In this document: in pieces, positions 1-64,000 of the stretch
How positions within the stretch are numbered: the stretch's first letter is position 1
How the letters are laid out: each line of letters starts with the position of its first letter
Origin: Oscillospiraceae bacterium
GTDB lineage: Bacteria; Bacillota; Clostridia; Oscillospirales; Oscillospiraceae
Assembly (NCBI GenBank): GCA_015067975.1
Contig: SVLK01000004.1
Span: 1 to 64,000, forward strand
Length of the DNA: 64,000 nucleotides
Direction of reading: 5' to 3'
Notes under the pieces: generated by a model
What the model was told of the DNA's origin: nothing
The model's input: only the letters and a program-made list of their open reading frames with translations
Databases searched by the model: none
Translations under genes and position numbers: made by a program

Positions 1-134
1 GCGGTATATCTCTGTTGCACTTTTCCTGAAGTCGCCTTCGGCGGGCGTTACCCGTTATCCTTGCCCTGTGGAGCCCGGACTTTCCTCATGAACAGGCTTT
101 CGCCTTGTCCCCGCGACTGTCTGGCTTGCTCGCA
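1..134 (-). ncRNA. rnpB: RNase P RNA (class A), 5' portion, truncated by window start
   Basis: Minus strand reads GCCAGACAGUCGC...AAGGCGAAAGCCU...GAGGAAAGUCCGGGCUCCACAGGGCA...GGGUAACGCCCG...AGUGCAACAGAGAUAUACCGC, the conserved bacterial RNase P core. Confidence 0.93.
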
Positions 135-139
135 GGATT

Positions 140-168
140 ATTTTACAGGGAATGAACAGGAAAGTCAA
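140..168 (-). promoter_or_regulatory. rnpB sigma-A promoter
   Basis: TTGACT - 17 nt - TAAAAT on minus strand just upstream of the RNase P RNA 5' end. Confidence 0.7.
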
Positions 169-192
169 TGAAAGGTTTTACGCGGAATCTCA

Positions 193-221
193 TTGAACTG
201 TGGAAAGAGTTGGGGTATAAT
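193..221 (+). promoter_or_regulatory. murD sigma-A promoter
   Basis: TTGAAC - 17 nt - TATAAT. Confidence 0.7.
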
Positions 222-259
222 ATATTTGTATTTTTGCGCAATACAGGGAGGAACTGACC

Positions 260-1642
260 ATGACATTGCAGGAATACCTGATTTCCATAAAAGATAAAAC
301 CGTGGCCGTGTTGGGCATTGGTGTGAGCAACACACCGCTTTTACGCCTGCTGCTGCAGAATGGGATCCGCGTGACGGCTTGTGACAAACGCAGCCGTGAA
401 GATTTGGGCGTATTGGCAGAAGAACTGGAGTCCAAAGGAGCCACGCTGCAGCTGGGAGAGAACTATCTGGACGGCCTGACGCAGGATCTAATCTTCCGCA
501 CCCCCGGTATGCGGCCTGATTTGCCACAGCTGCTCTCCGCCAAAGAACAAGGCAGCTTGATTACGTCGGAAATGGAAGTGTTTTTTGACGTGTGCCCCTG
601 CTCCATCATTGCTGTGACCGGCAGTGATGGCAAGACGACGACCACTACCATGATTTCTGAATTGCTGCGCGCTGCCGGACGTACTGTTCATGTGGGCGGC
701 AACATCGGCACACCGCTGCTGGCACAGGCAGGGGAGATGAAGGCAGAGGACAGCGTTGTGTTGGAACTGTCTTCTTTCCAGCTGATGACGATGCAAAAAA
801 GCCCCCATATCGCCGTGGTGACGAATTTGTCTCCCAACCATCTGGATATGCACAAAGGCATGGAGGAGTATGTTCGTTCCAAGGAGAACATCTTCTGCCA
901 TCAAAACAGCGGTGATGTTGCTGTTTTCAATCTGGATAATGAGATCACTTGCGAGCAGGCTACCCGCGCTTTGGGCGAAGTACGTATGTTCACTCGCCGC
1001 AGCACACCGGAAAATGGTGTATATCTGCGCGGTGACGAGATTGTACGGATCAAGGATGGAAAAGAGACGGTCGTACTCCATACGGCGGATATTAAACTGC
1101 CGGGAATTCACAATGTGGAGAATTACATGGCCGCTATCGCGGCGGTGGAGGGTCTGGTGGATGACGAGACGATCCGGCGCTTTGCCAAAGAATTTGGCGG
1201 TGTGGAGCATCGTATCGAATTGGTACGCACGCTGCGCGGCGTACGTTACTATAACGACTCTATTGCTTCCAGTCCTACCCGTACGATTGCCGGACTGCGG
1301 GCCTTTAAAGAGAAAGTGATCTTGATCGCCGGCGGTTATGATAAGAAGATCCCCTTTGACGTGCTGGGGCCGGAAGTGGTGGAGCATGTGAAGGTGCTGG
1401 TTCTGTGCGGTGCTACGGCAGAGAAGATCCGTGCCGCAGTGGAAGCTGCTGATGGATATTGCCCGGGAAAACCGGAAATTCTGGTAGCCTCTACTTTGCA
1501 GCAGGCAGCGGAACTGGCCCGCGATTGTGCCAAAGAAGGCGATGTAGTGACCCTTTCGCCGGCTTGTGCTTCCTTTGACCAGTTCAAAAACTTTGCTGAG
1601 CGCGGTAAAGCCTTCAAGGCAATCGTTAATAGCTGGAAGTAA
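260..1642 (+). CDS. murD: UDP-N-acetylmuramoylalanine--D-glutamate ligase
   Basis: Mur ligase ATP motif ITVTGSDGKTTTTTM, NLSPNHLDMH; length 460 aa. Confidence 0.95.
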   Translation: MTLQEYLISIKDKTVAVLGIGVSNTPLLRLLLQNGIRVTACDKRSREDLGVLAEELESKGATLQLGENYLDGLTQDLIFRTPGMRPDLPQLLSAKEQGSLITSEMEVFFDVCPCSIIAVTGSDGKTTTTTMISELLRAAGRTVHVGGNIGTPLLAQAGEMKAEDSVVLELSSFQLMTMQKSPHIAVVTNLSPNHLDMHKGMEEYVRSKENIFCHQNSGDVAVFNLDNEITCEQATRALGEVRMFTRRSTPENGVYLRGDEIVRIKDGKETVVLHTADIKLPGIHNVENYMAAIAAVEGLVDDETIRRFAKEFGGVEHRIELVRTLRGVRYYNDSIASSPTRTIAGLRAFKEKVILIAGGYDKKIPFDVLGPEVVEHVKVLVLCGATAEKIRAAVEAADGYCPGKPEILVASTLQQAAELARDCAKEGDVVTLSPACASFDQFKNFAERGKAFKAIVNSWK

Positions 1643-1687
1643 CAATCATTTGACCGCTGGCATACACTGCCATAGGAGGTGTATGCG

Positions 1688-2383
1688 GTGCGGAGACTGC
1701 GTTATGTCCGGCTGACAGCCAAGCAAAGGCTGATCATCTGGCTGACACTGATTGTGCTGACCGTTACGGCGCTGGTTTGTCTGGCGGTAATACAGATGGG
1801 GCCTATTTTGTCCAGCATGGCTACTGCCCGTGTATCCAATACGGTGAATCGCATTGTGGTGGCTGCAGTTAATGAGGCGATTCAAGGTGGCGAAATAGAT
1901 TACAGTGTACTGGTGTCCTTTGAAAAAGACGCCAACGGGCATGTTACGGCCCTTAAAAGCAACATGGCGGCATTTAACCGTTTACAGTCCCGCATTGCCG
2001 ATGACATTTTGCTGCGCTTGTCGGAAGTTTCCACAACGGATCTGTCCATACCGCTGGGAACGCTGACCGGCTCATCACTGCTGGCAGGCCGCGGCCCGGC
2101 GCTGAAAGTCAAGATGCAGTCGGTGGGATCTACTACAGCCAGCTTCCGCAACACGTTCAGCTCGGCCGGCATCAATCAGACGCGGCATCAGATATTGCTG
2201 GATGTGAATGTTCATGTGAGCATTCTGCTGCCGGGATTTCGGACTTCCACCAAGGTGAACAATGAGATTACTGTGGCAGAAACGGTAATCGTGGGCAGTG
2301 TACCGGATAACTATACGTATTTCAGTACTGCACCGGAAGAAATCGACAACTACGCTGAAGACTACATACTTAACAACGGATAG
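1688..2383 (+). CDS. yunB: Sporulation protein YunB
   Basis: N-terminal TM then family-typical VNEAIQ...YSVLVSFEKDANGHV...IPLGTLTGSSLLAGRGP...NNEITVAETVIVGSVPDNY; GTG start chosen because of AGGAGG at 1674-1679. Confidence 0.85.
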   Translation: MRRLRYVRLTAKQRLIIWLTLIVLTVTALVCLAVIQMGPILSSMATARVSNTVNRIVVAAVNEAIQGGEIDYSVLVSFEKDANGHVTALKSNMAAFNRLQSRIADDILLRLSEVSTTDLSIPLGTLTGSSLLAGRGPALKVKMQSVGSTTASFRNTFSSAGINQTRHQILLDVNVHVSILLPGFRTSTKVNNEITVAETVIVGSVPDNYTYFSTAPEEIDNYAEDYILNNG

Positions 2384-2391
2384 GTGATGGA

Positions 2392-4365
2392 ATGAACTAT
2401 CGGGAAGAAATGAAGCAGCTGCGCGACACCTTGAACGCGCATGGCTATCGCTATTATGTGCTGGACGATCCTACGATCTCCGACTATGAATATGACCATA
2501 TGCTCCGCCGTTTGGAAGATCTGGAGAAGGAGCATCCGGAGGAGATCACTGCGGATTCGCCGACTCAGCGTGTGGGCGGCCCTGCACTGACGGAGTTTCA
2601 GCAGGTGGAGCACGCCGTGCCGCTGGAGAGCTTGCAGGATGTTTTCAACGGCGAAGAGGTTTGCGAGTTTTTAGACCGCGTAGGCGGCGTTGTGCCGGAC
2701 GCGGTTTACAGTGTAGAACCCAAGGTGGATGGCTTGTCCGTGGCGCTGGAATACCGTGACGGCGTGTTTTACCGCGGTGCGACCCGCGGCGATGGTCGTG
2801 TGGGCGAGGATGTGACGGAGAATCTGCGTACCATCCGCTCGATTCCTATGACTCTGCCGGAAAAACTGCCGCGGCTGATCGTACGCGGCGAAGTCTACAT
2901 GTCTCGCAGCGTGTTTGAAGAACTCAATGCACTGCGCGAGATCAACGGCCAGCCGCTGATGGCTAATCCCCGCAATGCAGCGGCAGGCTCTTTGCGCCAG
3001 CTAGACCCCAAGGTAGCGGCCAGCCGCAAGCTGGACATTGCCATTTTTAATCTGCAGCTGGCAGAGGGACGTGAGTTTTCCACGCACGCTGAGACGATGG
3101 AATATCTGGCATCTCAGAAGTTCAAGGTGATCCCCAACCGCTGCCTGCAAGGAGCAGACGAGATACTGCAGGAGATCGAGCGGCTTAACGATACGCGCAT
3201 GGAGTTTCCTTTTGATATGGACGGCGCGGTGATTAAACTGAATGATCTTGCCCAGCGTGAGGAGCTGGGTAGTACGGCCAAGTGTCCTAAGTGGGCCATT
3301 GCCTATAAGTATCCGCCGGAGCAGAAGCCTTCGCAGCTGGTGGACATTGTGGTACAGGTGGGCAGGACTGGTGTGCTGACACCCAAAGCGGTGCTCAAAC
3401 CGGTACGTCTGGCAGGTACCACGGTGACTAATGCAACGCTGCACAATCAGGATTATATTACTCAAAAGGATATTCGTATCGGCGATACGGTTATCGTGCA
3501 AAAGGCCGGAGAGATCATCCCCGAGATCGTTGAAGTAGTAAAAGACAAGCGTCCGGAGGGAACCGTGCCTTATACGCTGCCGACGGCTTGTCCTGTCTGC
3601 GGTGCACCCGTGTTTCGTGATGCGGACGGTGCTGCTGTACGCTGCACTGGCGCAGAGTGCCCTGCACAGTTGCTGAGAAACCTTACCCACTTTGCCAGCC
3701 GTGCCGCTATGGATATTGATGGCCTCGGTCCGGCAGTGATTGGCCAGCTGATCGACAGCGGCTTGGTATCTACGGCAGCAGACCTCTACGATTTGCGCGC
3801 GCAGGATATTGCGCAGTTGGACCGCATGGGCACCAAATCGGCAGACAATGCGGTAAACGCCATTGCCAAGTCGAAGGAAAACGATCTCTGGCGCTTGATT
3901 TTTGCGCTAGGTATCCGTCAGGTAGGCGAAAAAGCGGCTAAGATGCTGGCCTTGCATTTTGGTACACTGGACGCTCTTGCTGTAGCGACGCAAGAGGAAC
4001 TAACGGCCATTGACGATGTGGGTCCCATTACGGCGGCATATATCCGCAGCTGGATGGAGAATCACCAGTCGAAAGATCTGATAGAACGATTGAAGATGGC
4101 TGGTGTTAATATGGAGTGTCAAGAGAAACAGCTTGACAGTCGTTTTGCAGGAATGACTTTCGTGCTTACGGGTGCACTGGAAAAGTTCACTCGCGAGGAA
4201 GCGGGCGAAATGGTGGAAAAGCGGGGCGGCAAGGCAGCATCTTCCGTTTCCAAAAAGACCACCTATGTGGTAGCAGGGCCCGGTGCGGGTTCCAAGCTGC
4301 GCAAGGCACAGGAATTGGGTATTCCTGTGCTCAATGAAGAAGAATTCTTGGATATGCTGCAATAA
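2392..4365 (+). CDS. ligA: NAD-dependent DNA ligase LigA
   Basis: SVEPKVDGLSVALEY, Zn-finger CPVCG..C..C, HhH and BRCT C-terminus; 657 aa. Confidence 0.97.
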   Translation: MNYREEMKQLRDTLNAHGYRYYVLDDPTISDYEYDHMLRRLEDLEKEHPEEITADSPTQRVGGPALTEFQQVEHAVPLESLQDVFNGEEVCEFLDRVGGVVPDAVYSVEPKVDGLSVALEYRDGVFYRGATRGDGRVGEDVTENLRTIRSIPMTLPEKLPRLIVRGEVYMSRSVFEELNALREINGQPLMANPRNAAAGSLRQLDPKVAASRKLDIAIFNLQLAEGREFSTHAETMEYLASQKFKVIPNRCLQGADEILQEIERLNDTRMEFPFDMDGAVIKLNDLAQREELGSTAKCPKWAIAYKYPPEQKPSQLVDIVVQVGRTGVLTPKAVLKPVRLAGTTVTNATLHNQDYITQKDIRIGDTVIVQKAGEIIPEIVEVVKDKRPEGTVPYTLPTACPVCGAPVFRDADGAAVRCTGAECPAQLLRNLTHFASRAAMDIDGLGPAVIGQLIDSGLVSTAADLYDLRAQDIAQLDRMGTKSADNAVNAIAKSKENDLWRLIFALGIRQVGEKAAKMLALHFGTLDALAVATQEELTAIDDVGPITAAYIRSWMENHQSKDLIERLKMAGVNMECQEKQLDSRFAGMTFVLTGALEKFTREEAGEMVEKRGGKAASSVSKKTTYVVAGPGAGSKLRKAQELGIPVLNEEEFLDMLQ

Positions 4366-4375
4366 GGAGAAGAAC

Positions 4376-5653
4376 ATGGCAAAGCAAACAAAAGTTGAGC
4401 TGCGTGGGCAGTTGATGTATTCGGTGTTTGTACGCAATCATACGCAAGAAGGCACCTTCCGTGCATTGGAGGGTGATTTGGACCGTTTGGCATCATTGGG
4501 CGTGGATATTATCTGGCTCATGCCTATTCATCCGATCGGTGAGGTAGCGCGCAAGGGTGTGCTGGGAAGTCCCTATGCCATTCGTGATTACCGTGCCATC
4601 AACCCCGAATACGGAACCAAAGAAGAGCTGGTCCACTTGGTGGACGAGATCCACAAACGCGGGATGAAGTGCATTATTGATGTGGTGTATAACCACACGT
4701 CTCCTGATTCGGTACTGGCTGAGACACATCCGGAGTTTTTCTTCCGCGATGAAAAGGGTGAACCCAGTCGGCATGTGGCTGACTGGTGGGATATTGTGGA
4801 CCTTGATTATTCGAACACCGAACTTTGGCAGTATCAGATTGACACGCTGAAAATGTGGGCGGAAATCGTGGATGGTTTCCGCTGTGATGTGGCCAGCATG
4901 GTGCCGGTTGACTTCTGGCTGCAGGCACGAGAACAGGTGGAGCGGGTGCGCCCCGGCTGCATCTGGCTGGCTGAGAGCGTATTTCAGGATCATGTTCGTG
5001 AGATGCGCCGTGTAGGCGCTTATACCGCTACGGACAGCGAACTGTACGAAGCTTTTGACATTACCTATCCCTACGATGTGTGGGATGTGTTTGACGGATA
5101 TTTTACCGGTAAGAACACGTTGGGCGAGTATATCTGCCTGCTGCATTATCAGGATACGGCCTACCAGAGCCACCACGTGAAGCTGCGCTGCCTGGAAAAC
5201 CACGACCAGCCCCGTTTTGCATCCAAGGTGGACACGGAAGAAGAACTGCGTAACTGGTTTGCGTTCAATTATTTTGAGCGTGGGACGACCATGCTCTATG
5301 GCGGCACGGAATTTGCCCCCAAACATCAAGTTTCCTTGTTTGATAAGGACGATTGCTTTGGCGACAAACAGGGCGATTGGCAGGGTTACCTCCGCCAACT
5401 GCGCGCCATGAAGCGCACACTGCCCTTAACGGGCGACTACCGCTTGCAATGCCGCGGTGAGAGCTTTGTGCTGGGCAAATACGATACGGTGGATAGTCAT
5501 GTACGTGGTGTTTTCAGCATGAAGGGTGAGCAGGCACAGATTCATGTGGACTTGCCGGACGGCATTTACGAAGACCGCATTGATGGCCGTGAAATTCGTG
5601 TGCTTAACGGCTTTGTGGATTGCGACGGAACGCCCATTGTTATCGGAGCATGA
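4376..5653 (+). CDS. GH13 alpha-amylase family protein
   Basis: VDIIWLMPIHPIG, DVVYNHT, VDGFRCDVAS, IWLAESV, LENHDQPR conserved GH13 regions; ATG at 4376 with SD aaggag. Confidence 0.88.
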   Translation: MAKQTKVELRGQLMYSVFVRNHTQEGTFRALEGDLDRLASLGVDIIWLMPIHPIGEVARKGVLGSPYAIRDYRAINPEYGTKEELVHLVDEIHKRGMKCIIDVVYNHTSPDSVLAETHPEFFFRDEKGEPSRHVADWWDIVDLDYSNTELWQYQIDTLKMWAEIVDGFRCDVASMVPVDFWLQAREQVERVRPGCIWLAESVFQDHVREMRRVGAYTATDSELYEAFDITYPYDVWDVFDGYFTGKNTLGEYICLLHYQDTAYQSHHVKLRCLENHDQPRFASKVDTEEELRNWFAFNYFERGTTMLYGGTEFAPKHQVSLFDKDDCFGDKQGDWQGYLRQLRAMKRTLPLTGDYRLQCRGESFVLGKYDTVDSHVRGVFSMKGEQAQIHVDLPDGIYEDRIDGREIRVLNGFVDCDGTPIVIGA

Positions 5654-6183
5654 AAAACGTAATGAAGAAGATCCTTTCCTTGCTGCTGGCGCTGCTGCTC
5701 AGTTTTTCGCTGCTGGCCTGCAGTACCGGAACGCCATCGTCCGGACAGGATGTTCCGCCTTCTACAGATAATTTCCAGAAGGACGAGGACATTTCTCTGC
5801 CGAATGAGGACGGGTCATATAGCTCAAAAGAGGATGTTGCACTATACCTTTGGATTTACGGACAGTTACCGGAGAACTATATGACCAAAAAAGAAGCCCG
5901 AGAGTTGGGTTGGGACGGCGGGCCGCTGGAGCCGTATGCGCCGGGCTATTGTATTGGTGGCGACCGGTTCGGTAATTTTGAAGGACTTTTGCCGGAAATT
6001 GACGGTGTTACCTATACGGAGTGTGATATTGATACGCTATGCTCCGGTGAGGGGCGCGGTGCAAAACGCATCGTCTTTTCCAACGACGGGTACATCTACT
6101 ATACCGACGATCATTACGAGAGTTTCACAGAACTCTGGTTTACGGAGAGCTATGAGCTGATAGAGCAACCTCTGAAAAAATAA
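5650..6183 (+). CDS. Barnase-type (N1/T1 superfamily) ribonuclease as a lipoprotein
   Basis: Lipobox LLAC after MKNVMKKILSLLLALLLSFS; C-terminal VALYLWIYGQLPENYMTKKEARELGW...GDRFGNFEGLLP...YTECDID...RGAKRIVFSNDGYIYYTDDHYESFTELWF matches the barnase fold; ATGA overlap with the amylase stop. Confidence 0.85.
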   Translation: MKNVMKKILSLLLALLLSFSLLACSTGTPSSGQDVPPSTDNFQKDEDISLPNEDGSYSSKEDVALYLWIYGQLPENYMTKKEARELGWDGGPLEPYAPGYCIGGDRFGNFEGLLPEIDGVTYTECDIDTLCSGEGRGAKRIVFSNDGYIYYTDDHYESFTELWFTESYELIEQPLKK

Positions 6184-6194
6184 TGAAAAAACAT

Positions 6195-6224
6195 AAACCC
6201 GCTGCCTTTTCAGGCAGCGGGTTT
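6195..6224. terminator. Intrinsic terminator-like hairpin
   Basis: AAACCCGCTGCC-ttttca-GGCAGCGGGTTT. Confidence 0.7.
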
Positions 6225-6271
6225 ATCATTTCGGGAGAGTTTGAGAAATTGTGATGTACTTACTTGGTTAC

Positions 6272-6470
6272 TTACTTCAGCACCTTAGCAGCACGCTTCT
6301 TGCCGTAGGAAATGGCGAAGAACAGATAAGCAGCAGCCAGAACGCCACCGGCGATGTAGGCAGGAGTCCAGGGGACATTGAAGCCGATCTTGGCGTTGAT
6401 GATGTAAGTCGTGGTGATGAAGGCATAGAAAGTGCCGGGGATCAGGGGGATCCAGCAGAACGATATGGCT
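6272..6470 (-). pseudogene. Remnant of carbon-starvation protein CstA C-terminus
   Basis: Minus strand CWIPLIPGTFYAFITTTYIINAKIGFNVPWTPAYIAGGVLAAAYLFFAISYGKKRAAKVLK resembles the tail of a multi-TM CstA-type transporter; no upstream transporter body. Upstream SD+ATG (6590) opens a different frame. Confidence 0.55.
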
Positions 6471-6666
6471 TGCGTTATTGGCTTGCAAATAGATGCCGGA
6501 GCTGACAGAGACTCCATGGTGTACTAACCAAAATACACTGGACAATGTTAAGACACAAATCATCAAAACTGCTGCGAGCAGCTTCTTCATAAGAACACCT
6601 CCTGTCTATTTTATTAGACGCAGAAAAGGGAAATCTTGTTCCTCAAAGGAGATAGTATTTGGATTC

Positions 6667-6695
6667 TTGACAAGGAGAAGGGAATATATTATACT
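6667..6695 (+). promoter_or_regulatory. valS leader promoter
   Basis: TTGACA - 17 nt - TATACT. Confidence 0.8.
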
Positions 6696-6701
6696 GTTCG
6701 G

Positions 6702-6970
6702 GTATATGAGAATAGCGAAGAAGGGAAGCAGTAGACGTACCGCAGAGGCAAAGAGAGGGAGTGGCCGGTGTAAACTCCCGTGATGCGCCGTTGAAGTCGT
6801 CCCGGAGCTCTGGGCTGAAATTAACAGTAAGCTGCAGCGGTGATCCGCCGTTATCCGGATACGGTCATTTTGACCGGCTGAGTGCGGGATTGATCCCGAA
6901 TACAGGTGGTACCACGGACTTGACGTTCGCCCTGTTTTGCAAAGGCAAAACGGAGCGGACTTTTTGTTTT
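6702..6970 (+). promoter_or_regulatory. T-box riboswitch (valine) with terminator
   Basis: T-box sequence AGGTGGTACCACGG (about 6904-6917); terminator GTTCGC..TGTTTTGC-aaag-GCAAAACG..GCGGAC-TTTTT; candidate specifier GUC at 6796-6798. Confidence 0.9.
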
Positions 6971-6999
6971 GCCAAATTATCCGAAAGAGGAGAATCAAT

Positions 7000-9633
7000 A
7001 TGCGTAAAGAGTTGCCTAAAGTGTATGATCCCCGGGATGTAGAGCCCCGGATCTACGACATGTGGATGCAGGGTGGCTGCTTCAAGGCAGAACCCGATCC
7101 CAAGAAAAAACCGTTTTCCATCGTTATGCCGCCTCCCAACGTCACCGGCCAGCTGCACATGGGCCACGCTATGGATGCCACACTGCAGGATATCCTGATC
7201 CGATTCAAGCGTATGCAGGGCTATGAAGCGCTGTGGCTGCCCGGCACCGACCACGCCGGTATTGCCACCCAGATCAAGGTGGAAGAGAATCTGCGCAACG
7301 AGGAAGGCCTGACCCGCTATGATCTGGGCCGTGAGAAGTTCTTGGAGCGCGTGTGGCAGTGGAAGGAAAAGTACGGCAACCGTATCGTAGAGCAGCAGAA
7401 GAAGATGGGATCCTCCTGCGATTGGGACCGCTCTCGCTTCACCATGGACGAAGGATGCTCCAAGGCTGTCCGCGAAACCTTCTGTGAGCTGTATGACAAG
7501 GGCCTGATCTACAAGGGAAGCCGCATCATCAACTGGTGCCCCCACTGCCTGACCGCCCTGTCCGATGCCGAGGTGGAGTATGTGGATAAGCCCGGCAATC
7601 TGTGGCATATCCGTTATCCTTTGGCCGACGGCAGCGGTGATATCGTCGTGGCTACCACTCGTCCCGAGACCATGATGGGTGATACCGGCGTGGCCGTGAA
7701 CCCTGAGGATGAGAAGTTCAAGCACCTGATTGGCAAGAAGTGCATCCTGCCCATCATGAACCGCGAGATCCCCATCATCGGCGATGAATACTGCGAGATC
7801 GGTTTCGGTACCGGCGCGGTGAAGATGACGCCTGCCCATGACCCCAACGACTTCGAAGTAGGTCTGCGCCACGGGCTGGAAGTACTGCGTGTTATCAACG
7901 ATGACGGCAGCATTAATGAAAATGGCGGTAAGTACAATGGTATGGATCGCTATGAGTGCCGCAAGGCCATCGTTGCCGATTTGGATGCCGGCGGCTATCT
8001 GGTCAAGACTGAGCCTTATTCCCATAACGTGGGGACCTGCTATCGCTGCCATAACGACGTGGAGCCTCTGATCAGCGCCCAGTGGTTCGTAAAGATGAAG
8101 CCTCTGGCTGAAGAAGCAATCCGCGTTGTCAATGACGGCACTATCAAGTTCGTGCCCGAGCGTTTCACAAAGACCTATACCAACTGGATGGAGAACGTCC
8201 ATGACTGGTGTATTTCCCGCCAGCTGTGGTGGGGTCACCAGATCCCCGCATGGTACTGCGATGAGTGCGGCACCATCAATGTGGGCCGTGAAGATCCCAC
8301 GACCTGCTGCAAGTGCGGCTGTACCAGCCTGACCCGTGACGAGGACGTACTGGACACTTGGTTCTCTTCCGCGCTGTGGCCCTTCTCCACAATGGGTTGG
8401 CCTGATAAGGAAGCTGCCGATCTGAAGTATTGGTATCCCACTTCTGTGCTGGTCACTGGCTACGATATTATCTTCTTCTGGGTCGCCCGTATGATCTTCT
8501 CCGGTATGGAGCAGATGAAGCAGGAGCCTTTCAAGACGGTGTTTATCCATGGTCTGGTCCGCGACGATAAGGGCCGCAAAATGTCCAAGTCTTTGGGCAA
8601 CGGTATCGACCCTCTGGAGATGGCAGATAAGTTCGGCGCCGATGCGCTTCGCTTTAACCTGATCACCGGTAACAGTCCCGGCAATGATATGCGTTTCTTT
8701 GTGGAAAAGTGCGAAGCTATGCGCAACTTTGCCAACAAGATCTGGAACGCTTCCCGCTTTGTGATGATGAACCTGACCATCGACAAAGTACAGCTGCCTG
8801 AAAAGCTGGAGCTGGAGGATAAGTGGGTTCTCAGCAAGCTGAATAACCTGATCCGTGAGGTTACCGACAATCTGGAGGCATATGAACTGGGTGTGGCTTC
8901 CGCCAAAATCTATGACTTCATTTGGGACACCTACTGCGATTGGTATATCGAGCTGACCAAGACGCGTCTTAACGGCGAGGACAAGGCTGCCAGTGAGGCG
9001 GCACAGAACGTGCTGTGCTACGTGCTGCTGCGCATTCTGGAGTTGATGCATCCCTTTATGCCCTTTATTACTGAGGAGATTTGGCAGGCACTGCCTCATG
9101 AGGGTGAATATCTGATCCGCGCCCAGTGGCCCGAATACAGCGAAGTACTGAACTTCAAGGCTGACGAAAATGCTATGGAAGCCGTAAAGGAAGCCATTTC
9201 TGCTGTCCGTGCCCGCCGCGCCGAGATGAATGTTCCTCCTTCCAAGAAGGCACAGATGATCATTGTCACCTCCACGCCCGAAAACTATGAGGAAGGCAAG
9301 CACTTCATTACCCGTATGGCCTATGCCAGCGATGTGACTGTGACTGAGAATGCACCTGCTGACCTGACCGGTATGGTTACTGTGGTCACCCACAATGCTA
9401 ATGTATATATGCCTTTGGCAGAACTGGTGGACTTTGAGAAGGAATTGGAGCGTATTGCTAAGGAGCGTGCCAAAGCACAGGAGAATTTGGAGCGCATCGA
9501 AAAGAAACTATCCAACGAGAGTTTTGTTTCCCGTGCCCCGGAAGCTGTTGTTAATGCCGAGCGCGAAAAGGCAGATAAGTGCCGTGCGCTGATTGCCAAG
9601 CTGGACGAGTCGGCTGCGGCAATGAAAGCATAA
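7000..9633 (+). CDS. valS: Valyl-tRNA synthetase
   Basis: [15 protein letters not shown] and [11 protein letters not shown] class I aaRS motifs; ValRS C-terminal coiled coil; ATG at 7000. Confidence 0.97.
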
Positions 9634-9677
9634 CACATCGCCTTTGTTCGACACAAAAAAATAGCAAAATTCTATAT

Positions 9678-9713
9678 AATCACCGTAGATCATGGATCTA
9701 CGGTGATTTTTTT
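9678..9713 (+). terminator. Perfect 14-bp intrinsic terminator between valS and spoIIAA
   Basis: AATCACCGTAGATC-atg-GATCTACGGTGATT-TTTTT. Confidence 0.9.
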
Positions 9714-9730
9714 GTACAAAGGAGAAGATC

Positions 9731-10036
9731 ATGGAAATACGAGCAAAAAAAGAGGGGCGCAACGTAGAAATATTATTAAAAGGGGAGCTGGACCATCACG
9801 GTGCCAAAGGGCTGACTCTGCAACTGGAGCGTGAGATTGAAGTATTGTTGCCGCTGCGCTTGGTGCTGGATTTTGTGGGCGTAACATTTATGGATAGTTC
9901 CGGTATTGCCGTTGTTCTGCGTACAGACCGGCGCATGAAAGAGTTGGGCGGTACGCTTTGTCTGCAAAGCCTTGGGCAGCAGCCCCGCAAACTGTTGGAG
10001 GCGGCGGGCATCGATCGAATGGTGGAAATAAAGTAA
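9731..10036 (+). CDS. spoIIAA: Anti-sigma F factor antagonist SpoIIAA
   Basis: STAS domain, FVGVTFMDSSGIAVVL phosphorylation motif; gene order AA-AB-sigF. Confidence 0.93.
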   Translation: MEIRAKKEGRNVEILLKGELDHHGAKGLTLQLEREIEVLLPLRLVLDFVGVTFMDSSGIAVVLRTDRRMKELGGTLCLQSLGQQPRKLLEAAGIDRMVEIK

Positions 10037-10051
10037 AGGAGGCGGATACAT

Positions 10052-10501
10052 ATGAAAACAAAAGCAGAAAACTATGTAAGCATTGAGTTTTTGAGCCGAA
10101 GCAGCAACGAGGGATTTGCCCGCATGGCGGCTGCAGGATTTGCAGCGCAACTGGATCCGACGCTGGAGGAACTGGGCGATATTAAAACGGCGGTCAGCGA
10201 AGCTGTGACCAATGCTATCGTGCATGCTTATCCGGATGCGTTGGGAAAAATCGTGATGCGCATGCGAATTATGGAAAATCACGTGCTGGAACTGAGTGTG
10301 CGGGATTATGGCTGCGGCATTGCCGATGTGGAACAGGCGCGTCAGCCGCTTTATACGACGGGTGGCGAGGAACGTAGCGGCATGGGCTTTACCATTATGG
10401 AAAGTTTCACCGACCGGCTGACAGTTCGCTCGGTGGTGGGGCGTGGAACTACAGTAACGATGCGCAAACAGATCTCTCAGCGGATCTCCACAAAGAAATG
10501 A
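10052..10501 (+). CDS. spoIIAB: Anti-sigma F factor SpoIIAB
   Basis: GHKL kinase motifs AVSEAVTNAIVHAY, VRDYGCGI, ERSGMGFTIME. Confidence 0.95.
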   Translation: MKTKAENYVSIEFLSRSSNEGFARMAAAGFAAQLDPTLEELGDIKTAVSEAVTNAIVHAYPDALGKIVMRMRIMENHVLELSVRDYGCGIADVEQARQPLYTTGGEERSGMGFTIMESFTDRLTVRSVVGRGTTVTMRKQISQRISTKK

Positions 10502-11226
10502 GCGGCACAGAATTATTCGCGCTGCTGGATCGGGCACAGCGCGGTGACGATGAGGCATGCCAACAGGTCTTGGTAGAAAATGTAGGACTGATCTGGGCCA
10601 TTGTGAAGCGCTACTACGGCTGCGGTGTGGAAGTAGACGACCTTTATCAGCTGGGATGCATAGGGTTTATAAAGGCTGTAAAGGGATTTGACCTCACATA
10701 TGGAACCCAGTTTTCCACCTATGCCGTTCCTAAGATCGCAGGGGAGATCCGCCGCTTTCTGCGCGATGACGGTGCGATAAAAGTGGGTAGAAGCGTGCGG
10801 GAAAAGGGACAAATGCTCTGGAGCGCACGGGAGCGAATGCGCCAACAGCTGGGGCGTGATCCTCATGTGTCGGAACTGGCTCAGGAGACCGGTTTATCGG
10901 TGGAAGAGATCGCCAGTATCGAATTGGCGGTGGGCGCGCCGGAGTCATTGCAGCAGGAAACGGCAGAGGGCCTGACGCTGGAGTCCACGCTGGGAACAGA
11001 GTGTCCGGAGGAAAATCTGGTAGAAAAAATCGCGCTCCGCGAGGCAATCGATGCCTTACCGGAGCGCGAGAGAATGACGATTCTGCTGCGTTTTTTTAAA
11101 GGATTGACTCAGGAACAAACTGCCCGCATCTTGCAGGTATCGCAGGTGCAAGTATCAAGATTAGAACGTCGAGGACTGGCTCAGCTGCGAGAAAAATTGG
11201 CCGATGAAACAGGGGAAAACAGGTAG
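10498..11226 (+). CDS. sigF: RNA polymerase sporulation sigma factor SigF
   Basis: Sigma70 regions 2-4: DDLYQLGCIGFIKAVKGFDL.., FKGLTQEQTARILQVSQVQVSRLE; overlaps spoIIAB. Confidence 0.95.
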   Translation: MSGTELFALLDRAQRGDDEACQQVLVENVGLIWAIVKRYYGCGVEVDDLYQLGCIGFIKAVKGFDLTYGTQFSTYAVPKIAGEIRRFLRDDGAIKVGRSVREKGQMLWSARERMRQQLGRDPHVSELAQETGLSVEEIASIELAVGAPESLQQETAEGLTLESTLGTECPEENLVEKIALREAIDALPERERMTILLRFFKGLTQEQTARILQVSQVQVSRLERRGLAQLREKLADETGENR

Positions 11227-11231
11227 ATAAA

Positions 11232-12041
11232 TCAAGAACTGCTTTTTGGAAGAGCGGTCTGCAAATCTTGCGTGATAGCGGCTGGATTTTCGTGTTCTAA
11301 CGGAAGAAATTCCGTCATGTTGTGGCGGTAGCGCTTAGGCAGAAAAGTGTTCTGGCAGCGAGGATTATACCGTTCTTTAATAGCGATGGTCTCATAAAAC
11401 TTTTTCCAAAGTGCCCGGTAGTAGATCTCTTCTTCTCCCGGCAAAGCTTTTTGCCATGAATCTACCTGCAGTATTTGAGAGCGCCCTTTGGTGTAGAGCA
11501 ACAAATCTCCGTGAGTTCGGTCATAAATAAATAATGATTCGTTGGCGTAGCGGTTACAGAAATGGCTGCGCAGCAGCGGGAGAACTCTGTTTTTCGGTTC
11601 AATTTCCGCGCCCAAAGTGCCGTTATAGTCAGAAAAACGGACGAATCCACGTAGCTTCTCCAGCTCTCCGTTCATGTGACGAATCGCTTTAGCAATGGGA
11701 TGATAGGCATCATCTGCCTGATTCTTTAGAAAAGAATTACCGCAGCTATACAGTTTGCGTATAAACCGATACATGTGCATCTCTTTTTCGTCCAGACATG
11801 TTAGATAGCACCTGCGAAGCATATCTGCGGCTGTTGGAGAGACTTTCAAGATACTTCGATATACTCTGCGTGCATTTTCCGGCACGGTTAAAATCGTTCG
11901 TACAGAGTATAGGGACAGCATACATTCCTCATCGCTGAAAAACGCGATGGGGAATTCTTTATGCACATAGCTTTCAAAGACACAGCATAAAAACCCGTCA
12001 AAGGTTCCGTCGTATTGAAAAATGACAGAATCCCAAGCCAT
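11232..12041 (-). CDS. TIGR03915-family probable DNA metabolism protein (DUF4130)
   Basis: YDGTFDGFLCCVFESY..., RFSDYNGTLGAEIEPKNRVLPLL..HF..RY, adjacent to its usual radical-SAM partner; start MAWDSV with ggggtgag SD. Confidence 0.85.
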   Translation of the reverse strand: MAWDSVIFQYDGTFDGFLCCVFESYVHKEFPIAFFSDEECMLSLYSVRTILTVPENARRVYRSILKVSPTAADMLRRCYLTCLDEKEMHMYRFIRKLYSCGNSFLKNQADDAYHPIAKAIRHMNGELEKLRGFVRFSDYNGTLGAEIEPKNRVLPLLRSHFCNRYANESLFIYDRTHGDLLLYTKGRSQILQVDSWQKALPGEEEIYYRALWKKFYETIAIKERYNPRCQNTFLPKRYRHNMTEFLPLEHENPAAITQDLQTALPKSSS

Positions 12042-12045
12042 GATC

Positions 12046-13314
12046 TCACCCCACAGAATCAAAAAGAGAGAGCTGCGCTATTTGCGAGTGTGGCAGCTGC
12101 TTTTGTTCGATTGCCTCCAACTGTCTTGCAATGGTGGCAGCAGAAAATTGTAACCCGCTGCGCACCCGGCCGCTGCAGGTAATAAAATACTGGGCGCGTT
12201 TGAGAACAACTCCCAGTTTTTTCAAATCTTCAAATCTTAAATTAGTTGTGCGGCGCGCGGAAACGATCCGCCGGGCGCTGACCGGTCCAATTCCCGGCAC
12301 ACGCAGCAGCATCTCGTAATCTGCCTGCATGATTTCCACCGGAAACTGTTCCAGATGCCCGATCGCCCAGTTGCATTTAGGATCGATCAGCGGATTGAAA
12401 TCCGGCTGCTGATCGTTCAGCAATTCTTCTGCGCGGAAACCATAAAAGCGCAGTAGCCAGTCGGCCTGATATAGCCGATGCTCTCTTAGCAAAGGAGGTT
12501 GTGTATCTAAACTGGGGAGAAGAGAGTGTTCTACTACCGGCACATAGGCGGAGTAGAACACTCGTTTTAAACGGTATTTGTCGTATAAAGATTGTGTCAG
12601 CTGCAGAATGTGGCGGTCCGTATCCTGTGTCGCCCCGACGATCAGTTGCGTACTTTGCCCGGCTGGGGCAAAGGAGGGCGCGTGCTTATATTTCACCAGT
12701 TCGCGTTTGTTGTTAGCCGCCTGATCACGGATCAAGCCCATAGGCCGAAGAATGGCCTGCTTTGTTTTATCCGGTGCTAGCATCTGCAGTCCAGCTTCCG
12801 ATGGAAGCTCAATGTTGACACTAAGGCGATCAGCCAGTAACCCGAGCTGCTGTACCAGTTCCGGCGAAGTGCCGGGGATCGCCTTAGCATGAATGTAGCC
12901 GTTGAAGCCATATTCATGGCGCAAAAGACGCAAACTGCGCACCATCAGCTCGGTGGTATAGTCAGGATTTCGCAGCACGCCGGAAGAAAGAAACAATCCT
13001 TCGATGTAATTGCGCCGATAAAATCCGATGGTCAGTTCTGCCAGTTCCCGGGGAGAAAAGGCAGTGCGGCGCGTATCGTTACTGCGGCGATTAACACAGT
13101 ATTTACAGTCATAGACACAACAATTGGTCATCAACACTTTTAAAAGTGTGATGCACCGCCCATCTGCCGAAAAACTGTGACAGCATCCGGCGATCGAGGA
13201 AGAGGTGTTGCCGATTTTACCGGGTTGAGAGGAGCGGCGCACACCGCTGGAAGTACAGGCTGCGTCATATTTGGCTGCATCGGACAGAATCTCCAGCTTT
13301 TCTAAAAGGTCCAT
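12046..13314 (-). CDS. Putative DNA modification/repair radical SAM protein (TIGR03916-type) with C-terminal HhH
   Basis: CxxxCxxC in NCCVYDCKYCVNRRSND; HhH VPGIGPVSARRIVSAR; partner of TIGR03915. Confidence 0.9.
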   Translation of the reverse strand: MDLLEKLEILSDAAKYDAACTSSGVRRSSQPGKIGNTSSSIAGCCHSFSADGRCITLLKVLMTNCCVYDCKYCVNRRSNDTRRTAFSPRELAELTIGFYRRNYIEGLFLSSGVLRNPDYTTELMVRSLRLLRHEYGFNGYIHAKAIPGTSPELVQQLGLLADRLSVNIELPSEAGLQMLAPDKTKQAILRPMGLIRDQAANNKRELVKYKHAPSFAPAGQSTQLIVGATQDTDRHILQLTQSLYDKYRLKRVFYSAYVPVVEHSLLPSLDTQPPLLREHRLYQADWLLRFYGFRAEELLNDQQPDFNPLIDPKCNWAIGHLEQFPVEIMQADYEMLLRVPGIGPVSARRIVSARRTTNLRFEDLKKLGVVLKRAQYFITCSGRVRSGLQFSAATIARQLEAIEQKQLPHSQIAQLSLFDSVG

Positions 13315-13319
13315 GATGC

Positions 13320-13439
13320 TCAGGCAGAGCGAGTTCTGCGCTTACCCTGAGGATGTTCCATATGCTCAAACAAACGCATCAGATTGACGGCGATGGAACC
13401 GGCACCCAGCAAAATGATCATCAAAGAGAACGTTGTCAT
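13320..13439 (-). CDS. 39-aa single-TM microprotein (absent from ORF track)
   Basis: MTTFSLMIILLGAGSIAVNLMRLFEHMEHPQGKRRTRSA*; AGGAGG (13448-13453) 8 nt upstream of ATG; ends 5 nt before radical SAM ATG. Confidence 0.72.
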   Translation of the reverse strand: MTTFSLMIILLGAGSIAVNLMRLFEHMEHPQGKRRTRSA

Positions 13440-13456
13440 AGTCATTACCTCCTGTG

Positions 13457-13526
13457 GAACTTTTGTTCTATATGCATTATAAATCGAACAAGCGTTCTTG
13501 TCAATAGAAAATCGAACAAAAATTCG
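13457..13526 (-). promoter_or_regulatory. SOS promoter with LexA (Cheo-type) boxes
   Basis: Minus-strand TTGACA (13499-13504) - 17 nt - TATAAT (13476-13481); spacer contains CGAACAAGCGTTCT (13485-13498, plus-strand reading); further boxes GAACTTTTGTTC (13457-13468) and CGAACAAAAATTCG (13513-13526). Confidence 0.88.
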
Positions 13527-13544
13527 AATTTACTTTCTGGCATG

Positions 13545-13573
13545 TTGACCGGGAAGGGAATCTGTATTAGAAT
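13545..13573 (+). promoter_or_regulatory. pcrA promoter
   Basis: TTGACC - 17 nt - TAGAAT. Confidence 0.65.
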
Positions 13574-13602
13574 AGAGAAAAATTTTAAACACAGAGGCTT
13601 AT

Positions 13603-16023
13603 ATGAACGAATTAGAAAAAAGGTTTATTACAGCACGCCGACAGGCGATCGCTTTGGAATATGCGCATTTGAATCCTCGGCAGCGCGAAGGTGTTCTGGC
13701 TACAGAAGGACCGCTGCTGCTGTTGGCGGGCGCCGGCAGCGGCAAGACTACGGTGCTGATCAACCGCGTAGCAAATCTCCTGCGTTACGGTAGCGGCAGT
13801 GACTCGACACAGATTCCTATGCCGATTTCTGTCGATGAGGTGGAGTTTCTGGAGCAGTATGTCCAAAACCCCGATCCGGAACAAAAGGCGCTGGCGCAGT
13901 ATCTGTGCGCCGTAGAGCCGGCACGGCCCTGGGAAGTGTTAGCTATTACCTTCACCAATAAAGCGGCAGGGGAGCTGAAAGAACGCCTGGAGCGTATGCT
14001 GGGAGAAGAGGCAAAGGACATGTGGGCGGCGACGTTCCATTCGGCCTGTGTACGGATCCTGCGGCGCGATATTGACAAAATCGGCTTTGACCGCAGCTTT
14101 ACGATTTACGACACGGATGACAGCAAGCGCGTGATCAAAGATGTACTCAAGGAACTGGGATTGGAGGAAAAATCATTCCCTGTTCGGGAAGTGCAGTCCA
14201 TCATTTCCGGAGCGAAAGACAAGATGCAGTCTCCGGAGGAGTTTGCATCGATCTGGGAGAACCGGGGTGACTGGCGCAAGGTGCGTATCGCCAAGGTATA
14301 CCGCATCTATAATCAGCGGCTGCGCGATGCCAATGCGCTGGACTTTGACGATATCATTCTCCACACCGTGCATCTGCTGCAGAGCAGCGCTGAAACGCTG
14401 GCATATTATCAACGGAAGTTCCGTTACATTCTCATCGATGAGTATCAGGATACCAACCAGATGCAGTATATGTTGGCCAGTCTCTTAGCCGGAGGATATG
14501 GCAATATCTGCGTTGTTGGCGACGATGACCAGAGCATTTACCGTTTCCGCGGCGCTGACATCGGTAATATCCTCAGCTTCGAAAAGCAGTATAAAAATGC
14601 CCGTGTGATCCGTCTGGAGCAGAATTACCGCAGCACTCAGAACATTCTGGATGCAGCCAATGCGGTGATTCGCAACAATCAGGGGCGTAAGGGAAAAACG
14701 CTGTGGACGGAGAACGGCAGCGGCGAAAAGGTAACGGTCAAAACTGCGTTCAATGAAGGCGATGAGGCGAACTTTGTGGTGGGTCAAATCATGATGGACT
14801 ATCACCGAGGCGGTAACTGGTGCGACCACGCTATTCTCTACCGTACCAACGCCCAGTCCAATGCACTGGAATACGCTTTCAAGCGCAACGGTGTTCCTTA
14901 TAAGGTCATCGGCGGTATGAAGTTCTTTGACCGGGCGGAAGTGAAGGATATGCTGGCATATCTCTGCGTGATCAACAATCCTGCAGATGACCTGCGTTTG
15001 CGCCGTATCATCAATGTACCGTCCCGTAAAATCGGTGCGGCCACCATTGACAAGGCCCAGATTCTGGCTACAGAAAATCGCGTACCATTATTTGAAATTT
15101 TGCGTAAGGCAGATGCCTATCCTGAGCTGAAAACAAGCACTGCAAAGTTAATAAGCTTTACAGATATGATTGGCGAAATGAAGCGGCGCGAAGGTGATTT
15201 GGGTCTGGTAGAATTCTATGAATATGTCTGTCAGCGTAGCGGTTATACACAGATGCTGCAGGATAAGGATGATATGGAAAGCCGCGGACGGTTGGAAAAC
15301 GTGCAGGAGCTGAGTTCCAGTATTCTTGCTTTTATGGAGAATGATCCGGAAAATCCTACGTTGTCCGGATTCTTGGATGAAGTGGCGCTGTATACGGATT
15401 TGGACAGCCAAAGCGATGCGGATAACTGTGTGACGATGATGACCATGCACAGTGCCAAGGGTCTGGAGTTCCCGCAGGTATACGTGGTTGGCATGGAGGA
15501 TGGTCTGTTTCCGGGGAACCGCGCTATGGGAGATCCGGAGGAGATGGAAGAGGAACGGCGTCTTTGCTATGTGGCTATGACCCGTGCCAAAAAGAAACTG
15601 ACCATGACCAATGCGCGGCAGCGCACGTTGTATGGCCGCACGACACCGGCAATGGCATCCCGATTCTTGGGTGAGATTCCGGAAGAGAACATGGAGTGGA
15701 TCAGTAAACCGGAGCCTCGACCTCAGCCGACTCATTGGGACGATTGGGCAGAAGATGGACCTGTCATTTACACACAGACTGCGCCGACAATGCCCAAAAA
15801 GCCGATGGCAGAAGCCGGTGGTTTGCGAAAGGCAGCTCCGGCTGGAGCGCCGCTGCTGCAGTTGAAAGCAGGCGAGAGTATTGCTCATGATGCGTTCGGT
15901 AAGGGCATGGTGCTGAGCGTTCGGCCCATGGGTAATGATGCACTTGTTGAAGTAGCTTTCGACAAGGTAGGTACCAAGAAATTAATGCTCAAGGCTGCAG
16001 GCAGCCATTTGAAAAAGCTGTAA
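13603..16023 (+). CDS. pcrA: ATP-dependent DNA helicase PcrA/UvrD
   Basis: LLLAGAGSGKTTVL, AITFTNKAAGELKERL, LIDEYQDTN, VGDDDQSIYRFRGAD, TMMTMHSAKGLEFPQVYVVG. Confidence 0.95.
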   Translation: MNELEKRFITARRQAIALEYAHLNPRQREGVLATEGPLLLLAGAGSGKTTVLINRVANLLRYGSGSDSTQIPMPISVDEVEFLEQYVQNPDPEQKALAQYLCAVEPARPWEVLAITFTNKAAGELKERLERMLGEEAKDMWAATFHSACVRILRRDIDKIGFDRSFTIYDTDDSKRVIKDVLKELGLEEKSFPVREVQSIISGAKDKMQSPEEFASIWENRGDWRKVRIAKVYRIYNQRLRDANALDFDDIILHTVHLLQSSAETLAYYQRKFRYILIDEYQDTNQMQYMLASLLAGGYGNICVVGDDDQSIYRFRGADIGNILSFEKQYKNARVIRLEQNYRSTQNILDAANAVIRNNQGRKGKTLWTENGSGEKVTVKTAFNEGDEANFVVGQIMMDYHRGGNWCDHAILYRTNAQSNALEYAFKRNGVPYKVIGGMKFFDRAEVKDMLAYLCVINNPADDLRLRRIINVPSRKIGAATIDKAQILATENRVPLFEILRKADAYPELKTSTAKLISFTDMIGEMKRREGDLGLVEFYEYVCQRSGYTQMLQDKDDMESRGRLENVQELSSSILAFMENDPENPTLSGFLDEVALYTDLDSQSDADNCVTMMTMHSAKGLEFPQVYVVGMEDGLFPGNRAMGDPEEMEEERRLCYVAMTRAKKKLTMTNARQRTLYGRTTPAMASRFLGEIPEENMEWISKPEPRPQPTHWDDWAEDGPVIYTQTAPTMPKKPMAEAGGLRKAAPAGAPLLQLKAGESIAHDAFGKGMVLSVRPMGNDALVEVAFDKVGTKKLMLKAAGSHLKKL

Positions 16024-16061
16024 AAAAAGAAGGTTCCGCCATGGCGGAACCTTCTTTTTTT
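16023..16061 (+). terminator. pcrA terminator
   Basis: AAAAAGAAGGTTCCGCCATGGCGGAACCTTCTTTTTTT. Confidence 0.9.
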
Positions 16062-16073
16062 ACCATGCAATGT

Positions 16074-16104
16074 AAAAAGCCCTGTGCATTGCACAGGGCT
16101 TTTG
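16074..16104 (-). terminator. rpmB terminator
   Basis: AAAAGCCCTGTGC-att-GCACAGGGCTTTT, downstream of rpmB on minus strand. Confidence 0.85.
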
Positions 16105-16115
16105 CTTGTCCAAGG

Positions 16116-16304
16116 TTAGATCGCTCTGGTAACTTTACCGGAACGCAGACACCGGGTACAAACATACACATGGCGGGGCGTGCCATTGATCATTGCCTTC
16201 ACGCGCTTGACATTGGGCTTCCAGGGACGATTGGAACGTCTGTGGGAATGGGAAACCTTGATACCGAAGGTTACGCCCTTGTCGCAAAATTCGCACTTAG
16301 CCAT
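16116..16304 (-). CDS. rpmB: 50S ribosomal protein L28
   Basis: MAKCEFCDKGVTFGIKVSHSHRRSNRPWKPNVKRVKAMINGTPRHVYVCTRCLRSGKVTRAI. Confidence 0.96.
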   Translation of the reverse strand: MAKCEFCDKGVTFGIKVSHSHRRSNRPWKPNVKRVKAMINGTPRHVYVCTRCLRSGKVTRAI

Positions 16305-16513
16305 CCGTTGCACCTCCTTGCTGTGACTAACTTAGTGCTCGCTTTCGCAAGCATTTGATATGATAACAGATATCAAGGAGAAATGCAAGCATTATTTGAC
16401 AAAAAAATGAAAAATTTTATGTAGGGAAATTGGGAGGAAAAAGTAAGCCTTTGAGATGGGGAAAATGTGCGTAAGATAGAGAGGGGTAAGAATATTTTTC
16501 CCGGTGGTGAGTG

Positions 16514-16542
16514 TTGCGAAATAGCAGTACATAGGCTATAAT
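16514..16542 (+). promoter_or_regulatory. hprK promoter
   Basis: TTGCGA - 17 nt - TATAAT. Confidence 0.65.
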
Positions 16543-16604
16543 AAAGAGAATATATACTGGCCGCAATATTCGATATTGTCGGAAGTTGACAGGAGGATAA
16601 AACG

Positions 16605-17555
16605 ATGGAGAAGGTAAAGAGAACCCCTGCGAAGTTGAGCAAGTTGGTGGATGCCTTTGGCCTCGAGATCATATATAAAGGCAAGGATTACGATACAAGA
16701 GAAATTCCCATCACCGACGTGTGTCGACCTGCCCTGCAGTTGGTAGGTTTCTATGATTATTTTGAGCCTCGTCGTCTGCAGATCCTCGGCAAAGCGGAAA
16801 TGACGTTCCTGCATACCATGGAGCCGGAGAAACGCAAAGAGGCCTTCGACCATCTGCTGCGCTGTGAGATCCCTGCGCTGATTATTACCCGCAATATGGA
16901 AGTGTTTCCGGAACTGCTGGAGCTGGCACAAAAGCATGGCAGAACACTGCTGCGTACGCCCATGCAGACGGTAGATCTGACCAGTAATGTGATCGACTAC
17001 TTAAACCGTACACTGGCACCTCAGGTGACTCGCCACGGCGTTTTGATGAACATCTATGGTCAAGGTGTGTTGATGCTGGGCGACTCCGGCATTGGTAAGA
17101 GCGAAACCGCCATTGAACTTCTTAAGCGCGGTCACCGCTTGGTGGCTGACGATGCGGTGGAGATCCGTCAAGTATCCAATACGCTGGTCGGTACGGCGCC
17201 GGAACTGATTCGCCATTTAGTGGAGATCCGAGGCATCGGCATCATTGAGGTGCAGAAGCTGTTTGGTATGGGTGCGGTGCAGTTTGAAACGGAGATCGAT
17301 TTGGTGATTCAGCTGGAACCGTGGGTAGATGGGAAGTTCTATGATCGCCTTGGCCTGGGTGAGGATTCTTACACCATGCTGGGCGTGTCACTGCCATATG
17401 TGACCATTCCCGTGCGTCCCGGACGAAATCTGGCAGGCATCGTAGAGATTGCAACCATGAAAAATCGCCAAATGAACTACGGTGGAGACTCTGCTCTTGA
17501 TTTTATCGCAAAATTTGACCAGAGAATCGATGAGATGACCAAGGAGAACGGATGA
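16605..17555 (+). CDS. hprK: HPr kinase/phosphorylase
   Basis: Walker A GDSGIGKSETAIELLKRGHRLVADDAVEI; EIRGIGIIEVQKLFG. Confidence 0.96.
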   Translation: MEKVKRTPAKLSKLVDAFGLEIIYKGKDYDTREIPITDVCRPALQLVGFYDYFEPRRLQILGKAEMTFLHTMEPEKRKEAFDHLLRCEIPALIITRNMEVFPELLELAQKHGRTLLRTPMQTVDLTSNVIDYLNRTLAPQVTRHGVLMNIYGQGVLMLGDSGIGKSETAIELLKRGHRLVADDAVEIRQVSNTLVGTAPELIRHLVEIRGIGIIEVQKLFGMGAVQFETEIDLVIQLEPWVDGKFYDRLGLGEDSYTMLGVSLPYVTIPVRPGRNLAGIVEIATMKNRQMNYGGDSALDFIAKFDQRIDEMTKENG

Positions 17556-18511
17556 AATACGTCGGAATTGACATTGGAGGAACCAATTTAAAAGCCGGAC
17601 TCGTAGACGAGCAGGGCAATTTGTTGGCCAGTAAAAAGATAAAGATTGCTCAAATAGACAATCAGGAATCTTTGGCGTGGGCCATGGCGTCCATGACGCA
17701 GGAACTGGCCGAAGCTGTCGGTGTGCCTGTGAATGAGATTGCTTCGGTAGGCGTGGGTGTACCGGGAACAGTAGAGATCCATTCCGGTTCGATCCTGTAT
17801 ACCTGTAATCTTCCACTGCGCAATGTCCCACTGCGCCGACTCTTTCATCGCTATCTGCCGCAGCCGCTCTACATTGAAAATGATGCTAACTGTGCTGCGG
17901 TAGGCGAATATTTTGCGGGTGCCGGCCATGGCAGCAAGCGATTTGTGGCTGTGACGCTGGGCACAGGTGTGGGCGGTGGTGTGATCCACAACGGAAAGAT
18001 CTATCACGGCGCCAACGGCATGGCCGGTGAAGTGGGGCATATGTCTATTGTCTACGGCGGGCATCCCTGTCCTTGCGGGCGGAAAGGATGCTGGGAGCAG
18101 TATGCCTCTGCCACGGCGCTCAAACGGATGACAGCAGAAGCTGTGGAACGAAATCCCGGCAGCATTCTGTGCGATGTGGTGGCGGAAAACGGCGGTAAGG
18201 TTAGTGGGCAGTCTGCCTTTATTGCTGCGCGCCGTGGCGACAGCGTGGGCAAGGCCGTTTGCGACATGTATGTAAAGTATCTGTCCACGGGTATCGTTAA
18301 CTTAATCAATATTTTCCAGCCTGACACGTTGGCAATTGCCGGTGGTGTCAGCAATGAAGAAGATGAATCCCTTTTGTTCCCTGTGCGCCGTCAGGTTGAA
18401 AAGGAATCTATTCCCTGCAGTCCTGACAAAATGACCCGTATCGTGAAAGCGGAGTTGGGAGATCGCGCCGGGATCATTGGTGCGGCGCTGCTGGGGAAGA
18501 AAAAGCGCTGA
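17552..18511 (+). CDS. glcK: ROK-family glucokinase
   Basis: MKYVGIDIGGTNLKAGLV, VTLGTGVGGGVI, GHMSIVYGGHPCPCGRKGCWEQYAS. Confidence 0.93.
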   Translation: MKYVGIDIGGTNLKAGLVDEQGNLLASKKIKIAQIDNQESLAWAMASMTQELAEAVGVPVNEIASVGVGVPGTVEIHSGSILYTCNLPLRNVPLRRLFHRYLPQPLYIENDANCAAVGEYFAGAGHGSKRFVAVTLGTGVGGGVIHNGKIYHGANGMAGEVGHMSIVYGGHPCPCGRKGCWEQYASATALKRMTAEAVERNPGSILCDVVAENGGKVSGQSAFIAARRGDSVGKAVCDMYVKYLSTGIVNLINIFQPDTLAIAGGVSNEEDESLLFPVRRQVEKESIPCSPDKMTRIVKAELGDRAGIIGAALLGKKKR

Positions 18512-18533
18512 TATCATATTTGGAGGAAGAATT

Positions 18534-19445
18534 ATGCTCTGGTACGAGAGTTTGGATGAAACAATTGCAAAGGATCTGCCGGAACTGGAAGTGGCGTGCG
18601 ACGTGCTTATGCAGCGGCATACCTCGTTCCGCATTGGCGGACCTGCGCGGCGTATGGCGTTTCCTGCCAACGCCGAACAGGTGGAAAAGCTGGTGAAACT
18701 TGCCGGAGAATGCGGTGTGCAACCCTTTATTCTGGGAAAGGGCACCAATCTGCTGGTGGCGGACGAGGGACTTGATACGTTGGTGATCAAGCTGGCGGAG
18801 AATATGCATGAGATCCGCCGACTGGATGAAGTGACGCTGGAAGCGGATGCCGGTATTTCGATGGCGCGTCTTGCGGTGTTTGCCCAACAGTTGGGACTGA
18901 GCGGATTGGAATTTGCCCACGGTATCCCCGGTAGCCTTGGAGGCGGCATTTATATGAATGCTGGTGCTTATGGCGGTGAAATGAAGCAGGTAGTGACAGA
19001 AGTAACTGCATTATATGAGGGAAAAGTGCGCGTTTTCTCCGCAGAAGATGCACAGTTTTCCTATCGTCATAGCGTTTTTTGTGATAATGGCGCGGTGGTG
19101 CTGAGCGCAAAGTTCCGTCTTACCCCAGACGATCCGGCATCCATTAAGGCGCGCATGGAGGACTTAATGGGCCGCCGTAAACAGAGCCAGCCGTTGGAGT
19201 ATCCCAGTGCCGGCAGCACCTTCAAGCGGCCCACCGGCTACTATGCAGGCCCGCTGATCGAGCAGGCCGGACTCAAAGGCTTTACGGTAGGCGGAGCACA
19301 GGTCTCGGAGAAGCATGCGGGGTTTGTGATCAATATCGGCGAGGCAACTTGCGCCGATGTGTGTGAACTGATCCGTCAGGTACAGGAGAAAGTACAGAAC
19401 GAGTCCGGCGTACTGCTGGAACCGGAGGTAAAGATCATCCGATAG
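18534..19445 (+). CDS. murB: UDP-N-acetylenolpyruvoylglucosamine reductase
   Basis: HTSFRIGGPARRMAFP, LGKGTNLLVADEG, GIPGSLGGGIYMNAGAYGGEM, YPSAGSTFKRP. Confidence 0.96.
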   Translation: MLWYESLDETIAKDLPELEVACDVLMQRHTSFRIGGPARRMAFPANAEQVEKLVKLAGECGVQPFILGKGTNLLVADEGLDTLVIKLAENMHEIRRLDEVTLEADAGISMARLAVFAQQLGLSGLEFAHGIPGSLGGGIYMNAGAYGGEMKQVVTEVTALYEGKVRVFSAEDAQFSYRHSVFCDNGAVVLSAKFRLTPDDPASIKARMEDLMGRRKQSQPLEYPSAGSTFKRPTGYYAGPLIEQAGLKGFTVGGAQVSEKHAGFVINIGEATCADVCELIRQVQEKVQNESGVLLEPEVKIIR

Positions 19446-19455
19446 GAGCTAAAAA

Positions 19456-20313
19456 ATGGAGATTCTGATCATATCCGGTCTTTCCGGTGGAGGCAAGAGT
19501 AAAGCAGCCTCGTTTTTGGAGGATATCGGATACTATATTGTGGATAATCTGCCGGCGGAGATGATGGCAAAATTCGCTGAATTTTGCGCATCTTCCAGCG
19601 GCCGTTATGACCGCGTAGCACTGGTGTATGACGTACGTGCCGGTGAGCCGTTCAGCCTGCTGATCGGTACACTGGGGCGGATAAAAACCAGCGGCGTGAA
19701 CTGTCGGATGCTGTTTTTGGAAGCGGATACTAAGACGATCATCAACCGCTATAAGGAAACGCGCCGCATGCATCCGTTGGCCGGTAAGGGCCTGAACGTA
19801 GAACAGGCGGTAGAAACGGAGCGGGAAATGCTGCGCCCTGTGCGTGACCACGCCGACTTTATCATTGACTCGACATCTTTTTCCACAGCCAAGCTGCGCA
19901 GCGAACTGCTGAACCTGTTCGGTGATCAGAAAGACCGTGTGGGCTTGCAGGTGAATGTGCTGTCCTTTGGCTTTAAGCACGGTGTGCCGCTGGAAGCCGA
20001 CTTGGTGTTTGATGTGCGTTTCATGCCGAATCCCTATTATGTGGAAGAACTGAAGCGGAAAACCGGTCTGGATAAAGAAGTGCATGATTTTGTCTTCTCA
20101 TTCCAACAGACCCATGATTTTATGGAGCATTTGAAAAAAATGGTGAGTTTCCTGCTACCGTTATATGCAGAGGAAGGAAAGACGGCTTTGGTCATTGCAA
20201 TAGGATGTACCGGCGGACATCACCGCTCGGTGGCTGTTGCTCATAATGTGGCCGCCCATATTGTAAAGGAAGGCTATCCGGTCACGGAGAACCATAGGGA
20301 CATCTCGCGTTAA
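19456..20313 (+). CDS. rapZ: RNase adapter RapZ / YvcJ-like NTPase
   Basis: ISGLSGGGKSKAASFLEDIGYYIVDNLP; AIGCTGGHHRSVAVA. Confidence 0.96.
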   Translation: MEILIISGLSGGGKSKAASFLEDIGYYIVDNLPAEMMAKFAEFCASSSGRYDRVALVYDVRAGEPFSLLIGTLGRIKTSGVNCRMLFLEADTKTIINRYKETRRMHPLAGKGLNVEQAVETEREMLRPVRDHADFIIDSTSFSTAKLRSELLNLFGDQKDRVGLQVNVLSFGFKHGVPLEADLVFDVRFMPNPYYVEELKRKTGLDKEVHDFVFSFQQTHDFMEHLKKMVSFLLPLYAEEGKTALVIAIGCTGGHHRSVAVAHNVAAHIVKEGYPVTENHRDISR

Positions 20314-20324
20314 AGGAGGGTGCC

Positions 20325-21371
20325 ATGGAGTACGTATATCATGTAGCGCCAGAACACGGTCCGCGCGTTGTAGCGATTGGCGGCGGAACGGGGCTTTCTA
20401 CGTTGCTGCGTGGATTAAAGCTTTATACAAAGCAGATCACGGCTATCGTCACAGTAGCCGATGACGGCGGCGGCAGCGGTGTGCTGCGGCAGGATCTTGG
20501 TATGCCGCCTCCCGGCGATATTCGCCACTGCATGGAGTCGCTGGCCAATGTAGAACCTTTGATGGCCCAGCTACTGCAGTACCGCTTTAGCGAAGGCGGG
20601 CTTGCAGGACAGAGCTTCGGCAACTTGCTGCTGGCAGCACTCAATGGAATCTTGCCTACTTTCGACCAAGCGGTGGAAGGGATGAGCCAGGTACTGGCGA
20701 TTACCGGGCGGATTCTTCCGGTGACTACGGAAAATGTGCAGCTGAAAGCGGAATTTGAAAATGGCACCAGCGTAGTGGGGGAGTCCGTGATCGGTGAGTT
20801 CAAAAAAGAGCAGAACTGCCGGATCAGGCAGGTACGCCTTCTGCCGGACACGGCTATGGCACTTCCTGCGGCCATAGAGGCCATTAAAAAGGCTGAGATG
20901 ATCATTTTTGCTCCCGGCAGCTTGTACACCAGTATTATTCCTAACTTACTTGTAAATGGAATCGTGGAGGCAATACGGCGCAGCGACGCACTGAAAGTCT
21001 ATGCTTGTAACATCATGACCCAGGAGGGAGAAACGGAAGGATACACGGTTTCGGATCATATCCATGCTTTGTTTCAACACTCCTACGAAGGACTGTTCCA
21101 CCTGTGTCTGACGAATAATGGGATGCTGCCGCAGGCGATAATGCAAAAATATCAGCAAACCGGTGCAGAAGTGATATTCTGCGACAAAGAAGCCTGCGAG
21201 GCGCTGGGCGTAGAGATCATCAGCCGCGCTGTTGCCACGGTGGATAACGGCCGCGTGCGCCACAATCCCGGTCATCTGGCCCGGGAACTGATGGCGCTGC
21301 ATGCCGAGCGAACGATTCGCGTGGCCGGTGCCAGTAAGAAACAGATTCCGAGATATCGAAGAGAGAACTGA
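20325..21371 (+). CDS. yvcK: YvcK/GlmR-family gluconeogenesis factor
   Basis: VVAIGGGTGLSTLLRGLKLYTKQITAIVTVADDGGGSG. Confidence 0.95.
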   Translation: MEYVYHVAPEHGPRVVAIGGGTGLSTLLRGLKLYTKQITAIVTVADDGGGSGVLRQDLGMPPPGDIRHCMESLANVEPLMAQLLQYRFSEGGLAGQSFGNLLLAALNGILPTFDQAVEGMSQVLAITGRILPVTTENVQLKAEFENGTSVVGESVIGEFKKEQNCRIRQVRLLPDTAMALPAAIEAIKKAEMIIFAPGSLYTSIIPNLLVNGIVEAIRRSDALKVYACNIMTQEGETEGYTVSDHIHALFQHSYEGLFHLCLTNNGMLPQAIMQKYQQTGAEVIFCDKEACEALGVEIISRAVATVDNGRVRHNPGHLARELMALHAERTIRVAGASKKQIPRYRREN

Positions 21372-21385
21372 GGGGAGGGAACGGC

Positions 21386-22294
21386 TTGCAGTCCTTTGCA
21401 TTCAAGGCAAAAAGTGAACTGTGCCGCGCCAGTGTGCAGCATGCCTGCTGCGCCAAAGCGGAAGCTTATGGCGTGCTGTTGTACTGCAATACATTTAATA
21501 ACCGTGAAGTGAGGATCATTACGGAAAATCCGGAGTTTGCCATGCGTTTGCCCCGCCTGTTTCGTCGTGCCTTTGATCTGAAATTTGACCGGCTGCCGGA
21601 AGGGGATAATCCCGGAGGAAAGCTGGTATTTCAAATCACAGAACCGGACAAGCTGGAGATGATCGTTAACCAGTTGGGATACGACTTACGGCAGAATCTG
21701 GTGTTGCATGTGAATTTTGGCTTATTAGAAGATGAGTGCTGCCGGACATCATTCCTGCGCGGAGCCTTTTTGGCCGGTGGCAGTGTGACGGATCCGGAAA
21801 AGCGCTATCATATGGAGCTGGCTACATCCCATGCGCAGGCGAGCCGGGAAACCTCGGCTTTGCTAACAGAGATGGGGTTTGTGCCGCGCAGCGTCATGCG
21901 CGGTGGGAACAGCGTGATCTATTTTAAACAATGCGAGCATATTGAAGATCTGCTGACGACGATCGGTGCGCCGGGGTCGGCAGTAGAGATCATGACCACG
22001 AAGCTGGACAAGGAAATCCGCAACGACGCTAACCGCGCCATGAACTGTGATATGGCCAATGTGAATAAGACACTGGATGCGGCCATGGAACAGTGCCAGG
22101 CTATTGAACAGCTGCGCGAGGCAGGAAAACTGGAACTGATGCCGGAGAAAATCAAACAGACAGCATTACTACGTCTGGAATATCCGGAATTGTCGCTGGT
22201 CCAGTTGGCAGAACGCTGCGATCCGCCGGTGACTAAATCCTGCATTAATCACAGAATGAGACAAATTATGAAAACAGCGAGGGAATTATCATGA
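21386..22294 (+). CDS. whiA: DNA-binding protein WhiA
   Basis: SFAFKAKSELCR.., CCRTSFLRGAFLAGGSVTDPEKRYHME; follows yvcK. Confidence 0.95.
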   Translation: MQSFAFKAKSELCRASVQHACCAKAEAYGVLLYCNTFNNREVRIITENPEFAMRLPRLFRRAFDLKFDRLPEGDNPGGKLVFQITEPDKLEMIVNQLGYDLRQNLVLHVNFGLLEDECCRTSFLRGAFLAGGSVTDPEKRYHMELATSHAQASRETSALLTEMGFVPRSVMRGGNSVIYFKQCEHIEDLLTTIGAPGSAVEIMTTKLDKEIRNDANRAMNCDMANVNKTLDAAMEQCQAIEQLREAGKLELMPEKIKQTALLRLEYPELSLVQLAERCDPPVTKSCINHRMRQIMKTARELS

Positions 22295-22743
22295 CGAAGA
22301 TGGAACGCTGCCGTGTGGCAATGGAATATCATGAGAAAGGCTTTAACTGCGCACAGAGCGTGCTGGAGGCATACAGAGATATGGTGGGCTTGACCCGAGA
22401 ACAGTGCCTTGGCGTTGCCACGGGTTTGGGCGGAGGTTTCCGTACCGGCGGGATCTGCGGCGCTGCCAGCGGTGCAGTATTGGTACTGGGTTTGCTGTAT
22501 CCTCATGCCACGGAGAATGATCCGGAGCGAAAGGCTTATACAGCTAAGCTGACCAAGGAGCTTCTGCGCCGCTTTACAGAGCAGTTTAACGGCCTTCTGA
22601 ACTGCCGTGAATTGCTGCAGGACAAGACCTTGCCTAAGCGAGAAGAAGTTACGGCGCTGGGAAGCGAAAAGCACTGCAACAATATGATCATTTCTGCAGT
22701 AGCAATCTTGTACGATTATTTGGAAGAACTGAAAGAGGAGTAA
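22291..22743 (+). CDS. C-GCAxxG-C-C family (putative redox) protein
   Basis: GFNCAQSV...GLGGGFRTGGICGAASGAVLVLG...LNCRELL...EKHCNNMI. Confidence 0.88.
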   Translation: MTKMERCRVAMEYHEKGFNCAQSVLEAYRDMVGLTREQCLGVATGLGGGFRTGGICGAASGAVLVLGLLYPHATENDPERKAYTAKLTKELLRRFTEQFNGLLNCRELLQDKTLPKREEVTALGSEKHCNNMIISAVAILYDYLEELKEE

Positions 22744-22747
22744 GGCT

Positions 22748-25700
22748 ATGTCCTTTGCGCATCTGCATGTTCATACGGAATACAGCCTGCTGGACGGTGC
22801 GTGCCGTATCCGCGATCTTGCCAAGCGGGTAAAGGAACTGGGACAGACGGCAGTGGCTATTACAGATCACGGCGTGATGTACGGCGCGATCGACTTTTAT
22901 CGCGCCTGCAAGGCAGAGGGAATTCACCCTGTCATTGGCTGCGAAGTGTATGTTGCTGCCCGCAGCCGCTTTGACAAGATCCATGAGTTTGATGCTGAGT
23001 CCCGCCATCTTGTATTGCTGTGCCGTAACGAAACGGGCTATCGCAACCTATCCTATATGGTCAGCCAGGCATATGTGGAAGGCTTTTATATTAAGCCGCG
23101 CATTGACCTGGAGCTTTTGCGCGCCCATTCCGAGGGACTGATCGGTTTGTCCGCCTGCCTTGCCGGCGAGATTCCCAAGCAGATCATGAACGGCAACTAT
23201 GATGCGGCTAAGGAGCATGCACTGCTGATGCAGCAGATCCTGGGCGAAGGAAACTTCTATCTGGAACTGCAGGATCACGGGATCCAGAACCAGCAAGAAG
23301 TCAATCGCGCTCTACTGCGTATCCATCAGGAGACCGGCATTCCATTGGTGGCCACTAATGATGCGCACTATCTGCGCAAAGAAGATGCGGAGAGCCACGA
23401 TGTGCTGCTTTGCATCCAGACGGGAAAAACGGTAGATGATACCAACCGTATGCGTTATGAGCCGCAAAACTTCTATCTGCGTTCTACGGAGGAGATGGAG
23501 GAGCTCTTTTCCGGATATCCGGATGCCATTGAGAACACGCAGCGCATTGCGGAGCGCTGTAAGTTTGATTTTACATTCGGCAAGTATCACTTGCCGGAAT
23601 TCAAGCTGCCGCCCGGTTATGACTCACCGACCTATCTGCGCAAACTGTGTGAGCAGGGCTTTATCGAGCGGTATGGCACGCAGAAAGAAAACTACCGCCA
23701 GCAGCTGGAATATGAAATGGACATGATCAACCAGATGGGTTTTACCGACTATTTCCTGATCGTGTCTGATTTCGTGCGCTATGCCAAGAGTAAAGGAATC
23801 CCTGTAGGTCCCGGCCGTGGCAGTGCGGCGGGCAGTATGGTGTCGTACTGCCTGTATATCACCGATATTGATCCCATGGAGTACAGCCTGTATTTCGAGC
23901 GCTTTTTGAACCCGGAGCGTGTGTCCATGCCCGATATCGACATGGACTTCGGTGATACGCGCCGCGGTGAAGTGGTGGATTACGTGCGCCGCAAGTATGG
24001 AGACGATCATGTGGCACAGATCGTGACCTTTGGCACGATGGCGGCTCGCGGCGCGATCCGCGATGTAGGCCGTGTGCTGAATATTCCCTACGCCGAGGTG
24101 GATGCTGTAGCTAAGCTAGTGCCGGCTACGCTGCATATCACACTGGACGATGCGCTGCGTTTGTCCAAGCAGCTGGCGGATCTCTATGAGGCGGATGAAA
24201 AGGTACGCCGCTTGATCGATATGGCTCGGGCAGTGGAAGGCATGCCGCGCCATGCCTCGACCCATGCAGCCGGTGTGGTGATTACCAAGCGACCTGTCTA
24301 CGAATATGTGCCGCTGGCACGCAACGACGAGTCTATCGTCTGTCAGTATACGATGGTGACGCTGGAAGAGCTGGGCTTGCTGAAAATGGACTTCCTGGGC
24401 CTGCGTAACCTGACGGTATTGGACGATGCGGTGAAGATGGTGCAGGAAAATGCACCGGAGTTCACGCTGGAGTCTATTCCTATGGATGACCCAGATGTAT
24501 TTGATATGCTGACCCATGGCCGTACTTCCGGCGTGTTCCAGATGGAGTCCACCGGTATGACCGGCGTGTGTTTAGGCCTCAAGCCTCACAATATTGAAGA
24601 TATTACCGCGATTATTGCGCTCTACCGTCCCGGCCCCATGGAATCTATTCCAAGGTTTATTGCCTGCAAGCATGATCCCAAGTTGATTTCTTATAAGCAT
24701 CCTTCGCTGGAGCCGATTCTGTCCGTGACTTACGGATGTATCGTCTATCAGGAGCAGGTGATTGAGATCTTCCGCAAATTGGGTGGATATTCACTGGGAC
24801 AGGCGGATATGGTGCGCCGCGCGATCTCCAAAAAGAAGGCAAAGGAGATCGAGAAGGAGCGCCACTCCTTTGTGCACGGTGACAAGGAAAGAGGCATTAC
24901 AGGCTGTATCGCCAACGGAATTTCGGAGGCAACGGCGGAAGCTATCTATGACGAAATCTACGATTTTGCCAACTACGCTTTTAACAAAGCGCACGCCGTC
25001 AGCTACGCGGTGGTGGCCTATCAGACCGCCTATTTTAAGTGTCACTATCCCCGCGAATACATGGCGGCGCTGCTGACCAGCGTGCTGGATAACTCCGACA
25101 AGGTGGCGGAGTACATTGCTGAGTGTCGGGATTGTTCCATTGCGCTGCTGCCGCCGGATGTGAACCGCTCCTTTGACCGCTTTACGGTGGAAGAGGATGG
25201 CATTCGCTTTGGGCTTGTCGCTATTAAGAACATTGGTCGCGGCTTCATCCAGTCAGTAGTGCGTGAGCGGGAACAGGGAGGGCTGTTTACCTCGTTCCAG
25301 GACTTCTGCGAGCGTATGTTCGACTGCGGTGATATGAATAAGCGGGCGGTGGAAAACCTGATCCGCAGCGGCGCATTCGATTCACTGGGTGCACGCCGCT
25401 CGCAGCTGATCGCTGTATATGAAAAGGTACTGGATGCTATTGCCTCCAGCCGCCGCCAGAATGTGGAAGGTCAGTTGGACTTCTTCGGTATGGTATCTTC
25501 CGGCAATAGCGGCAGTTCTCACATCGACCTTCCGAACGTTCCCGAATATACGGTGACGGAGCGTCTGTTCATGGAAAAAGAGACGACCGGTCTCTATCTG
25601 TCCGGCCATCCTATGAACGACTACCGGGATGCTGCACGAAAGGCCGGTGCTGCGTCGATCCACGCAGTTTTGGAGGATTTTGCTGCCGAAGACGGGCCGC

Positions 25701-26224
25701 GCCGCTTTGCTGATGGCCAGAATATTACGATTGCCGGTGTAGTTACCTCCAGTAAGACACGTACTACCAGAAACAATTCACTGATGGCTTATGTGATGGT
25801 GGAAGATGAACTGGCCAGTATGGAGCTTCTGTGCTTCAGCCGCGTGATCGACCAATGCGGCAGCTACATGCAGGTCAATACGCCGGTGCTGGTGAAAGGG
25901 CGGCTGTCTGTACGGGATGAAAAACCTCCGCAGATCATGTGTGATTCCATCTATCCTCTGCACCAGGAACTGCCAGATTTACGCGTAAAGCCGAAAGTTT
26001 CTGCACAAAAAGAAGGAGCTACGATTTATTTGCGCGTGCCGAGCGTAGATAGCGATGTATTCCGGCACATCAAGTTGGTGATGACCATGTTCGAAGGAGA
26101 CACACCACTGAAGATCCGCGTAGCAGATACCGGAAAGCTGCTGGGTGCCAAATGTCTCAACCATCCGGCATTCATTGAAGAATGTGAAGAGTGGCTGGGA
26201 AAAGAGAACGTTGTAGTGAAATAA
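22748..26224 (+). CDS. dnaE: DNA polymerase III subunit alpha
   Basis: PHP N-terminus FAHLHVHTEYSLLDGA; PGRGSAAGSMVSYCL; PDIDMDFGDTRR; 1158 aa. Confidence 0.97.
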   Translation: MSFAHLHVHTEYSLLDGACRIRDLAKRVKELGQTAVAITDHGVMYGAIDFYRACKAEGIHPVIGCEVYVAARSRFDKIHEFDAESRHLVLLCRNETGYRNLSYMVSQAYVEGFYIKPRIDLELLRAHSEGLIGLSACLAGEIPKQIMNGNYDAAKEHALLMQQILGEGNFYLELQDHGIQNQQEVNRALLRIHQETGIPLVATNDAHYLRKEDAESHDVLLCIQTGKTVDDTNRMRYEPQNFYLRSTEEMEELFSGYPDAIENTQRIAERCKFDFTFGKYHLPEFKLPPGYDSPTYLRKLCEQGFIERYGTQKENYRQQLEYEMDMINQMGFTDYFLIVSDFVRYAKSKGIPVGPGRGSAAGSMVSYCLYITDIDPMEYSLYFERFLNPERVSMPDIDMDFGDTRRGEVVDYVRRKYGDDHVAQIVTFGTMAARGAIRDVGRVLNIPYAEVDAVAKLVPATLHITLDDALRLSKQLADLYEADEKVRRLIDMARAVEGMPRHASTHAAGVVITKRPVYEYVPLARNDESIVCQYTMVTLEELGLLKMDFLGLRNLTVLDDAVKMVQENAPEFTLESIPMDDPDVFDMLTHGRTSGVFQMESTGMTGVCLGLKPHNIEDITAIIALYRPGPMESIPRFIACKHDPKLISYKHPSLEPILSVTYGCIVYQEQVIEIFRKLGGYSLGQADMVRRAISKKKAKEIEKERHSFVHGDKERGITGCIANGISEATAEAIYDEIYDFANYAFNKAHAVSYAVVAYQTAYFKCHYPREYMAALLTSVLDNSDKVAEYIAECRDCSIALLPPDVNRSFDRFTVEEDGIRFGLVAIKNIGRGFIQSVVREREQGGLFTSFQDFCERMFDCGDMNKRAVENLIRSGAFDSLGARRSQLIAVYEKVLDAIASSRRQNVEGQLDFFGMVSSGNSGSSHIDLPNVPEYTVTERLFMEKETTGLYLSGHPMNDYRDAARKAGAASIHAVLEDFAAEDGPRRFADGQNITIAGVVTSSKTRTTRNNSLMAYVMVEDELASMELLCFSRVIDQCGSYMQVNTPVLVKGRLSVRDEKPPQIMCDSIYPLHQELPDLRVKPKVSAQKEGATIYLRVPSVDSDVFRHIKLVMTMFEGDTPLKIRVADTGKLLGAKCLNHPAFIEECEEWLGKENVVVK

Positions 26225-26260
26225 GAAAAAAAGGACGCAGCCATGGCTGCGTCCTTTTTC
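26225..26260. terminator. Bidirectional terminator between convergent genes
   Basis: AAAAAAAGGACGCAGCCATGGCTGCGTCCTTTTT. Confidence 0.9.
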
Positions 26261-26263
26261 TGC

Positions 26264-27100
26264 TTATTTGCAGGAACAGTAATTTTTGGTACTGATATAA
26301 TCCTTGGGCATTTCCACAGAGTTGGGCGGGAAGAACTCGCTGACAGGGAAGGCAACGCTGCGGAACAGACCGCAGGGATCCTGCTGATCGTCATCGCAGC
26401 ATTCTGTCTGGGGAATACAGTAGTCGTAGACCGGGATCAACAGCTGCGTATCGCGCTCCAGCCGTACCAGTGTAAACTGGCCCAAGGTAACGTAATAACG
26501 GCGGGAAGAGCAGTTATCGAATACCAGATCCTGTGCAAAGCACTGGGCAATGCAGGCAGGGATCTCTGTGAGTGAACACTCGCACTGGCAAGGATTGCAG
26601 CACTCGGCAATCCGCGTATCCAGCACAATGGGATCGACGGCCTCTACCACGGCGGTGGGAAGGTTGGTGCTCATGCGGGCCGGAATATCCAACTCATCAA
26701 AGGCAGTTTGGGAAGTGAAGATTTTGGCACTACCCTCGCTGCCAAAGAGGATGCAGCGTTTGTCGAATACGCAAAGACCTTCGGCCTCGGTATAGCGTGG
26801 TGTACCGGCTGCGACTTGCAGCGTGACACGGTAGAAAAAGCGCATATCCACCGAATAGAAACCACGATTGAAGGTGACAGGTTCCACGTCCGTGTAGACG
26901 TACAACAGCTCTGCCGTACCGCCGCGGATCATCTGGCAGCCGCTGAGTACCTGTGCGGCTGCTGTGGTGGGATAGAAACGCAGATCTTCGATGCAGTCTT
27001 TATCGCGGCAGCTGTCGAAGATCTTTTTGGTATGAATACAGACGGACTCGCGTACCTCGCTCAAATCGCAGACCGGGCCCGGCATTCCGTTTTCAGCCAT
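26264..27100 (-). CDS. Cys-rich protein, candidate spore coat/exosporium component
   Basis: 278 aa with about 20 Cys including CNPCQCECS and ECCDDDQQDPCG and KNYCSCK tail; resembles conserved clostridial Cys-rich proteins beginning VCIHTKKIFDSCRDKDCIEDLR. Confidence 0.55.
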   Translation of the reverse strand: MAENGMPGPVCDLSEVRESVCIHTKKIFDSCRDKDCIEDLRFYPTTAAAQVLSGCQMIRGGTAELLYVYTDVEPVTFNRGFYSVDMRFFYRVTLQVAAGTPRYTEAEGLCVFDKRCILFGSEGSAKIFTSQTAFDELDIPARMSTNLPTAVVEAVDPIVLDTRIAECCNPCQCECSLTEIPACIAQCFAQDLVFDNCSSRRYYVTLGQFTLVRLERDTQLLIPVYDYCIPQTECCDDDQQDPCGLFRSVAFPVSEFFPPNSVEMPKDYISTKNYCSCK

Positions 27101-27217
27101 AGAAAAACCTCCTAATAAGTAGTGAAAGAAGATTCTTTCACTCCAGTGTATGCAGAAGGTGAGAGGAAGTGAAAAGGCGGCAGATTCATCTGCCGCCCAT
27201 AAAAGATATGAGATTGA

Positions 27218-28267
27218 TCAGGACATGGTCACGACGTCTTCTTTATCAATGACGCAGACATAGGAGTTGCCAATGCCCAGAGAGAAGTGAGTACCGTCTG
27301 CCAGCGTATAGGTGAAAGGATCTTCCATGGTTTCCTTATGCCACATGATCGGAATCGCCTTACCGCCGCAGATATAGGTGCCTTCGCCGCTGCCCCAGAT
27401 TTCCGCTACCATATGGCCGGCAGCATCGCCGTTGCGATAGATCTCGGTACGCAGGATCAACAGGTTGACAATGCTCAGCTGCTCGCCAGTATTGCCGTCC
27501 ACATGCTGTGTATCATACTGGCCTACCAGATAGCGGCCGGTAGCAGGATCGTAGTCAAAGGTACCGGTCTTATAGTCGGAGAAACGAACAGTAACATTGG
27601 TGGCCTTAGTATCGCTGTAGGGTGTACCGTCCTCCACGTACGTGAAGGGATACTCATAACCTTCGGAGTGCAGCAGGCTCCAACCATAGTTGGTAATAGT
27701 GGAGGAGATGCGCTCACCACTGGTCATCAGAGTATGTTCAAATGCCATGGTCTTTCTGCGCTCCTTGTCGCGCCAGAAAACATCGAAGTCGATTTCGTCG
27801 AAATCGTCGATGGGCAGATCGTAGAGCATGTAGTATGCTTCATCACTGCCGCCGGCATGGACATAGATCGCCTCCATACCCATAACGGTTTCAATATAGT
27901 AAGGGCGGGCGCTGCGCACAGAACCAATGGTGCCTACGTTTCGCACATCGTGGAAAACACCCATCAGACGGGTCACGTCCCACTCTACCACGAATTCGAA
28001 GATAATGTCACAATCCTGCAGGCCGTGCTGAGGCATAGCATAGTGGATATTATTGAGCATGACAGCCACAGGACGGTTATTGACCGTAGAGGGATCGTCC
28101 AAAGGCTCGCCGGTCAGAGGATTACGGGCTACTTCGGGTTCGGGCTGGGGAATATCTGTAATCACCAGTTTCAGCTGTTCTTCCGTAAGCTCCGGATTCT
28201 TGTAGCCGCAGGCACAGCAGGAGAGAACCATCAGCAGTGCCAACAGCAGAATGAGTGTTTTTTTCAT
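27218..28267 (-). CDS. DUF3048 (YerB-like) lipoprotein
   Basis: Lipobox VLSCCAC; RPVAVMLNNIHYAMPQHGLQDCDIIFE...RLMGVFHD...IGSVRSARPY. Confidence 0.88.
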   Translation of the reverse strand: MKKTLILLLALLMVLSCCACGYKNPELTEEQLKLVITDIPQPEPEVARNPLTGEPLDDPSTVNNRPVAVMLNNIHYAMPQHGLQDCDIIFEFVVEWDVTRLMGVFHDVRNVGTIGSVRSARPYYIETVMGMEAIYVHAGGSDEAYYMLYDLPIDDFDEIDFDVFWRDKERRKTMAFEHTLMTSGERISSTITNYGWSLLHSEGYEYPFTYVEDGTPYSDTKATNVTVRFSDYKTGTFDYDPATGRYLVGQYDTQHVDGNTGEQLSIVNLLILRTEIYRNGDAAGHMVAEIWGSGEGTYICGGKAIPIMWHKETMEDPFTYTLADGTHFSLGIGNSYVCVIDKEDVVTMS

Positions 28268-28415
28268 ATATATCGACTCCTTTTGTAGAAATCCTCTCGT
28301 AAGCATAGCAGATATACACGATAAAAGCAATTGTATGAAGAAGAATTTTTCCAAATAGGAACTGTACAAAAGACCGTTTTTTTCTTATAATAGATAAAAA
28401 GTGAGGTGAGCGCCC

Positions 28416-28940
28416 GTGGGTGTGGGGTTTATTCGTGATAAGCTGGAGATCAAGTTTTTAATTTTGTATATTGCCGCCCGTGTTTCCGAGCCGCTGCCGC
28501 TGGACGGTATGCAGGAACTGACTATGTGTGATGACGGCATTGATTATTTTGAATTTTCGGAATGCCTGAACGATTTGGTGAAGACGGAGCATCTCCGCTT
28601 GACGGAGGATGGCCGCTATGGTATTACCACCAAAGGGCTGCGTAACAGCGAGATCTGTGAGTCCAGCCTTCCATATTCTGTGCGGATCAGGACGGATAAG
28701 AATATCGCCGCATATAACAAAATGATTCTGCGCCGTAATCAGGTGCAGAGCCGTGTACTGCAGCGGGAGAACGGGACGTTTACCGTGGAACTGCTGCTGC
28801 GTGACGATGTGGACAGCGTGATGAAATTGGAACTGATGGTAGCCACGGAAGAAATGGCTCGCGACTTGGCAGACCGTTTCAAGAAAAATCCGGAGCAAAT
28901 GTATGGCCGCATGCTACAGGCGCTCTACGGAGATAGGTAG
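28416..28940 (+). CDS. DUF4364 family protein
   Basis: FIRDKLEIKFLILYIAARVSEPL..ELTMCDDGIDYFEFSECLNDLVKTEHL. Confidence 0.85.
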   Translation: MGVGFIRDKLEIKFLILYIAARVSEPLPLDGMQELTMCDDGIDYFEFSECLNDLVKTEHLRLTEDGRYGITTKGLRNSEICESSLPYSVRIRTDKNIAAYNKMILRRNQVQSRVLQRENGTFTVELLLRDDVDSVMKLELMVATEEMARDLADRFKKNPEQMYGRMLQALYGDR

Positions 28941-28954
28941 TATTGATACAGGGA

Positions 28955-28986
28955 GTACCCGACACTTCGGTGTCGGGTACTTTTTT
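28955..28986 (+). terminator. Intrinsic terminator
   Basis: GTACCCGACA-cttcgg-TGTCGGGTAC-TTTTTT. Confidence 0.92.
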
Positions 28987-29042
28987 GCATATTATCGGAC
29001 GAGTAGTCATAAAGTTGGGTAACGGACTAAGGAGGAGATGCT

Positions 29043-29969
29043 ATGACGAGAGCAAAGTATGCAATTGAACGATTTGAGCAGGCAGTAGACTTGCTGCCGC
29101 TGCGTTTGCAGCGCTCAGCGCGACAGATGTCAGACTGGAAAAAAGAACAAGCAGAAGAGCTGCGGCTGCGGGTGGGCCAGCCTATGACGGTACTTTTGCC
29201 GGAGGGTGAGCAGTTTTCCACAGAGGAACTGCCGCGAATAACCGTCGGTCGGGGAGATCTGGAGCAGCTGTGCGATGCGGTGACTGGGTACTCTCGTTAT
29301 GCGGCTAAAGAGACTATCAGCCGTGGTTATATCACCGCTGATGGTGGATTTCGCATCGGTATTTGCGGCACAGCGGTAATGCGCGGTGAGCAAAACATCA
29401 ATTTAAAAGACATTTCTTCTGTGGTGATCCGCATTGGCAGAGAACGACGCGGTGTGGCAGATCCGGTGCTGCAGCAAGTGATGGAGAAGGGGGTATTCCC
29501 GGGAACATTGATTCTTTCACCGCCGGGATTGGGGAAGACGACGCTGCTGCGAGATCTGATACGGCTGCTTTCTGACGGCGCTGAGGAACGACCGGCTTTT
29601 CGTGTGGCATTAGTGGATGAGCGGAGTGAAATCGCATTAATGCATCAAGGAAAAGCACAGATGGACGTGGGCTGTCATACGGATGTGCTGGACGGATGCC
29701 CGAAAGCGCTGGCGATCCCCATGATGCTGCGCGCAATGAACCCGCAGATTATAGCAGTGGATGAAATCAGCTTGCAGGAGGATATCCGCTCCGTGGAGAT
29801 GGCCGCAAACTGTGGGGTAGCACTGCTGGCTACCGTACATGGGAGCAGCAAGGAAGAACTGCAGCGAAAGCCGTTATTTTCATCGATGCTGGCGACGGGT
29901 GCATTCCAAAAATGTGTAACCATTTCCGGCTGCGAGGGGAAACGAGACTACATAGTGGAGGAGTTATGA
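29043..29969 (+). CDS. spoIIIAA: Stage III sporulation protein AA
   Basis: [33 protein letters not shown]; first gene of AA-AH cluster. Confidence 0.95.
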   Translation: MTRAKYAIERFEQAVDLLPLRLQRSARQMSDWKKEQAEELRLRVGQPMTVLLPEGEQFSTEELPRITVGRGDLEQLCDAVTGYSRYAAKETISRGYITADGGFRIGICGTAVMRGEQNINLKDISSVVIRIGRERRGVADPVLQQVMEKGVFPGTLILSPPGLGKTTLLRDLIRLLSDGAEERPAFRVALVDERSEIALMHQGKAQMDVGCHTDVLDGCPKALAIPMMLRAMNPQIIAVDEISLQEDIRSVEMAANCGVALLATVHGSSKEELQRKPLFSSMLATGAFQKCVTISGCEGKRDYIVEEL

Positions 29970-30445
29970 TTGCGAAGCTGGCAGGAGCGTTGCTGCTAGT
30001 GTTGGGCGGTGGACATTTCTGCGTGGAGCGAATCAGACGGCGCAGAAAAGAAATACAGTTGCGCTATGAACTGGCGGCGGCGCTGGAAAGTATGGAGGGG
30101 ATGATTCGTTGGGAAAAAGCAACACTGCTCGCTGCGATAAAGGGACAATGCGGACGAAACGGGTGCGGAGAAATGTTTGCTGATATCCTCAAACTTGTGA
30201 AAAGTAAAACAGCTTTACAAGATGCTTGGAAAAACACTTTCTGGTTGATAGAACCTGTGAGAGATATTATGTGCCGCATTGAGCTTTCGGGAGATGAGCT
30301 TCGAATCACAGGACAGCTGCATTGGGCTGCGCAGCAGCTGCGCCAAACAGCTGAGCAGTGTAATGCGGACCGCGCGGAGAGTGAAAAGCTGTGCTGGGTG
30401 ATTTGCGCATCGGCAGTGAGTTTGGTCACGATTTTACTGTTTTGA
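29966..30445 (+). CDS. spoIIIAB: Stage III sporulation protein AB
   Basis: Position and N-terminal TM MIAKLAGALLLVLGGG. Confidence 0.9.
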   Translation: MIAKLAGALLLVLGGGHFCVERIRRRRKEIQLRYELAAALESMEGMIRWEKATLLAAIKGQCGRNGCGEMFADILKLVKSKTALQDAWKNTFWLIEPVRDIMCRIELSGDELRITGQLHWAAQQLRQTAEQCNADRAESEKLCWVICASAVSLVTILLF

Positions 30446-30453
30446 GAGGGACT

Positions 30454-30648
30454 ATGGACGTTGATTTGATTTTTAAGATCGCTGCGATCGGAATCGTGGT
30501 GGCTGTTTTGAATCAGGTGCTGATCCGCAGCGGAAGAGAAGAGCAGGCTATGATGACGACATTGGCCGGTCTCGTAGTGGTATTGATGATGTTGGTGCAG
30601 AAGATCAGTGATTTATTTGACCTGATCAAGACGTTATTTTCGTTGTGA
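30454..30648 (+). CDS. spoIIIAC: Stage III sporulation protein AC
   Basis: MDVDLIFKIAAIGIVVAVLNQVLIRSGREEQAMMTTLAGLVVVLMMLV. Confidence 0.94.
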   Translation: MDVDLIFKIAAIGIVVAVLNQVLIRSGREEQAMMTTLAGLVVVLMMLVQKISDLFDLIKTLFSL

Positions 30649-31034
30649 TGGAAGCGATGATGAAACTGGCAGCCCTATGTTTGCTGGGAGCGGGACTGGC
30701 AACACTGCTTCGTAAAAATACGCCGGAATTGTCGCTGGTGTTGATTGTAGCCGTGGTTGTGGCGATGTTCTTTTCTCTGGCGACATTGCTGGGTAGGGTG
30801 TTTAACTTTTTCGACCGTCTTGTGACAATAATTGGACTTTCAGCGCAGCTGTTTACGCCGCTGATCAAAACTGTGGCCATTGCGCTGATCAGCCGAAGCG
30901 GTGCGGAAGTATGTCGAGATGCCGGTGCGGGCGCCATCGGTTATATGTTGGAAACAGCAGGAGCGGTAGGTGCGATCATTGTGGCGATACCGCTGTTTGA
31001 AGCCGTATGGGAGACAATACAAATGGTGTTATGA
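30648..31034 (+). CDS. spoIIIAD: Stage III sporulation protein AD
   Basis: ALCLLGAGLATLLRKNTPELSLVLIV..; gene order. Confidence 0.92.
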   Translation: MEAMMKLAALCLLGAGLATLLRKNTPELSLVLIVAVVVAMFFSLATLLGRVFNFFDRLVTIIGLSAQLFTPLIKTVAIALISRSGAEVCRDAGAGAIGYMLETAGAVGAIIVAIPLFEAVWETIQMVL

Positions 31035-32113
31035 AACGATGGATCTGCATGTGCATATTGCTGCTGACGTTGGTGCAGACGGCGCAGGCAGCTACACTTC
31101 CGGAAGAGTTGGGACAGGCATTGCCACCGGAAGCAGAAGATATTTTGGACGAGCTGAGCGAACAGGAAATGGATTTCCATACACTGTCCCGGGGATTTGC
31201 TTTGCTTTGGGATAAAGCGTGCCGAATTTTGGGAAAAGTCATTAAGGAAAGTGTGGGAAGCGGTGTTCTTGTGCTGGGAATTGTGCTGCTTTGTTCCATG
31301 GCGGATGACTGCATGCAGGCAGCAGAGAGCGATCAAGGGAAACAATATGTGGCCATAGCAGGCAGTGCGGCTATTACGGTGGCAGCAGCCGGCAGGCTGC
31401 ATTCGTTGATTGCGCTGGGCGTGGAGATGATCGGAGAACTGAACGTGTTTTCCAAAGCACTTTTGCCTACGCTGGCTGCGGCGCTGGCGGCCGGTGGGGG
31501 AGTGGCTTCTGCAGGCTTACGTCACGTGGCGGGAGTATTCTTTTCTGATGTACTGATGACGGCGATACAGGATATTTTATTGCCGTTGGTGTACTTTTAT
31601 ATTGCTGTTGCTGCAGCACATGCGGCGCTGCCGGAATTCCGGCTGAAAAGTATTGCCAAAGCCATCAGCAAAGGAACGGCTTGGCTGCTTAGCGGAGCTT
31701 TGGCGCTGTACACTGGCTATTTGACCGTTTCGGGTGTAGTGGCGCAATCAGCCGACACATTGACGGCACAGTTGACACGCTCGGCGATGGGGGCTGTCCC
31801 TGTGGTGGGGAGTGTGTTGTCTGATTCTGCCGGAGCGGTATTGTCCGGAGCAGCGCTGCTGAAAAACACGGTGGGGGTGTGGGGCATGCTGGCGGTGCTG
31901 GCCATTTGCTTTGGGCCGGTACTTCGGCTGGCGGTGCAATATTTGATCTTCAAAGCAATGGCCTTTTTGGCGGGAACCATCGGTACAGCATCGCTGGTGG
32001 AGCTGGTAGAGGCTTTAGGAACGGCGTTTGGTATGGTGCTGGGGATGACAGGAGCCTGTGCAATTTTGCTGCTGATCTCTCTTATTACGGCGATTTCGGT
32101 GGTGATCATATGA
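31031..32113 (+). CDS. spoIIIAE: Stage III sporulation protein AE
   Basis: Multi-TM protein in order after AD; ATG at 31031. Confidence 0.92.
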   Translation: MKRWICMCILLLTLVQTAQAATLPEELGQALPPEAEDILDELSEQEMDFHTLSRGFALLWDKACRILGKVIKESVGSGVLVLGIVLLCSMADDCMQAAESDQGKQYVAIAGSAAITVAAAGRLHSLIALGVEMIGELNVFSKALLPTLAAALAAGGGVASAGLRHVAGVFFSDVLMTAIQDILLPLVYFYIAVAAAHAALPEFRLKSIAKAISKGTAWLLSGALALYTGYLTVSGVVAQSADTLTAQLTRSAMGAVPVVGSVLSDSAGAVLSGAALLKNTVGVWGMLAVLAICFGPVLRLAVQYLIFKAMAFLAGTIGTASLVELVEALGTAFGMVLGMTGACAILLLISLITAISVVII

Positions 32114-32583
32114 TACAAGCATTAAGAGAATGGCTATTTAGTCTGGTGGCAGCGGCAATGCTGCTTTCTGCGCTTCAAACGCTGTTGCCTAAACGTATGT
32201 TCCAATCCATTGGCCGTGTAACAGGAGGCTTGGCTTTGACGCTGGTTTTACTGCGACCATTACTGACAATGCAGTGGGAGAATTTTTCTGATAAGTATCA
32301 AGGGTATGAACAACAGATTGATCGACAGATTGAGGTATATACGCAGGATAACCGGCAGCAGATGGAAGACATCATAGAACAGCAACTGAATGCATATGTA
32401 TGGGAAACAGCAGCACAGATGGGACTGGACTGCGAGGCAGAAGTAGAAACGGAATTGCGTGATGGCGTGCTGCAGCCTGTCAGCGTCAGGCTTTATACCG
32501 ATTACAACGAATTGCTATCCGAACGCATATCCCGTGAACTGGGGATTGCTCCGGAACAACAGCACTGGGGGGGCAGCAAATGA
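32110..32583 (+). CDS. spoIIIAF: Stage III sporulation protein AF
   Basis: MIQALREWLFSLVAAAMLLSALQTLLPK; in-order, ATG overlaps AE stop. Confidence 0.9.
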   Translation: MIQALREWLFSLVAAAMLLSALQTLLPKRMFQSIGRVTGGLALTLVLLRPLLTMQWENFSDKYQGYEQQIDRQIEVYTQDNRQQMEDIIEQQLNAYVWETAAQMGLDCEAEVETELRDGVLQPVSVRLYTDYNELLSERISRELGIAPEQQHWGGSK

Positions 32584-33092
32584 AAGGACTGGCAGGAAGG
32601 ATAGATGTCGCGGCAGCGTGGAAAAAATACCGTTTTGCTGCGCTGATTATACTGCTGGGGATTGCGCTGATGTTGATGCCAGTGGGTAATGATAAAAAAG
32701 AAAGCAGAGAAGAGGATAAGGCGGAAGAAGTATTTTCGCTGGAAGACACAGAGCGGCGCATGGAAGCAATTTTGAGCAGAATCGAAGGTGCTGGCAAGCT
32801 GCAAGTGATGCTGACGCTTAAGAGCGGTGCACGGCTGTATCTGGCAGAGGATACGGAAGAATCTGCCGAAGAAAATGCGGTGCAGAGGAGAAAAGAGACA
32901 GTGATCGTCAGTAAAGGCAGCGGATACGAGGATGTGGTAGTCACGCAGCAGATATATCCTTTGTATCAAGGCGCGGTGGTCGTCTGTCAAGGCGGCGATA
33001 AAGCGGCGGTGCGTTTGGCAATTACCGAGGCGGTTGCAGCACTGACAGGATTGAGCAGCGATAAGATTTCAGTGGTGAAGTGGAATTCATAA
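32580..33092 (+). CDS. spoIIIAG: Stage III sporulation protein AG
   Basis: ILSRIEGAGKLQVMLTL; VVVCQGGDKAAVRLAITEAVAALTGLSSDKISVVKW. Confidence 0.93.
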   Translation: MKGLAGRIDVAAAWKKYRFAALIILLGIALMLMPVGNDKKESREEDKAEEVFSLEDTERRMEAILSRIEGAGKLQVMLTLKSGARLYLAEDTEESAEENAVQRRKETVIVSKGSGYEDVVVTQQIYPLYQGAVVVCQGGDKAAVRLAITEAVAALTGLSSDKISVVKWNS

Positions 33093-33107
33093 TAGGAGGA
33101 AGAAAAC

Positions 33108-33638
33108 ATGAAGCAGGTATGGAAAAAGAGGGCAGTGGCAGCTACAGTGTTGGTATTTGTCGGGGCGGCGGTCTATCTCAACTGGCGTTATGCGGACAAT
33201 GTGGCGGACACATCCAAGGTGCTGGGACAGTCTACGCTGGTGAACTCACAGGAAGAGACAGAGGATAACGCACAGCAATCTGCCCAAAGCGACTACTTTG
33301 CCACTGCTCGGCTGAGTCGGAAGCAGGCGAGAGATAATGCCATCAGTATGCTGCAGGAAGCGGAGAGTGTGGCCAATGCGGAACAGAGTGTATTGAACGA
33401 GGCCTCCGAGGCGCTGCAGGTTTTGGCCTCCTACACGGTGGCAGAAGCACAGATCGAGAGCTTGGTAACGGCAAAAGGATATGCCGACTGTGTGGCATTT
33501 ATGGGCGATGAGAGCATCAGTGTGGTAGTGTCAGACGCAGACGGACTGGATACCACCGATGTGGCGCGGATCAAAGACATCGTGATCAGTGAGACGAACT
33601 ACACCGCAGGACAGATCAAGATCATGGAGGCAAATTAA
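33108..33638 (+). CDS. spoIIIAH: Stage III sporulation protein AH
   Basis: TM + YFATARLSRKQARDNAISMLQEA... AHL-type domain. Confidence 0.92.
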   Translation: MKQVWKKRAVAATVLVFVGAAVYLNWRYADNVADTSKVLGQSTLVNSQEETEDNAQQSAQSDYFATARLSRKQARDNAISMLQEAESVANAEQSVLNEASEALQVLASYTVAEAQIESLVTAKGYADCVAFMGDESISVVVSDADGLDTTDVARIKDIVISETNYTAGQIKIMEAN

Positions 33639-33717
33639 CAGTTGTATTTTACGAGAAGAAATGTTATACTACATACAATTGCTATACAAATGATACGAGT
33701 TAGGAGACTTTCCGACC

Positions 33718-34077
33718 ATGGTAGATAACAAAGAATACATGACGCATCAGGATGAAATGGGTACGATCCAGATCTCCGAAGATGTAGTGGCGTCCATTGC
33801 TACTTCCGCTGCGCTGGAGGTAGATGGAGTGAGCGGACTGCTCAACGCCAATATGGCCGACTTTATGGGCGGCAAAAAAATGACCGCCAAAGGTGTGCGC
33901 GTGGAGATGGTGGAAGGCTCCATTGCTGTGCATCTGTTTTTGGTGCTGCGCTATGGTTGCGCTGTGGCTGAGGTAGCCGGCAAGGTGCAGAAGAGCGTGT
34001 TTGCTACGCTGCAGGATATGACCGGTTTTTCCGTCAAAACGGTCAATGTGCATGTGGGCGGCATCAGCTTTGAGTGA
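33718..34077 (+). CDS. Asp23/Gls24 family envelope stress response protein
   Basis: GTIQISEDVVASIATSAALEVDGVSGL...VRVEMVEGSIAVHLFLVLRYG; upstream of nusB. Confidence 0.9.
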   Translation: MVDNKEYMTHQDEMGTIQISEDVVASIATSAALEVDGVSGLLNANMADFMGGKKMTAKGVRVEMVEGSIAVHLFLVLRYGCAVAEVAGKVQKSVFATLQDMTGFSVKTVNVHVGGISFE

Positions 34078-34116
34078 TTGCATATCGATACGAGAGAGAA
34101 AAGGACTGTAACAGAT

Positions 34117-34566
34117 ATGACGCGCAATACAGCAAGAGAAATCGCGACCCATTTGGCTTATGAACTGAGCTTTACTGAGTTGTCCGTGAAGGATTTTTTG
34201 GATGCCCGCTTGTCTGAAGAAAGTTTTTCTGCGCTGGCAGAGGAGTATGAGCTCTACGAAACGACTCCCAACCAGAAGCAGGATCAATATATCCGCCGTT
34301 TGGTGGCAGGCGTTGCAGACCATGCAGCGGAGCTGGACACTTATATTGAGAAGTACGCCAAGGGCTGGCGCTTTGAGCGTATCTCGCTGGTGGCTTCCGC
34401 TATTATGCGTGTGGCCATGTTTGAGATCCTTTATATGCCTGATGTGCCCAACGGTGTGGCTATCAACGAGGCAGTGGAGATCGCCAAAAAGTATGAGACA
34501 CCGGAAGTGGCCCGTTTTATGAACGGCATTCTGGGAAGTTTCGTCCGTGAAGAAGTGAAAGAATAG
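34117..34566 (+). CDS. nusB: Transcription antitermination factor NusB
   Basis: MTRNTAREIATHLAYELSF...RISLVASAIMRVAMFEILYMPDVPNGVAINEAVEIAKKY. Confidence 0.92.
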   Translation: MTRNTAREIATHLAYELSFTELSVKDFLDARLSEESFSALAEEYELYETTPNQKQDQYIRRLVAGVADHAAELDTYIEKYAKGWRFERISLVASAIMRVAMFEILYMPDVPNGVAINEAVEIAKKYETPEVARFMNGILGSFVREEVKE

Positions 34567-34621
34567 TGAACGGCAGGCAGAGCGAAGGCTCTGCCTGTTT
34601 AACCATCAGGAGGTGATCACG

Positions 34622-35827
34622 GTGGAACAGGCACGGGTATATGAGGTTTCCGAAGTCAACCAATATATCAAGAATGTGTTGGACGGGGTACCGGAACTCA
34701 ACGGTATTCTGATCCGCGGAGAGCTCTCCAACTATAAGGTCTATCCTTCGGGTCACCATTACTTTTCATTGAAGGATGCCCAGGGTGCGCTGCGCGGTGT
34801 GATGTTCAAAGGAGCGGCATCCAAACTTCGCTTCCGTCCGGAAAACGGCATGAAGGTAATTGCCGGAGGAAGGATCAGCGTATTCCCCAGGGATGGAGCT
34901 TACCAGCTGTACTGTGACCATCTGTCAGCGGATGGCATCGGAGATCTGTATGTGGCGTTTGAACAGCTGAAAGAGAGACTGTATCAGGAAGGACTCTTTG
35001 ACCCAGCCCATAAAAAGCCACTGCCGCTATATCCACGGCGGATCGCCATTATCACCAGCTCTGCCGGTGCGGCGGTACATGATATGATCCGCATTCTGCG
35101 TCGGCGCTATCCGGTCGCTAAGATTCTTTTGCTGCCGGTGCGCGTACAAGGTGTGGAAGCTCCGCCGGAGATCGTGGGCGCGATCCGCTATGCCAACCGT
35201 TGGAAACTGGCAGATGTCTTGATCACCGGACGCGGCGGTGGCTCTATCGAAGATCTTTGGGCTTTTAACGATGAACGGGTGGCAAGAGCCATTTATGCCT
35301 CAGAGATCCCGGTGATCTCAGCCGTGGGCCATGAGCCGGATGTGACGATTTCCGACTTTGTGGCGGACCGACGCGCCTCTACGCCGTCCAATGCGGCGGA
35401 GATTGCAGTGCCGGACATGACAGAATTGCTGCGGTATCTGCAGACGGTGGACAACCGTCTGGTGCAGTCAGAACTGAACTTGCTGGAGCGCGAGGAACAG
35501 CGGCTGAAAAATTTGGCAGCCAAGCGGGTACTGAGCGATCCGACAGCCTTTTTGCAGGATCGGAAAATGCAACTGGACTATCTGCAGCAGAAACTGGCGT
35601 CGGCTACGCGTTTACAGGTAGAAAAAGAGGCGCGCCACTTTGCGCATCTGACAGCGAAACTGGATGCGATGAGTCCGTTGAAAGTGCTGGGACGCGGCTA
35701 TGCCATGGCACAGAGCGACGACGGAACGGTACTGCGCAGTGCTCAGCAGGTATCGTTGGGCGAGCAAATCAACGTTCGGTTAGCGCAGGGAAGTTTACAG
35801 TGCATTGTGAAGGATAAAGGGGAATGA
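34622..35827 (+). CDS. xseA: Exodeoxyribonuclease VII large subunit
   Basis: YEVSEVNQYIKNVL, GELSNYKVYPSGHHYFSLKD, ITSSAGAAVHDMIRILRRRYP; GTG at 34622 with AGGAGG at 34609-34614. Confidence 0.95.
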   Translation: MEQARVYEVSEVNQYIKNVLDGVPELNGILIRGELSNYKVYPSGHHYFSLKDAQGALRGVMFKGAASKLRFRPENGMKVIAGGRISVFPRDGAYQLYCDHLSADGIGDLYVAFEQLKERLYQEGLFDPAHKKPLPLYPRRIAIITSSAGAAVHDMIRILRRRYPVAKILLLPVRVQGVEAPPEIVGAIRYANRWKLADVLITGRGGGSIEDLWAFNDERVARAIYASEIPVISAVGHEPDVTISDFVADRRASTPSNAAEIAVPDMTELLRYLQTVDNRLVQSELNLLEREEQRLKNLAAKRVLSDPTAFLQDRKMQLDYLQQKLASATRLQVEKEARHFAHLTAKLDAMSPLKVLGRGYAMAQSDDGTVLRSAQQVSLGEQINVRLAQGSLQCIVKDKGE

Positions 35828-36051
35828 TGACGATGACGTTTGAACAGAAAATGGCACGTTTGGAAGAGATTGTGAGCAAGCTGGAAAAGGGCGATGCACA
35901 GCTGAGTGATTCTTTGCAGCTGTTTGAAGAGGGAACGAAACTGGTAGGCGAGTGCCGCAATGAACTGGACTGTGCGCAGCAGCAAGTGGTCAAGTTGATG
36001 AAAGGCAGCGATGGGGCGCCTGTGGAAACGGAATTTATAAGCGAGGAATAA
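35824..36051 (+). CDS. xseB: Exodeoxyribonuclease VII small subunit
   Basis: FEQKMARLEEIVSKLEKGDAQLSDSLQLFEEGTKL. Confidence 0.95.
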   Translation: MMTMTFEQKMARLEEIVSKLEKGDAQLSDSLQLFEEGTKLVGECRNELDCAQQQVVKLMKGSDGAPVETEFISEE

Positions 36052-36053
36052 GT

Positions 36054-36923
36054 ATGGACTATCAGAGCCGTTATGCTGCCTATCAGGCGGCCATTGAAGA
36101 ATATCTGGCAGCCTTGTTCGTGGAAGACAAACCCTACGGAAAGCTGTATGAGTCGATTCGATACAGCATTTTGGCCGGCGGCAAGCGCATCCGCCCTGTA
36201 TTGACGCTGGAGTTTGCCCGTCTTGGCGGCATTGACTGGCATTTGGCGTTGCCGTATGCCTGCGCGCTGGAATTGGTACATAATTACTCATTGATCCATG
36301 ATGATTTGCCCTGCATGGATGATGACGATCTGCGCCGAGGCAAACCTACCAATCACAAGGTATATGGCGAAACGATGGCTGTTTTGGCCGGTGATGCATT
36401 ACAGCCTGAGGCGTTTCGCCTCATCGCACAGGCACCCGGCATGAGCGCCCAGAGCCGCATTGACGCGGTAGAAGTACTGGCCAAGGCCTGCGGTGCCGAC
36501 GGTATGGTGGGCGGTCAGGTGCTGGACTGCGTATATGAAATCAACGATGCAGAGGGCTTGACGACGCTGAACCGTCTAAAGACCGGCGTGATGATTTCCG
36601 GAGCTGCGGAGCTGGGGTGTGTTGCATCCGGTATGGACGCGGCAATGCGGGCTCAGGCCGTTGAATATGCCGATCAGTTGGGCCTTGCATTCCAGATCCG
36701 CGACGATATGCTGGATGTGGTGGGCGACGAACAGGTGTTTGGCAAACCCATTGGCTCGGATAAAGAAGAGGGAAAGATCACCTTTGTGGATATCAAGGGA
36801 CTGGACGGCTGCGCTAAGGAAGTGGACGAGTGTACGGCTCGCGCCAAGGCAGCTGTGGCCGGCTGGGAGGATCACGAATTCCTTTGGGAATTGGCCGAAC
36901 AGATGACTGGAAGAAAGCAATAA
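36054..36923 (+). CDS. ispA: Farnesyl/geranyl diphosphate synthase-type polyprenyl synthetase
   Basis: GGKRIRPVLTLE, LIHDDLPCMDDDDLRRGKPTNHKVYGE, QIRDDMLDVVGDE. Confidence 0.95.
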   Translation: MDYQSRYAAYQAAIEEYLAALFVEDKPYGKLYESIRYSILAGGKRIRPVLTLEFARLGGIDWHLALPYACALELVHNYSLIHDDLPCMDDDDLRRGKPTNHKVYGETMAVLAGDALQPEAFRLIAQAPGMSAQSRIDAVEVLAKACGADGMVGGQVLDCVYEINDAEGLTTLNRLKTGVMISGAAELGCVASGMDAAMRAQAVEYADQLGLAFQIRDDMLDVVGDEQVFGKPIGSDKEEGKITFVDIKGLDGCAKEVDECTARAKAAVAGWEDHEFLWELAEQMTGRKQ

Positions 36924-36966
36924 AAAGAATGATCCGTTTTCGAGAGGGAACGGATCATTCTTTTTT
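36923..36966 (+). terminator. ispA terminator
   Basis: AAAAAGAATGATCCGTT...AACGGATCATTCTTTTTT. Confidence 0.92.
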
Positions 36967-37021
36967 GAATGAATGAGGAGAATTGATATGCTGTATATAC
37001 GGAATATCTTGTATATACCTG

Positions 37022-37050
37022 TTGAAAATATTTTAGAAGTGTGGTAAGAT
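37022..37050 (+). promoter_or_regulatory. OLE RNA promoter
   Basis: TTGAAA (37022-37027) - 17 nt - TAAGAT (37045-37050); predicted +1 at about 37057. Confidence 0.82.
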
Positions 37051-37058
37051 ATGTGTCG

Positions 37059-37711
37059 CTGAACAGCGGCGCAGTATCCTAGTCAGATCTACCGTCTCTG
37101 AAGAAGGGCCTAAAAATCCTTTAAAGGGCACAACTGTGAAGCCACTGGTGCTTGCTTCTTACGCCCAGTTTGGGGTGGGTGCTGGTGGTAGGCGCGGGAT
37201 TTTCCTGCTGCCTGCGGCTGTAGGGCGCTCTCCAATGGCATGGAGAACCCGACCCTGCACCCGTGGAGACCTGCTGTTGTGGATAGGCGTACTCCCTTGT
37301 GGTAACCGACCTGTCTACGAAGCAGATTGAGAACCTGCAATGCGGTGCTACCCGGCCTTGAGCCGTGAACGCTGTGTGCAGAGTAGCCTGCCTTGCGTGG
37401 GTATGGCGAATAGGAGAGTTGATGCACGAAATCCCCGGCCAGGGACGTAGTGATATTTCCTTGAAACCATGGCTGCAAAAGAGGCTAAGAGACGGTTTGA
37501 CTGCAGTGGAAATCACCTAGGCTGTCCTTAACAGTATGGGGCGCCGGGGGGATTGCAGTACGGACTAAGTGGCAGTCGGGTACCATAGTTTGGTAACACT
37601 ATGGCGCAGCACCGAAAGGGAAACCGCCTGATCGGCGACGAGAGGTGTGCTGTGGGGAAATCCAACCCGTACCTAAGCCGTAAGATTAACTCCCGGAGCT
37701 GCCCTGTTCAG
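37059..37711 (+). ncRNA. ole: OLE (ornate large extremophilic) RNA
   Basis: About 650-nt noncoding block between ispA and an OapA-like gene upstream of dxs; ends form a terminal helix CUGAACAG (37059-37066)/CUGUUCAG (37704-37711) continued by GGC/GCC; conserved-looking 3' region ACCGAAAGGGAAACCGCCUGAUCGGCGACGAGAGG...GGGGAAAUCCAACCCGUACCUAAGCCGUAAGAUUAACUCCCGG. Confidence 0.92.
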
Positions 37712-37740
37712 TAAATTTTATAATCAGAGGATGAGTTTTC

Positions 37741-38286
37741 TTGAGTGACAAAGAACGAGGGAAAAAGAAGAACAGCCATTGGCCGATCAAAGTTTTCCTG
37801 ATGTCGATCGCGCTGTCAGCCGTGCTGAGCTTTTTCTCTTCTACCGCCCTGACCGGTGCCAGTTATGTGATCGCCCTTTTGGTGTTGTTGGCATTTATCG
37901 GTCTGGGCATTATTTTTGATATGATCGGTGTGGCCGTTACCGCGGCAGATCCCCGTCCGTTCCACTCTATGGCAGCCCATAAGGAAAAGGGAGGCCGGGA
38001 GGCGGTACGGCTACTGAGCAAAGCCAATGAGGTGAGCTCTTTTTGCAACGATGTTGTAGGTGATATCTGCGGCATCGTCAGCGGTTCTACTGCGGCGGTA
38101 ATCGTGACACAGCTGCAAGAGGGCCTAAATACCACGTCGGTATTGATTTCCATTGCAGTGACGGCATTGATTTCCGGTATGACCATTGGCGGTAAAGCCC
38201 TTGGTAAAAAAATTGCAATCAATGACAGCACCAGCGTGGTGTATCGCGTAGCTCGTATGGCCCACACATTACATCTATTCCGTTGA
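37741..38286 (+). CDS. oapA: OLE-associated membrane protein OapA
   Basis: Multi-TM 181-aa protein immediately downstream of OLE RNA: GLGIIFDMIGVAVTAADPRPFHSMAAHKEKGGREAVRLLSKANEVSSFCNDVVGDICGIVSG; TTG start. Confidence 0.88.
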   Translation: MSDKERGKKKNSHWPIKVFLMSIALSAVLSFFSSTALTGASYVIALLVLLAFIGLGIIFDMIGVAVTAADPRPFHSMAAHKEKGGREAVRLLSKANEVSSFCNDVVGDICGIVSGSTAAVIVTQLQEGLNTTSVLISIAVTALISGMTIGGKALGKKIAINDSTSVVYRVARMAHTLHLFR

Positions 38287-38292
38287 CAGGAG

Positions 38293-40158
38293 ATGGATCG
38301 CTTGATTTTGGAACGTATTAACAGTCCTTGTGACATCAAACAACTGAACGAGCAGCAGCTCCACCAATTGTGTGAGGAACTACGTGCTTTTTTGATTACT
38401 CATGTAGCGCAGACCGGCGGCCATCTGGCGTCCAATCTGGGTGTAGTGGAACTGACTGTGGCCATTCACCGTGTGTTTGATACGGCGCGGGATCGGCTGG
38501 TGTTTGACGTGGGTCACCAATGCTATGTGCACAAGGCACTTACCGGCCGCCGGGACCTGTTTGACTCACTGCGCCAGTTTGACGGCCTTTCCGGCTTTCC
38601 TAAGCCTTGGGAGAGTGCCCACGATGCCTTCATTGCAGGTCACGCTTCCAACTCGGTATCTGTGGCGCTGGGCATGGCCCGTGCGCGTAGCCGTGAAAAA
38701 GAAAACTATCACGTGCTGGCGCTGACAGGTGATGGTGCGATGACCGGTGGCTTGAGTTTTGAGGGCTTGAACGATGCAGGCGCTTCCGGAGAGCCTTTGA
38801 TCGTAATTTTGAATGATAACGGCATGTCTATTGACGCTAATGTGGGTGGCATGTCCGGGCATTTATCTGAGTTGCGTACAAAACCGGGCTATGTTGCACT
38901 GAAAGAACGTTACCGTCAGGCGTTAACGCACTCTAACGTAGGCCGCCGCTTTTATGATTTTAGCCGTGGCATGAAACAGCTGCTGAAACATTCCTTGTTA
39001 CCGGGAAGCACTATGTTTGAAGACATGGGATTTCACTATATGGGTCCGGTAGACGGTCATGATTTGGAACAGTTGACGCAGACGCTTTGCTTGGCAAAAG
39101 AAATGGATTGCCCGGTGTTAGTGCATGTGCATACGGTAAAAGGCAAGGGATACTGCTATGCCGAGCAGGAACCGGGACGATTCCATGGCGTTTCTCCGTT
39201 TGATACCAATAATGGACAACCTTTGAAAGCTTCCGGAGAAAGCTATTCTTCGGTATTTGGCCAGACATTGGCGGAGCTGGCACGCGAAAATCCGAAAATC
39301 TGCGCTATTTCCGCTGCAATGGTAGACGGCACTGGTTTGACTTCCTTCGCAAAAGAATTTCCCGAGCGATTCTTTGATGTGGGCATTGCCGAAGGTCATG
39401 CAGTAGCTATGGCGGCAGGCATGGCAAAGCAGGGAAGTGTTCCCGTATTTGCTGTATACTCTAGCTTTTTGCAGCGCGGATTTGACATGCTGATCCACGA
39501 TGTGGCGCTTAGTGGCGTACATGTGGTGTTTGGCGTGGACCGCGCAGGTTTGGTGGGTGCCGATGGCGAGACGCACCATGGCTGCTTTGACCCGATTTAT
39601 CTGGCGCAGGTACCTAACATGACGGTACTGTGTCCTGCCAGTTTTGCAGAGCTTCGCTACATGCTGCGGCAAGCAATTGAGGAGATCGACGGGCCTGTAG
39701 CTGTCCGTTATCCCCGTGGCGGTGAAGAGCGTTATCGCGATTGCTGCGGTGCGGAAGTAATGACACGCCTGCGTGAGGGTAAGGATTGTACCATTGTTTC
39801 CTACGGTACCTTGATCAATGAAGCTCTTGGCGCGGCAGATTTGCTGCAGGAAAAGGGAATCTCGGCGGAAGTGGTGAAATTGAACCGCATTGCGCCGATG
39901 GACCCTGCCTATGTAAAGGATATGTTGGGTAACAGCAAGTGCTTGCTGGTACTGGAAGACTGCGTCAATACCGGATGTGTGGGGCAGCGCCTGGCAGCTA
40001 CAATGCTGCAAGGTGGTGCTGCACCGCAGAAACTGATTTTGAAGAATTCCGGTGATACGTTTGTGCAGCAGGGAACGGTTCCCCAGCTATATCGCGCGCT
40101 GGGATTGGATGCACAGAGTGTCGCTGGTTCTCTGGAGGAGGTGCTGCATGAGCGCTAA
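38293..40158 (+). CDS. dxs: 1-deoxy-D-xylulose-5-phosphate synthase
   Basis: GHQCYVHKALTGR, LTGDGAMTGGLSFEGLNDAG, DRAGLVGADGETHHG. Confidence 0.96.
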   Translation: MDRLILERINSPCDIKQLNEQQLHQLCEELRAFLITHVAQTGGHLASNLGVVELTVAIHRVFDTARDRLVFDVGHQCYVHKALTGRRDLFDSLRQFDGLSGFPKPWESAHDAFIAGHASNSVSVALGMARARSREKENYHVLALTGDGAMTGGLSFEGLNDAGASGEPLIVILNDNGMSIDANVGGMSGHLSELRTKPGYVALKERYRQALTHSNVGRRFYDFSRGMKQLLKHSLLPGSTMFEDMGFHYMGPVDGHDLEQLTQTLCLAKEMDCPVLVHVHTVKGKGYCYAEQEPGRFHGVSPFDTNNGQPLKASGESYSSVFGQTLAELARENPKICAISAAMVDGTGLTSFAKEFPERFFDVGIAEGHAVAMAAGMAKQGSVPVFAVYSSFLQRGFDMLIHDVALSGVHVVFGVDRAGLVGADGETHHGCFDPIYLAQVPNMTVLCPASFAELRYMLRQAIEEIDGPVAVRYPRGGEERYRDCCGAEVMTRLREGKDCTIVSYGTLINEALGAADLLQEKGISAEVVKLNRIAPMDPAYVKDMLGNSKCLLVLEDCVNTGCVGQRLAATMLQGGAAPQKLILKNSGDTFVQQGTVPQLYRALGLDAQSVAGSLEEVLHER

Positions 40159-40951
40159 AACACGGTTGGATGTGCTGCTGGTAGAACGCGGTTTCATGGA
40201 GAGCCGCCAAAAAGCGCAGGCTGTGATCATGAGCGGCAACGTGTTTGTGGCCGGTCAGCGTGTGGATAAGCCCGGTACTTCCGTGCCCAATGAGGCGGAG
40301 ATTGAGGTGCGCGGCCATGTGCTGCGCTATGTCAGCCGTGGTGGATTGAAGCTGGAAAAAGCGATGCAGACCTTTCCGCTGACGTTAGAGGGAAAGGTGT
40401 GTGCCGATATCGGTGCATCTACAGGCGGCTTTACCGATTGCATGCTGCAAAACGGCGCAGTAAAAGTTTATTCGGTAGACGTGGGTTACGGACAGCTGGA
40501 TTGGAAGCTGCGCAATGATGAGCGTGTCGTGTGTTTGGAGCGTACCAATGCGCGCTATTTGACCCACGAACAAATTCCCGATGAGTTGGAATTTGCGTCT
40601 ATCGATGTTTCCTTTATCTCTTTGAAGTTGATTTTCCCTGCGTTGTATGGCCTGCTGAAAGAAGGCGGGGAGATCGCCTGCCTGATCAAGCCGCAGTTTG
40701 AAGCGGGGCGCGAAAAGGTAGGAAAGAAGGGCGTTGTGCGCGATCCAGCTGTACATCTGGAAGTGCTGAAAAACTTCCTTATCCATGCAAAGGAAAACAA
40801 CTTTACGGTTATTGATATTACTTATTCTCCTATCAGGGGACCGGAAGGAAACATTGAGTATTTGGGATATCTCCGCAAGGAGAGTGCACCCAACGGAACA
40901 TTTGATCTTGCCGCCATTGTGGAGGCTTCTCATCGCGAACTGAAAGATTAA
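40148..40951 (+). CDS. tlyA: TlyA-family rRNA methyltransferase/hemolysin-like
   Basis: S4 domain RLDVLLVERGFMESRQKAQAVIMSG; CADIGASTGGFTDCMLQNGA. Confidence 0.94.
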   Translation: MSAKTRLDVLLVERGFMESRQKAQAVIMSGNVFVAGQRVDKPGTSVPNEAEIEVRGHVLRYVSRGGLKLEKAMQTFPLTLEGKVCADIGASTGGFTDCMLQNGAVKVYSVDVGYGQLDWKLRNDERVVCLERTNARYLTHEQIPDELEFASIDVSFISLKLIFPALYGLLKEGGEIACLIKPQFEAGREKVGKKGVVRDPAVHLEVLKNFLIHAKENNFTVIDITYSPIRGPEGNIEYLGYLRKESAPNGTFDLAAIVEASHRELKD

Positions 40952-40961
40952 AGAAGGTGCT

Positions 40962-41843
40962 ATGATGAAGAAAGTGATCCTGTGCCCTAATCCCTATCGT
41001 GACCATGATTTGAAGGTGGCGAAGAAATCCAAGGAATTGCTGGAGAGCATTGGCTTTATGCCGGTAGTTTGCCTGCCGTTCCAGCGTGACGGATATGACG
41101 AACAACTGGGAATGCCTATCAGATCGCTGCAGCAGGAGATCAAATCGGCAGATTTGCTGATCGCGTTCGGTGGAGACGGTACGATTCTGCACTTGGCGCG
41201 TACAGTGGCGCTGCACAGCGTGCCGGTGTTGGGTATCAATTTGGGCAGCCTGGGCTTTATGGCGGAGCTGGAGCAGGACGAGCTGGAACGTCTGCGCGAT
41301 TTAGCGCATTGGGACTTTACAGTAGAGTCACGCATGATGCTGGACGTGACTGTGATCCGCGACGGGCGCTCGGTATATAACAATATTGCCCTCAACGATG
41401 CAGTGATTTCCAAGGGTTCTATTGCGCGGGTGGTGCGGCTGGAGATCTTTACCGAAGAAGGCAGATTGACCCGTGTGGGAGGTGACGGCGTGATTGTCAG
41501 CACACCTACCGGATCTACCGGCTATTCTATGGCTGCCGGTGGCCCTATTGTGGAGCCTACGGCGAAGAATCTGCTGCTGACACCCATTTGCCCCCACTCT
41601 ACTCGATCCTCTTCCTATGTGCTCTCTCCGGAGCATGTGATCACGGTGGAAGCGGCGGATGCCAACCGGAAATTTGTGTACCTGTCGGTAGATGGCGGTA
41701 AGGCGTTTTCGCTGAAGAACGGCGATAAGGTGCGTGTCAGCCAGTCAGGTTATACCACGAAGCTGGTGCGTCTTTCTAAAAAGAGTTTTTGCGAAATCTT
41801 AGATAAAAAAATGGGAGCGGAGGCTGAAAAAAATGAAAAATGA
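40962..41843 (+). CDS. nadK: NAD kinase
   Basis: LIAFGGDGTILHLAR, GINLGSLGFMAEL, ALNDAVISKG, VSTPTGSTGYSMAAGGPIV. Confidence 0.96.
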   Translation: MMKKVILCPNPYRDHDLKVAKKSKELLESIGFMPVVCLPFQRDGYDEQLGMPIRSLQQEIKSADLLIAFGGDGTILHLARTVALHSVPVLGINLGSLGFMAELEQDELERLRDLAHWDFTVESRMMLDVTVIRDGRSVYNNIALNDAVISKGSIARVVRLEIFTEEGRLTRVGGDGVIVSTPTGSTGYSMAAGGPIVEPTAKNLLLTPICPHSTRSSSYVLSPEHVITVEAADANRKFVYLSVDGGKAFSLKNGDKVRVSQSGYTTKLVRLSKKSFCEILDKKMGAEAEKNEK

Positions 41844-42285
41844 CCGTCATAATCATTTGCTGCAGATCATTGCTGAAGAGAGCATTGAAACGCAGGAGCA
41901 GCTGTTGGAGCGCCTTCGTGAGCGTGGTATTAAAAGTACACAGGCTACTATTTCCCGGGATATTAAGGAGTTGCATTTGGTAAAAGAGCCGGCCGGACAG
42001 GGGCGGTATCGCTATGCTGTTTCCGCGCACCGCACCAAACTGAATTTTGCAGACCGCCTGCGTACGATTTTGCGCGAAAGTCTGCTCAGCTCCGATTATG
42101 CACAGAATATCGTGGTGATCAAGACGATGCCCGGCCTTGCACAGGGTGCTGCGTCTGCTCTGGACGGTATGCAGATCGCCAATATGGTGGGCTCTTTGGC
42201 CGGTGATGATACGGTGATGATCATTATGCGTGATCAGGATAGTGCTTCTGATTTTTGCAACGAGATCCGTGACATGCTGCGCTGA
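41833..42285 (+). CDS. argR: Arginine repressor ArgR/AhrC
   Basis: IIAEESIETQEQLLERLRERGIKSTQATISRDIKELHLVK. Confidence 0.95.
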   Translation: MKNDRHNHLLQIIAEESIETQEQLLERLRERGIKSTQATISRDIKELHLVKEPAGQGRYRYAVSAHRTKLNFADRLRTILRESLLSSDYAQNIVVIKTMPGLAQGAASALDGMQIANMVGSLAGDDTVMIIMRDQDSASDFCNEIRDMLR

Positions 42286-42314
42286 AACGGCGTGTTGCGT
42301 GGAGGAGAAAAGAT

Positions 42315-43988
42315 ATGCTGCAGCTACTCCATATTGAGAATATTGCGATTATTGAGCAGGCGGATATTGTCTTTGAACCGGGATTCAATGTGCTGACCGG
42401 TGAAACCGGCGCGGGTAAATCCATCGTGATTGATGCTATGAGTGCCGTGTTGGGCCAGCGCGCTTCGCGTGAGTTGATCCGCACCGGTGAAAACAAGGCG
42501 TTTGTCAGCGCCTGCTTTATCGGTGTTCCGTCGCAGCTGCTGGAGAATTTTGGTATTGACGCGGAAGAGGAATTACTGCTGCAGCGTGAGATCCATGCCG
42601 ACGGCAAAAATATCTGCCGTGTCAACGGAAGACCCATGACAGTGACGCAACTGCGTGCGTTGGGCAATTGCTTGCTCAACATTCATGGGCAGCATGACGG
42701 ACAGCAGCTGTTGGATGAAGAACAGCACCTGTACTATCTGGATGCCTTTGGCCGCACGCAGGGTGTATGGCAGGTGTACAGCGAAAAATACGCTAAGCTG
42801 CAGGAAGTGCGCCGCCGGATCCGTGATTTACAGATGGATGAGGCGGAGAAAGCACGCCGTATGGATACGCTGCGCTATCAGATCGATGAACTGGAACGTG
42901 CCAAGCTACGTCCGGGTGAAGAAGACGAACTGATGAGCCGCCGTAACTTCCTGCGAAACAGCGAGAAGTTTATTTCTGCTGTGGAAGGTGCGAACTTCAG
43001 TTTCAATGGTGATGAAGGTAGCTATGGTGCGCTTTCTTTGCTGCGCCAAGCACAGGATTTCCTTGCTCCGATCCGCATGCTGGATGATCAATATGCCCAA
43101 CTGTATGCCCGGTTGGAGGAACTGTACAGCGAAACTTACGACTTGGCTGAAACGATCAGCGACAAGAGAGAAGAGTTTGACTTTTCCCCTCACGAGCTGG
43201 ACGATGTGGAAGGCCGACTGGATCAGCTGTACCGGCTGAAGAAAAAATACGGGCCGACAGTCGAGGAGATGATAGACTACCTTGCCCGTTGCCGCGATGA
43301 GCTGGAAGCCATTGAATATGCAGGCGATACGCTGTTGCATCTGGAAAAGGAATGTGGCAAGCTGGAAAAAGAAGCGCAGGAGGCGGCGCGTGCACTATCT
43401 GATTTGCGAAAGAGTGCGGCGACAGAACTGGAACACCAGATCCTCTCTGAACTGCGGCAGCTGGACATGGGCAAGATTCGCTTCAGCGTTTCCTTTGAGC
43501 AGCAACCTTTGGCGGAAAACGGCATGGATATGGTACGTTTCCTGATGTCTGCCAACGTAGGCGAAGAATTGCGTCCGATCCATAAAATCGCTTCTGGTGG
43601 TGAATTGGCCCGCATTATGCTGGCTATGAAGAACGTTCTTTCCGAGCAGGATCAGGTGGGTACAATGGTGTTCGATGAGGTGGATACCGGCGTTTCCGGA
43701 CGTGCTGCGCAAAAGGTGGCAGAGAAAATGGCTCGCATCTCCCGTAAAAAGCAGGTGCTGTGCGTGACCCATCTGCCGCAGTTGGCAGCTATGGCGGATA
43801 CCCATTTCTCTGTGGAGAAGGGAGAGCGTGGCGGACGTACTTATACCAGCGTGCAGCAGCTGACCCGTGAGCGTCGGCGCGAGGAACTGGCGCGGCTGAC
43901 AGGTGGCGCCCATGTTTCGGAAGTGATGCTTTCCGGTGCTGAAGAACTGTTGCAAGCGGCGGAAACCTTCAAAGTGAGCTTGGCTTGA
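42315..43988 (+). CDS. recN: DNA repair protein RecN
   Basis: GFNVLTGETGAGKSIVIDAMSAVLGQRAS; MVFDEVDTGVSGRAAQKVAEKM. Confidence 0.97.
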   Translation: MLQLLHIENIAIIEQADIVFEPGFNVLTGETGAGKSIVIDAMSAVLGQRASRELIRTGENKAFVSACFIGVPSQLLENFGIDAEEELLLQREIHADGKNICRVNGRPMTVTQLRALGNCLLNIHGQHDGQQLLDEEQHLYYLDAFGRTQGVWQVYSEKYAKLQEVRRRIRDLQMDEAEKARRMDTLRYQIDELERAKLRPGEEDELMSRRNFLRNSEKFISAVEGANFSFNGDEGSYGALSLLRQAQDFLAPIRMLDDQYAQLYARLEELYSETYDLAETISDKREEFDFSPHELDDVEGRLDQLYRLKKKYGPTVEEMIDYLARCRDELEAIEYAGDTLLHLEKECGKLEKEAQEAARALSDLRKSAATELEHQILSELRQLDMGKIRFSVSFEQQPLAENGMDMVRFLMSANVGEELRPIHKIASGGELARIMLAMKNVLSEQDQVGTMVFDEVDTGVSGRAAQKVAEKMARISRKKQVLCVTHLPQLAAMADTHFSVEKGERGGRTYTSVQQLTRERRREELARLTGGAHVSEVMLSGAEELLQAAETFKVSLA

Positions 43989-43993
43989 TATAG

Positions 43994-44022
43994 TTGACAA
44001 ATGGTGGAATTGTGGCTATAAT
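43994..44022 (+). promoter_or_regulatory. tyrS leader promoter
   Basis: TTGACA - 17 nt - TATAAT (fully consensus). Confidence 0.9.
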
Positions 44023-44029
44023 AACGCCG

Positions 44030-44320
44030 TTGAGAATTTGATAATGTGATAAGCGAGGAAGGGAAGAAGTACCCTGCCGAAGACCTGTAAAGAGAAGCCC
44101 TGGTTGGTGAAAAGGGCAGAGGAAACGGTTGGCGAATACATCCCGGAGCAGCCTCCTGAACGTGCCTTAGGTGCTGAGTAGGGATGTGTCGGGTCCGCCC
44201 GTTACAGCGGTAGGGTGTTTTGCACCCGACGAGGCCGTGTTCCGCGAGGATACGGCGAACAAGAGGTGGTACCGCGATATAATGATCGCCCTCTGTCTTA
44301 CGACAGGGGGCGTTTTCTTT
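44030..44320 (+). promoter_or_regulatory. T-box riboswitch (tyrosine) with terminator
   Basis: AGAGGTGGTACCGCGA T-box (about 44261-44276); terminator GCCCTCTGTC-ttac-GACAGGGGGC-GTTTTC; specifier UAC at 44137-44139. Confidence 0.93.
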
Positions 44321-44363
44321 GTCTGCCTGTCAGAAAACGAATGATCGAAAGGAAAGAAGAACA

Positions 44364-45590
44364 ATGGGTATTTATGAGGAACTGGTTGCCCGCGGCTTGA
44401 TCGCACAGGTGACCAACGAGGAAGAGATCCGTGAGATGGTCAATAATGGCAAGGCCACTTTTTACATTGGCTTTGACTGCACGGCTGATTCTTTGCATGT
44501 GGGTCACTTCATGGCGTTGTGCCTGATGAAGCGCCTGCAGATGGCCGGCAATAAGCCGATCGCCCTGATCGGTGACGGCACGACCATGATCGGCGACCCC
44601 TCCGGCCGTACCGATATGCGCCAGATGCTGACGGAAGAAACTATCCAGTATAATGCTGAGTGCTTCAAAAAGCAGATGGAAAAGTTCATCGACTTCTCCG
44701 ATGGCAAGGCACTGATGCTGCGCAACTCCGCATGGCTGAAGCCTCTGAACTACATTGAGATGCTGCGCGAAGTGGGCGCCTGCTTCTCGGTGAACAATAT
44801 GCTGCGTGCTGAGTGTTACAAGCAGCGCATGGAAAAGGGTTTGAGCTTCCTGGAGTTCAACTACATGATCATGCAGAGCTATGACTTCTACTACATGTTC
44901 CAGCATTACGGCTGCAACATGCAGTTTGGCGGCAATGACCAGTGGTCCAACATGCTGGGCGGTACGGAGTTGATCCGCCGCAAGTTGGGTAAGGATGCCC
45001 ATGCCATGACCATCACGCTGCTGCTCAACTCCGAGGGCAAGAAGATGGGTAAGACGGCTTCCGGCGCTGTGTGGCTGGATCCCAACAAGACCAGTCCCTT
45101 CGAGTTCTATCAGTACTGGCGCAATGTGGACGATGCCGATGTTCTTAAGTGTATCCGCATGCTGACCTTCCTGCCTTTGGAAGAGATTGAGAAGATGGAC
45201 AAGTGGGAAGGTGCCCAGCTCAACGAGGCGAAGAGTATTCTGGCCTATGAGCTGACGGCTCTGGTTCACGGCGCAGAAGAGGCTGAGAAAGCCAAGGCTG
45301 CTTCTTTGGCACTGTTTGCCGGCGGTGGCAATACGGCGGATATGCCCACCACCGAGCTGACAAGTGATGATCTGGGCGGCGGTCAGATTGGTATTATTCA
45401 GCTGTTGGTCAAGTGCGGCCTGTGCGCCAGCAACGGCGAAGCTCGCCGTCTCATCCAGCAGGGCGGTATCGTGGTCAATGACCAGAAGGTGACCGGCATC
45501 GACGCTTCCTTCGGTCTGGAGCAGTTCACCGGCGAGGGTTTGGTGATACGCAAGGGCAAGAAAGTCTTCCACCGCGCTGTCTTGGTTTGA
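44364..45590 (+). CDS. tyrS: Tyrosyl-tRNA synthetase
   Basis: YIGFDCTADSLHVGHFMAL, FGGNDQWSNML, GKKMGKTASGAVWL; S4 C-terminus. Confidence 0.97.
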   Translation: MGIYEELVARGLIAQVTNEEEIREMVNNGKATFYIGFDCTADSLHVGHFMALCLMKRLQMAGNKPIALIGDGTTMIGDPSGRTDMRQMLTEETIQYNAECFKKQMEKFIDFSDGKALMLRNSAWLKPLNYIEMLREVGACFSVNNMLRAECYKQRMEKGLSFLEFNYMIMQSYDFYYMFQHYGCNMQFGGNDQWSNMLGGTELIRRKLGKDAHAMTITLLLNSEGKKMGKTASGAVWLDPNKTSPFEFYQYWRNVDDADVLKCIRMLTFLPLEEIEKMDKWEGAQLNEAKSILAYELTALVHGAEEAEKAKAASLALFAGGGNTADMPTTELTSDDLGGGQIGIIQLLVKCGLCASNGEARRLIQQGGIVVNDQKVTGIDASFGLEQFTGEGLVIRKGKKVFHRAVLV

Positions 45591-45607
45591 TTAAAACTCG
45601 TGCTTTT

Positions 45608-45645
45608 GAAAAGCCGTGGCATCTGCTACGGCTTTTCTTCTTTTA
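45608..45645 (+). terminator. tyrS terminator
   Basis: GAAAAGCCGT...ACGGCTTTTC-TTCTTTT. Confidence 0.85.
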
Positions 45646-45665
45646 TTGAATTTTTATAGAAAAGG

Positions 45666-45694
45666 TTGAATATAAGCTTAAGTTATACTATAAT
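45666..45694 (+). promoter_or_regulatory. queA promoter
   Basis: TTGAAT - 17 nt - TATAAT. Confidence 0.7.
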
Positions 45695-45746
45695 CATACT
45701 TTGTGAGCGACAAAAGAGTCGTAAAAGTGATAGTTAAGGTGTATTG

Positions 45747-46772
45747 ATGAGAACGAAGGATTTTTATTTTGATTTACCGGAAGAACTGATTGCGCAGACG
45801 CCTATTGCCCAGCGCGATGCGTCTCGCTTGTTGGTGCTGGATCGGAAAAGCGGCGCGTGGGAGCACAAACACTTTTTTGATTTGCCCGACTATCTGCGAT
45901 CCGGCGATTGCTTGATTTTGAATAATTCCCGTGTGCTGCCGGCGCGGCTCCTAGGAAAACGTGTCCCCGGTGGCGGAGTATGCGAAGTACTGTTGCTGAT
46001 CGATCGCGGGGACAATGTGTGGGAGTGCCTGGTGCGTCCGGGAAAAAAGATGCGTAAGGGTGCACAGGTTTCTTTTGGCAACGGGGAGCTGACTGCGGAA
46101 GTGGTGGACGAACTGCCTGGTGGAAATCGGTTGGTGAAATTCAGCTATGAAGGTATCTTTTTGGAAGTGCTGGATCGCTTGGGTAAGATGCCTCTGCCGC
46201 CCTACATCAAGGCGGAATTGGAGGATCGTGAGCGCTATCAGACGGTTTATTCCAAGGTTAACGGATCGGCTGCAGCCCCTACAGCGGGACTACATTTTAC
46301 GCCGGAACTGCTGGAGCGGCTCAAGAGCATGGGTGTAAACATTGGCTATGTGACGCTGCATGTGGGATTAGGAACGTTCCGTCCTGTGAAAGAAGATGAG
46401 ATCACCAATCACGAGATGCACAGTGAGTATTGTGTGATCCCGCAGGAAACGGCGGATCTGATCAATGCGACAAAGAAAAGCGGTGGCCGCGTGATCTGTG
46501 TTGGCACTACATCCTGTCGTACCATCGAATCCTGGGCACAGGAAGATGGAACGATGAAGGCCTCTGCCGGCTGGACCAATATTTTTATTTATCCCGGCTA
46601 TAAATTCAAAGTGCTGGATGCGTTGATTACGAACTTCCATCTGCCGGAATCCACATTGATCATGCTGGTATCCGCGCTTGCCGGAAGAGAACAGACATTG
46701 GCGGCTTATAAGGAAGCGGTGAAAGAGCAGTATCGCTTTTTCAGCTTTGGCGATGCTATGCTGATCCACTAG
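45747..46772 (+). CDS. queA: S-adenosylmethionine:tRNA ribosyltransferase-isomerase
   Basis: [60 protein letters not shown]. Confidence 0.96.
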
Positions 46773-46779
46773 GGAGTGA

Positions 46780-47916
<1,137 letters not shown>

Positions 47917-47994
47917 TTATAGGAAAACTACTTGCCAAAAGGGGCAGAGTTTTGTATAATATCAAAGACATTTTGAAAAAGGAGAATTTCCCTC

Positions 47995-48420
47995 ATGTTT
48001 AATCTGATTGAGACCGCTTTTGCTGCAAGCGGCGATGCTGCTACCGGTGGTATGGGTTCCACGTTTATCATGCTGATCGTCATGGTAGCTATCTTCTACT
48101 TCCTGCTGATCCGTCCTGAAAACAAGCGCAAGAAGGAAGCTGAGCAGATGCGTAACGCTCTGAAGAAGGGTGACTGGCTGACCACTATCGGTGGTTTGTA
48201 TGGTAAGGTTGTTGCTATCACTGATCGCACCGTGGTTCTGGAGACCAGCGAAGATCGCGTTCGCGTTGAGTTCCTGAAGTCTGCTATCAGCACTGTTGGT
48301 ACGTTGGACGAGCAGGTTGCTGCTGCACAGCGCGGCGGCCGCAAAGCCAAGAAGGAAGCGAATGCTGAGGTTCCTGCCGTTGAAGAAAAGGCAGCTGAAG
48401 AGACCAAGGCCGAGGAATAA
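47995..48420 (+). CDS. yajC: Preprotein translocase subunit YajC
   Basis: YFLLIRPENKRKKEAEQMRNALKKGDWLTTIGGLYGKV. Confidence 0.93.
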   Translation: MFNLIETAFAASGDAATGGMGSTFIMLIVMVAIFYFLLIRPENKRKKEAEQMRNALKKGDWLTTIGGLYGKVVAITDRTVVLETSEDRVRVEFLKSAISTVGTLDEQVAAAQRGGRKAKKEANAEVPAVEEKAAEETKAEE

Positions 48421-48436
48421 TTCCTGAATAAGATAT

Positions 48437-48486
48437 CCTCCCTCGAATATGCTTCAATAAGAAGCGTTTGAGGGAGGTGTTTTTTT
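48437..48486 (+). terminator. yajC terminator whose 3' arm contains the next gene's SD
   Basis: CCTCCCTC (48437-48444)...inner GCTTC/GAAGC...GAGGGAGG (48470-48477) then TTTTTT. Confidence 0.8.
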
Positions 48487-48490
48487 GTCT

Positions 48491-48931
48491 ATGACGAAGA
48501 ATGTGTTGTTAAAACGGATTTGGATCGGTGCGTTATTGATGATAGTGACCCTGTTAGTATTAAATGGGGGGTGCGCCTGGTTGATGTCTAGGGGATTGGT
48601 CGATCACAATTTGACGCAGCAAGCCTCATGGGCGGTGTGGGGAATGGCAGCGATGCTTGTGGGCGTCTTTGCGATGAGAGACAAAGGGGCGGCTATTTCG
48701 GACGGTATATTGGTGCCTGTGCTTTTCTATATGCTGACTCTGATAGTAGCTTTGGTGCTGGGGGGAGAAAATGCTGGAGTTGGCATGTGGTGGAAGTGCG
48801 GCCTTTCAGTTGTGGGGGGTGCGATGGCTGGCGCAATAACAGGGTTGGCAAAAGGAAAAAAACGAATCACTAGGGTGGGGAAGGGTAAGCGGCGAAACGG
48901 CGGTAACATAAAACGGAACATGGCAAAATAA
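48491..48931 (+). CDS. TIGR04086-family membrane protein
   Basis: About 147 aa, four predicted TM segments, basic tail; located next to yajC as in other Clostridia. Confidence 0.75.
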   Translation: MTKNVLLKRIWIGALLMIVTLLVLNGGCAWLMSRGLVDHNLTQQASWAVWGMAAMLVGVFAMRDKGAAISDGILVPVLFYMLTLIVALVLGGENAGVGMWWKCGLSVVGGAMAGAITGLAKGKKRITRVGKGKRRNGGNIKRNMAK

Positions 48932-49272
48932 ACGAAAATGCTATTTTGGACAAAAAACACTTGACGAAAAATAAAAAATGTGCTCAACAAGCGGAGAAAT
49001 AAGAAAATTCTATATGTGGTGAAAGAAAAAAATAAAAGGACAACATGTTGTTCAAAAAAGGGGGAAGGAGAGAGTGGGGGAAAACGGTGATAGAAGTAGA
49101 CATAAAATTGTTTACATAATATATTAGCATAATTTACAAAAAAATTAAAAATCGAAGAAAAAGCTTGCGGTTTCTGCGTTTTTGCCATATATTTAATTAC
49201 GCACTAACGAGTGGAATTTGCAAATTCTAAGTTTGTTGTTTACCTCATATACTGATGTGAGGTGAGAAACAA

Positions 49273-49899
49273 ATGAAAATCGGACGCCTGATTCAAAACC
49301 GAAAAGTTCTGGGAAAATCTCGTGCAGGATTATTACTGCTGTGCGGATTTTTTTTGTTTGGCGCGATGCTTGGCCGGATTGCTTCCGGTGCGGTGACACA
49401 AGAGAATGTACAGCAGCTGCATACATATCTTTTACACTACGGGCAAATTACACAGCAGCCGTCGGATGTGATAGTATCCTGCTTGTCACTGCTGATGGCG
49501 TATTATAGGTACCCGCTGTTGGTGTTTCTGCTGGGATTCTGTACTGTCGGTATAGTTTTGATTCCAGCCGTGTGCATGTCGCAAGGGTTCTTCCTTTCGT
49601 TTTCCATTCAGTGCTTTGCTAAAGCGTTTGGGAAGAGCGGCGTGGCATTAGCGCTGAGTGCGCTGGGGGTTCGTTGCTTATTTACTGTGCCTTGCACATT
49701 GTTTTTGGGGCTGTGGGCTGCAGCGGATTCGATCCAAAGGATGAAACACCAAAAGACGATTGGCCGGCAGGACGGACAGAGTGCGGCGAGTTATATGTTG
49801 CGACTTTTAGGGTGTTTGTTGCTGTTGCTGATCGGCGCGCTTGTGGAATTGTTCTGGGTCCCGGATTTGATTAACACAGTTTTAACTGATTTAACGTAA
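49273..49899 (+). CDS. spoIIM: Stage II sporulation protein M
   Basis: Multi-TM ~208 aa, LLCGFFLFGAMLGRIASGAV...CMSQGFFLSFSIQCFAKAFGKSGVALALSALGVRCLFTVPCTLFLG; upstream of xerD. Confidence 0.85.
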   Translation: MKIGRLIQNRKVLGKSRAGLLLLCGFFLFGAMLGRIASGAVTQENVQQLHTYLLHYGQITQQPSDVIVSCLSLLMAYYRYPLLVFLLGFCTVGIVLIPAVCMSQGFFLSFSIQCFAKAFGKSGVALALSALGVRCLFTVPCTLFLGLWAAADSIQRMKHQKTIGRQDGQSAASYMLRLLGCLLLLLIGALVELFWVPDLINTVLTDLT

Positions 49900-49916
49900 G
49901 AAAGGAGTGAGCGAAT

Positions 49917-50801
49917 ATGACGGACTATGTAGCGGCTTACAGAGACTATTTGAAAAATGAAAAACATGCGTCTGCCAATACGCTCAGCTCCTACATTCGT
50001 GATATTACGCAGTTCCAAACGTGGCTGTTGGAAAAGGGTTCTATGGATTTGAAAAAAGTGAAAAAGGAATCCATCGCGGCCTATTTGCAGTATATGTCCC
50101 AGATTGGAAAATCTCCGGCGACGATTACACGCGGAACGGCCTCCATCAAATCGTTTTACGGTTTTATGCTGCAATCCGGATATGTGCGCAGCAATCCTGC
50201 CAAGACCGTAACTGCGGTCAAGGTAGAACGAAAGTATCCCGAGATCCTTACCAGTAAAGAGGTAGAACTGTTTTTGGAACAGCCTAAGTGCGTGGACGAA
50301 AAGGGATTTCGTGATCATGCCATGCTGGAACTGCTGTATGCCACCGGTATTCGAGTTTCGGAATTGATCGGCTTGAACACGGACGATGTGAATTTAACGG
50401 TTGGTTTTATCCGCTGCCGCAGCAAAGATAAGGAACGCATTATTCCTCTTTACCAAGGGGCAATCAAGGCACTGCAGGATTACATACGTGATATTCGTCC
50501 GCGTATTGTCGCAAGCGAGGCAGAAGAGGCTCTGTTTGTCAACATGAATGGCGAGCGCATGAGTCGTCAGGGCTTTTGGAAGATCATCAAGTATTATCAG
50601 GAGAAAGCGGAGATCGAGAAGGATATTACTCCGCATACACTGCGCCACTCTTTTGCGGTGCATCTGCTGCAGAATGGCGCGGATCTGCGATCCATCCAGG
50701 AGATGCTGGGCCATGCGGATATTTCCTCTACGCAGATCTATACGCAGGTCATCAAGAAACAATTGAAGGATGTTTACCACAAGGCGCATCCGCGTGCATA
50801 A
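49917..50801 (+). CDS. xerD: Tyrosine recombinase XerD
   Basis: LYATGIRVSELIGLNTDDVNL, ITPHTLRHSFAVHLLQNGADLRSIQEMLGHADISSTQIYTQV. Confidence 0.95.
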   Translation: MTDYVAAYRDYLKNEKHASANTLSSYIRDITQFQTWLLEKGSMDLKKVKKESIAAYLQYMSQIGKSPATITRGTASIKSFYGFMLQSGYVRSNPAKTVTAVKVERKYPEILTSKEVELFLEQPKCVDEKGFRDHAMLELLYATGIRVSELIGLNTDDVNLTVGFIRCRSKDKERIIPLYQGAIKALQDYIRDIRPRIVASEAEEALFVNMNGERMSRQGFWKIIKYYQEKAEIEKDITPHTLRHSFAVHLLQNGADLRSIQEMLGHADISSTQIYTQVIKKQLKDVYHKAHPRA

Positions 50802-50802
50802 T

Positions 50803-50836
50803 AAAACTGCTGTTCGATTCGGGCGGCAGTTTTTTA
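50803..50836 (+). terminator. xerD terminator
   Basis: AAAACTGC...GGCAGTTTTTT. Confidence 0.75.
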
Positions 50837-50894
50837 TTGCTATTCGCTATAGTATTTGCTATAATTACATAGATTAAGGGGTGGAGGAGCAGCT

Positions 50895-51407
50895 ATGCGT
50901 ATTTTAGGGATCGATCCCGGTGTTGCAACGGTGGGCTTTGGCATTATTGTGTCTGATCGTGGGCAGCAGCAGATGATCCAATACGGTGCGATTACTACCT
51001 CGGCCGGAATGCCGTTGGCGACACGATTGGTTCAGATTGCCAGTGACTTGGAACAGCTGATCCATCAGTTCCAACCGGATGAGATCGCGGTGGAAGAACT
51101 TTTTTTCAGCAAGAATATTACGACGGGAATTGCGGTTGCCCATGCCCGCGGTGTGATTTTGTACACGGCGGAGCGAAATCAAATTCCTGTCTATGAGTAC
51201 ACGCCTATGCAGGTGAAGCAAGCGGTTGTTGGGTATGGCTTAGCGGAAAAGAATCAGGTAATGGATATGACGCGAAGACTGCTGAAGCTTAAGGCGGTGC
51301 CCAGACCTGATGATGCGGCTGATGCGTTGGCGATTGCTATTTGCCATGCCAGAAGTGCTACCAGTCTGCTGCGCCGCCAAGATCCAAATGTGAAAGAAAC
51401 TGTGTGA
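50895..51407 (+). CDS. ruvC: Holliday junction endodeoxyribonuclease RuvC
   Basis: MRILGIDPGVATVGFGI; ruvC-A-B order. Confidence 0.96.
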   Translation: MRILGIDPGVATVGFGIIVSDRGQQQMIQYGAITTSAGMPLATRLVQIASDLEQLIHQFQPDEIAVEELFFSKNITTGIAVAHARGVILYTAERNQIPVYEYTPMQVKQAVVGYGLAEKNQVMDMTRRLLKLKAVPRPDDAADALAIAICHARSATSLLRRQDPNVKETV

Positions 51408-51419
51408 GGAGCGGAAGCT

Positions 51420-52016
51420 ATGTTTTACTATCTGAATGGAATTGTTGCAGAGACCGGTCCTAATCTGGCAGTGATCGACTGTGGAGGCGTGGGCTATGCC
51501 TGTGCTACTACCAACTATACATTGGCACATCTCAAGCGCGGCGAGAAAAGCAAGCTGTATACCTATCTCCATGTCCGTGAAGAGATTTTCGAAATTTACG
51601 GTTTTTCTTCACAGGCGGAACTGAACAGTTTTAAAATGCTGCTGAGCATTTCTGGTGTAGGCCCCAAGGCAGCGCTGGCAATTCTCTCGGCGACAACTCC
51701 GGATCAGCTGGCACTGGCTATTGTGACAGGAGATGAAAAGGCCCTGACAGCTGCGCAGGGCATCGGAAAGAAGATTGCACAGAGAATCATTCTGGAACTG
51801 AAGGATAAGCTGGCAAAGGAGCAGAGCAGCTTCACCTCTGACGGAGCGCCGATGCATATTCCGGTAAGAAATGATAAATCTGGAGAAGCGGCAGCTGCGT
51901 TAGCTGTGCTGGGATATACTTCGCAGGACATTTCTGTAGCACTGAAGGGAATCGACATGGATACCCTTCCGCTGGAAGAGATCATCCGTCAGGCGCTGAA
52001 GAGAATGGTACGATAA
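51420..52016 (+). CDS. ruvA: Holliday junction helicase subunit RuvA
   Basis: VREEIFEIYGFSSQAELNSFKMLLSISGVGPKAALAIL. Confidence 0.96.
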   Translation: MFYYLNGIVAETGPNLAVIDCGGVGYACATTNYTLAHLKRGEKSKLYTYLHVREEIFEIYGFSSQAELNSFKMLLSISGVGPKAALAILSATTPDQLALAIVTGDEKALTAAQGIGKKIAQRIILELKDKLAKEQSSFTSDGAPMHIPVRNDKSGEAAAALAVLGYTSQDISVALKGIDMDTLPLEEIIRQALKRMVR

Positions 52017-52028
52017 GGAGCGGTTGCT

Positions 52029-53069
52029 GTGAGTATCGATTTTGGAACTGATATTTACGAAGAGCCCATTGTGGCGAAAACCTTTCTTTCTGAAGACGCG
52101 GCCGAAACATCTCTTCGTCCGAGGACGCTGAAAGAATATATTGGCCAGGAAAAGGCGAAAGACAATTTATCTGTATTTATTGAAGCAGCCCGCCGACGCA
52201 CTGAGTCGTTGGATCATGTGCTGCTGCATGGCCCTCCCGGATTGGGCAAAACCACGTTGGCCGGCATTATTGCCGCGGAGATGGGAGTTAATATTCGCAT
52301 TACGTCCGGTCCTGCGATTGAAAAACCGGGTGATTTGGCGGCGTTGCTGACGAACCTCAATGAGAATGATATCCTGTTTGTCGATGAAATCCACCGTTTG
52401 AACCGTGCGGTGGAAGAGATTCTCTATCCTGCGATGGAGGATTATGCCATCGATATCATCATCGGCAAAGGCCCGTCAGCGAACTCCATTCGTCTGGACT
52501 TGCCGCGATTTACATTGATCGGAGCTACGACGCGTGCAGGTTCGCTTTCTGCGCCGCTGCGTGACCGTTTTGGCGTTACACTGCGTCTGGAACTGTATAC
52601 GCCGGAAGAACTGGCAAAAATCGTTACACGCAGTGCAGGGATCCTTGATGTACCTATTGAGGAAAACGGAGCTATGGAGATTGCGCGTCGATCCCGCGGT
52701 ACGCCGCGTATCGCCAACCGTATGCTGCGCCGTGTGCGCGATTTTGCACAGGTAAAAGCGGATGGCGTGATCAGCAGGGAAGTAGCGGATCTGGCGCTCA
52801 AAGCCCTGGAAATCGACTATCTGGGCCTTGATCCGGTGGACCGCCGCATGCTGCGCGCGATTATTGAAAACTATGGCGGAGGCCCTGTGGGTTTGGAAAC
52901 GCTGGCTGCTACTATTGGTGAAGAGTCGGTGACGCTGGAGGATGTTTATGAACCCTATTTGATGCAGATCGGTTTCTTAACCCGTACGCCACGCGGTCGC
53001 TGCGTGACTCGCAAAGCGTATGATCATCTGCATATGGATTATTTAGGACAGGAACAACTGGCGCTTTAA
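52029..53069 (+). CDS. ruvB: Holliday junction helicase subunit RuvB
   Basis: [68 protein letters not shown]. Confidence 0.97.
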
Positions 53070-53090
53070 GTAAGCAGAAAGGCGATTATT

Positions 53091-54458
53091 ATGGGGAAGC
53101 TGTTTGGAACGGATGGCATTCGTGGCATTGTCGGAGAAAATCTGACGGTTGAACTGGCATTCCACGTAGGGCAGGCAGTGGCAACGGTACTGGAAGAGGA
53201 GAAGGGAAAGACCCCTACGATTTTGATCGGTAAGGATACCCGTATTTCCTCCGATATGCTGGAGTGTGCTTTGATTGCCGGTATCTGCTCTGTTGGCGGC
53301 AATGTAATACCGTTGGGCGTCATTCCTACGCCCGGTGTAGCTTATTTGACGGTACAGGAGAAGGCGGATGCCGGTATTGTGATCTCGGCTTCCCACAACC
53401 CTTATGAACACAATGGTATCAAGGTGTTCAACGGAGAGGGATACAAACTGAGCGATGAAATGGAGCAGCGTGTAGAGGATCTGATCCTCAGCAACGCACC
53501 TATGAACGTCAAGGTAGGCAACAAAATCGGCAAATGCTTCCGCGGCATGAAGCTCCTTAAACAAGATTACATTCGTCATCTGCGCTCCACCGTAGACTGC
53601 GAACTGGTTGGTCTGAGGATTCTGGTGGATTGTGCTAACGGTGCGTCCAGTGCTACAGCACCGGAACTGTTTACCAGACTGCCGCTGCAGGCCGACTTTA
53701 TCAATATTGACCCCGACGGAGTCAACATCAATGAAAAGTGCGGCTCTACCCATATGGATATTTTGGCCAAAGGTGTGGTAGCCGGCAGCTACGATCTGGG
53801 CATTGCTTTTGACGGAGATGCGGATCGCTGCCTGCTGGTGGATGAAAAGGGCGACGTGATTGACGGTGACAAGGTCATGGCAGTTTGCGGCACGATGCTG
53901 CGTGAAGAGGGAAAACTGACCGGTAATACGATTGTTGCAACCGTGATGTCGAACCTGGGATTGCATGAGTTCTGCCGGAACAACGGAATCAATCTGGTGT
54001 GCACCGCTGTGGGTGACCGCCATGTTTTGGAAAAGATGGTAGAGTGTGACTATGCTATTGGCGGCGAGCAGTCCGGCCATACGATTTTCCGTGCCTATGC
54101 GACCACCGGTGACGGTGAACTGACGGCCCTGCAGTTTTTGCAGGTGCTGTGCCGTAGCGGCAAGAGAGCATCTGAATTGGTTTCCTGTTGCGCGCAGTAT
54201 CCGCAGGAACTGATCAATGTGAAGGTTTCTCATGCACCCGGCGTGAAAGAAAGCATCATGGAGAATGAAACTCTGTGGCAGATGGCTCGTGAAAAAGAGG
54301 CTATGCTGAACGGTGAGGGCAGAATTTTGCTGCGGCCTTCCGGCACAGAACCTATGATTCGGGTGATGGTGGAAGCTAAGACTACCGAAATTGCGCTGGA
54401 AGTAGCAGAATCTTTGGCTAATTACATAAAAAAAATGTCGATTCAGCAACAGAGTTAA
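53091..54458 (+). CDS. glmM: Phosphoglucosamine mutase
   Basis: MGKLFGTDGIRGIVGE, GIVISASHNPYEHNGIKVF, AFDGDADRCLLVD, LRPSGTEPMIRVMVEA. Confidence 0.96.
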   Translation: MGKLFGTDGIRGIVGENLTVELAFHVGQAVATVLEEEKGKTPTILIGKDTRISSDMLECALIAGICSVGGNVIPLGVIPTPGVAYLTVQEKADAGIVISASHNPYEHNGIKVFNGEGYKLSDEMEQRVEDLILSNAPMNVKVGNKIGKCFRGMKLLKQDYIRHLRSTVDCELVGLRILVDCANGASSATAPELFTRLPLQADFINIDPDGVNINEKCGSTHMDILAKGVVAGSYDLGIAFDGDADRCLLVDEKGDVIDGDKVMAVCGTMLREEGKLTGNTIVATVMSNLGLHEFCRNNGINLVCTAVGDRHVLEKMVECDYAIGGEQSGHTIFRAYATTGDGELTALQFLQVLCRSGKRASELVSCCAQYPQELINVKVSHAPGVKESIMENETLWQMAREKEAMLNGEGRILLRPSGTEPMIRVMVEAKTTEIALEVAESLANYIKKMSIQQQS

Positions 54459-54476
54459 CAAATTTTTAAGGATTGC

Positions 54477-54506
54477 TTGACAAATTCTTTAGGCAATAGG
54501 TATAAT
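54477..54506 (+). promoter_or_regulatory. sigH promoter
   Basis: TTGACA - 18 nt - TATAAT, ending 5 nt before the ATG. Confidence 0.82.
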
Positions 54507-54511
54507 GATAA

Positions 54512-55135
54512 ATGGTTAATGGTAGCGAAGCAAAGTATACGCATTTGGAATCTTTGACGGATGAGCAGTTATGCATGCTCTCGGGCGAAGGTAACCGGCT
54601 GGCAGAAGAAATTTTGGTAGCCAGATATCATCGTTTGGTGCGCTGCTGTGCAAGACCATACTTTTTGGCGGGCGGGGACAGTGAGGACCTCTTGCAGGAA
54701 GGTATGTTCGGTCTGATCAAAGCAATGCGTGAATATAGTCCTAATAAAGATGCGTCGTTTTACACTTTTGCAGGAACATGCATCCGCAACCGCCTTTATT
54801 CTGTGATCAAAGCGGCATCCAGCGGCAAGCATATCCCGCTAAACCAATCGGTCCCCTTGAATCCCTCATTCTTTGATGCGAACACCTCCTTTGCACAGGT
54901 AGATCCTGAAGTGTTGCTGATTGACAGAGAAAAAGCTGCCAGTCTGCTGCAGAGCACTCAAGAGCAGTTGTCCGAGTTCGAGATTAAGATTTTAGGGTAT
55001 TATTTAGACGGTCTCACATGTCGTGAGATTGCGGAAACTGTTGGCAAGTCTCCCAAATCGGTGGACAATGCAGTGCAACGCGTGCGCCGAAAAGTAGCGC
55101 GGCAACTTTCATCAGGCGATATCAGCAAAGGCTGA
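54512..55135 (+). CDS. sigH: RNA polymerase sporulation sigma factor SigH (Spo0H-like)
   Basis: RPYFLAGGDSEDLLQEGMFGLIKAMREYSPNKDASFYTFAGTCIRNRLYSVIKAAS..KHIPLN; LGYYLDGLTCREIAETVGKSPKSVDNAVQRVRRK. Confidence 0.92.
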   Translation: MVNGSEAKYTHLESLTDEQLCMLSGEGNRLAEEILVARYHRLVRCCARPYFLAGGDSEDLLQEGMFGLIKAMREYSPNKDASFYTFAGTCIRNRLYSVIKAASSGKHIPLNQSVPLNPSFFDANTSFAQVDPEVLLIDREKAASLLQSTQEQLSEFEIKILGYYLDGLTCREIAETVGKSPKSVDNAVQRVRRKVARQLSSGDISKG

Positions 55136-55169
55136 ACGCATATATTTTTCTCAAAGAGAGGGTAAAATC

Positions 55170-55448
55170 ATGTACGAAGACAAGACCTTAGTTTGCAACG
55201 AGTGCGGCCAGGAGTTCGTTTTCTCCGCCGGTGAGCAGGAGTTCTATGCTGCCCGCGGCTTCCAGAACGAGCCCAAGAAGTGCAAGTCCTGCCGTGCAGC
55301 CCGCAAGGATGCTGCCCGCGCTCCCCGTGAGCTCTTTACTGCTGTCTGCGCTGCCTGCGGCGGCGAGGCCAAGGTTCCTTTCGAGCCCAAGAGCGATCGT
55401 CCTGTTTACTGCAGCAACTGCTTCTCCAAGATTCGTGAGAACGGCTGA
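55170..55448 (+). CDS. Zinc-ribbon CxxC-x17-CxxC protein
   Basis: CNECGQEFVFSAGEQEFYAARGFQNEPKKCKSCR ... CAACGGEAKVPFEPKSDRPVYCSNC. Confidence 0.9.
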   Translation: MYEDKTLVCNECGQEFVFSAGEQEFYAARGFQNEPKKCKSCRAARKDAARAPRELFTAVCAACGGEAKVPFEPKSDRPVYCSNCFSKIRENG

Positions 55449-55483
55449 TTGATATTAGTAGACACACAAAGTGCATAACTAAC

Positions 55484-55518
55484 AAAAACCCGGTTCGATT
55501 TGATCGAACCGGGTTTTT
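55484..55518. terminator. Bidirectional terminator
   Basis: AAAAACCCGGTTCGAT-ttg-ATCGAACCGGGTTTTT. Confidence 0.92.
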
Positions 55519-55533
55519 ACTGCTTATGATAAG

Positions 55534-58299
55534 TCAGACAATGACTTTGGCACGGCTGCCACCGCCGCCTTTTTCTTTGGTGACTACGATTTGTTTGTCG
55601 ATGCGCTCTTTCAATTCGGTGACATGGGAAATAATGCCGACCAATCGGTTACCTTCAGTCAGTCCGGCCAGCGTGTTATAAGCTTTGGCCAATGCTTCGG
55701 AGTCCAGAGAACCGAAGCCTTCATCTACAAACAGAGTATCCAGACGAATACCGGTGGACATCTGCACTTCGTCGGACAACCCCAGCGCCAAAGCCAGTGA
55801 GGCAAGGAAAGCTTCTCCGCCGGACAAGGTGTTGACGCTGCGCTCGGTAGTGTTGATGTGGTCTACGATGTCCAATTCCAGACCGCTCTGTCCGCGCAGG
55901 TTTGTTGCAGTTCTGCGGCGCTTCAAATCATATTGGCCGCCGGACATTTTCTGTAGACGGATGTTGGCGCGCTCCAGAATCCGGTCGAAATAGGTGGTTT
56001 GGATATAGGTTTCCAGCATAATTTTTTCTTTGCCACTAATATTACCGTTGGCCGTGTCGGACAAAGATTTCATCCACGCGTATTTTTCTTCCAGTACCTG
56101 CAGCTCACTGCTCTTTTGGGCGATATGGAGCTGGGCGTTTTCATTGGTAGTGATACGCGTATGCACCAACTTTTGCTTGGAGAGAACAGCCTTTTTCTGC
56201 TCGATTAAAGCTGCTCGCTGTTCTTCCAGTTTGTCCGGATCTTCCTGCACACGATTCTCCAGCGTCTTTTGCAGCTGCACGAGTGTAGCACGAATAGCAG
56301 CAAGTGATTCTCTGACTTTGTTGCGATTTTCTTCTGCTTTGCTCAGCTCTCTTACGAGGGATCCCCGTTTGTCAGTCAATGCAGCGATTTCTGCCGTAGC
56401 GGCGGACTTGTCAACATAGGGCAATTGAGCGCGGATCTCAGCGACTTGCGATTGCAGTTGCGCTACCGTGACTTCCAATGTGGCGATCTGCTCCTTGCTG
56501 GAAATAAATGCGGCGTCAGCTGCATTCAGAGCAGATTCTTTGTCGGGAATCAACTGCCCGAGTTCTTCTTTACGGGCTAATTTGGTTTGCATTCGTGCGA
56601 TCTGCGCTTCCAGTGAAGAAATCTGCGCAGCAAGGAGTTCCAACTGCTGCTTTGCCGCACTTTGTGCATCCTCCGGTGCGACATTGCCTAATAATGTATG
56701 CATTTCACGCTGCAGCGCTTCTTCGGAAGCGGTGACAATGCCGCGCTGCTTACCGGCTTCGCTGCTGGCTTGTTCCATGGACTGTCGTGCTTTATCGTAT
56801 GCAAGCCGTGCGTTCTTTACATCGACTTCCGTGGGGGCCTTCTCCGACAGAGCGGCCAGCTTGGGGTGAGATACAGAGCCGCAAACGGGGCAGGGGATGC
56901 CGTCTGTTAGCGTAGATGCGATGATTCCGGCCTGTTCATCAAGAAATGCCTGGTTCTTTAACTCATAAGCCTGTAATAACTGTGCGGCGGTTTCGGCTGC
57001 TGCAAGATAGATGTTTTGCTTTTTGGCTAACGTATCGCGAAGAGATTGCAGAGTGGTAATGCCGCGGATCAACGAATCCAACTGCTGATGACGCAGGCAT
57101 AGCTGCTGATGCTGCGATGTCAGCTTTTCTTTCTCGGCGCCAGCGTTCTCCAATGTCTTTTGCTCGGCTTTCCATTCGCTGATTTGCTGATGGAGCTGCT
57201 CTTTGCGCTGCAGAGCAGATGCTTGAGCCGTTTGGGCGTCGCCCAACTCTCTTTGCTTTCCAATAAGCGTAACGGACTTGCTTTGCAGTGTGTCATAGGA
57301 GGGGAGAAGCACTTCGATCTCAGCGATCCGTTTACTTAGCGCGTCCTGTTCCGGAAGGGTTGCTTTTGCCTGTTCCAAAGCGGCTTCTGCCTGCAGCAAG
57401 GCTGCAGCATTCTCTGTTTCGGCATGTTTGTTGGACTCAAATGCTTTTTGAGCGTCCAAATAGGCCTGTGCCTGAGTCAACTGCGTGGTTAGTTGCTCAT
57501 TTTGAGACTCAAGAAGGGCGAGCTTTTCGTCCAGCGCAGACTGTGTCAACTTATCTTCCTGCAAGAGTTGGGCGAAAAGATCCATGACTTCTGTTGTGGG
57601 AAGTTGTCCTTCACGAGCCTTTCTGGCGTCGACAGCCAGCGGAGACTCTTCATCAAAAACAAGTCCTTCGATGTACTGGCGTATACTGCGAGAAGCCTGT
57701 TCCAGCTGCTCGCGGACTGCTCCGGACTGTTCTTTCAGTCGGTTTTGCAGCGTGACGAATAGCCCTGTGTCAAAGATGTCGCGAAAGATTTTCTGACGTT
57801 CTTTTGTATCCGCCTGCAGTAGCTTGCGAAAATCACCCTGAGAGATCATGGCTACCTGTGAGAACTGCTCACGGTTTAAACCAATGATCTCGCGGATCGC
57901 TTTATCCACTTCTTTCTGCTTTGTGACAACAGATCCGTCATTCAGCTGTAGCTGCGCGTCGGCAGTTTGCTTAGTAGTGCCAGTGCCCTTTGCCTTAGCG
58001 CGTTCATACTCGGGATTGCGCCGGACGGTGTATCGCTTATCTCCGTAGCTGAAGGTCAGCTCCACATAGGTGGGGTCTTCTGCCTTGGCATATTTGGAGC
58101 GCAGCATGTTTGCCTCGCGGTTATCGCCGCTGGCTTCACCAAACAGAGCGAAGGTGATGGCATCAAAAATGGTGGTTTTTCCGGCACCGGTATCACCGGT
58201 GATCAAGTATAAGCCGCTGCTGCCTAACATCCGAAAATCCAATTCCTGCACACCGGCGTAAGGGCCGAAACCGGCCATAGTCAGTTTCAGAGGTCTCAT
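55534..58299 (-). CDS. sbcC: Exonuclease subunit SbcC (SMC-like ATPase)
   Basis: MRPLKLTMAGFGPYAG, ITGDTGAGKTTIFDAITFALFGEASG, CPVCGS zinc hook, TLSGGEAFLASLALALGLSDEV. Confidence 0.95.
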   Translation of the reverse strand: MRPLKLTMAGFGPYAGVQELDFRMLGSSGLYLITGDTGAGKTTIFDAITFALFGEASGDNREANMLRSKYAKAEDPTYVELTFSYGDKRYTVRRNPEYERAKAKGTGTTKQTADAQLQLNDGSVVTKQKEVDKAIREIIGLNREQFSQVAMISQGDFRKLLQADTKERQKIFRDIFDTGLFVTLQNRLKEQSGAVREQLEQASRSIRQYIEGLVFDEESPLAVDARKAREGQLPTTEVMDLFAQLLQEDKLTQSALDEKLALLESQNEQLTTQLTQAQAYLDAQKAFESNKHAETENAAALLQAEAALEQAKATLPEQDALSKRIAEIEVLLPSYDTLQSKSVTLIGKQRELGDAQTAQASALQRKEQLHQQISEWKAEQKTLENAGAEKEKLTSQHQQLCLRHQQLDSLIRGITTLQSLRDTLAKKQNIYLAAAETAAQLLQAYELKNQAFLDEQAGIIASTLTDGIPCPVCGSVSHPKLAALSEKAPTEVDVKNARLAYDKARQSMEQASSEAGKQRGIVTASEEALQREMHTLLGNVAPEDAQSAAKQQLELLAAQISSLEAQIARMQTKLARKEELGQLIPDKESALNAADAAFISSKEQIATLEVTVAQLQSQVAEIRAQLPYVDKSAATAEIAALTDKRGSLVRELSKAEENRNKVRESLAAIRATLVQLQKTLENRVQEDPDKLEEQRAALIEQKKAVLSKQKLVHTRITTNENAQLHIAQKSSELQVLEEKYAWMKSLSDTANGNISGKEKIMLETYIQTTYFDRILERANIRLQKMSGGQYDLKRRRTATNLRGQSGLELDIVDHINTTERSVNTLSGGEAFLASLALALGLSDEVQMSTGIRLDTLFVDEGFGSLDSEALAKAYNTLAGLTEGNRLVGIISHVTELKERIDKQIVVTKEKGGGGSRAKVIV

Positions 58300-59435
58300 A
58301 TATTTTTCTCCTCCTGAATGGATTCAATCAGCTGCTGGGCGAAGGTACGCTGCTCATCGCTCATGGGTTGGTTGTTCTGTAGTTCATAGAGCTCCCCAAA
58401 CAGATCCAACGGCGACTTACGCTGCACATCTGTGGCACTGTCGATCAGGCGATTGGCGCGGGTACGGGTGTTATCGTAACTGAGTTTCATAATATTAGAA
58501 TAGATCACGCGAAGCTTTCCCATAGCTTCCGGAACATCCTCTTCATCGGTAAGGATCACATGAATATAATCATCGGTAGCGGTACCGAAGTAAAAGGCCT
58601 TATCCGTTACATCGGCGAAAGTGCCGCGAATACTGCGCAGGTCATGCTTGGGTTGCAGAGGACGAAGGTGAAGCATCAACTGTCCTTTTTCGCCTAATTC
58701 CACCACCGTAACACTCTTGAGATGAGTCTCTTCGGAGAAAGAGTATTTCAGCGGTGTGCCGCAATAACGGATCCGGTTAGACCCGATATTCTGCGGGCCG
58801 TGGAGATGTCCCAACGCTACATAATCAAAATCTTGAAAGACCGTAGAATCAACATTGTCGCTGCCGCCAACGCTGATTTCTTCCGACTCACAGGTAGATG
58901 CGCCGGTGACAAACTGGTGGGTCAGCAGCACATTGCGTTGTGCTGGGTCAATATGCATCTGCTCCACTGCTACACGGCAGGCATCGGTATAGCTGACGAT
59001 TTGTTCATCGCCATAATAACGCTTGACATGCGCCGGCTTGATAAAGGGCAGTAGATAGAAATTCACCGCGCCATGCTGATCGTGCAGCGTTACGCAGCGC
59101 ACATTGCCTTCGTAGACGGGGGAGATATGGATGCCGCAGCTATCCATCAAACGGTTGCCAAAGGCCAGACGTTCCGGACTGTCATGGTTACCGGAGATGA
59201 TCAGCACCGGCAATTTACGCTGTGCAAGACGGCACAGAAAATCATCGAATAAGGTAACGGCTTCTGCCGAGGGAACGCTCTTATCATATACATCGCCGGA
59301 AATAAGAACGGCGTCGGCCTGCTCGTCATCAATAATATGCAGGATCTGTGCCAGAACATATGTCTGGTCTTCGATCATGGACACTTCATTGACGCGCTTG
59401 CCAATATGAAGATCTGACAGATGGATCAGTTTCAT
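58296..59435 (-). CDS. sbcD: Exonuclease subunit SbcD
   Basis: MKLIHLSDLHIGKRV, VLISGDVYDKSVPSAEAV, VLIISGNHDSPERL. Confidence 0.95.
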   Translation of the reverse strand: MKLIHLSDLHIGKRVNEVSMIEDQTYVLAQILHIIDDEQADAVLISGDVYDKSVPSAEAVTLFDDFLCRLAQRKLPVLIISGNHDSPERLAFGNRLMDSCGIHISPVYEGNVRCVTLHDQHGAVNFYLLPFIKPAHVKRYYGDEQIVSYTDACRVAVEQMHIDPAQRNVLLTHQFVTGASTCESEEISVGGSDNVDSTVFQDFDYVALGHLHGPQNIGSNRIRYCGTPLKYSFSEETHLKSVTVVELGEKGQLMLHLRPLQPKHDLRSIRGTFADVTDKAFYFGTATDDYIHVILTDEEDVPEAMGKLRVIYSNIMKLSYDNTRTRANRLIDSATDVQRKSPLDLFGELYELQNNQPMSDEQRTFAQQLIESIQEEKNI

Positions 59436-59635
59436 GTCATATGCCTCCGAAATGTTATGCTAATAATCTAATTATTATCATAACAAATTTTACTGGTTGG
59501 GGCAACGAGAAAGTAGCTGATGAAAACAAAGGGTGATTGAAACGTGTGAACGAGTATGTTAAAATGTGTTTAATATGCAGGAAATAGCAGAATAATTGGA
59601 TATTTTTGCTATTTCCAAAGAAAGGGGAACTTGGC

Positions 59636-62305
59636 ATGCCTACCGTAACAGATACCAAGACCGGAGAAACCAAAGAGATTTCCATGGAAGAAATGATGGA
59701 AGCGCTGCGCAACGGAAACGGCAGCATTCAGCAGGTGGTAACGCGTCCTGACGGCACCTCTACCTCTACTACCATTTACGGAAATGTAAACGAAGATGGG
59801 TTGGACCGTTCTGTCAATATTTTTGTGGACAAAGAGACGTTTAACGCATTCATTACGAGAAAGCTCAAAAAGCTGGCGGGGAAAATGGAGGATCCCGAGT
59901 CGGAGAAAGATCCTAACGATTTCTATGAAATGATCATTGACTTTACTGAATCGGCCATGATGGGTATTGTCAAGAAAACAAAGGACATCTTGTCTGTTGA
60001 TGTCTATACCAGAGATGAGCAACGAGCCACGTATGATTATTTGAAGAACGCCTCCAAGACATGGAACGTGAACGAGGATGGCACGATTGCTTTCAATGGT
60101 GAGGATCTTAAGGGGGAGGACAAAGATATTTGCCTGTACATGTTTGCTTTCTTGGAAATGAGACAGTTCTTGAGAGCAACGGGCAAGCTGGCTGAGCTGA
60201 AAGCCCTTGGTAACCGCGGATCCGGCGTCATTATCAAGGCGACCGATCAGGGGGATGACGCGACGGCTACCATCGTAAGAGGCAAAAACCGTCCGGACCT
60301 GCCGTGCGAAGTGTTCCTGCTCGGCGAACAGATGGTGCGCCCTTATATGGACGAAATGATGTCCGATGCAATGATCTCCGGCATGTCTTTGGAGGAGAAG
60401 ATCGAGGCAGCGGAAGCAGGCGACCCTGACGTGATGGAGGAGCTGGCACAGTCCTATCTGAACGGTGATGTCGATGTCCAGCAGGATTTCAAAAAGTCCG
60501 CCTATTGGTGGGAAAAGCTTGCTGAGACAGGCAATACCGTCGGACAGTTTAATACCGGATTGCACTATGCCAAAGGCTGCGGTGTTGCCAGAGACTTGAA
60601 AAAGGCGGCAGAATGGATGCAGAAAGCTGCCGACAACGGCGATGAAGATGCTCCGACTCTGGTGGAAGAATACGGCAAAGCTGATGATAACCGCAAGAAG
60701 GCAGAGGCGGGTGATGCGCAGGCACAGGCGGATCTGGCAGCATTTTTGATGAAGATCGGCGGCTCTTTGGATCAGTTTGGACCGCAGGAAGACTTTAAGG
60801 AAAGCTTCAAGTGGGCGCAGCTTGCCGCAGAGCAGGGAAACGGTGACGGTATGTGGGCACTGGCGCTTTGCTACGAACACGGCCGCGGTACTGCGGTTGA
60901 TACGGGTAAGGCCATCGAGTGGTATCGCAAGGGTATGGAGATTGGTCATGCTCCGTCCCAGCACAGCCTGGGCTGCTACTATATGCGCGGTGACCAGCTG
61001 CAGCAGGATAAGAAGCAAGCCTTTGATCTCTTTATGAAGTCTGCCGAGCAGGGGTATGCACTTGCGCTGGAGGCAGTCGGCAGCTGCTATCAGTTCGGAA
61101 ACGGCGTAGACGATGACATGGGTAAGGCCGTTGAGTGGTATGAAAAGGCGCTGAAAGTCAAGCCGAATCCTGAACTGGAACGTAAAGTCGAAGTGTTCAA
61201 AATGATCGAGAACAACGGTGGTTTCGCCACGGATAATCCGCCCGAGAGTCATCTGCCGGAGGGTTATGAAGAAGCGCTGCAAAGTTTTATCGATAAGGAA
61301 CAGGCCAATGAGAGTACCATCCTTGCTACAGCGATTCGTACGTTGAACGGTGAATTCGATGTTGACAAAGAGGAAGCTGTACTGACGTTGGAAGTAGTTG
61401 GCACACAGTTTGAAGGTCGCGCTCAGCGCATTGAAAAGATCCGCGTGGGTGACGTGCTGCATTTGGTGCGCGAGCCGCAGAATGAGAAGGATGCGCAGAA
61501 CATCTCCGTCCGCAATCAGAACGGCGAATCCCTCGGCAATCTGCCGGCAAATGCCAACCGTGTGTTGGCACCGGTGATAGACCAGAATCTGTCCAAGAAA
61601 ATTACTGCAAAGGTCTGTGAAGTGGTTCCCCTTTCCAAACGTGGCAGCAGAGCAAAGAAAGCTATTTTGAAGCTGAAGATCACGCTGGATCTTGCCGGTG
61701 CCGTGTGCAGCACGGTGTGCAAGCTGGGCGGCGATCAGGTGAATATTTGGGCACAGCATCTGACGGTTCACTACTGCACGATGCCCACTGCGCATCTCAA
61801 GCTGCTCTTTGAGGCCTATAACCGTTACAGCAGAGAGTATGAGAAGCTAGACAAGGGGGAGAACGATACGTCTTATGCCGGGTTGGATAATCTGGAAGAG
61901 GAGATCAGGGCAGCCCGTGAAAAGATGCAGGCTGACCGCGTGGCCGGGCTGGATTACAGCAAAGGAAATGTGGGCGACGAGATTTGGTGCGGCACCTATT
62001 TCCAGATGCTGATGAATAGCGAGCCGGAACGTTACGGCGTGCTGAAAGAGTATCATCTGCCGTCTTATGCGAATTTGCAAGAGATCATCAGTGAGTATAC
62101 ACTGGCGGAAAAGCATTATTATTGGCGCGATCAGACTCGCGTCAGCCAGGAAGAATTTGATGCAGACTTCTTTAACCACTGGTACGATGTGATGGAGCTG
62201 TACGATGGAAAGGAACTTCCTGTGGATTTGAACGATGAGGATGTTGTCAGCATTTTCGGCTGCGGCAAGTTTGAGGCATTTGCCGACCTGTCTTACGGCT
62301 GCTGA
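59636..62305 (+). CDS. Sel1-repeat protein with HIRAN-like domain, unknown function
   Basis: 889 aa; repeats such as GNTVGQFNTGLHYAKGCGVARDLKKAAEWMQKAADNG and GNGDGMWALALCYEHGRGTAVDTGKAIEWYRKGMEIG; HIRAN-like VVGTQFEGRAQRIEKIRVGDVLHLVREPQNEKDAQNISVRNQNGESLGNLPAN. Confidence 0.8.
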   Translation: MPTVTDTKTGETKEISMEEMMEALRNGNGSIQQVVTRPDGTSTSTTIYGNVNEDGLDRSVNIFVDKETFNAFITRKLKKLAGKMEDPESEKDPNDFYEMIIDFTESAMMGIVKKTKDILSVDVYTRDEQRATYDYLKNASKTWNVNEDGTIAFNGEDLKGEDKDICLYMFAFLEMRQFLRATGKLAELKALGNRGSGVIIKATDQGDDATATIVRGKNRPDLPCEVFLLGEQMVRPYMDEMMSDAMISGMSLEEKIEAAEAGDPDVMEELAQSYLNGDVDVQQDFKKSAYWWEKLAETGNTVGQFNTGLHYAKGCGVARDLKKAAEWMQKAADNGDEDAPTLVEEYGKADDNRKKAEAGDAQAQADLAAFLMKIGGSLDQFGPQEDFKESFKWAQLAAEQGNGDGMWALALCYEHGRGTAVDTGKAIEWYRKGMEIGHAPSQHSLGCYYMRGDQLQQDKKQAFDLFMKSAEQGYALALEAVGSCYQFGNGVDDDMGKAVEWYEKALKVKPNPELERKVEVFKMIENNGGFATDNPPESHLPEGYEEALQSFIDKEQANESTILATAIRTLNGEFDVDKEEAVLTLEVVGTQFEGRAQRIEKIRVGDVLHLVREPQNEKDAQNISVRNQNGESLGNLPANANRVLAPVIDQNLSKKITAKVCEVVPLSKRGSRAKKAILKLKITLDLAGAVCSTVCKLGGDQVNIWAQHLTVHYCTMPTAHLKLLFEAYNRYSREYEKLDKGENDTSYAGLDNLEEEIRAAREKMQADRVAGLDYSKGNVGDEIWCGTYFQMLMNSEPERYGVLKEYHLPSYANLQEIISEYTLAEKHYYWRDQTRVSQEEFDADFFNHWYDVMELYDGKELPVDLNDEDVVSIFGCGKFEAFADLSYGC

Positions 62306-62316
62306 GGAGGAAAACG

Positions 62317-64000
62317 ATGGATACTGAAAAACTGTATGATTTTCTGCAATCGGCAGAAAACCCTCTCTCTATTGGAGAAATCAACGCTCAGCCCCAGTTT
62401 AAGAATGTCCCCCGCAGCGAACTGGCGCAAGGTCTGCAGCAGCTGGCCCGTGAAAACATTGCTTTTCGCAGTGTAAAAGAGGGCAAGGCATATTATTCTG
62501 CCAACCCTAAGGACGGCGTCAGCCAAAACCCTTGCCAGAAGAACATTGCCAATATTGCAGCTGCTATGAACGGTGCTCTTGCCGGCATGGCGAACCCTGA
62601 AATGAAGAAGGCGGGAGAAGCCTTTCGAGCATTGGATCAGCTGCTGGATGTGGATAATGAAGTGCGCGGCGAGATGCCGCAGCTGACCTATACGCAGGGT
62701 ACTGTGGCCAAGTGCCAAGATTATACCATTGCGATCCCCGACGGATTTATTCTGGAGATGGGGCGCGATGACAGAGACTTTGTGGCATGGCTGCCGGCAG
62801 AAGACGGATCTAAGGAACTGGAAGAAGCCAGAATTACCTTGTTTGCCGGCCAATTGAATGGGGCGTCGACAGAAGATGTAGATGCGCACCTGAAAAGTCC
62901 GGAACTATTGGCAGCAATGGTCACGAGTATACAGTGGCGGCTGAAGTCCCAGACGGACCGCTTCATCGGTGATAGTGAAATGGACGATATTCCCATTGTA
63001 GGCCAGATTGGCGGCGTCTATCTGTACAATAGTCAGAACTATCAGATCATGCTGGGTATGCCGCAGGGATTCAAGCAGATGCGTATGCTGGTTACGATTC
63101 CCGGAACGACGCGCGAAGATTATCATCAGGCTGTCGTGGACTGGATCGCAACTATGCGCAGTGAGAAGGATTTCGCTAAGCCCGAAGTGCTGAACAGTGA
63201 AAAGTTCCTGCCGCTGAATGAAAAAAATCTGAAGGAATGGTGCAGTGCAGCGGACCGCGTTTTTGAATATCATAACGCCATAAAAAACGGTAAGATCTAT
63301 GCACGTGTCGAAGAATTCAAATATTATCAGGAGACAACCGGAACGGCATCTGCTACGCTGCTGAAGAAGGATATCCGCGCAATACTGCAAAAAGAATTGC
63401 CAAAGATGGAGGCGGCCGCTGAAGAAGCCGTAGCATTCGTCAAACGTGCCTGTGCGGCAGAACCTACCAACCGCAAGCTGCTGAAATTGCAGGATAAGGT
63501 GATTGAAAAGCTGGATGACAGTTTGAATCAAACGGTGAACCTTGATGATGCGACTATCAAAGTTCCGTCGCCCAAGACAGCTGGGTTCAAAAAGGATTTA
63601 GAACAGCCGGAAATTGTCGCCATCAAACAGCAAGTGCGGCGCGAGGAAGAGGAACGCAAAGAAAAAGAGCGCAAAGAGAAAGCTTATAAGAGCGCGCTCA
63701 ATGACATGGCGTCTCAAAAGGAATCTGTGCTGGTAAAGGCAGCAGAAGCACTGAAAGAGTTGGGTGACTACAAAGAAGCACCCAAAAAGCTGGAAGAGTG
63801 CAATGCCAAGCTTGAGGAGATCCGAAAGGAAAAGGAGCGTAAACGTCTGGAGGCCGAACGTGCTGCCGAGGAGAAGCGCCGCCGCGAGGAAGAGGAACGT
63901 CTGCGCCTCGAAGAAGAGGAGCGTCAGCGCAAGTTGGCAGAGGAAGAACGTCGCCGCCTGAGAAAAGAGAAGTTCAAGAAGGCGATGATTCGCACCGGCA
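62317..64000 (+). CDS. Large coiled-coil protein of unknown function, truncated by window end
   Basis: Open frame from ATG 62317 (SD gaggagg) to window end, at least 561 codons, starting MDTEKLYDFLQSAENPLSIGEINAQPQFKNVPRSELAQGLQQLARENIAF; C-terminal Glu/Arg/Lys-rich coiled coil; missing from ORF track because no stop in window. Confidence 0.85.
   Translation, partial: MDTEKLYDFLQSAENPLSIGEINAQPQFKNVPRSELAQGLQQLARENIAFRSVKEGKAYYSANPKDGVSQNPCQKNIANIAAAMNGALAGMANPEMKKAGEAFRALDQLLDVDNEVRGEMPQLTYTQGTVAKCQDYTIAIPDGFILEMGRDDRDFVAWLPAEDGSKELEEARITLFAGQLNGASTEDVDAHLKSPELLAAMVTSIQWRLKSQTDRFIGDSEMDDIPIVGQIGGVYLYNSQNYQIMLGMPQGFKQMRMLVTIPGTTREDYHQAVVDWIATMRSEKDFAKPEVLNSEKFLPLNEKNLKEWCSAADRVFEYHNAIKNGKIYARVEEFKYYQETTGTASATLLKKDIRAILQKELPKMEAAAEEAVAFVKRACAAEPTNRKLLKLQDKVIEKLDDSLNQTVNLDDATIKVPSPKTAGFKKDLEQPEIVAIKQQVRREEEERKEKERKEKAYKSALNDMASQKESVLVKAAEALKELGDYKEAPKKLEECNAKLEEIRKEKERKRLEAERAAEEKRRREEEERLRLEEEERQRKLAEEERRRLRKEKFKKAMIRTG

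Follow-up and report, generated by a model that had tools for sequence, protein, structure and literature searches.

What would a 39-amino-acid membrane protein do as the first product of a predicted SOS-controlled DNA repair operon, and is it encoded there at all? The question is raised by positions 13,320 to 13,439 of the window, i.e., the whole analyzed stretch of 64,000 nucleotides from an Oscillospiraceae bacterium, where a first-pass annotation had placed a microprotein gene with a possible checkpoint role in cell division. The features considered here are listed in Table 1.

Table 1. Features of the microprotein locus and its surroundings in window coordinates.
Feature	Position	Strand	Evidence or remark
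TIGR03915/DUF4130 putative DNA repair protein	11232..12041	minus	NCBIfam 203 bits; Pfam PF13566 147 bits
TIGR03916 putative DNA modification/repair radical SAM protein (422 aa)	12046..13314	minus	NCBIfam 659 bits, E 2.7e-198
39-aa microprotein gene, including stop	13320..13439	minus	ORF, homologues, purifying selection, AlphaFold2 helix
Shine-Dalgarno AGGAGG of the microprotein	13448..13453	minus	8-nt spacer to ATG; duplex energy -11.6 kcal/mol
LexA operator GAACAAAAGTTC, immediately 3' of the -10 hexamer	13457..13468	minus	exact match, conserved
Sigma-70-type promoter TTGACA-17-TATAAT	13476..13504	minus	12/12 match; conservation seen across 46 aligned promoters
LexA operator GAACGCTTGTTC, between the -35 and -10 hexamers	13486..13497	minus	exact match, conserved
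Degenerate third LexA-like site GAATTTTTGTTC, 5' of the -35 hexamer	13514..13525	minus	GAA-N6-TTC, position -86
pcrA/uvrD helicase, divergent, outside the operon	13603..16023	plus	TIGR01073 849 bits, below cut-off 911

Coding status and conservation of the microprotein gene

The open reading frame runs on the minus strand from an ATG at 13439 to a TGA at 13322-13320, and its product is MTTFSLMIILLGAGSIAVNLMRLFEHMEHPQGKRRTRSA (39 aa). An unannotated gene of this length, with AGGAGG 8 nt upstream and a stop 5 nt before the start of a radical SAM gene, had been described in the first-pass annotation; the coordinates of the open reading frame agree with this description, the radical SAM gene starting with an ATG at 13314. 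A further in-frame ATG at 13445, 6 nt upstream, is missing from the relatives checked, and 13439 was therefore taken as the start. The alternative forward frames over the open reading frame contain many stops. Substitutions are codon-like (pS 0.58, pN 0.28, median dN/dS approximately 0.35), with entropies of 0.84, 0.37, and 1.40 at codon positions 1, 2, and 3, respectively. The pattern of synonymous and non-synonymous change is thus that of a coding sequence, as had been anticipated.

A search of 99 relatives, many of the genomes compared being metagenome-assembled, showed that 27 additional genomes of the genus carry a homologue. Conservation of the peptide upstream of orthologous radical SAM genes had been named beforehand as a test, and a homologue occurs directly upstream of this gene in 28 of the 28 genomes of the genus that possess it. 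According to a separate search, the radical SAM gene is present in 28 of 32 genus genomes, and these are the same 28 that carry the microprotein. No convincing microprotein was detected in the four genus genomes without the radical SAM gene (G013, G015, G023, and G027); G023 yielded a weak match only (E 0.25), which is broken by a stop. Judged by its pattern of conservation, the microprotein gene is a genuine coding gene of a size that annotation would miss.

Organization of the repair operon

The microprotein was claimed to be the first gene of a repair operon. Comparative evidence supports this order, with the microprotein predicted to be translated first and followed by the genes for the radical SAM protein (TIGR03916) and the DUF4130 protein (TIGR03915). 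The radical SAM stop and the DUF4130 start are separated by 4 nt (window 12039-12048), indicating that the third cistron is probably coupled as well. The divergent pcrA gene has a promoter-like site of its own at 13545-13573. The two enzymes are those of the TIGR03916-TIGR03915 repair operon (PMC3765255), in which a LexA-like site precedes the radical SAM gene in many Oscillospiraceae, as it does here. In contrast to that operon, the microprotein gene is inserted here between the Shine-Dalgarno site and the radical SAM gene.

Promoter and LexA operators

Both sites that flank or lie within the promoter core at 13486-13497 and 13457-13468 are exact matches to GAACNNNNGTTC. Exact boxes by themselves are weak evidence: the window contains two where 0.73 are expected, and GAACN4GTTC occurs genome-wide about 20 times per genome compared to 23 times for the reversed control, i.e., without excess. 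Isolated boxes elsewhere were therefore not taken as a regulon. The arrangement at the microprotein promoter is more informative. Three LexA-like sites (window 13457-13525) follow each other at a spacing of 28-29 bp and are kept in most microprotein carriers. At least two operators with at most one mismatch were found in all 46 aligned promoters and in none of the shuffled promoters, and three sites with at most two mismatches occurred in 41 of the 46 as opposed to 0.2% of the shuffles. Such clustering on one promoter, together with its conservation across the alignment, is not what chance would produce.

In the genus, lexA adjoins secG and has a conserved GAACA-N3-GTTG operator (L169 and the other lexA loci, L167-L178). 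The extended lexA promoter site, [AC]GAACA-N3-GTTGC, has the same half-sites as the microprotein promoter and agrees with the Gram-positive operator GAACN4GTTC, which was measured in Clostridium (PMC4234289). The conserved operators overlap the promoter, and the microprotein gene is thus supported as a predicted member of the LexA (SOS) regulon. Accordingly, the SOS control proposed earlier is upheld by comparative evidence, from the operator array as well as from the lexA half-sites. Of the proposed LexA-box promoter, LexA control stands (46/46 promoters), but the single box has to be replaced by a tandem array of three. No leader RNA element was indicated by folding, which was no better than that of shuffled sequences (z +1.1).

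Translation of the radical SAM gene is probably coupled to the microprotein

The position of the ribosome-binding site depends on the presence of the microprotein. Where it is present, its own Shine-Dalgarno site has a median energy of -10.8 kcal/mol (47 of 47 at or below -5), whereas that of the radical SAM gene has a median of -1.5 kcal/mol (0 of 47 at or below -5). At the window locus the latter amounts to -1.9 kcal/mol, i.e., this gene lacks its own Shine-Dalgarno site. Where the microprotein is absent, the radical SAM gene usually has one (80%; median -7.7 kcal/mol). The two sets of radical SAM genes differ with P of about 1e-13 (Mann-Whitney), a value not to be taken literally as related genomes are non-independent samples; the all-or-none pattern, and not the P value, is the main point. 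The set without microprotein is conservative in that three of its loci, L131, L132, and L134, actually encode divergent microproteins; moreover, the start codon was placed slightly late in a few cases.

The gaps between the microprotein stop and the radical SAM start measure 1-12 nt, with 21 nt in one locus. Termination-reinitiation works experimentally over short gaps (PMC10666635), and the gaps observed here mostly fall inside the experimental range. The arrangement is that of a coupled first cistron, the downstream gene lacking a Shine-Dalgarno site and starting within approximately 15 nt of the upstream stop except for the one gap of 21 nt. Since the only Shine-Dalgarno site is that of the microprotein whenever the latter is present, translation of the repair enzyme is probably coupled to that of the microprotein, and ribosomes would have to translate the microprotein in order to reach the repair gene. 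This probable coupling is newly found and, like the triple operator and the paralogues described below, was absent from the earlier reading of the locus. The sole ribosome-binding site of a conserved repair enzyme would thus belong to a gene that standard annotation passes over because of its length, and experiments on TIGR03916 operons of these bacteria would be misled if constructs or annotations omitted it.

Distribution and evolution

On a tree of 100 radical SAM proteins, built by a quick method, the presence of the microprotein is explained by two changes, compared to about 34 with shuffled labels; 51 of the 100 rows are without microprotein. In our reading, the microprotein was gained once and later lost once, in a sister clade (L042, L071-L089, L101, and L105); a less favored alternative is that it was gained twice independently. 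The carriers include a cultured strain, Oscillibacter valericigenes An860 (L070). The operon is divergent from pcrA in 36 of 49 microprotein carriers and in none of the loci without microprotein. Of the remaining 13 carriers, 12 belong to an MTGW-type clade with the operon located elsewhere, and one is cut by the contig end. Divergent forms of the microprotein occur in other genera, e.g., MTGWSFFFILVGVAFLTYQLFRIIDAIERPARRTSRRRAMAR in an Oscillibacter-like clade. In profile searches, members of the family turned up in 5 of the 106 genera represented by 401 Oscillospiraceae genomes, and in no genome of another 290 from the class.

Predicted topology and conserved residues

The protein had been described as a single hydrophobic helix with a basic tail, and the predictions obtained are in line with this. 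The hydrophobic segment (KD19) scores 1.96, the median being 1.97, and AlphaFold2 predicts one helix comprising residues 2-28 that ends before the conserved P30 (mean pLDDT 81). As the N-terminus carries no charge and the C-terminus a net charge of +3, an N-out/C-in orientation is predicted. G12 is 100% invariant, and N/Q19, R/H/K22, D/E25, D/E28, and P30 are strongly conserved. The C-terminal tail tolerates changes in length; the helix and the RxIDxxDxP part do not. The conserved residues make a specific partner more plausible than general membrane damage. Pfam, NCBIfam, PHROG, and PADLOC provided no significant family for the microprotein, the best matches, HemY_N (E 0.04) and phrog_19190 (E 0.02, one relative), remaining below significance. 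Searches of phage records by tblastn returned chance-level matches only.

Possible functions of the microprotein

The reading that we favor, tentatively and at somewhat less than even probability, is that the microprotein delays division during DNA repair in a SidA/YneA-like manner. Upon DNA damage, LexA would leave the three tandem operators and ribosomes would load at the strong AGGAGG of the microprotein, terminate 5 nt short of a radical SAM start that lacks a binding site, and re-initiate at that start; the repair enzyme would then be made only in step with the microprotein. The latter would insert as one N-out/C-in helix with the invariant glycine and conserved polar residues. Its target in the membrane would probably be the septal cell wall machinery (FtsW-type), and binding to it would delay division while repair proceeds. 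In this scheme the gene, the operator array, the operon, and the loss of the radical SAM Shine-Dalgarno site are supported by comparison of genomes; the re-initiation step, the topology and, most of all, a division target are inferred.

A role in delaying division fits the predicted SOS control, the shape of the protein, its conserved residues, and the apparent lack of YneA. SOS-induced single-pass proteins of known role are mostly division inhibitors, e.g., SidA (PMC4211646), YneA (PMC13396833), and SosA (PMC6851548), which together with ChiZ provide a precedent (PMC4211646, PMC6851548, PMC13396833). None of the lexA loci of the genus (L167-L178) has yneA beside lexA, the neighbors being secG and others, and no LysM match was obtained in an open frame of less than 222 aa in 32 genomes; a YneA-type inhibitor thus appears to be missing from the genus. 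A published survey of LexA-regulated genes in C. difficile makes no mention of cell division (PMC4234289). As a conserved protein under predicted SOS control, the microprotein is a concrete candidate for holding division during DNA damage in (gut) Clostridia without YneA.

SidA of Caulobacter crescentus, an SOS-induced 29-aa inner-membrane division inhibitor (PMC4211646), is similar in its very small size, its single membrane helix, and its control by LexA. However, the microprotein sits, probably translation-coupled, in a clostridial repair operon, and family profiles revealed no sequence relation to SidA. More generally, searches of Pfam and NCBIfam families gave no homology to known division inhibitors, SidA, YneA, and SulA included, which counts against the division reading. 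YneA, SosA, and ChiZ share with the microprotein that they are SOS-induced single-pass membrane proteins of Gram-positive bacteria, but a sizeable portion of each of them lies outside the cytoplasm (LysM in YneA and ChiZ, an extended helix in SosA), whereas the microprotein is predicted to have about three residues outside and a cytoplasmic tail. YneA binds TM7 of FtsW through its helix and requires its LysM domain besides the membrane helix for inhibition (PMC13396833); Pfam detects no LysM domain in the microprotein. That the microprotein, unlike YneA, would have almost no extracytoplasmic part also counts against the division reading, as do the LexA-free paralogues, which are stand-alone or prophage-like, and the 51 of 100 tree rows lacking the microprotein. 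The strict linkage to the radical SAM gene and the coupling would equally fit a role with the repair enzymes.

Such a role, as a membrane partner, anchor or regulator of the radical SAM/DUF4130 proteins kept in fixed proportion by coupled translation, is in our view the main alternative, less probable than division delay but with several points in its favor. Within the 32 genus genomes the presence of the microprotein matches that of the radical SAM gene exactly, the radical SAM tree indicates vertical co-inheritance, and the coupling spans gaps of 1-12 nt, closely spaced genes being enriched for subunits of one complex (PMC10666635). Residues R/H/K22, D/E25, and D/E28 beyond the helix could form a docking site. 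However, about half of the radical SAM orthologues, including those of a sister clade, work without the microprotein, and paralogues occur without an adjoining radical SAM gene. To our knowledge, the radical SAM/DUF4130 enzymes have no membrane step, which also argues against a partner of this kind.

We consider it improbable that the microprotein is an SOS-induced membrane toxin that depolarizes the membrane and slows growth during damage. DinQ and TisB, toxins of this type restrained by antisense RNA (PMC3567139, PMC11449926), are LexA-controlled single-helix peptides of similar size, and the basic tail of the microprotein as well as the multi-copy and prophage-like occurrence of the wider family would suit a toxin. 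In contrast to DinQ and TisB, the microprotein is first in a repair operon and has a strong, open ribosome-binding site, a predicted 5' leader of about 30 nt and no unusual RNA structure; neither an antisense promoter-like site across the open reading frame nor an Rfam match was found, and hence no sign of a type I layout. The polar and charged positions that are conserved point to specific binding, and obligatory co-production with a repair enzyme would be odd for a toxin. PF16935 (Hol_Tox/BsrE-like type I toxins) matched none of the microprotein loci in the 32 genomes, even at E 10.

A leader peptide that only delivers ribosomes to the radical SAM start, its amino acid sequence being irrelevant, has little probability. 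It would account for a very short gap behind the first cistron and for a Shine-Dalgarno site that has moved to the microprotein and left the radical SAM gene with none, but not for a protein sequence that is held by purifying selection and has positions conserved across five genera, for the intolerance of the helix and the RxIDxxDxP part to changes in length, or for paralogues in unrelated contexts. A chance open reading frame in the 5' leader is conceivable in that short frames abound (9 kb contain 109 with 30 aa or more), but is refuted at the sequence level by conservation, codon-wise substitution, the Shine-Dalgarno site, the operon, and the tree.

The wider microprotein family

The microprotein profile also recovered paralogues that are stand-alone or located in prophage-like regions; the genes near them were identified by eye from protein sequences. 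Paralogues of 29-30 aa (e.g., MEGMTLLFTVCGAATLVKGMMKVFDRMER; L151, L152, L137, L141, L153, and L155) have a strong Shine-Dalgarno site and a promoter-like stretch upstream similar to that of the microprotein, but no LexA site. The one in this genome (G000 contig C7:135692-135781, L151) is stand-alone; others precede a gene pair encoding a pyridoxal-phosphate synthase-like protein and a short-chain dehydrogenase. Microproteins of the LIEWLDTPK type are encoded in prophage-like early regions (L138, L139, L140, L145, L146, L149, L150, and L154), and several of their genes share 1-4 nt with the stop of a small gene upstream.

From this distribution, the SOS form looks like one recruitment from a broader family. 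A more far-reaching reading, which we regard as doubtful, combines this with the division delay: an undescribed microprotein family of a few Oscillospiraceae genera and prophage-like regions would have been captured once as a translational gatekeeper, obliging cells apparently without YneA to make a division inhibitor and a repair enzyme in a fixed ratio. A DNA pattern for IEWLDTP matched in 8 viral contigs. In genus g112 (L131 and L132), microproteins of about 63 aa are of the form MTTTMFFVLLGAATVTGLLMKLVAWLDAP with an added tail, and their genes still precede the radical SAM gene.

Follow-up and report, generated by a model that had tools for sequence, protein, structure and literature searches.

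The stretch of DNA that we have analysed (the window, 64,000 nt) belongs to an Oscillospiraceae bacterium (assembly GCA_015067975.1, contig SVLK01000004.1, positions 1-64,000 of the forward strand). Between ispA and oapA it contains a copy of OLE, a large bacterial noncoding RNA that was known previously (Table 1). In a scan with Rfam covariance models, RF01071 matched positions 37050-37721 of the plus strand with 420.9 bits (E 3e-120; the gathering score is 50 bits), the alignment ran over model positions 1-616 of 616, and this was the sole match to RF01071 in the genome. An earlier annotation made from the letters of the window (hereafter the sequence-only reading) had taken this noncoding block of ~650 nt for OLE RNA, and the full-length match of the Rfam OLE model, run on the locus, is decisive for that identity. 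On these sequence grounds we consider it confirmed that the window carries a genuine and complete OLE RNA gene, an ordinary and well-preserved member of a known family.

Table 1. Features of the OLE-oapA locus (positions in the window)
Feature	Position	Strand	Basis or remark
Intrinsic terminator after ispA, 5' of the OLE promoter	36923..36966	+	18-bp stem (one mismatch allowed), T-run
OLE promoter, sigma-A-type, TTGAAA-N17-TAAGAT, extended -10 TGG	37022..37050	+	Kept in 25/25 genus loci
OLE RNA, predicted mature extent ~655 nt	37058..37712	+	RF01071 match; ends from terminal helix and promoter
Terminal helix, 5' arm	37059..37070	+	Pairing, coevolution in relatives
J4a/5 region (GGGCACAACTGTGAAG), common 5' strand of k-turns 1a and 1b	37126..37141	+	Rfam alignment; PMC9723947, PMC12054373
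Extra hairpin in J5/6, outside the Rfam consensus	37190..37213	+	Covariance-alignment insert; compensatory changes; Oscillospiraceae-wide
J6/7 GTGGAGA, partner strand of k-turn 1b	37263..37269	+	GGAGA conservation
GGCC palindrome, P9.3 region	37437..37440	+	Sequence; equals C. acetobutylicum dimer kissing-loop sequence (PMC12286853)
Terminal helix, 3' arm	37701..37711	+	Pairing, coevolution in relatives
oapA, membrane protein of 181 aa, TTG start	37741..38286	+	OLE-adjacent, weak CNNM, D104-x3-D108

A published survey of Bacillota lists OLE at 2,822 places (PMC11332333). We have found it in 52 of 99 relatives, among them 27 of the 32 genomes that belong to the genus of the source bacterium; the remaining five are 65-81% complete. 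Many other Clostridia score higher against RF01071 (up to 556 bits), as might be expected if the present copy were degenerate or inactive. However, the genus mates score alike, the match is full-length with its motifs conserved, promoter and closing helix have been maintained (see below) and oapA is intact, leaving hardly any room for such a decayed copy. Among the relatives, one 11.5-kb contig (CAJFPI010000244.1) contains the same oapA-OLE locus twice in opposite orientation (L104 and L105), probably an assembly palindrome. A MAG called Candidatus Cacconaster stercorequi (L067/L039), with an NCBI lineage in Bacteroidales, has the OLE and oapA of the present genus, and its name or lineage is probably misassigned.

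The gene order had been read as nusB-xseAB-ispA-OLE-oapA-dxs-tlyA-nadK-argR-recN. Most of it is now backed by Pfam, which confirms Asp23, nusB, xseA, xseB, ispA, dxs and tlyA as neighbours, with nadK, argR and recN assigned from ORF translations alone. The description of oapA as adjoining OLE also held. GAGGATGAG lies directly 5' of its TTG start, and the product scores 24.6 bits against Pfam CNNM, below the cut-off of 28.4; a weak CNNM match has already been published for OapA. The spacing of the retained D-x3-D motif matches that of D100/D104 studied in the OapA of Halalkalibacterium halodurans (PMC9723947). The 80 homologues of this protein that we have collected are 55-89% identical to it, and at least 73 of them are in loci with OLE DNA detectable by nhmmer. 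Elsewhere in the window there are two T-box leaders (6709-6937 and 44047-44296), the second of which precedes an ORF resembling tyrosyl-tRNA synthetase. The ORFs at 29912-33638 resemble the spoIIIA operon, from which it is reasonable to take the source bacterium for a spore-former.

Upstream of OLE, the sequence-only reading had seen a dedicated consensus promoter. Its parts are TTGAAA (37022-37027), a spacer of 17 nt and TAAGAT (37045-37050), with TGG directly before the -10. Taken as a single sequence the match is 9/12, four sites of such quality occur in 2.7 kb against 2.5 expected, and the shuffle p in its own sequence (about 0.15) is not significant; for this reason we have used conservation across the genus instead. 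In each of the 25 loci of the genus whose upstream sequence is long enough, TTGnnn-N17-TAnnnT with an extended TGn is kept 21-23 nt ahead of a common OLE anchor. The same arrangement appeared in 0 of 10,400 shuffles, a figure that overstates the significance since the genus sequences are related, although their flanking bases differ widely. The dedicated promoter therefore stands, while calling it consensus was generous. The predicted +1 (~37057) falls 1-2 nt ahead of the terminal helix, in agreement with the earlier placement within 2 nt of the helix start.

The strong terminator that had been described as separating OLE from the upstream genes is equally evident, with -26.9 kcal/mol on the plus strand and -21.8 kcal/mol on the minus strand. 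A terminator-like stem is found at the corresponding place in 17 of the 25 genus members, different in sequence in most of them. No terminator was detected between OLE and oapA, here or in any of the 25 genus loci. From the conserved promoter, the terminator upstream and the lack of one before oapA, we conclude that OLE-oapA would be transcribed from its own promoter, reading through into oapA, as the sequence-only reading had supposed. The genus provides a view of an OLE-oapA unit insulated from ispA, in which the promoter is kept and the sequence of the terminator changes from species to species.

The two ends of the RNA, as proposed before, are complementary. CTGAACAG (37059-37066) pairs with its exact reverse complement CTGTTCAG (37704-37711), and past one bulged C the helix is extended by GGC (37068-37070) and GCC (37701-37703), giving a duplex energy of -20.3 kcal/mol. 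For 29 relatives whose 5' arms are distinct, the native pairing averages -16.4 kcal/mol versus -9.7 kcal/mol when partners are swapped between species (z = -10.5), and the arms of some relatives have undergone wholesale compensatory change, e.g., AAATATGGGCG/CGCCCATATTT and ATAGTGGCG/CGCCACTAT. The arms coevolve. This helix is missing from the Rfam structure yet is a general feature, and it probably corresponds to stem P1 in the OLE drawings of the literature. A local hairpin at the 5' end (CGCTGAACAGCG) was also considered and dropped, since the genus mates begin with ACTGAACAG and do not share it.

The uninterrupted path from the promoter into oapA, common to the 25 genus loci, would also suit a block that is merely a long cis-regulatory 5' leader of oapA-dxs and not a separate noncoding RNA. 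Such a leader would have to belong, at 420.9 bits, to a family for which a trans-acting RNP has been published, and to have its ends closed by a coevolving helix. Besides, RNA and gene can be apart. In one genome (G060; locus L033, G060:C28) an M18-like aminopeptidase ORF precedes OLE, and ~2.7 kb separate OLE from an OapA-like match downstream. In another (G088; L050, G088:C5) the two are on different contigs, OLE on C5 and the OapA-like match on C10. We therefore regard a simple leader as very unlikely and keep to a separate OLE RNA. A protein-coding gene on the opposite strand is even harder to sustain. The minus strand of OLE has, across 37110-37516, ORFs of 122 and 131 aa, and in some relatives it is open for up to 202 codons, against means of ~80-108 in shuffled sequences. 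However, the length of the open frame goes from 90 to 202 codons among close relatives, and RNA structure constrains the strand and can by itself bias stop codons, making an antisense gene extremely improbable.

The protein partners of OLE were searched for in the source genome. OapC (YbxF, L7Ae-like) is encoded by a single gene on contig C37 (PF01248, 28.6 bits) in the ybxF/OapC position, flanked by rpoC and rpsL, and a bS21 gene is present (PF01165, 77.4 bits). OapB was not found in the source assembly, which is 84% complete and likewise misses infA, the neighbour of OapB in relatives. Two genus mates carry map-OapB-infA, and the OapB of one of them (L058) matches the solved OapB structure 7k9b (E 1.8e-7). 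The source genome gave no CNNM protein of the MpfA type. Along these lines, strong CNNM matches were present in 5 of the 52 genomes with OLE versus 37 of the 47 without it (99 genomes; Fisher p 1.5e-12, a nominal value given that the genomes are not independent and phylogeny is ignored), repeating the published OLE-MpfA anticorrelation (PMC11332333). Exceptions to that anticorrelation are G008, G015, G018, G019 and G094, in which OLE coexists with a strong CNNM protein of the MpfA type. Two incomplete genomes of the same genus (G006 and G011) have CNNM proteins and gave no OLE match.

With the RNA family, the closed ends, the conserved promoter, the terminator, oapA and the partner genes all observed, we have very little doubt that the locus represents a functional OLE RNP system in this uncultured bacterium; what we infer is that the RNA is expressed and processed, that the complex forms and that it plays its physiological role. 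OLE RNA would be made from its extended -10 promoter, shielded by the terminator from nusB-xseAB-ispA, and transcription would continue past it into oapA and dxs. Its ends would close as a helix that marks a species of ~655 nt released by processing. This RNA would then join OapA at the membrane together with OapC (YbxF), bS21 and probably OapB, and the assembled RNP may, like that of H. halodurans, serve in stress and Mg2+ homeostasis.

A region in which the present RNA departs from the Rfam consensus is J5/6, between stems P5 and P6, where the alignment has 23 inserted bases near 37192-37214, which form the hairpin of Table 1. Of the 147 parsable OLE sequences, 103 have a long J5/6 (76 distinct J5/6 sequences, some loci being counted twice) and 44 the standard short one. 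The long version is found in the source genus, in other Oscillospiraceae, among them Dysosmobacter and Oscillibacter (including a cultured species, Oscillibacter valericigenes; L079 and L081), and in a few further lineages (L002, L003, L031), whose differing inserts may be independent gains. In 24 distinct hairpins, 98.4% of the cells are paired, and in seven of the eight pairs both bases have changed. When the partner strand was shifted, pairing fell to 50% or less at every offset, a control that somewhat favours the stem since this was drawn from the same 24 sequences. The hairpin is a clade-specific, coevolving structural addition shared by Oscillospiraceae OLE RNAs. We found it unmentioned in the running text of the OLE papers examined, and its novelty is uncertain.

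The hairpin lies in a part of the RNA for which alternative kink-turns have been described. In H. halodurans, OapC was proposed to bind k-turn 1a, formed by J4a/5 with J5/6 (PMC9723947). In the Clostridium acetobutylicum OLE solved by cryo-EM, J4a/5 instead forms its k-turn with J6/7 (k-turn 1b; PMC12286853). Two mutually exclusive kink-turns have been proposed for the OapC site in a 2025 paper that treats three mutually exclusive k-turn states as real (PMC12054373). The J5/6 motif GUUAAGG leading into P6, which belongs to 1a, is present in none of the 103 hairpin-bearing sequences versus 34 of the 44 hairpin-free ones, while GGAGA of J6/7, which belongs to 1b, is kept in 102/103 and 39/44, respectively. 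The loss of the one and the persistence of the other favours 1b as the k-turn state that hairpin-bearing OLE RNAs would share with the rest. The second base ahead of the bulge in J4a/5 is freely variable. For the position equivalent to U84 the mutual information had no partner in J5/6 or J6/7 and is dominated by phylogeny, so that J4a/5 covariation cannot choose between the k-turns. We have withdrawn the stronger statement that the hairpin rules out 1a, given that the hairpin base is often GAGG or AAGG and could give the needed G if opened; a rearranged 1a could form in these RNAs by such an opening. The hairpin variant proves neither model. It is conceivable, if somewhat doubtful, that Oscillospiraceae OLE is an undescribed subclass in which the hairpin replaces the 1a strand and OapC uses 1b only, in which case the three-state switch would not be universal. 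For OLE specialists, the hairpin-bearing RNAs may be a useful natural variant, with one k-turn strand rewritten family-wide and the other kept.

As one more instance of OLE the locus adds little, the family being published and widespread and a promoter of its own already known in H. halodurans (PMC9723947). The OLE of that bacterium has the same RNA family, ispA-OLE-oapA-dxs surroundings, dedicated promoter, D-x3-D motif in OapA and OapC (PMC9723947, PMC12265935). There, however, the gene is also within one long polycistronic transcript, whereas here a terminator parts OLE from ispA and the J5/6 hairpin stands outside the Rfam consensus. The C. acetobutylicum OLE, seen as a dimer by cryo-EM (PMC12286853), has J4a/5, J6/7 and the GGCC palindrome of its L9.3 kissing loop in common with the present one; it is 577 nt long versus ~655 nt here, where the extra hairpin is present. 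OLE variants 1 and 2 of the TANB77 and RF39 clades are likewise clade-wise departures from the consensus (PMC11332333), but they shorten or lose P7-P9, whereas the present OLE has kept its full length and, between P5 and P6, has acquired a hairpin.
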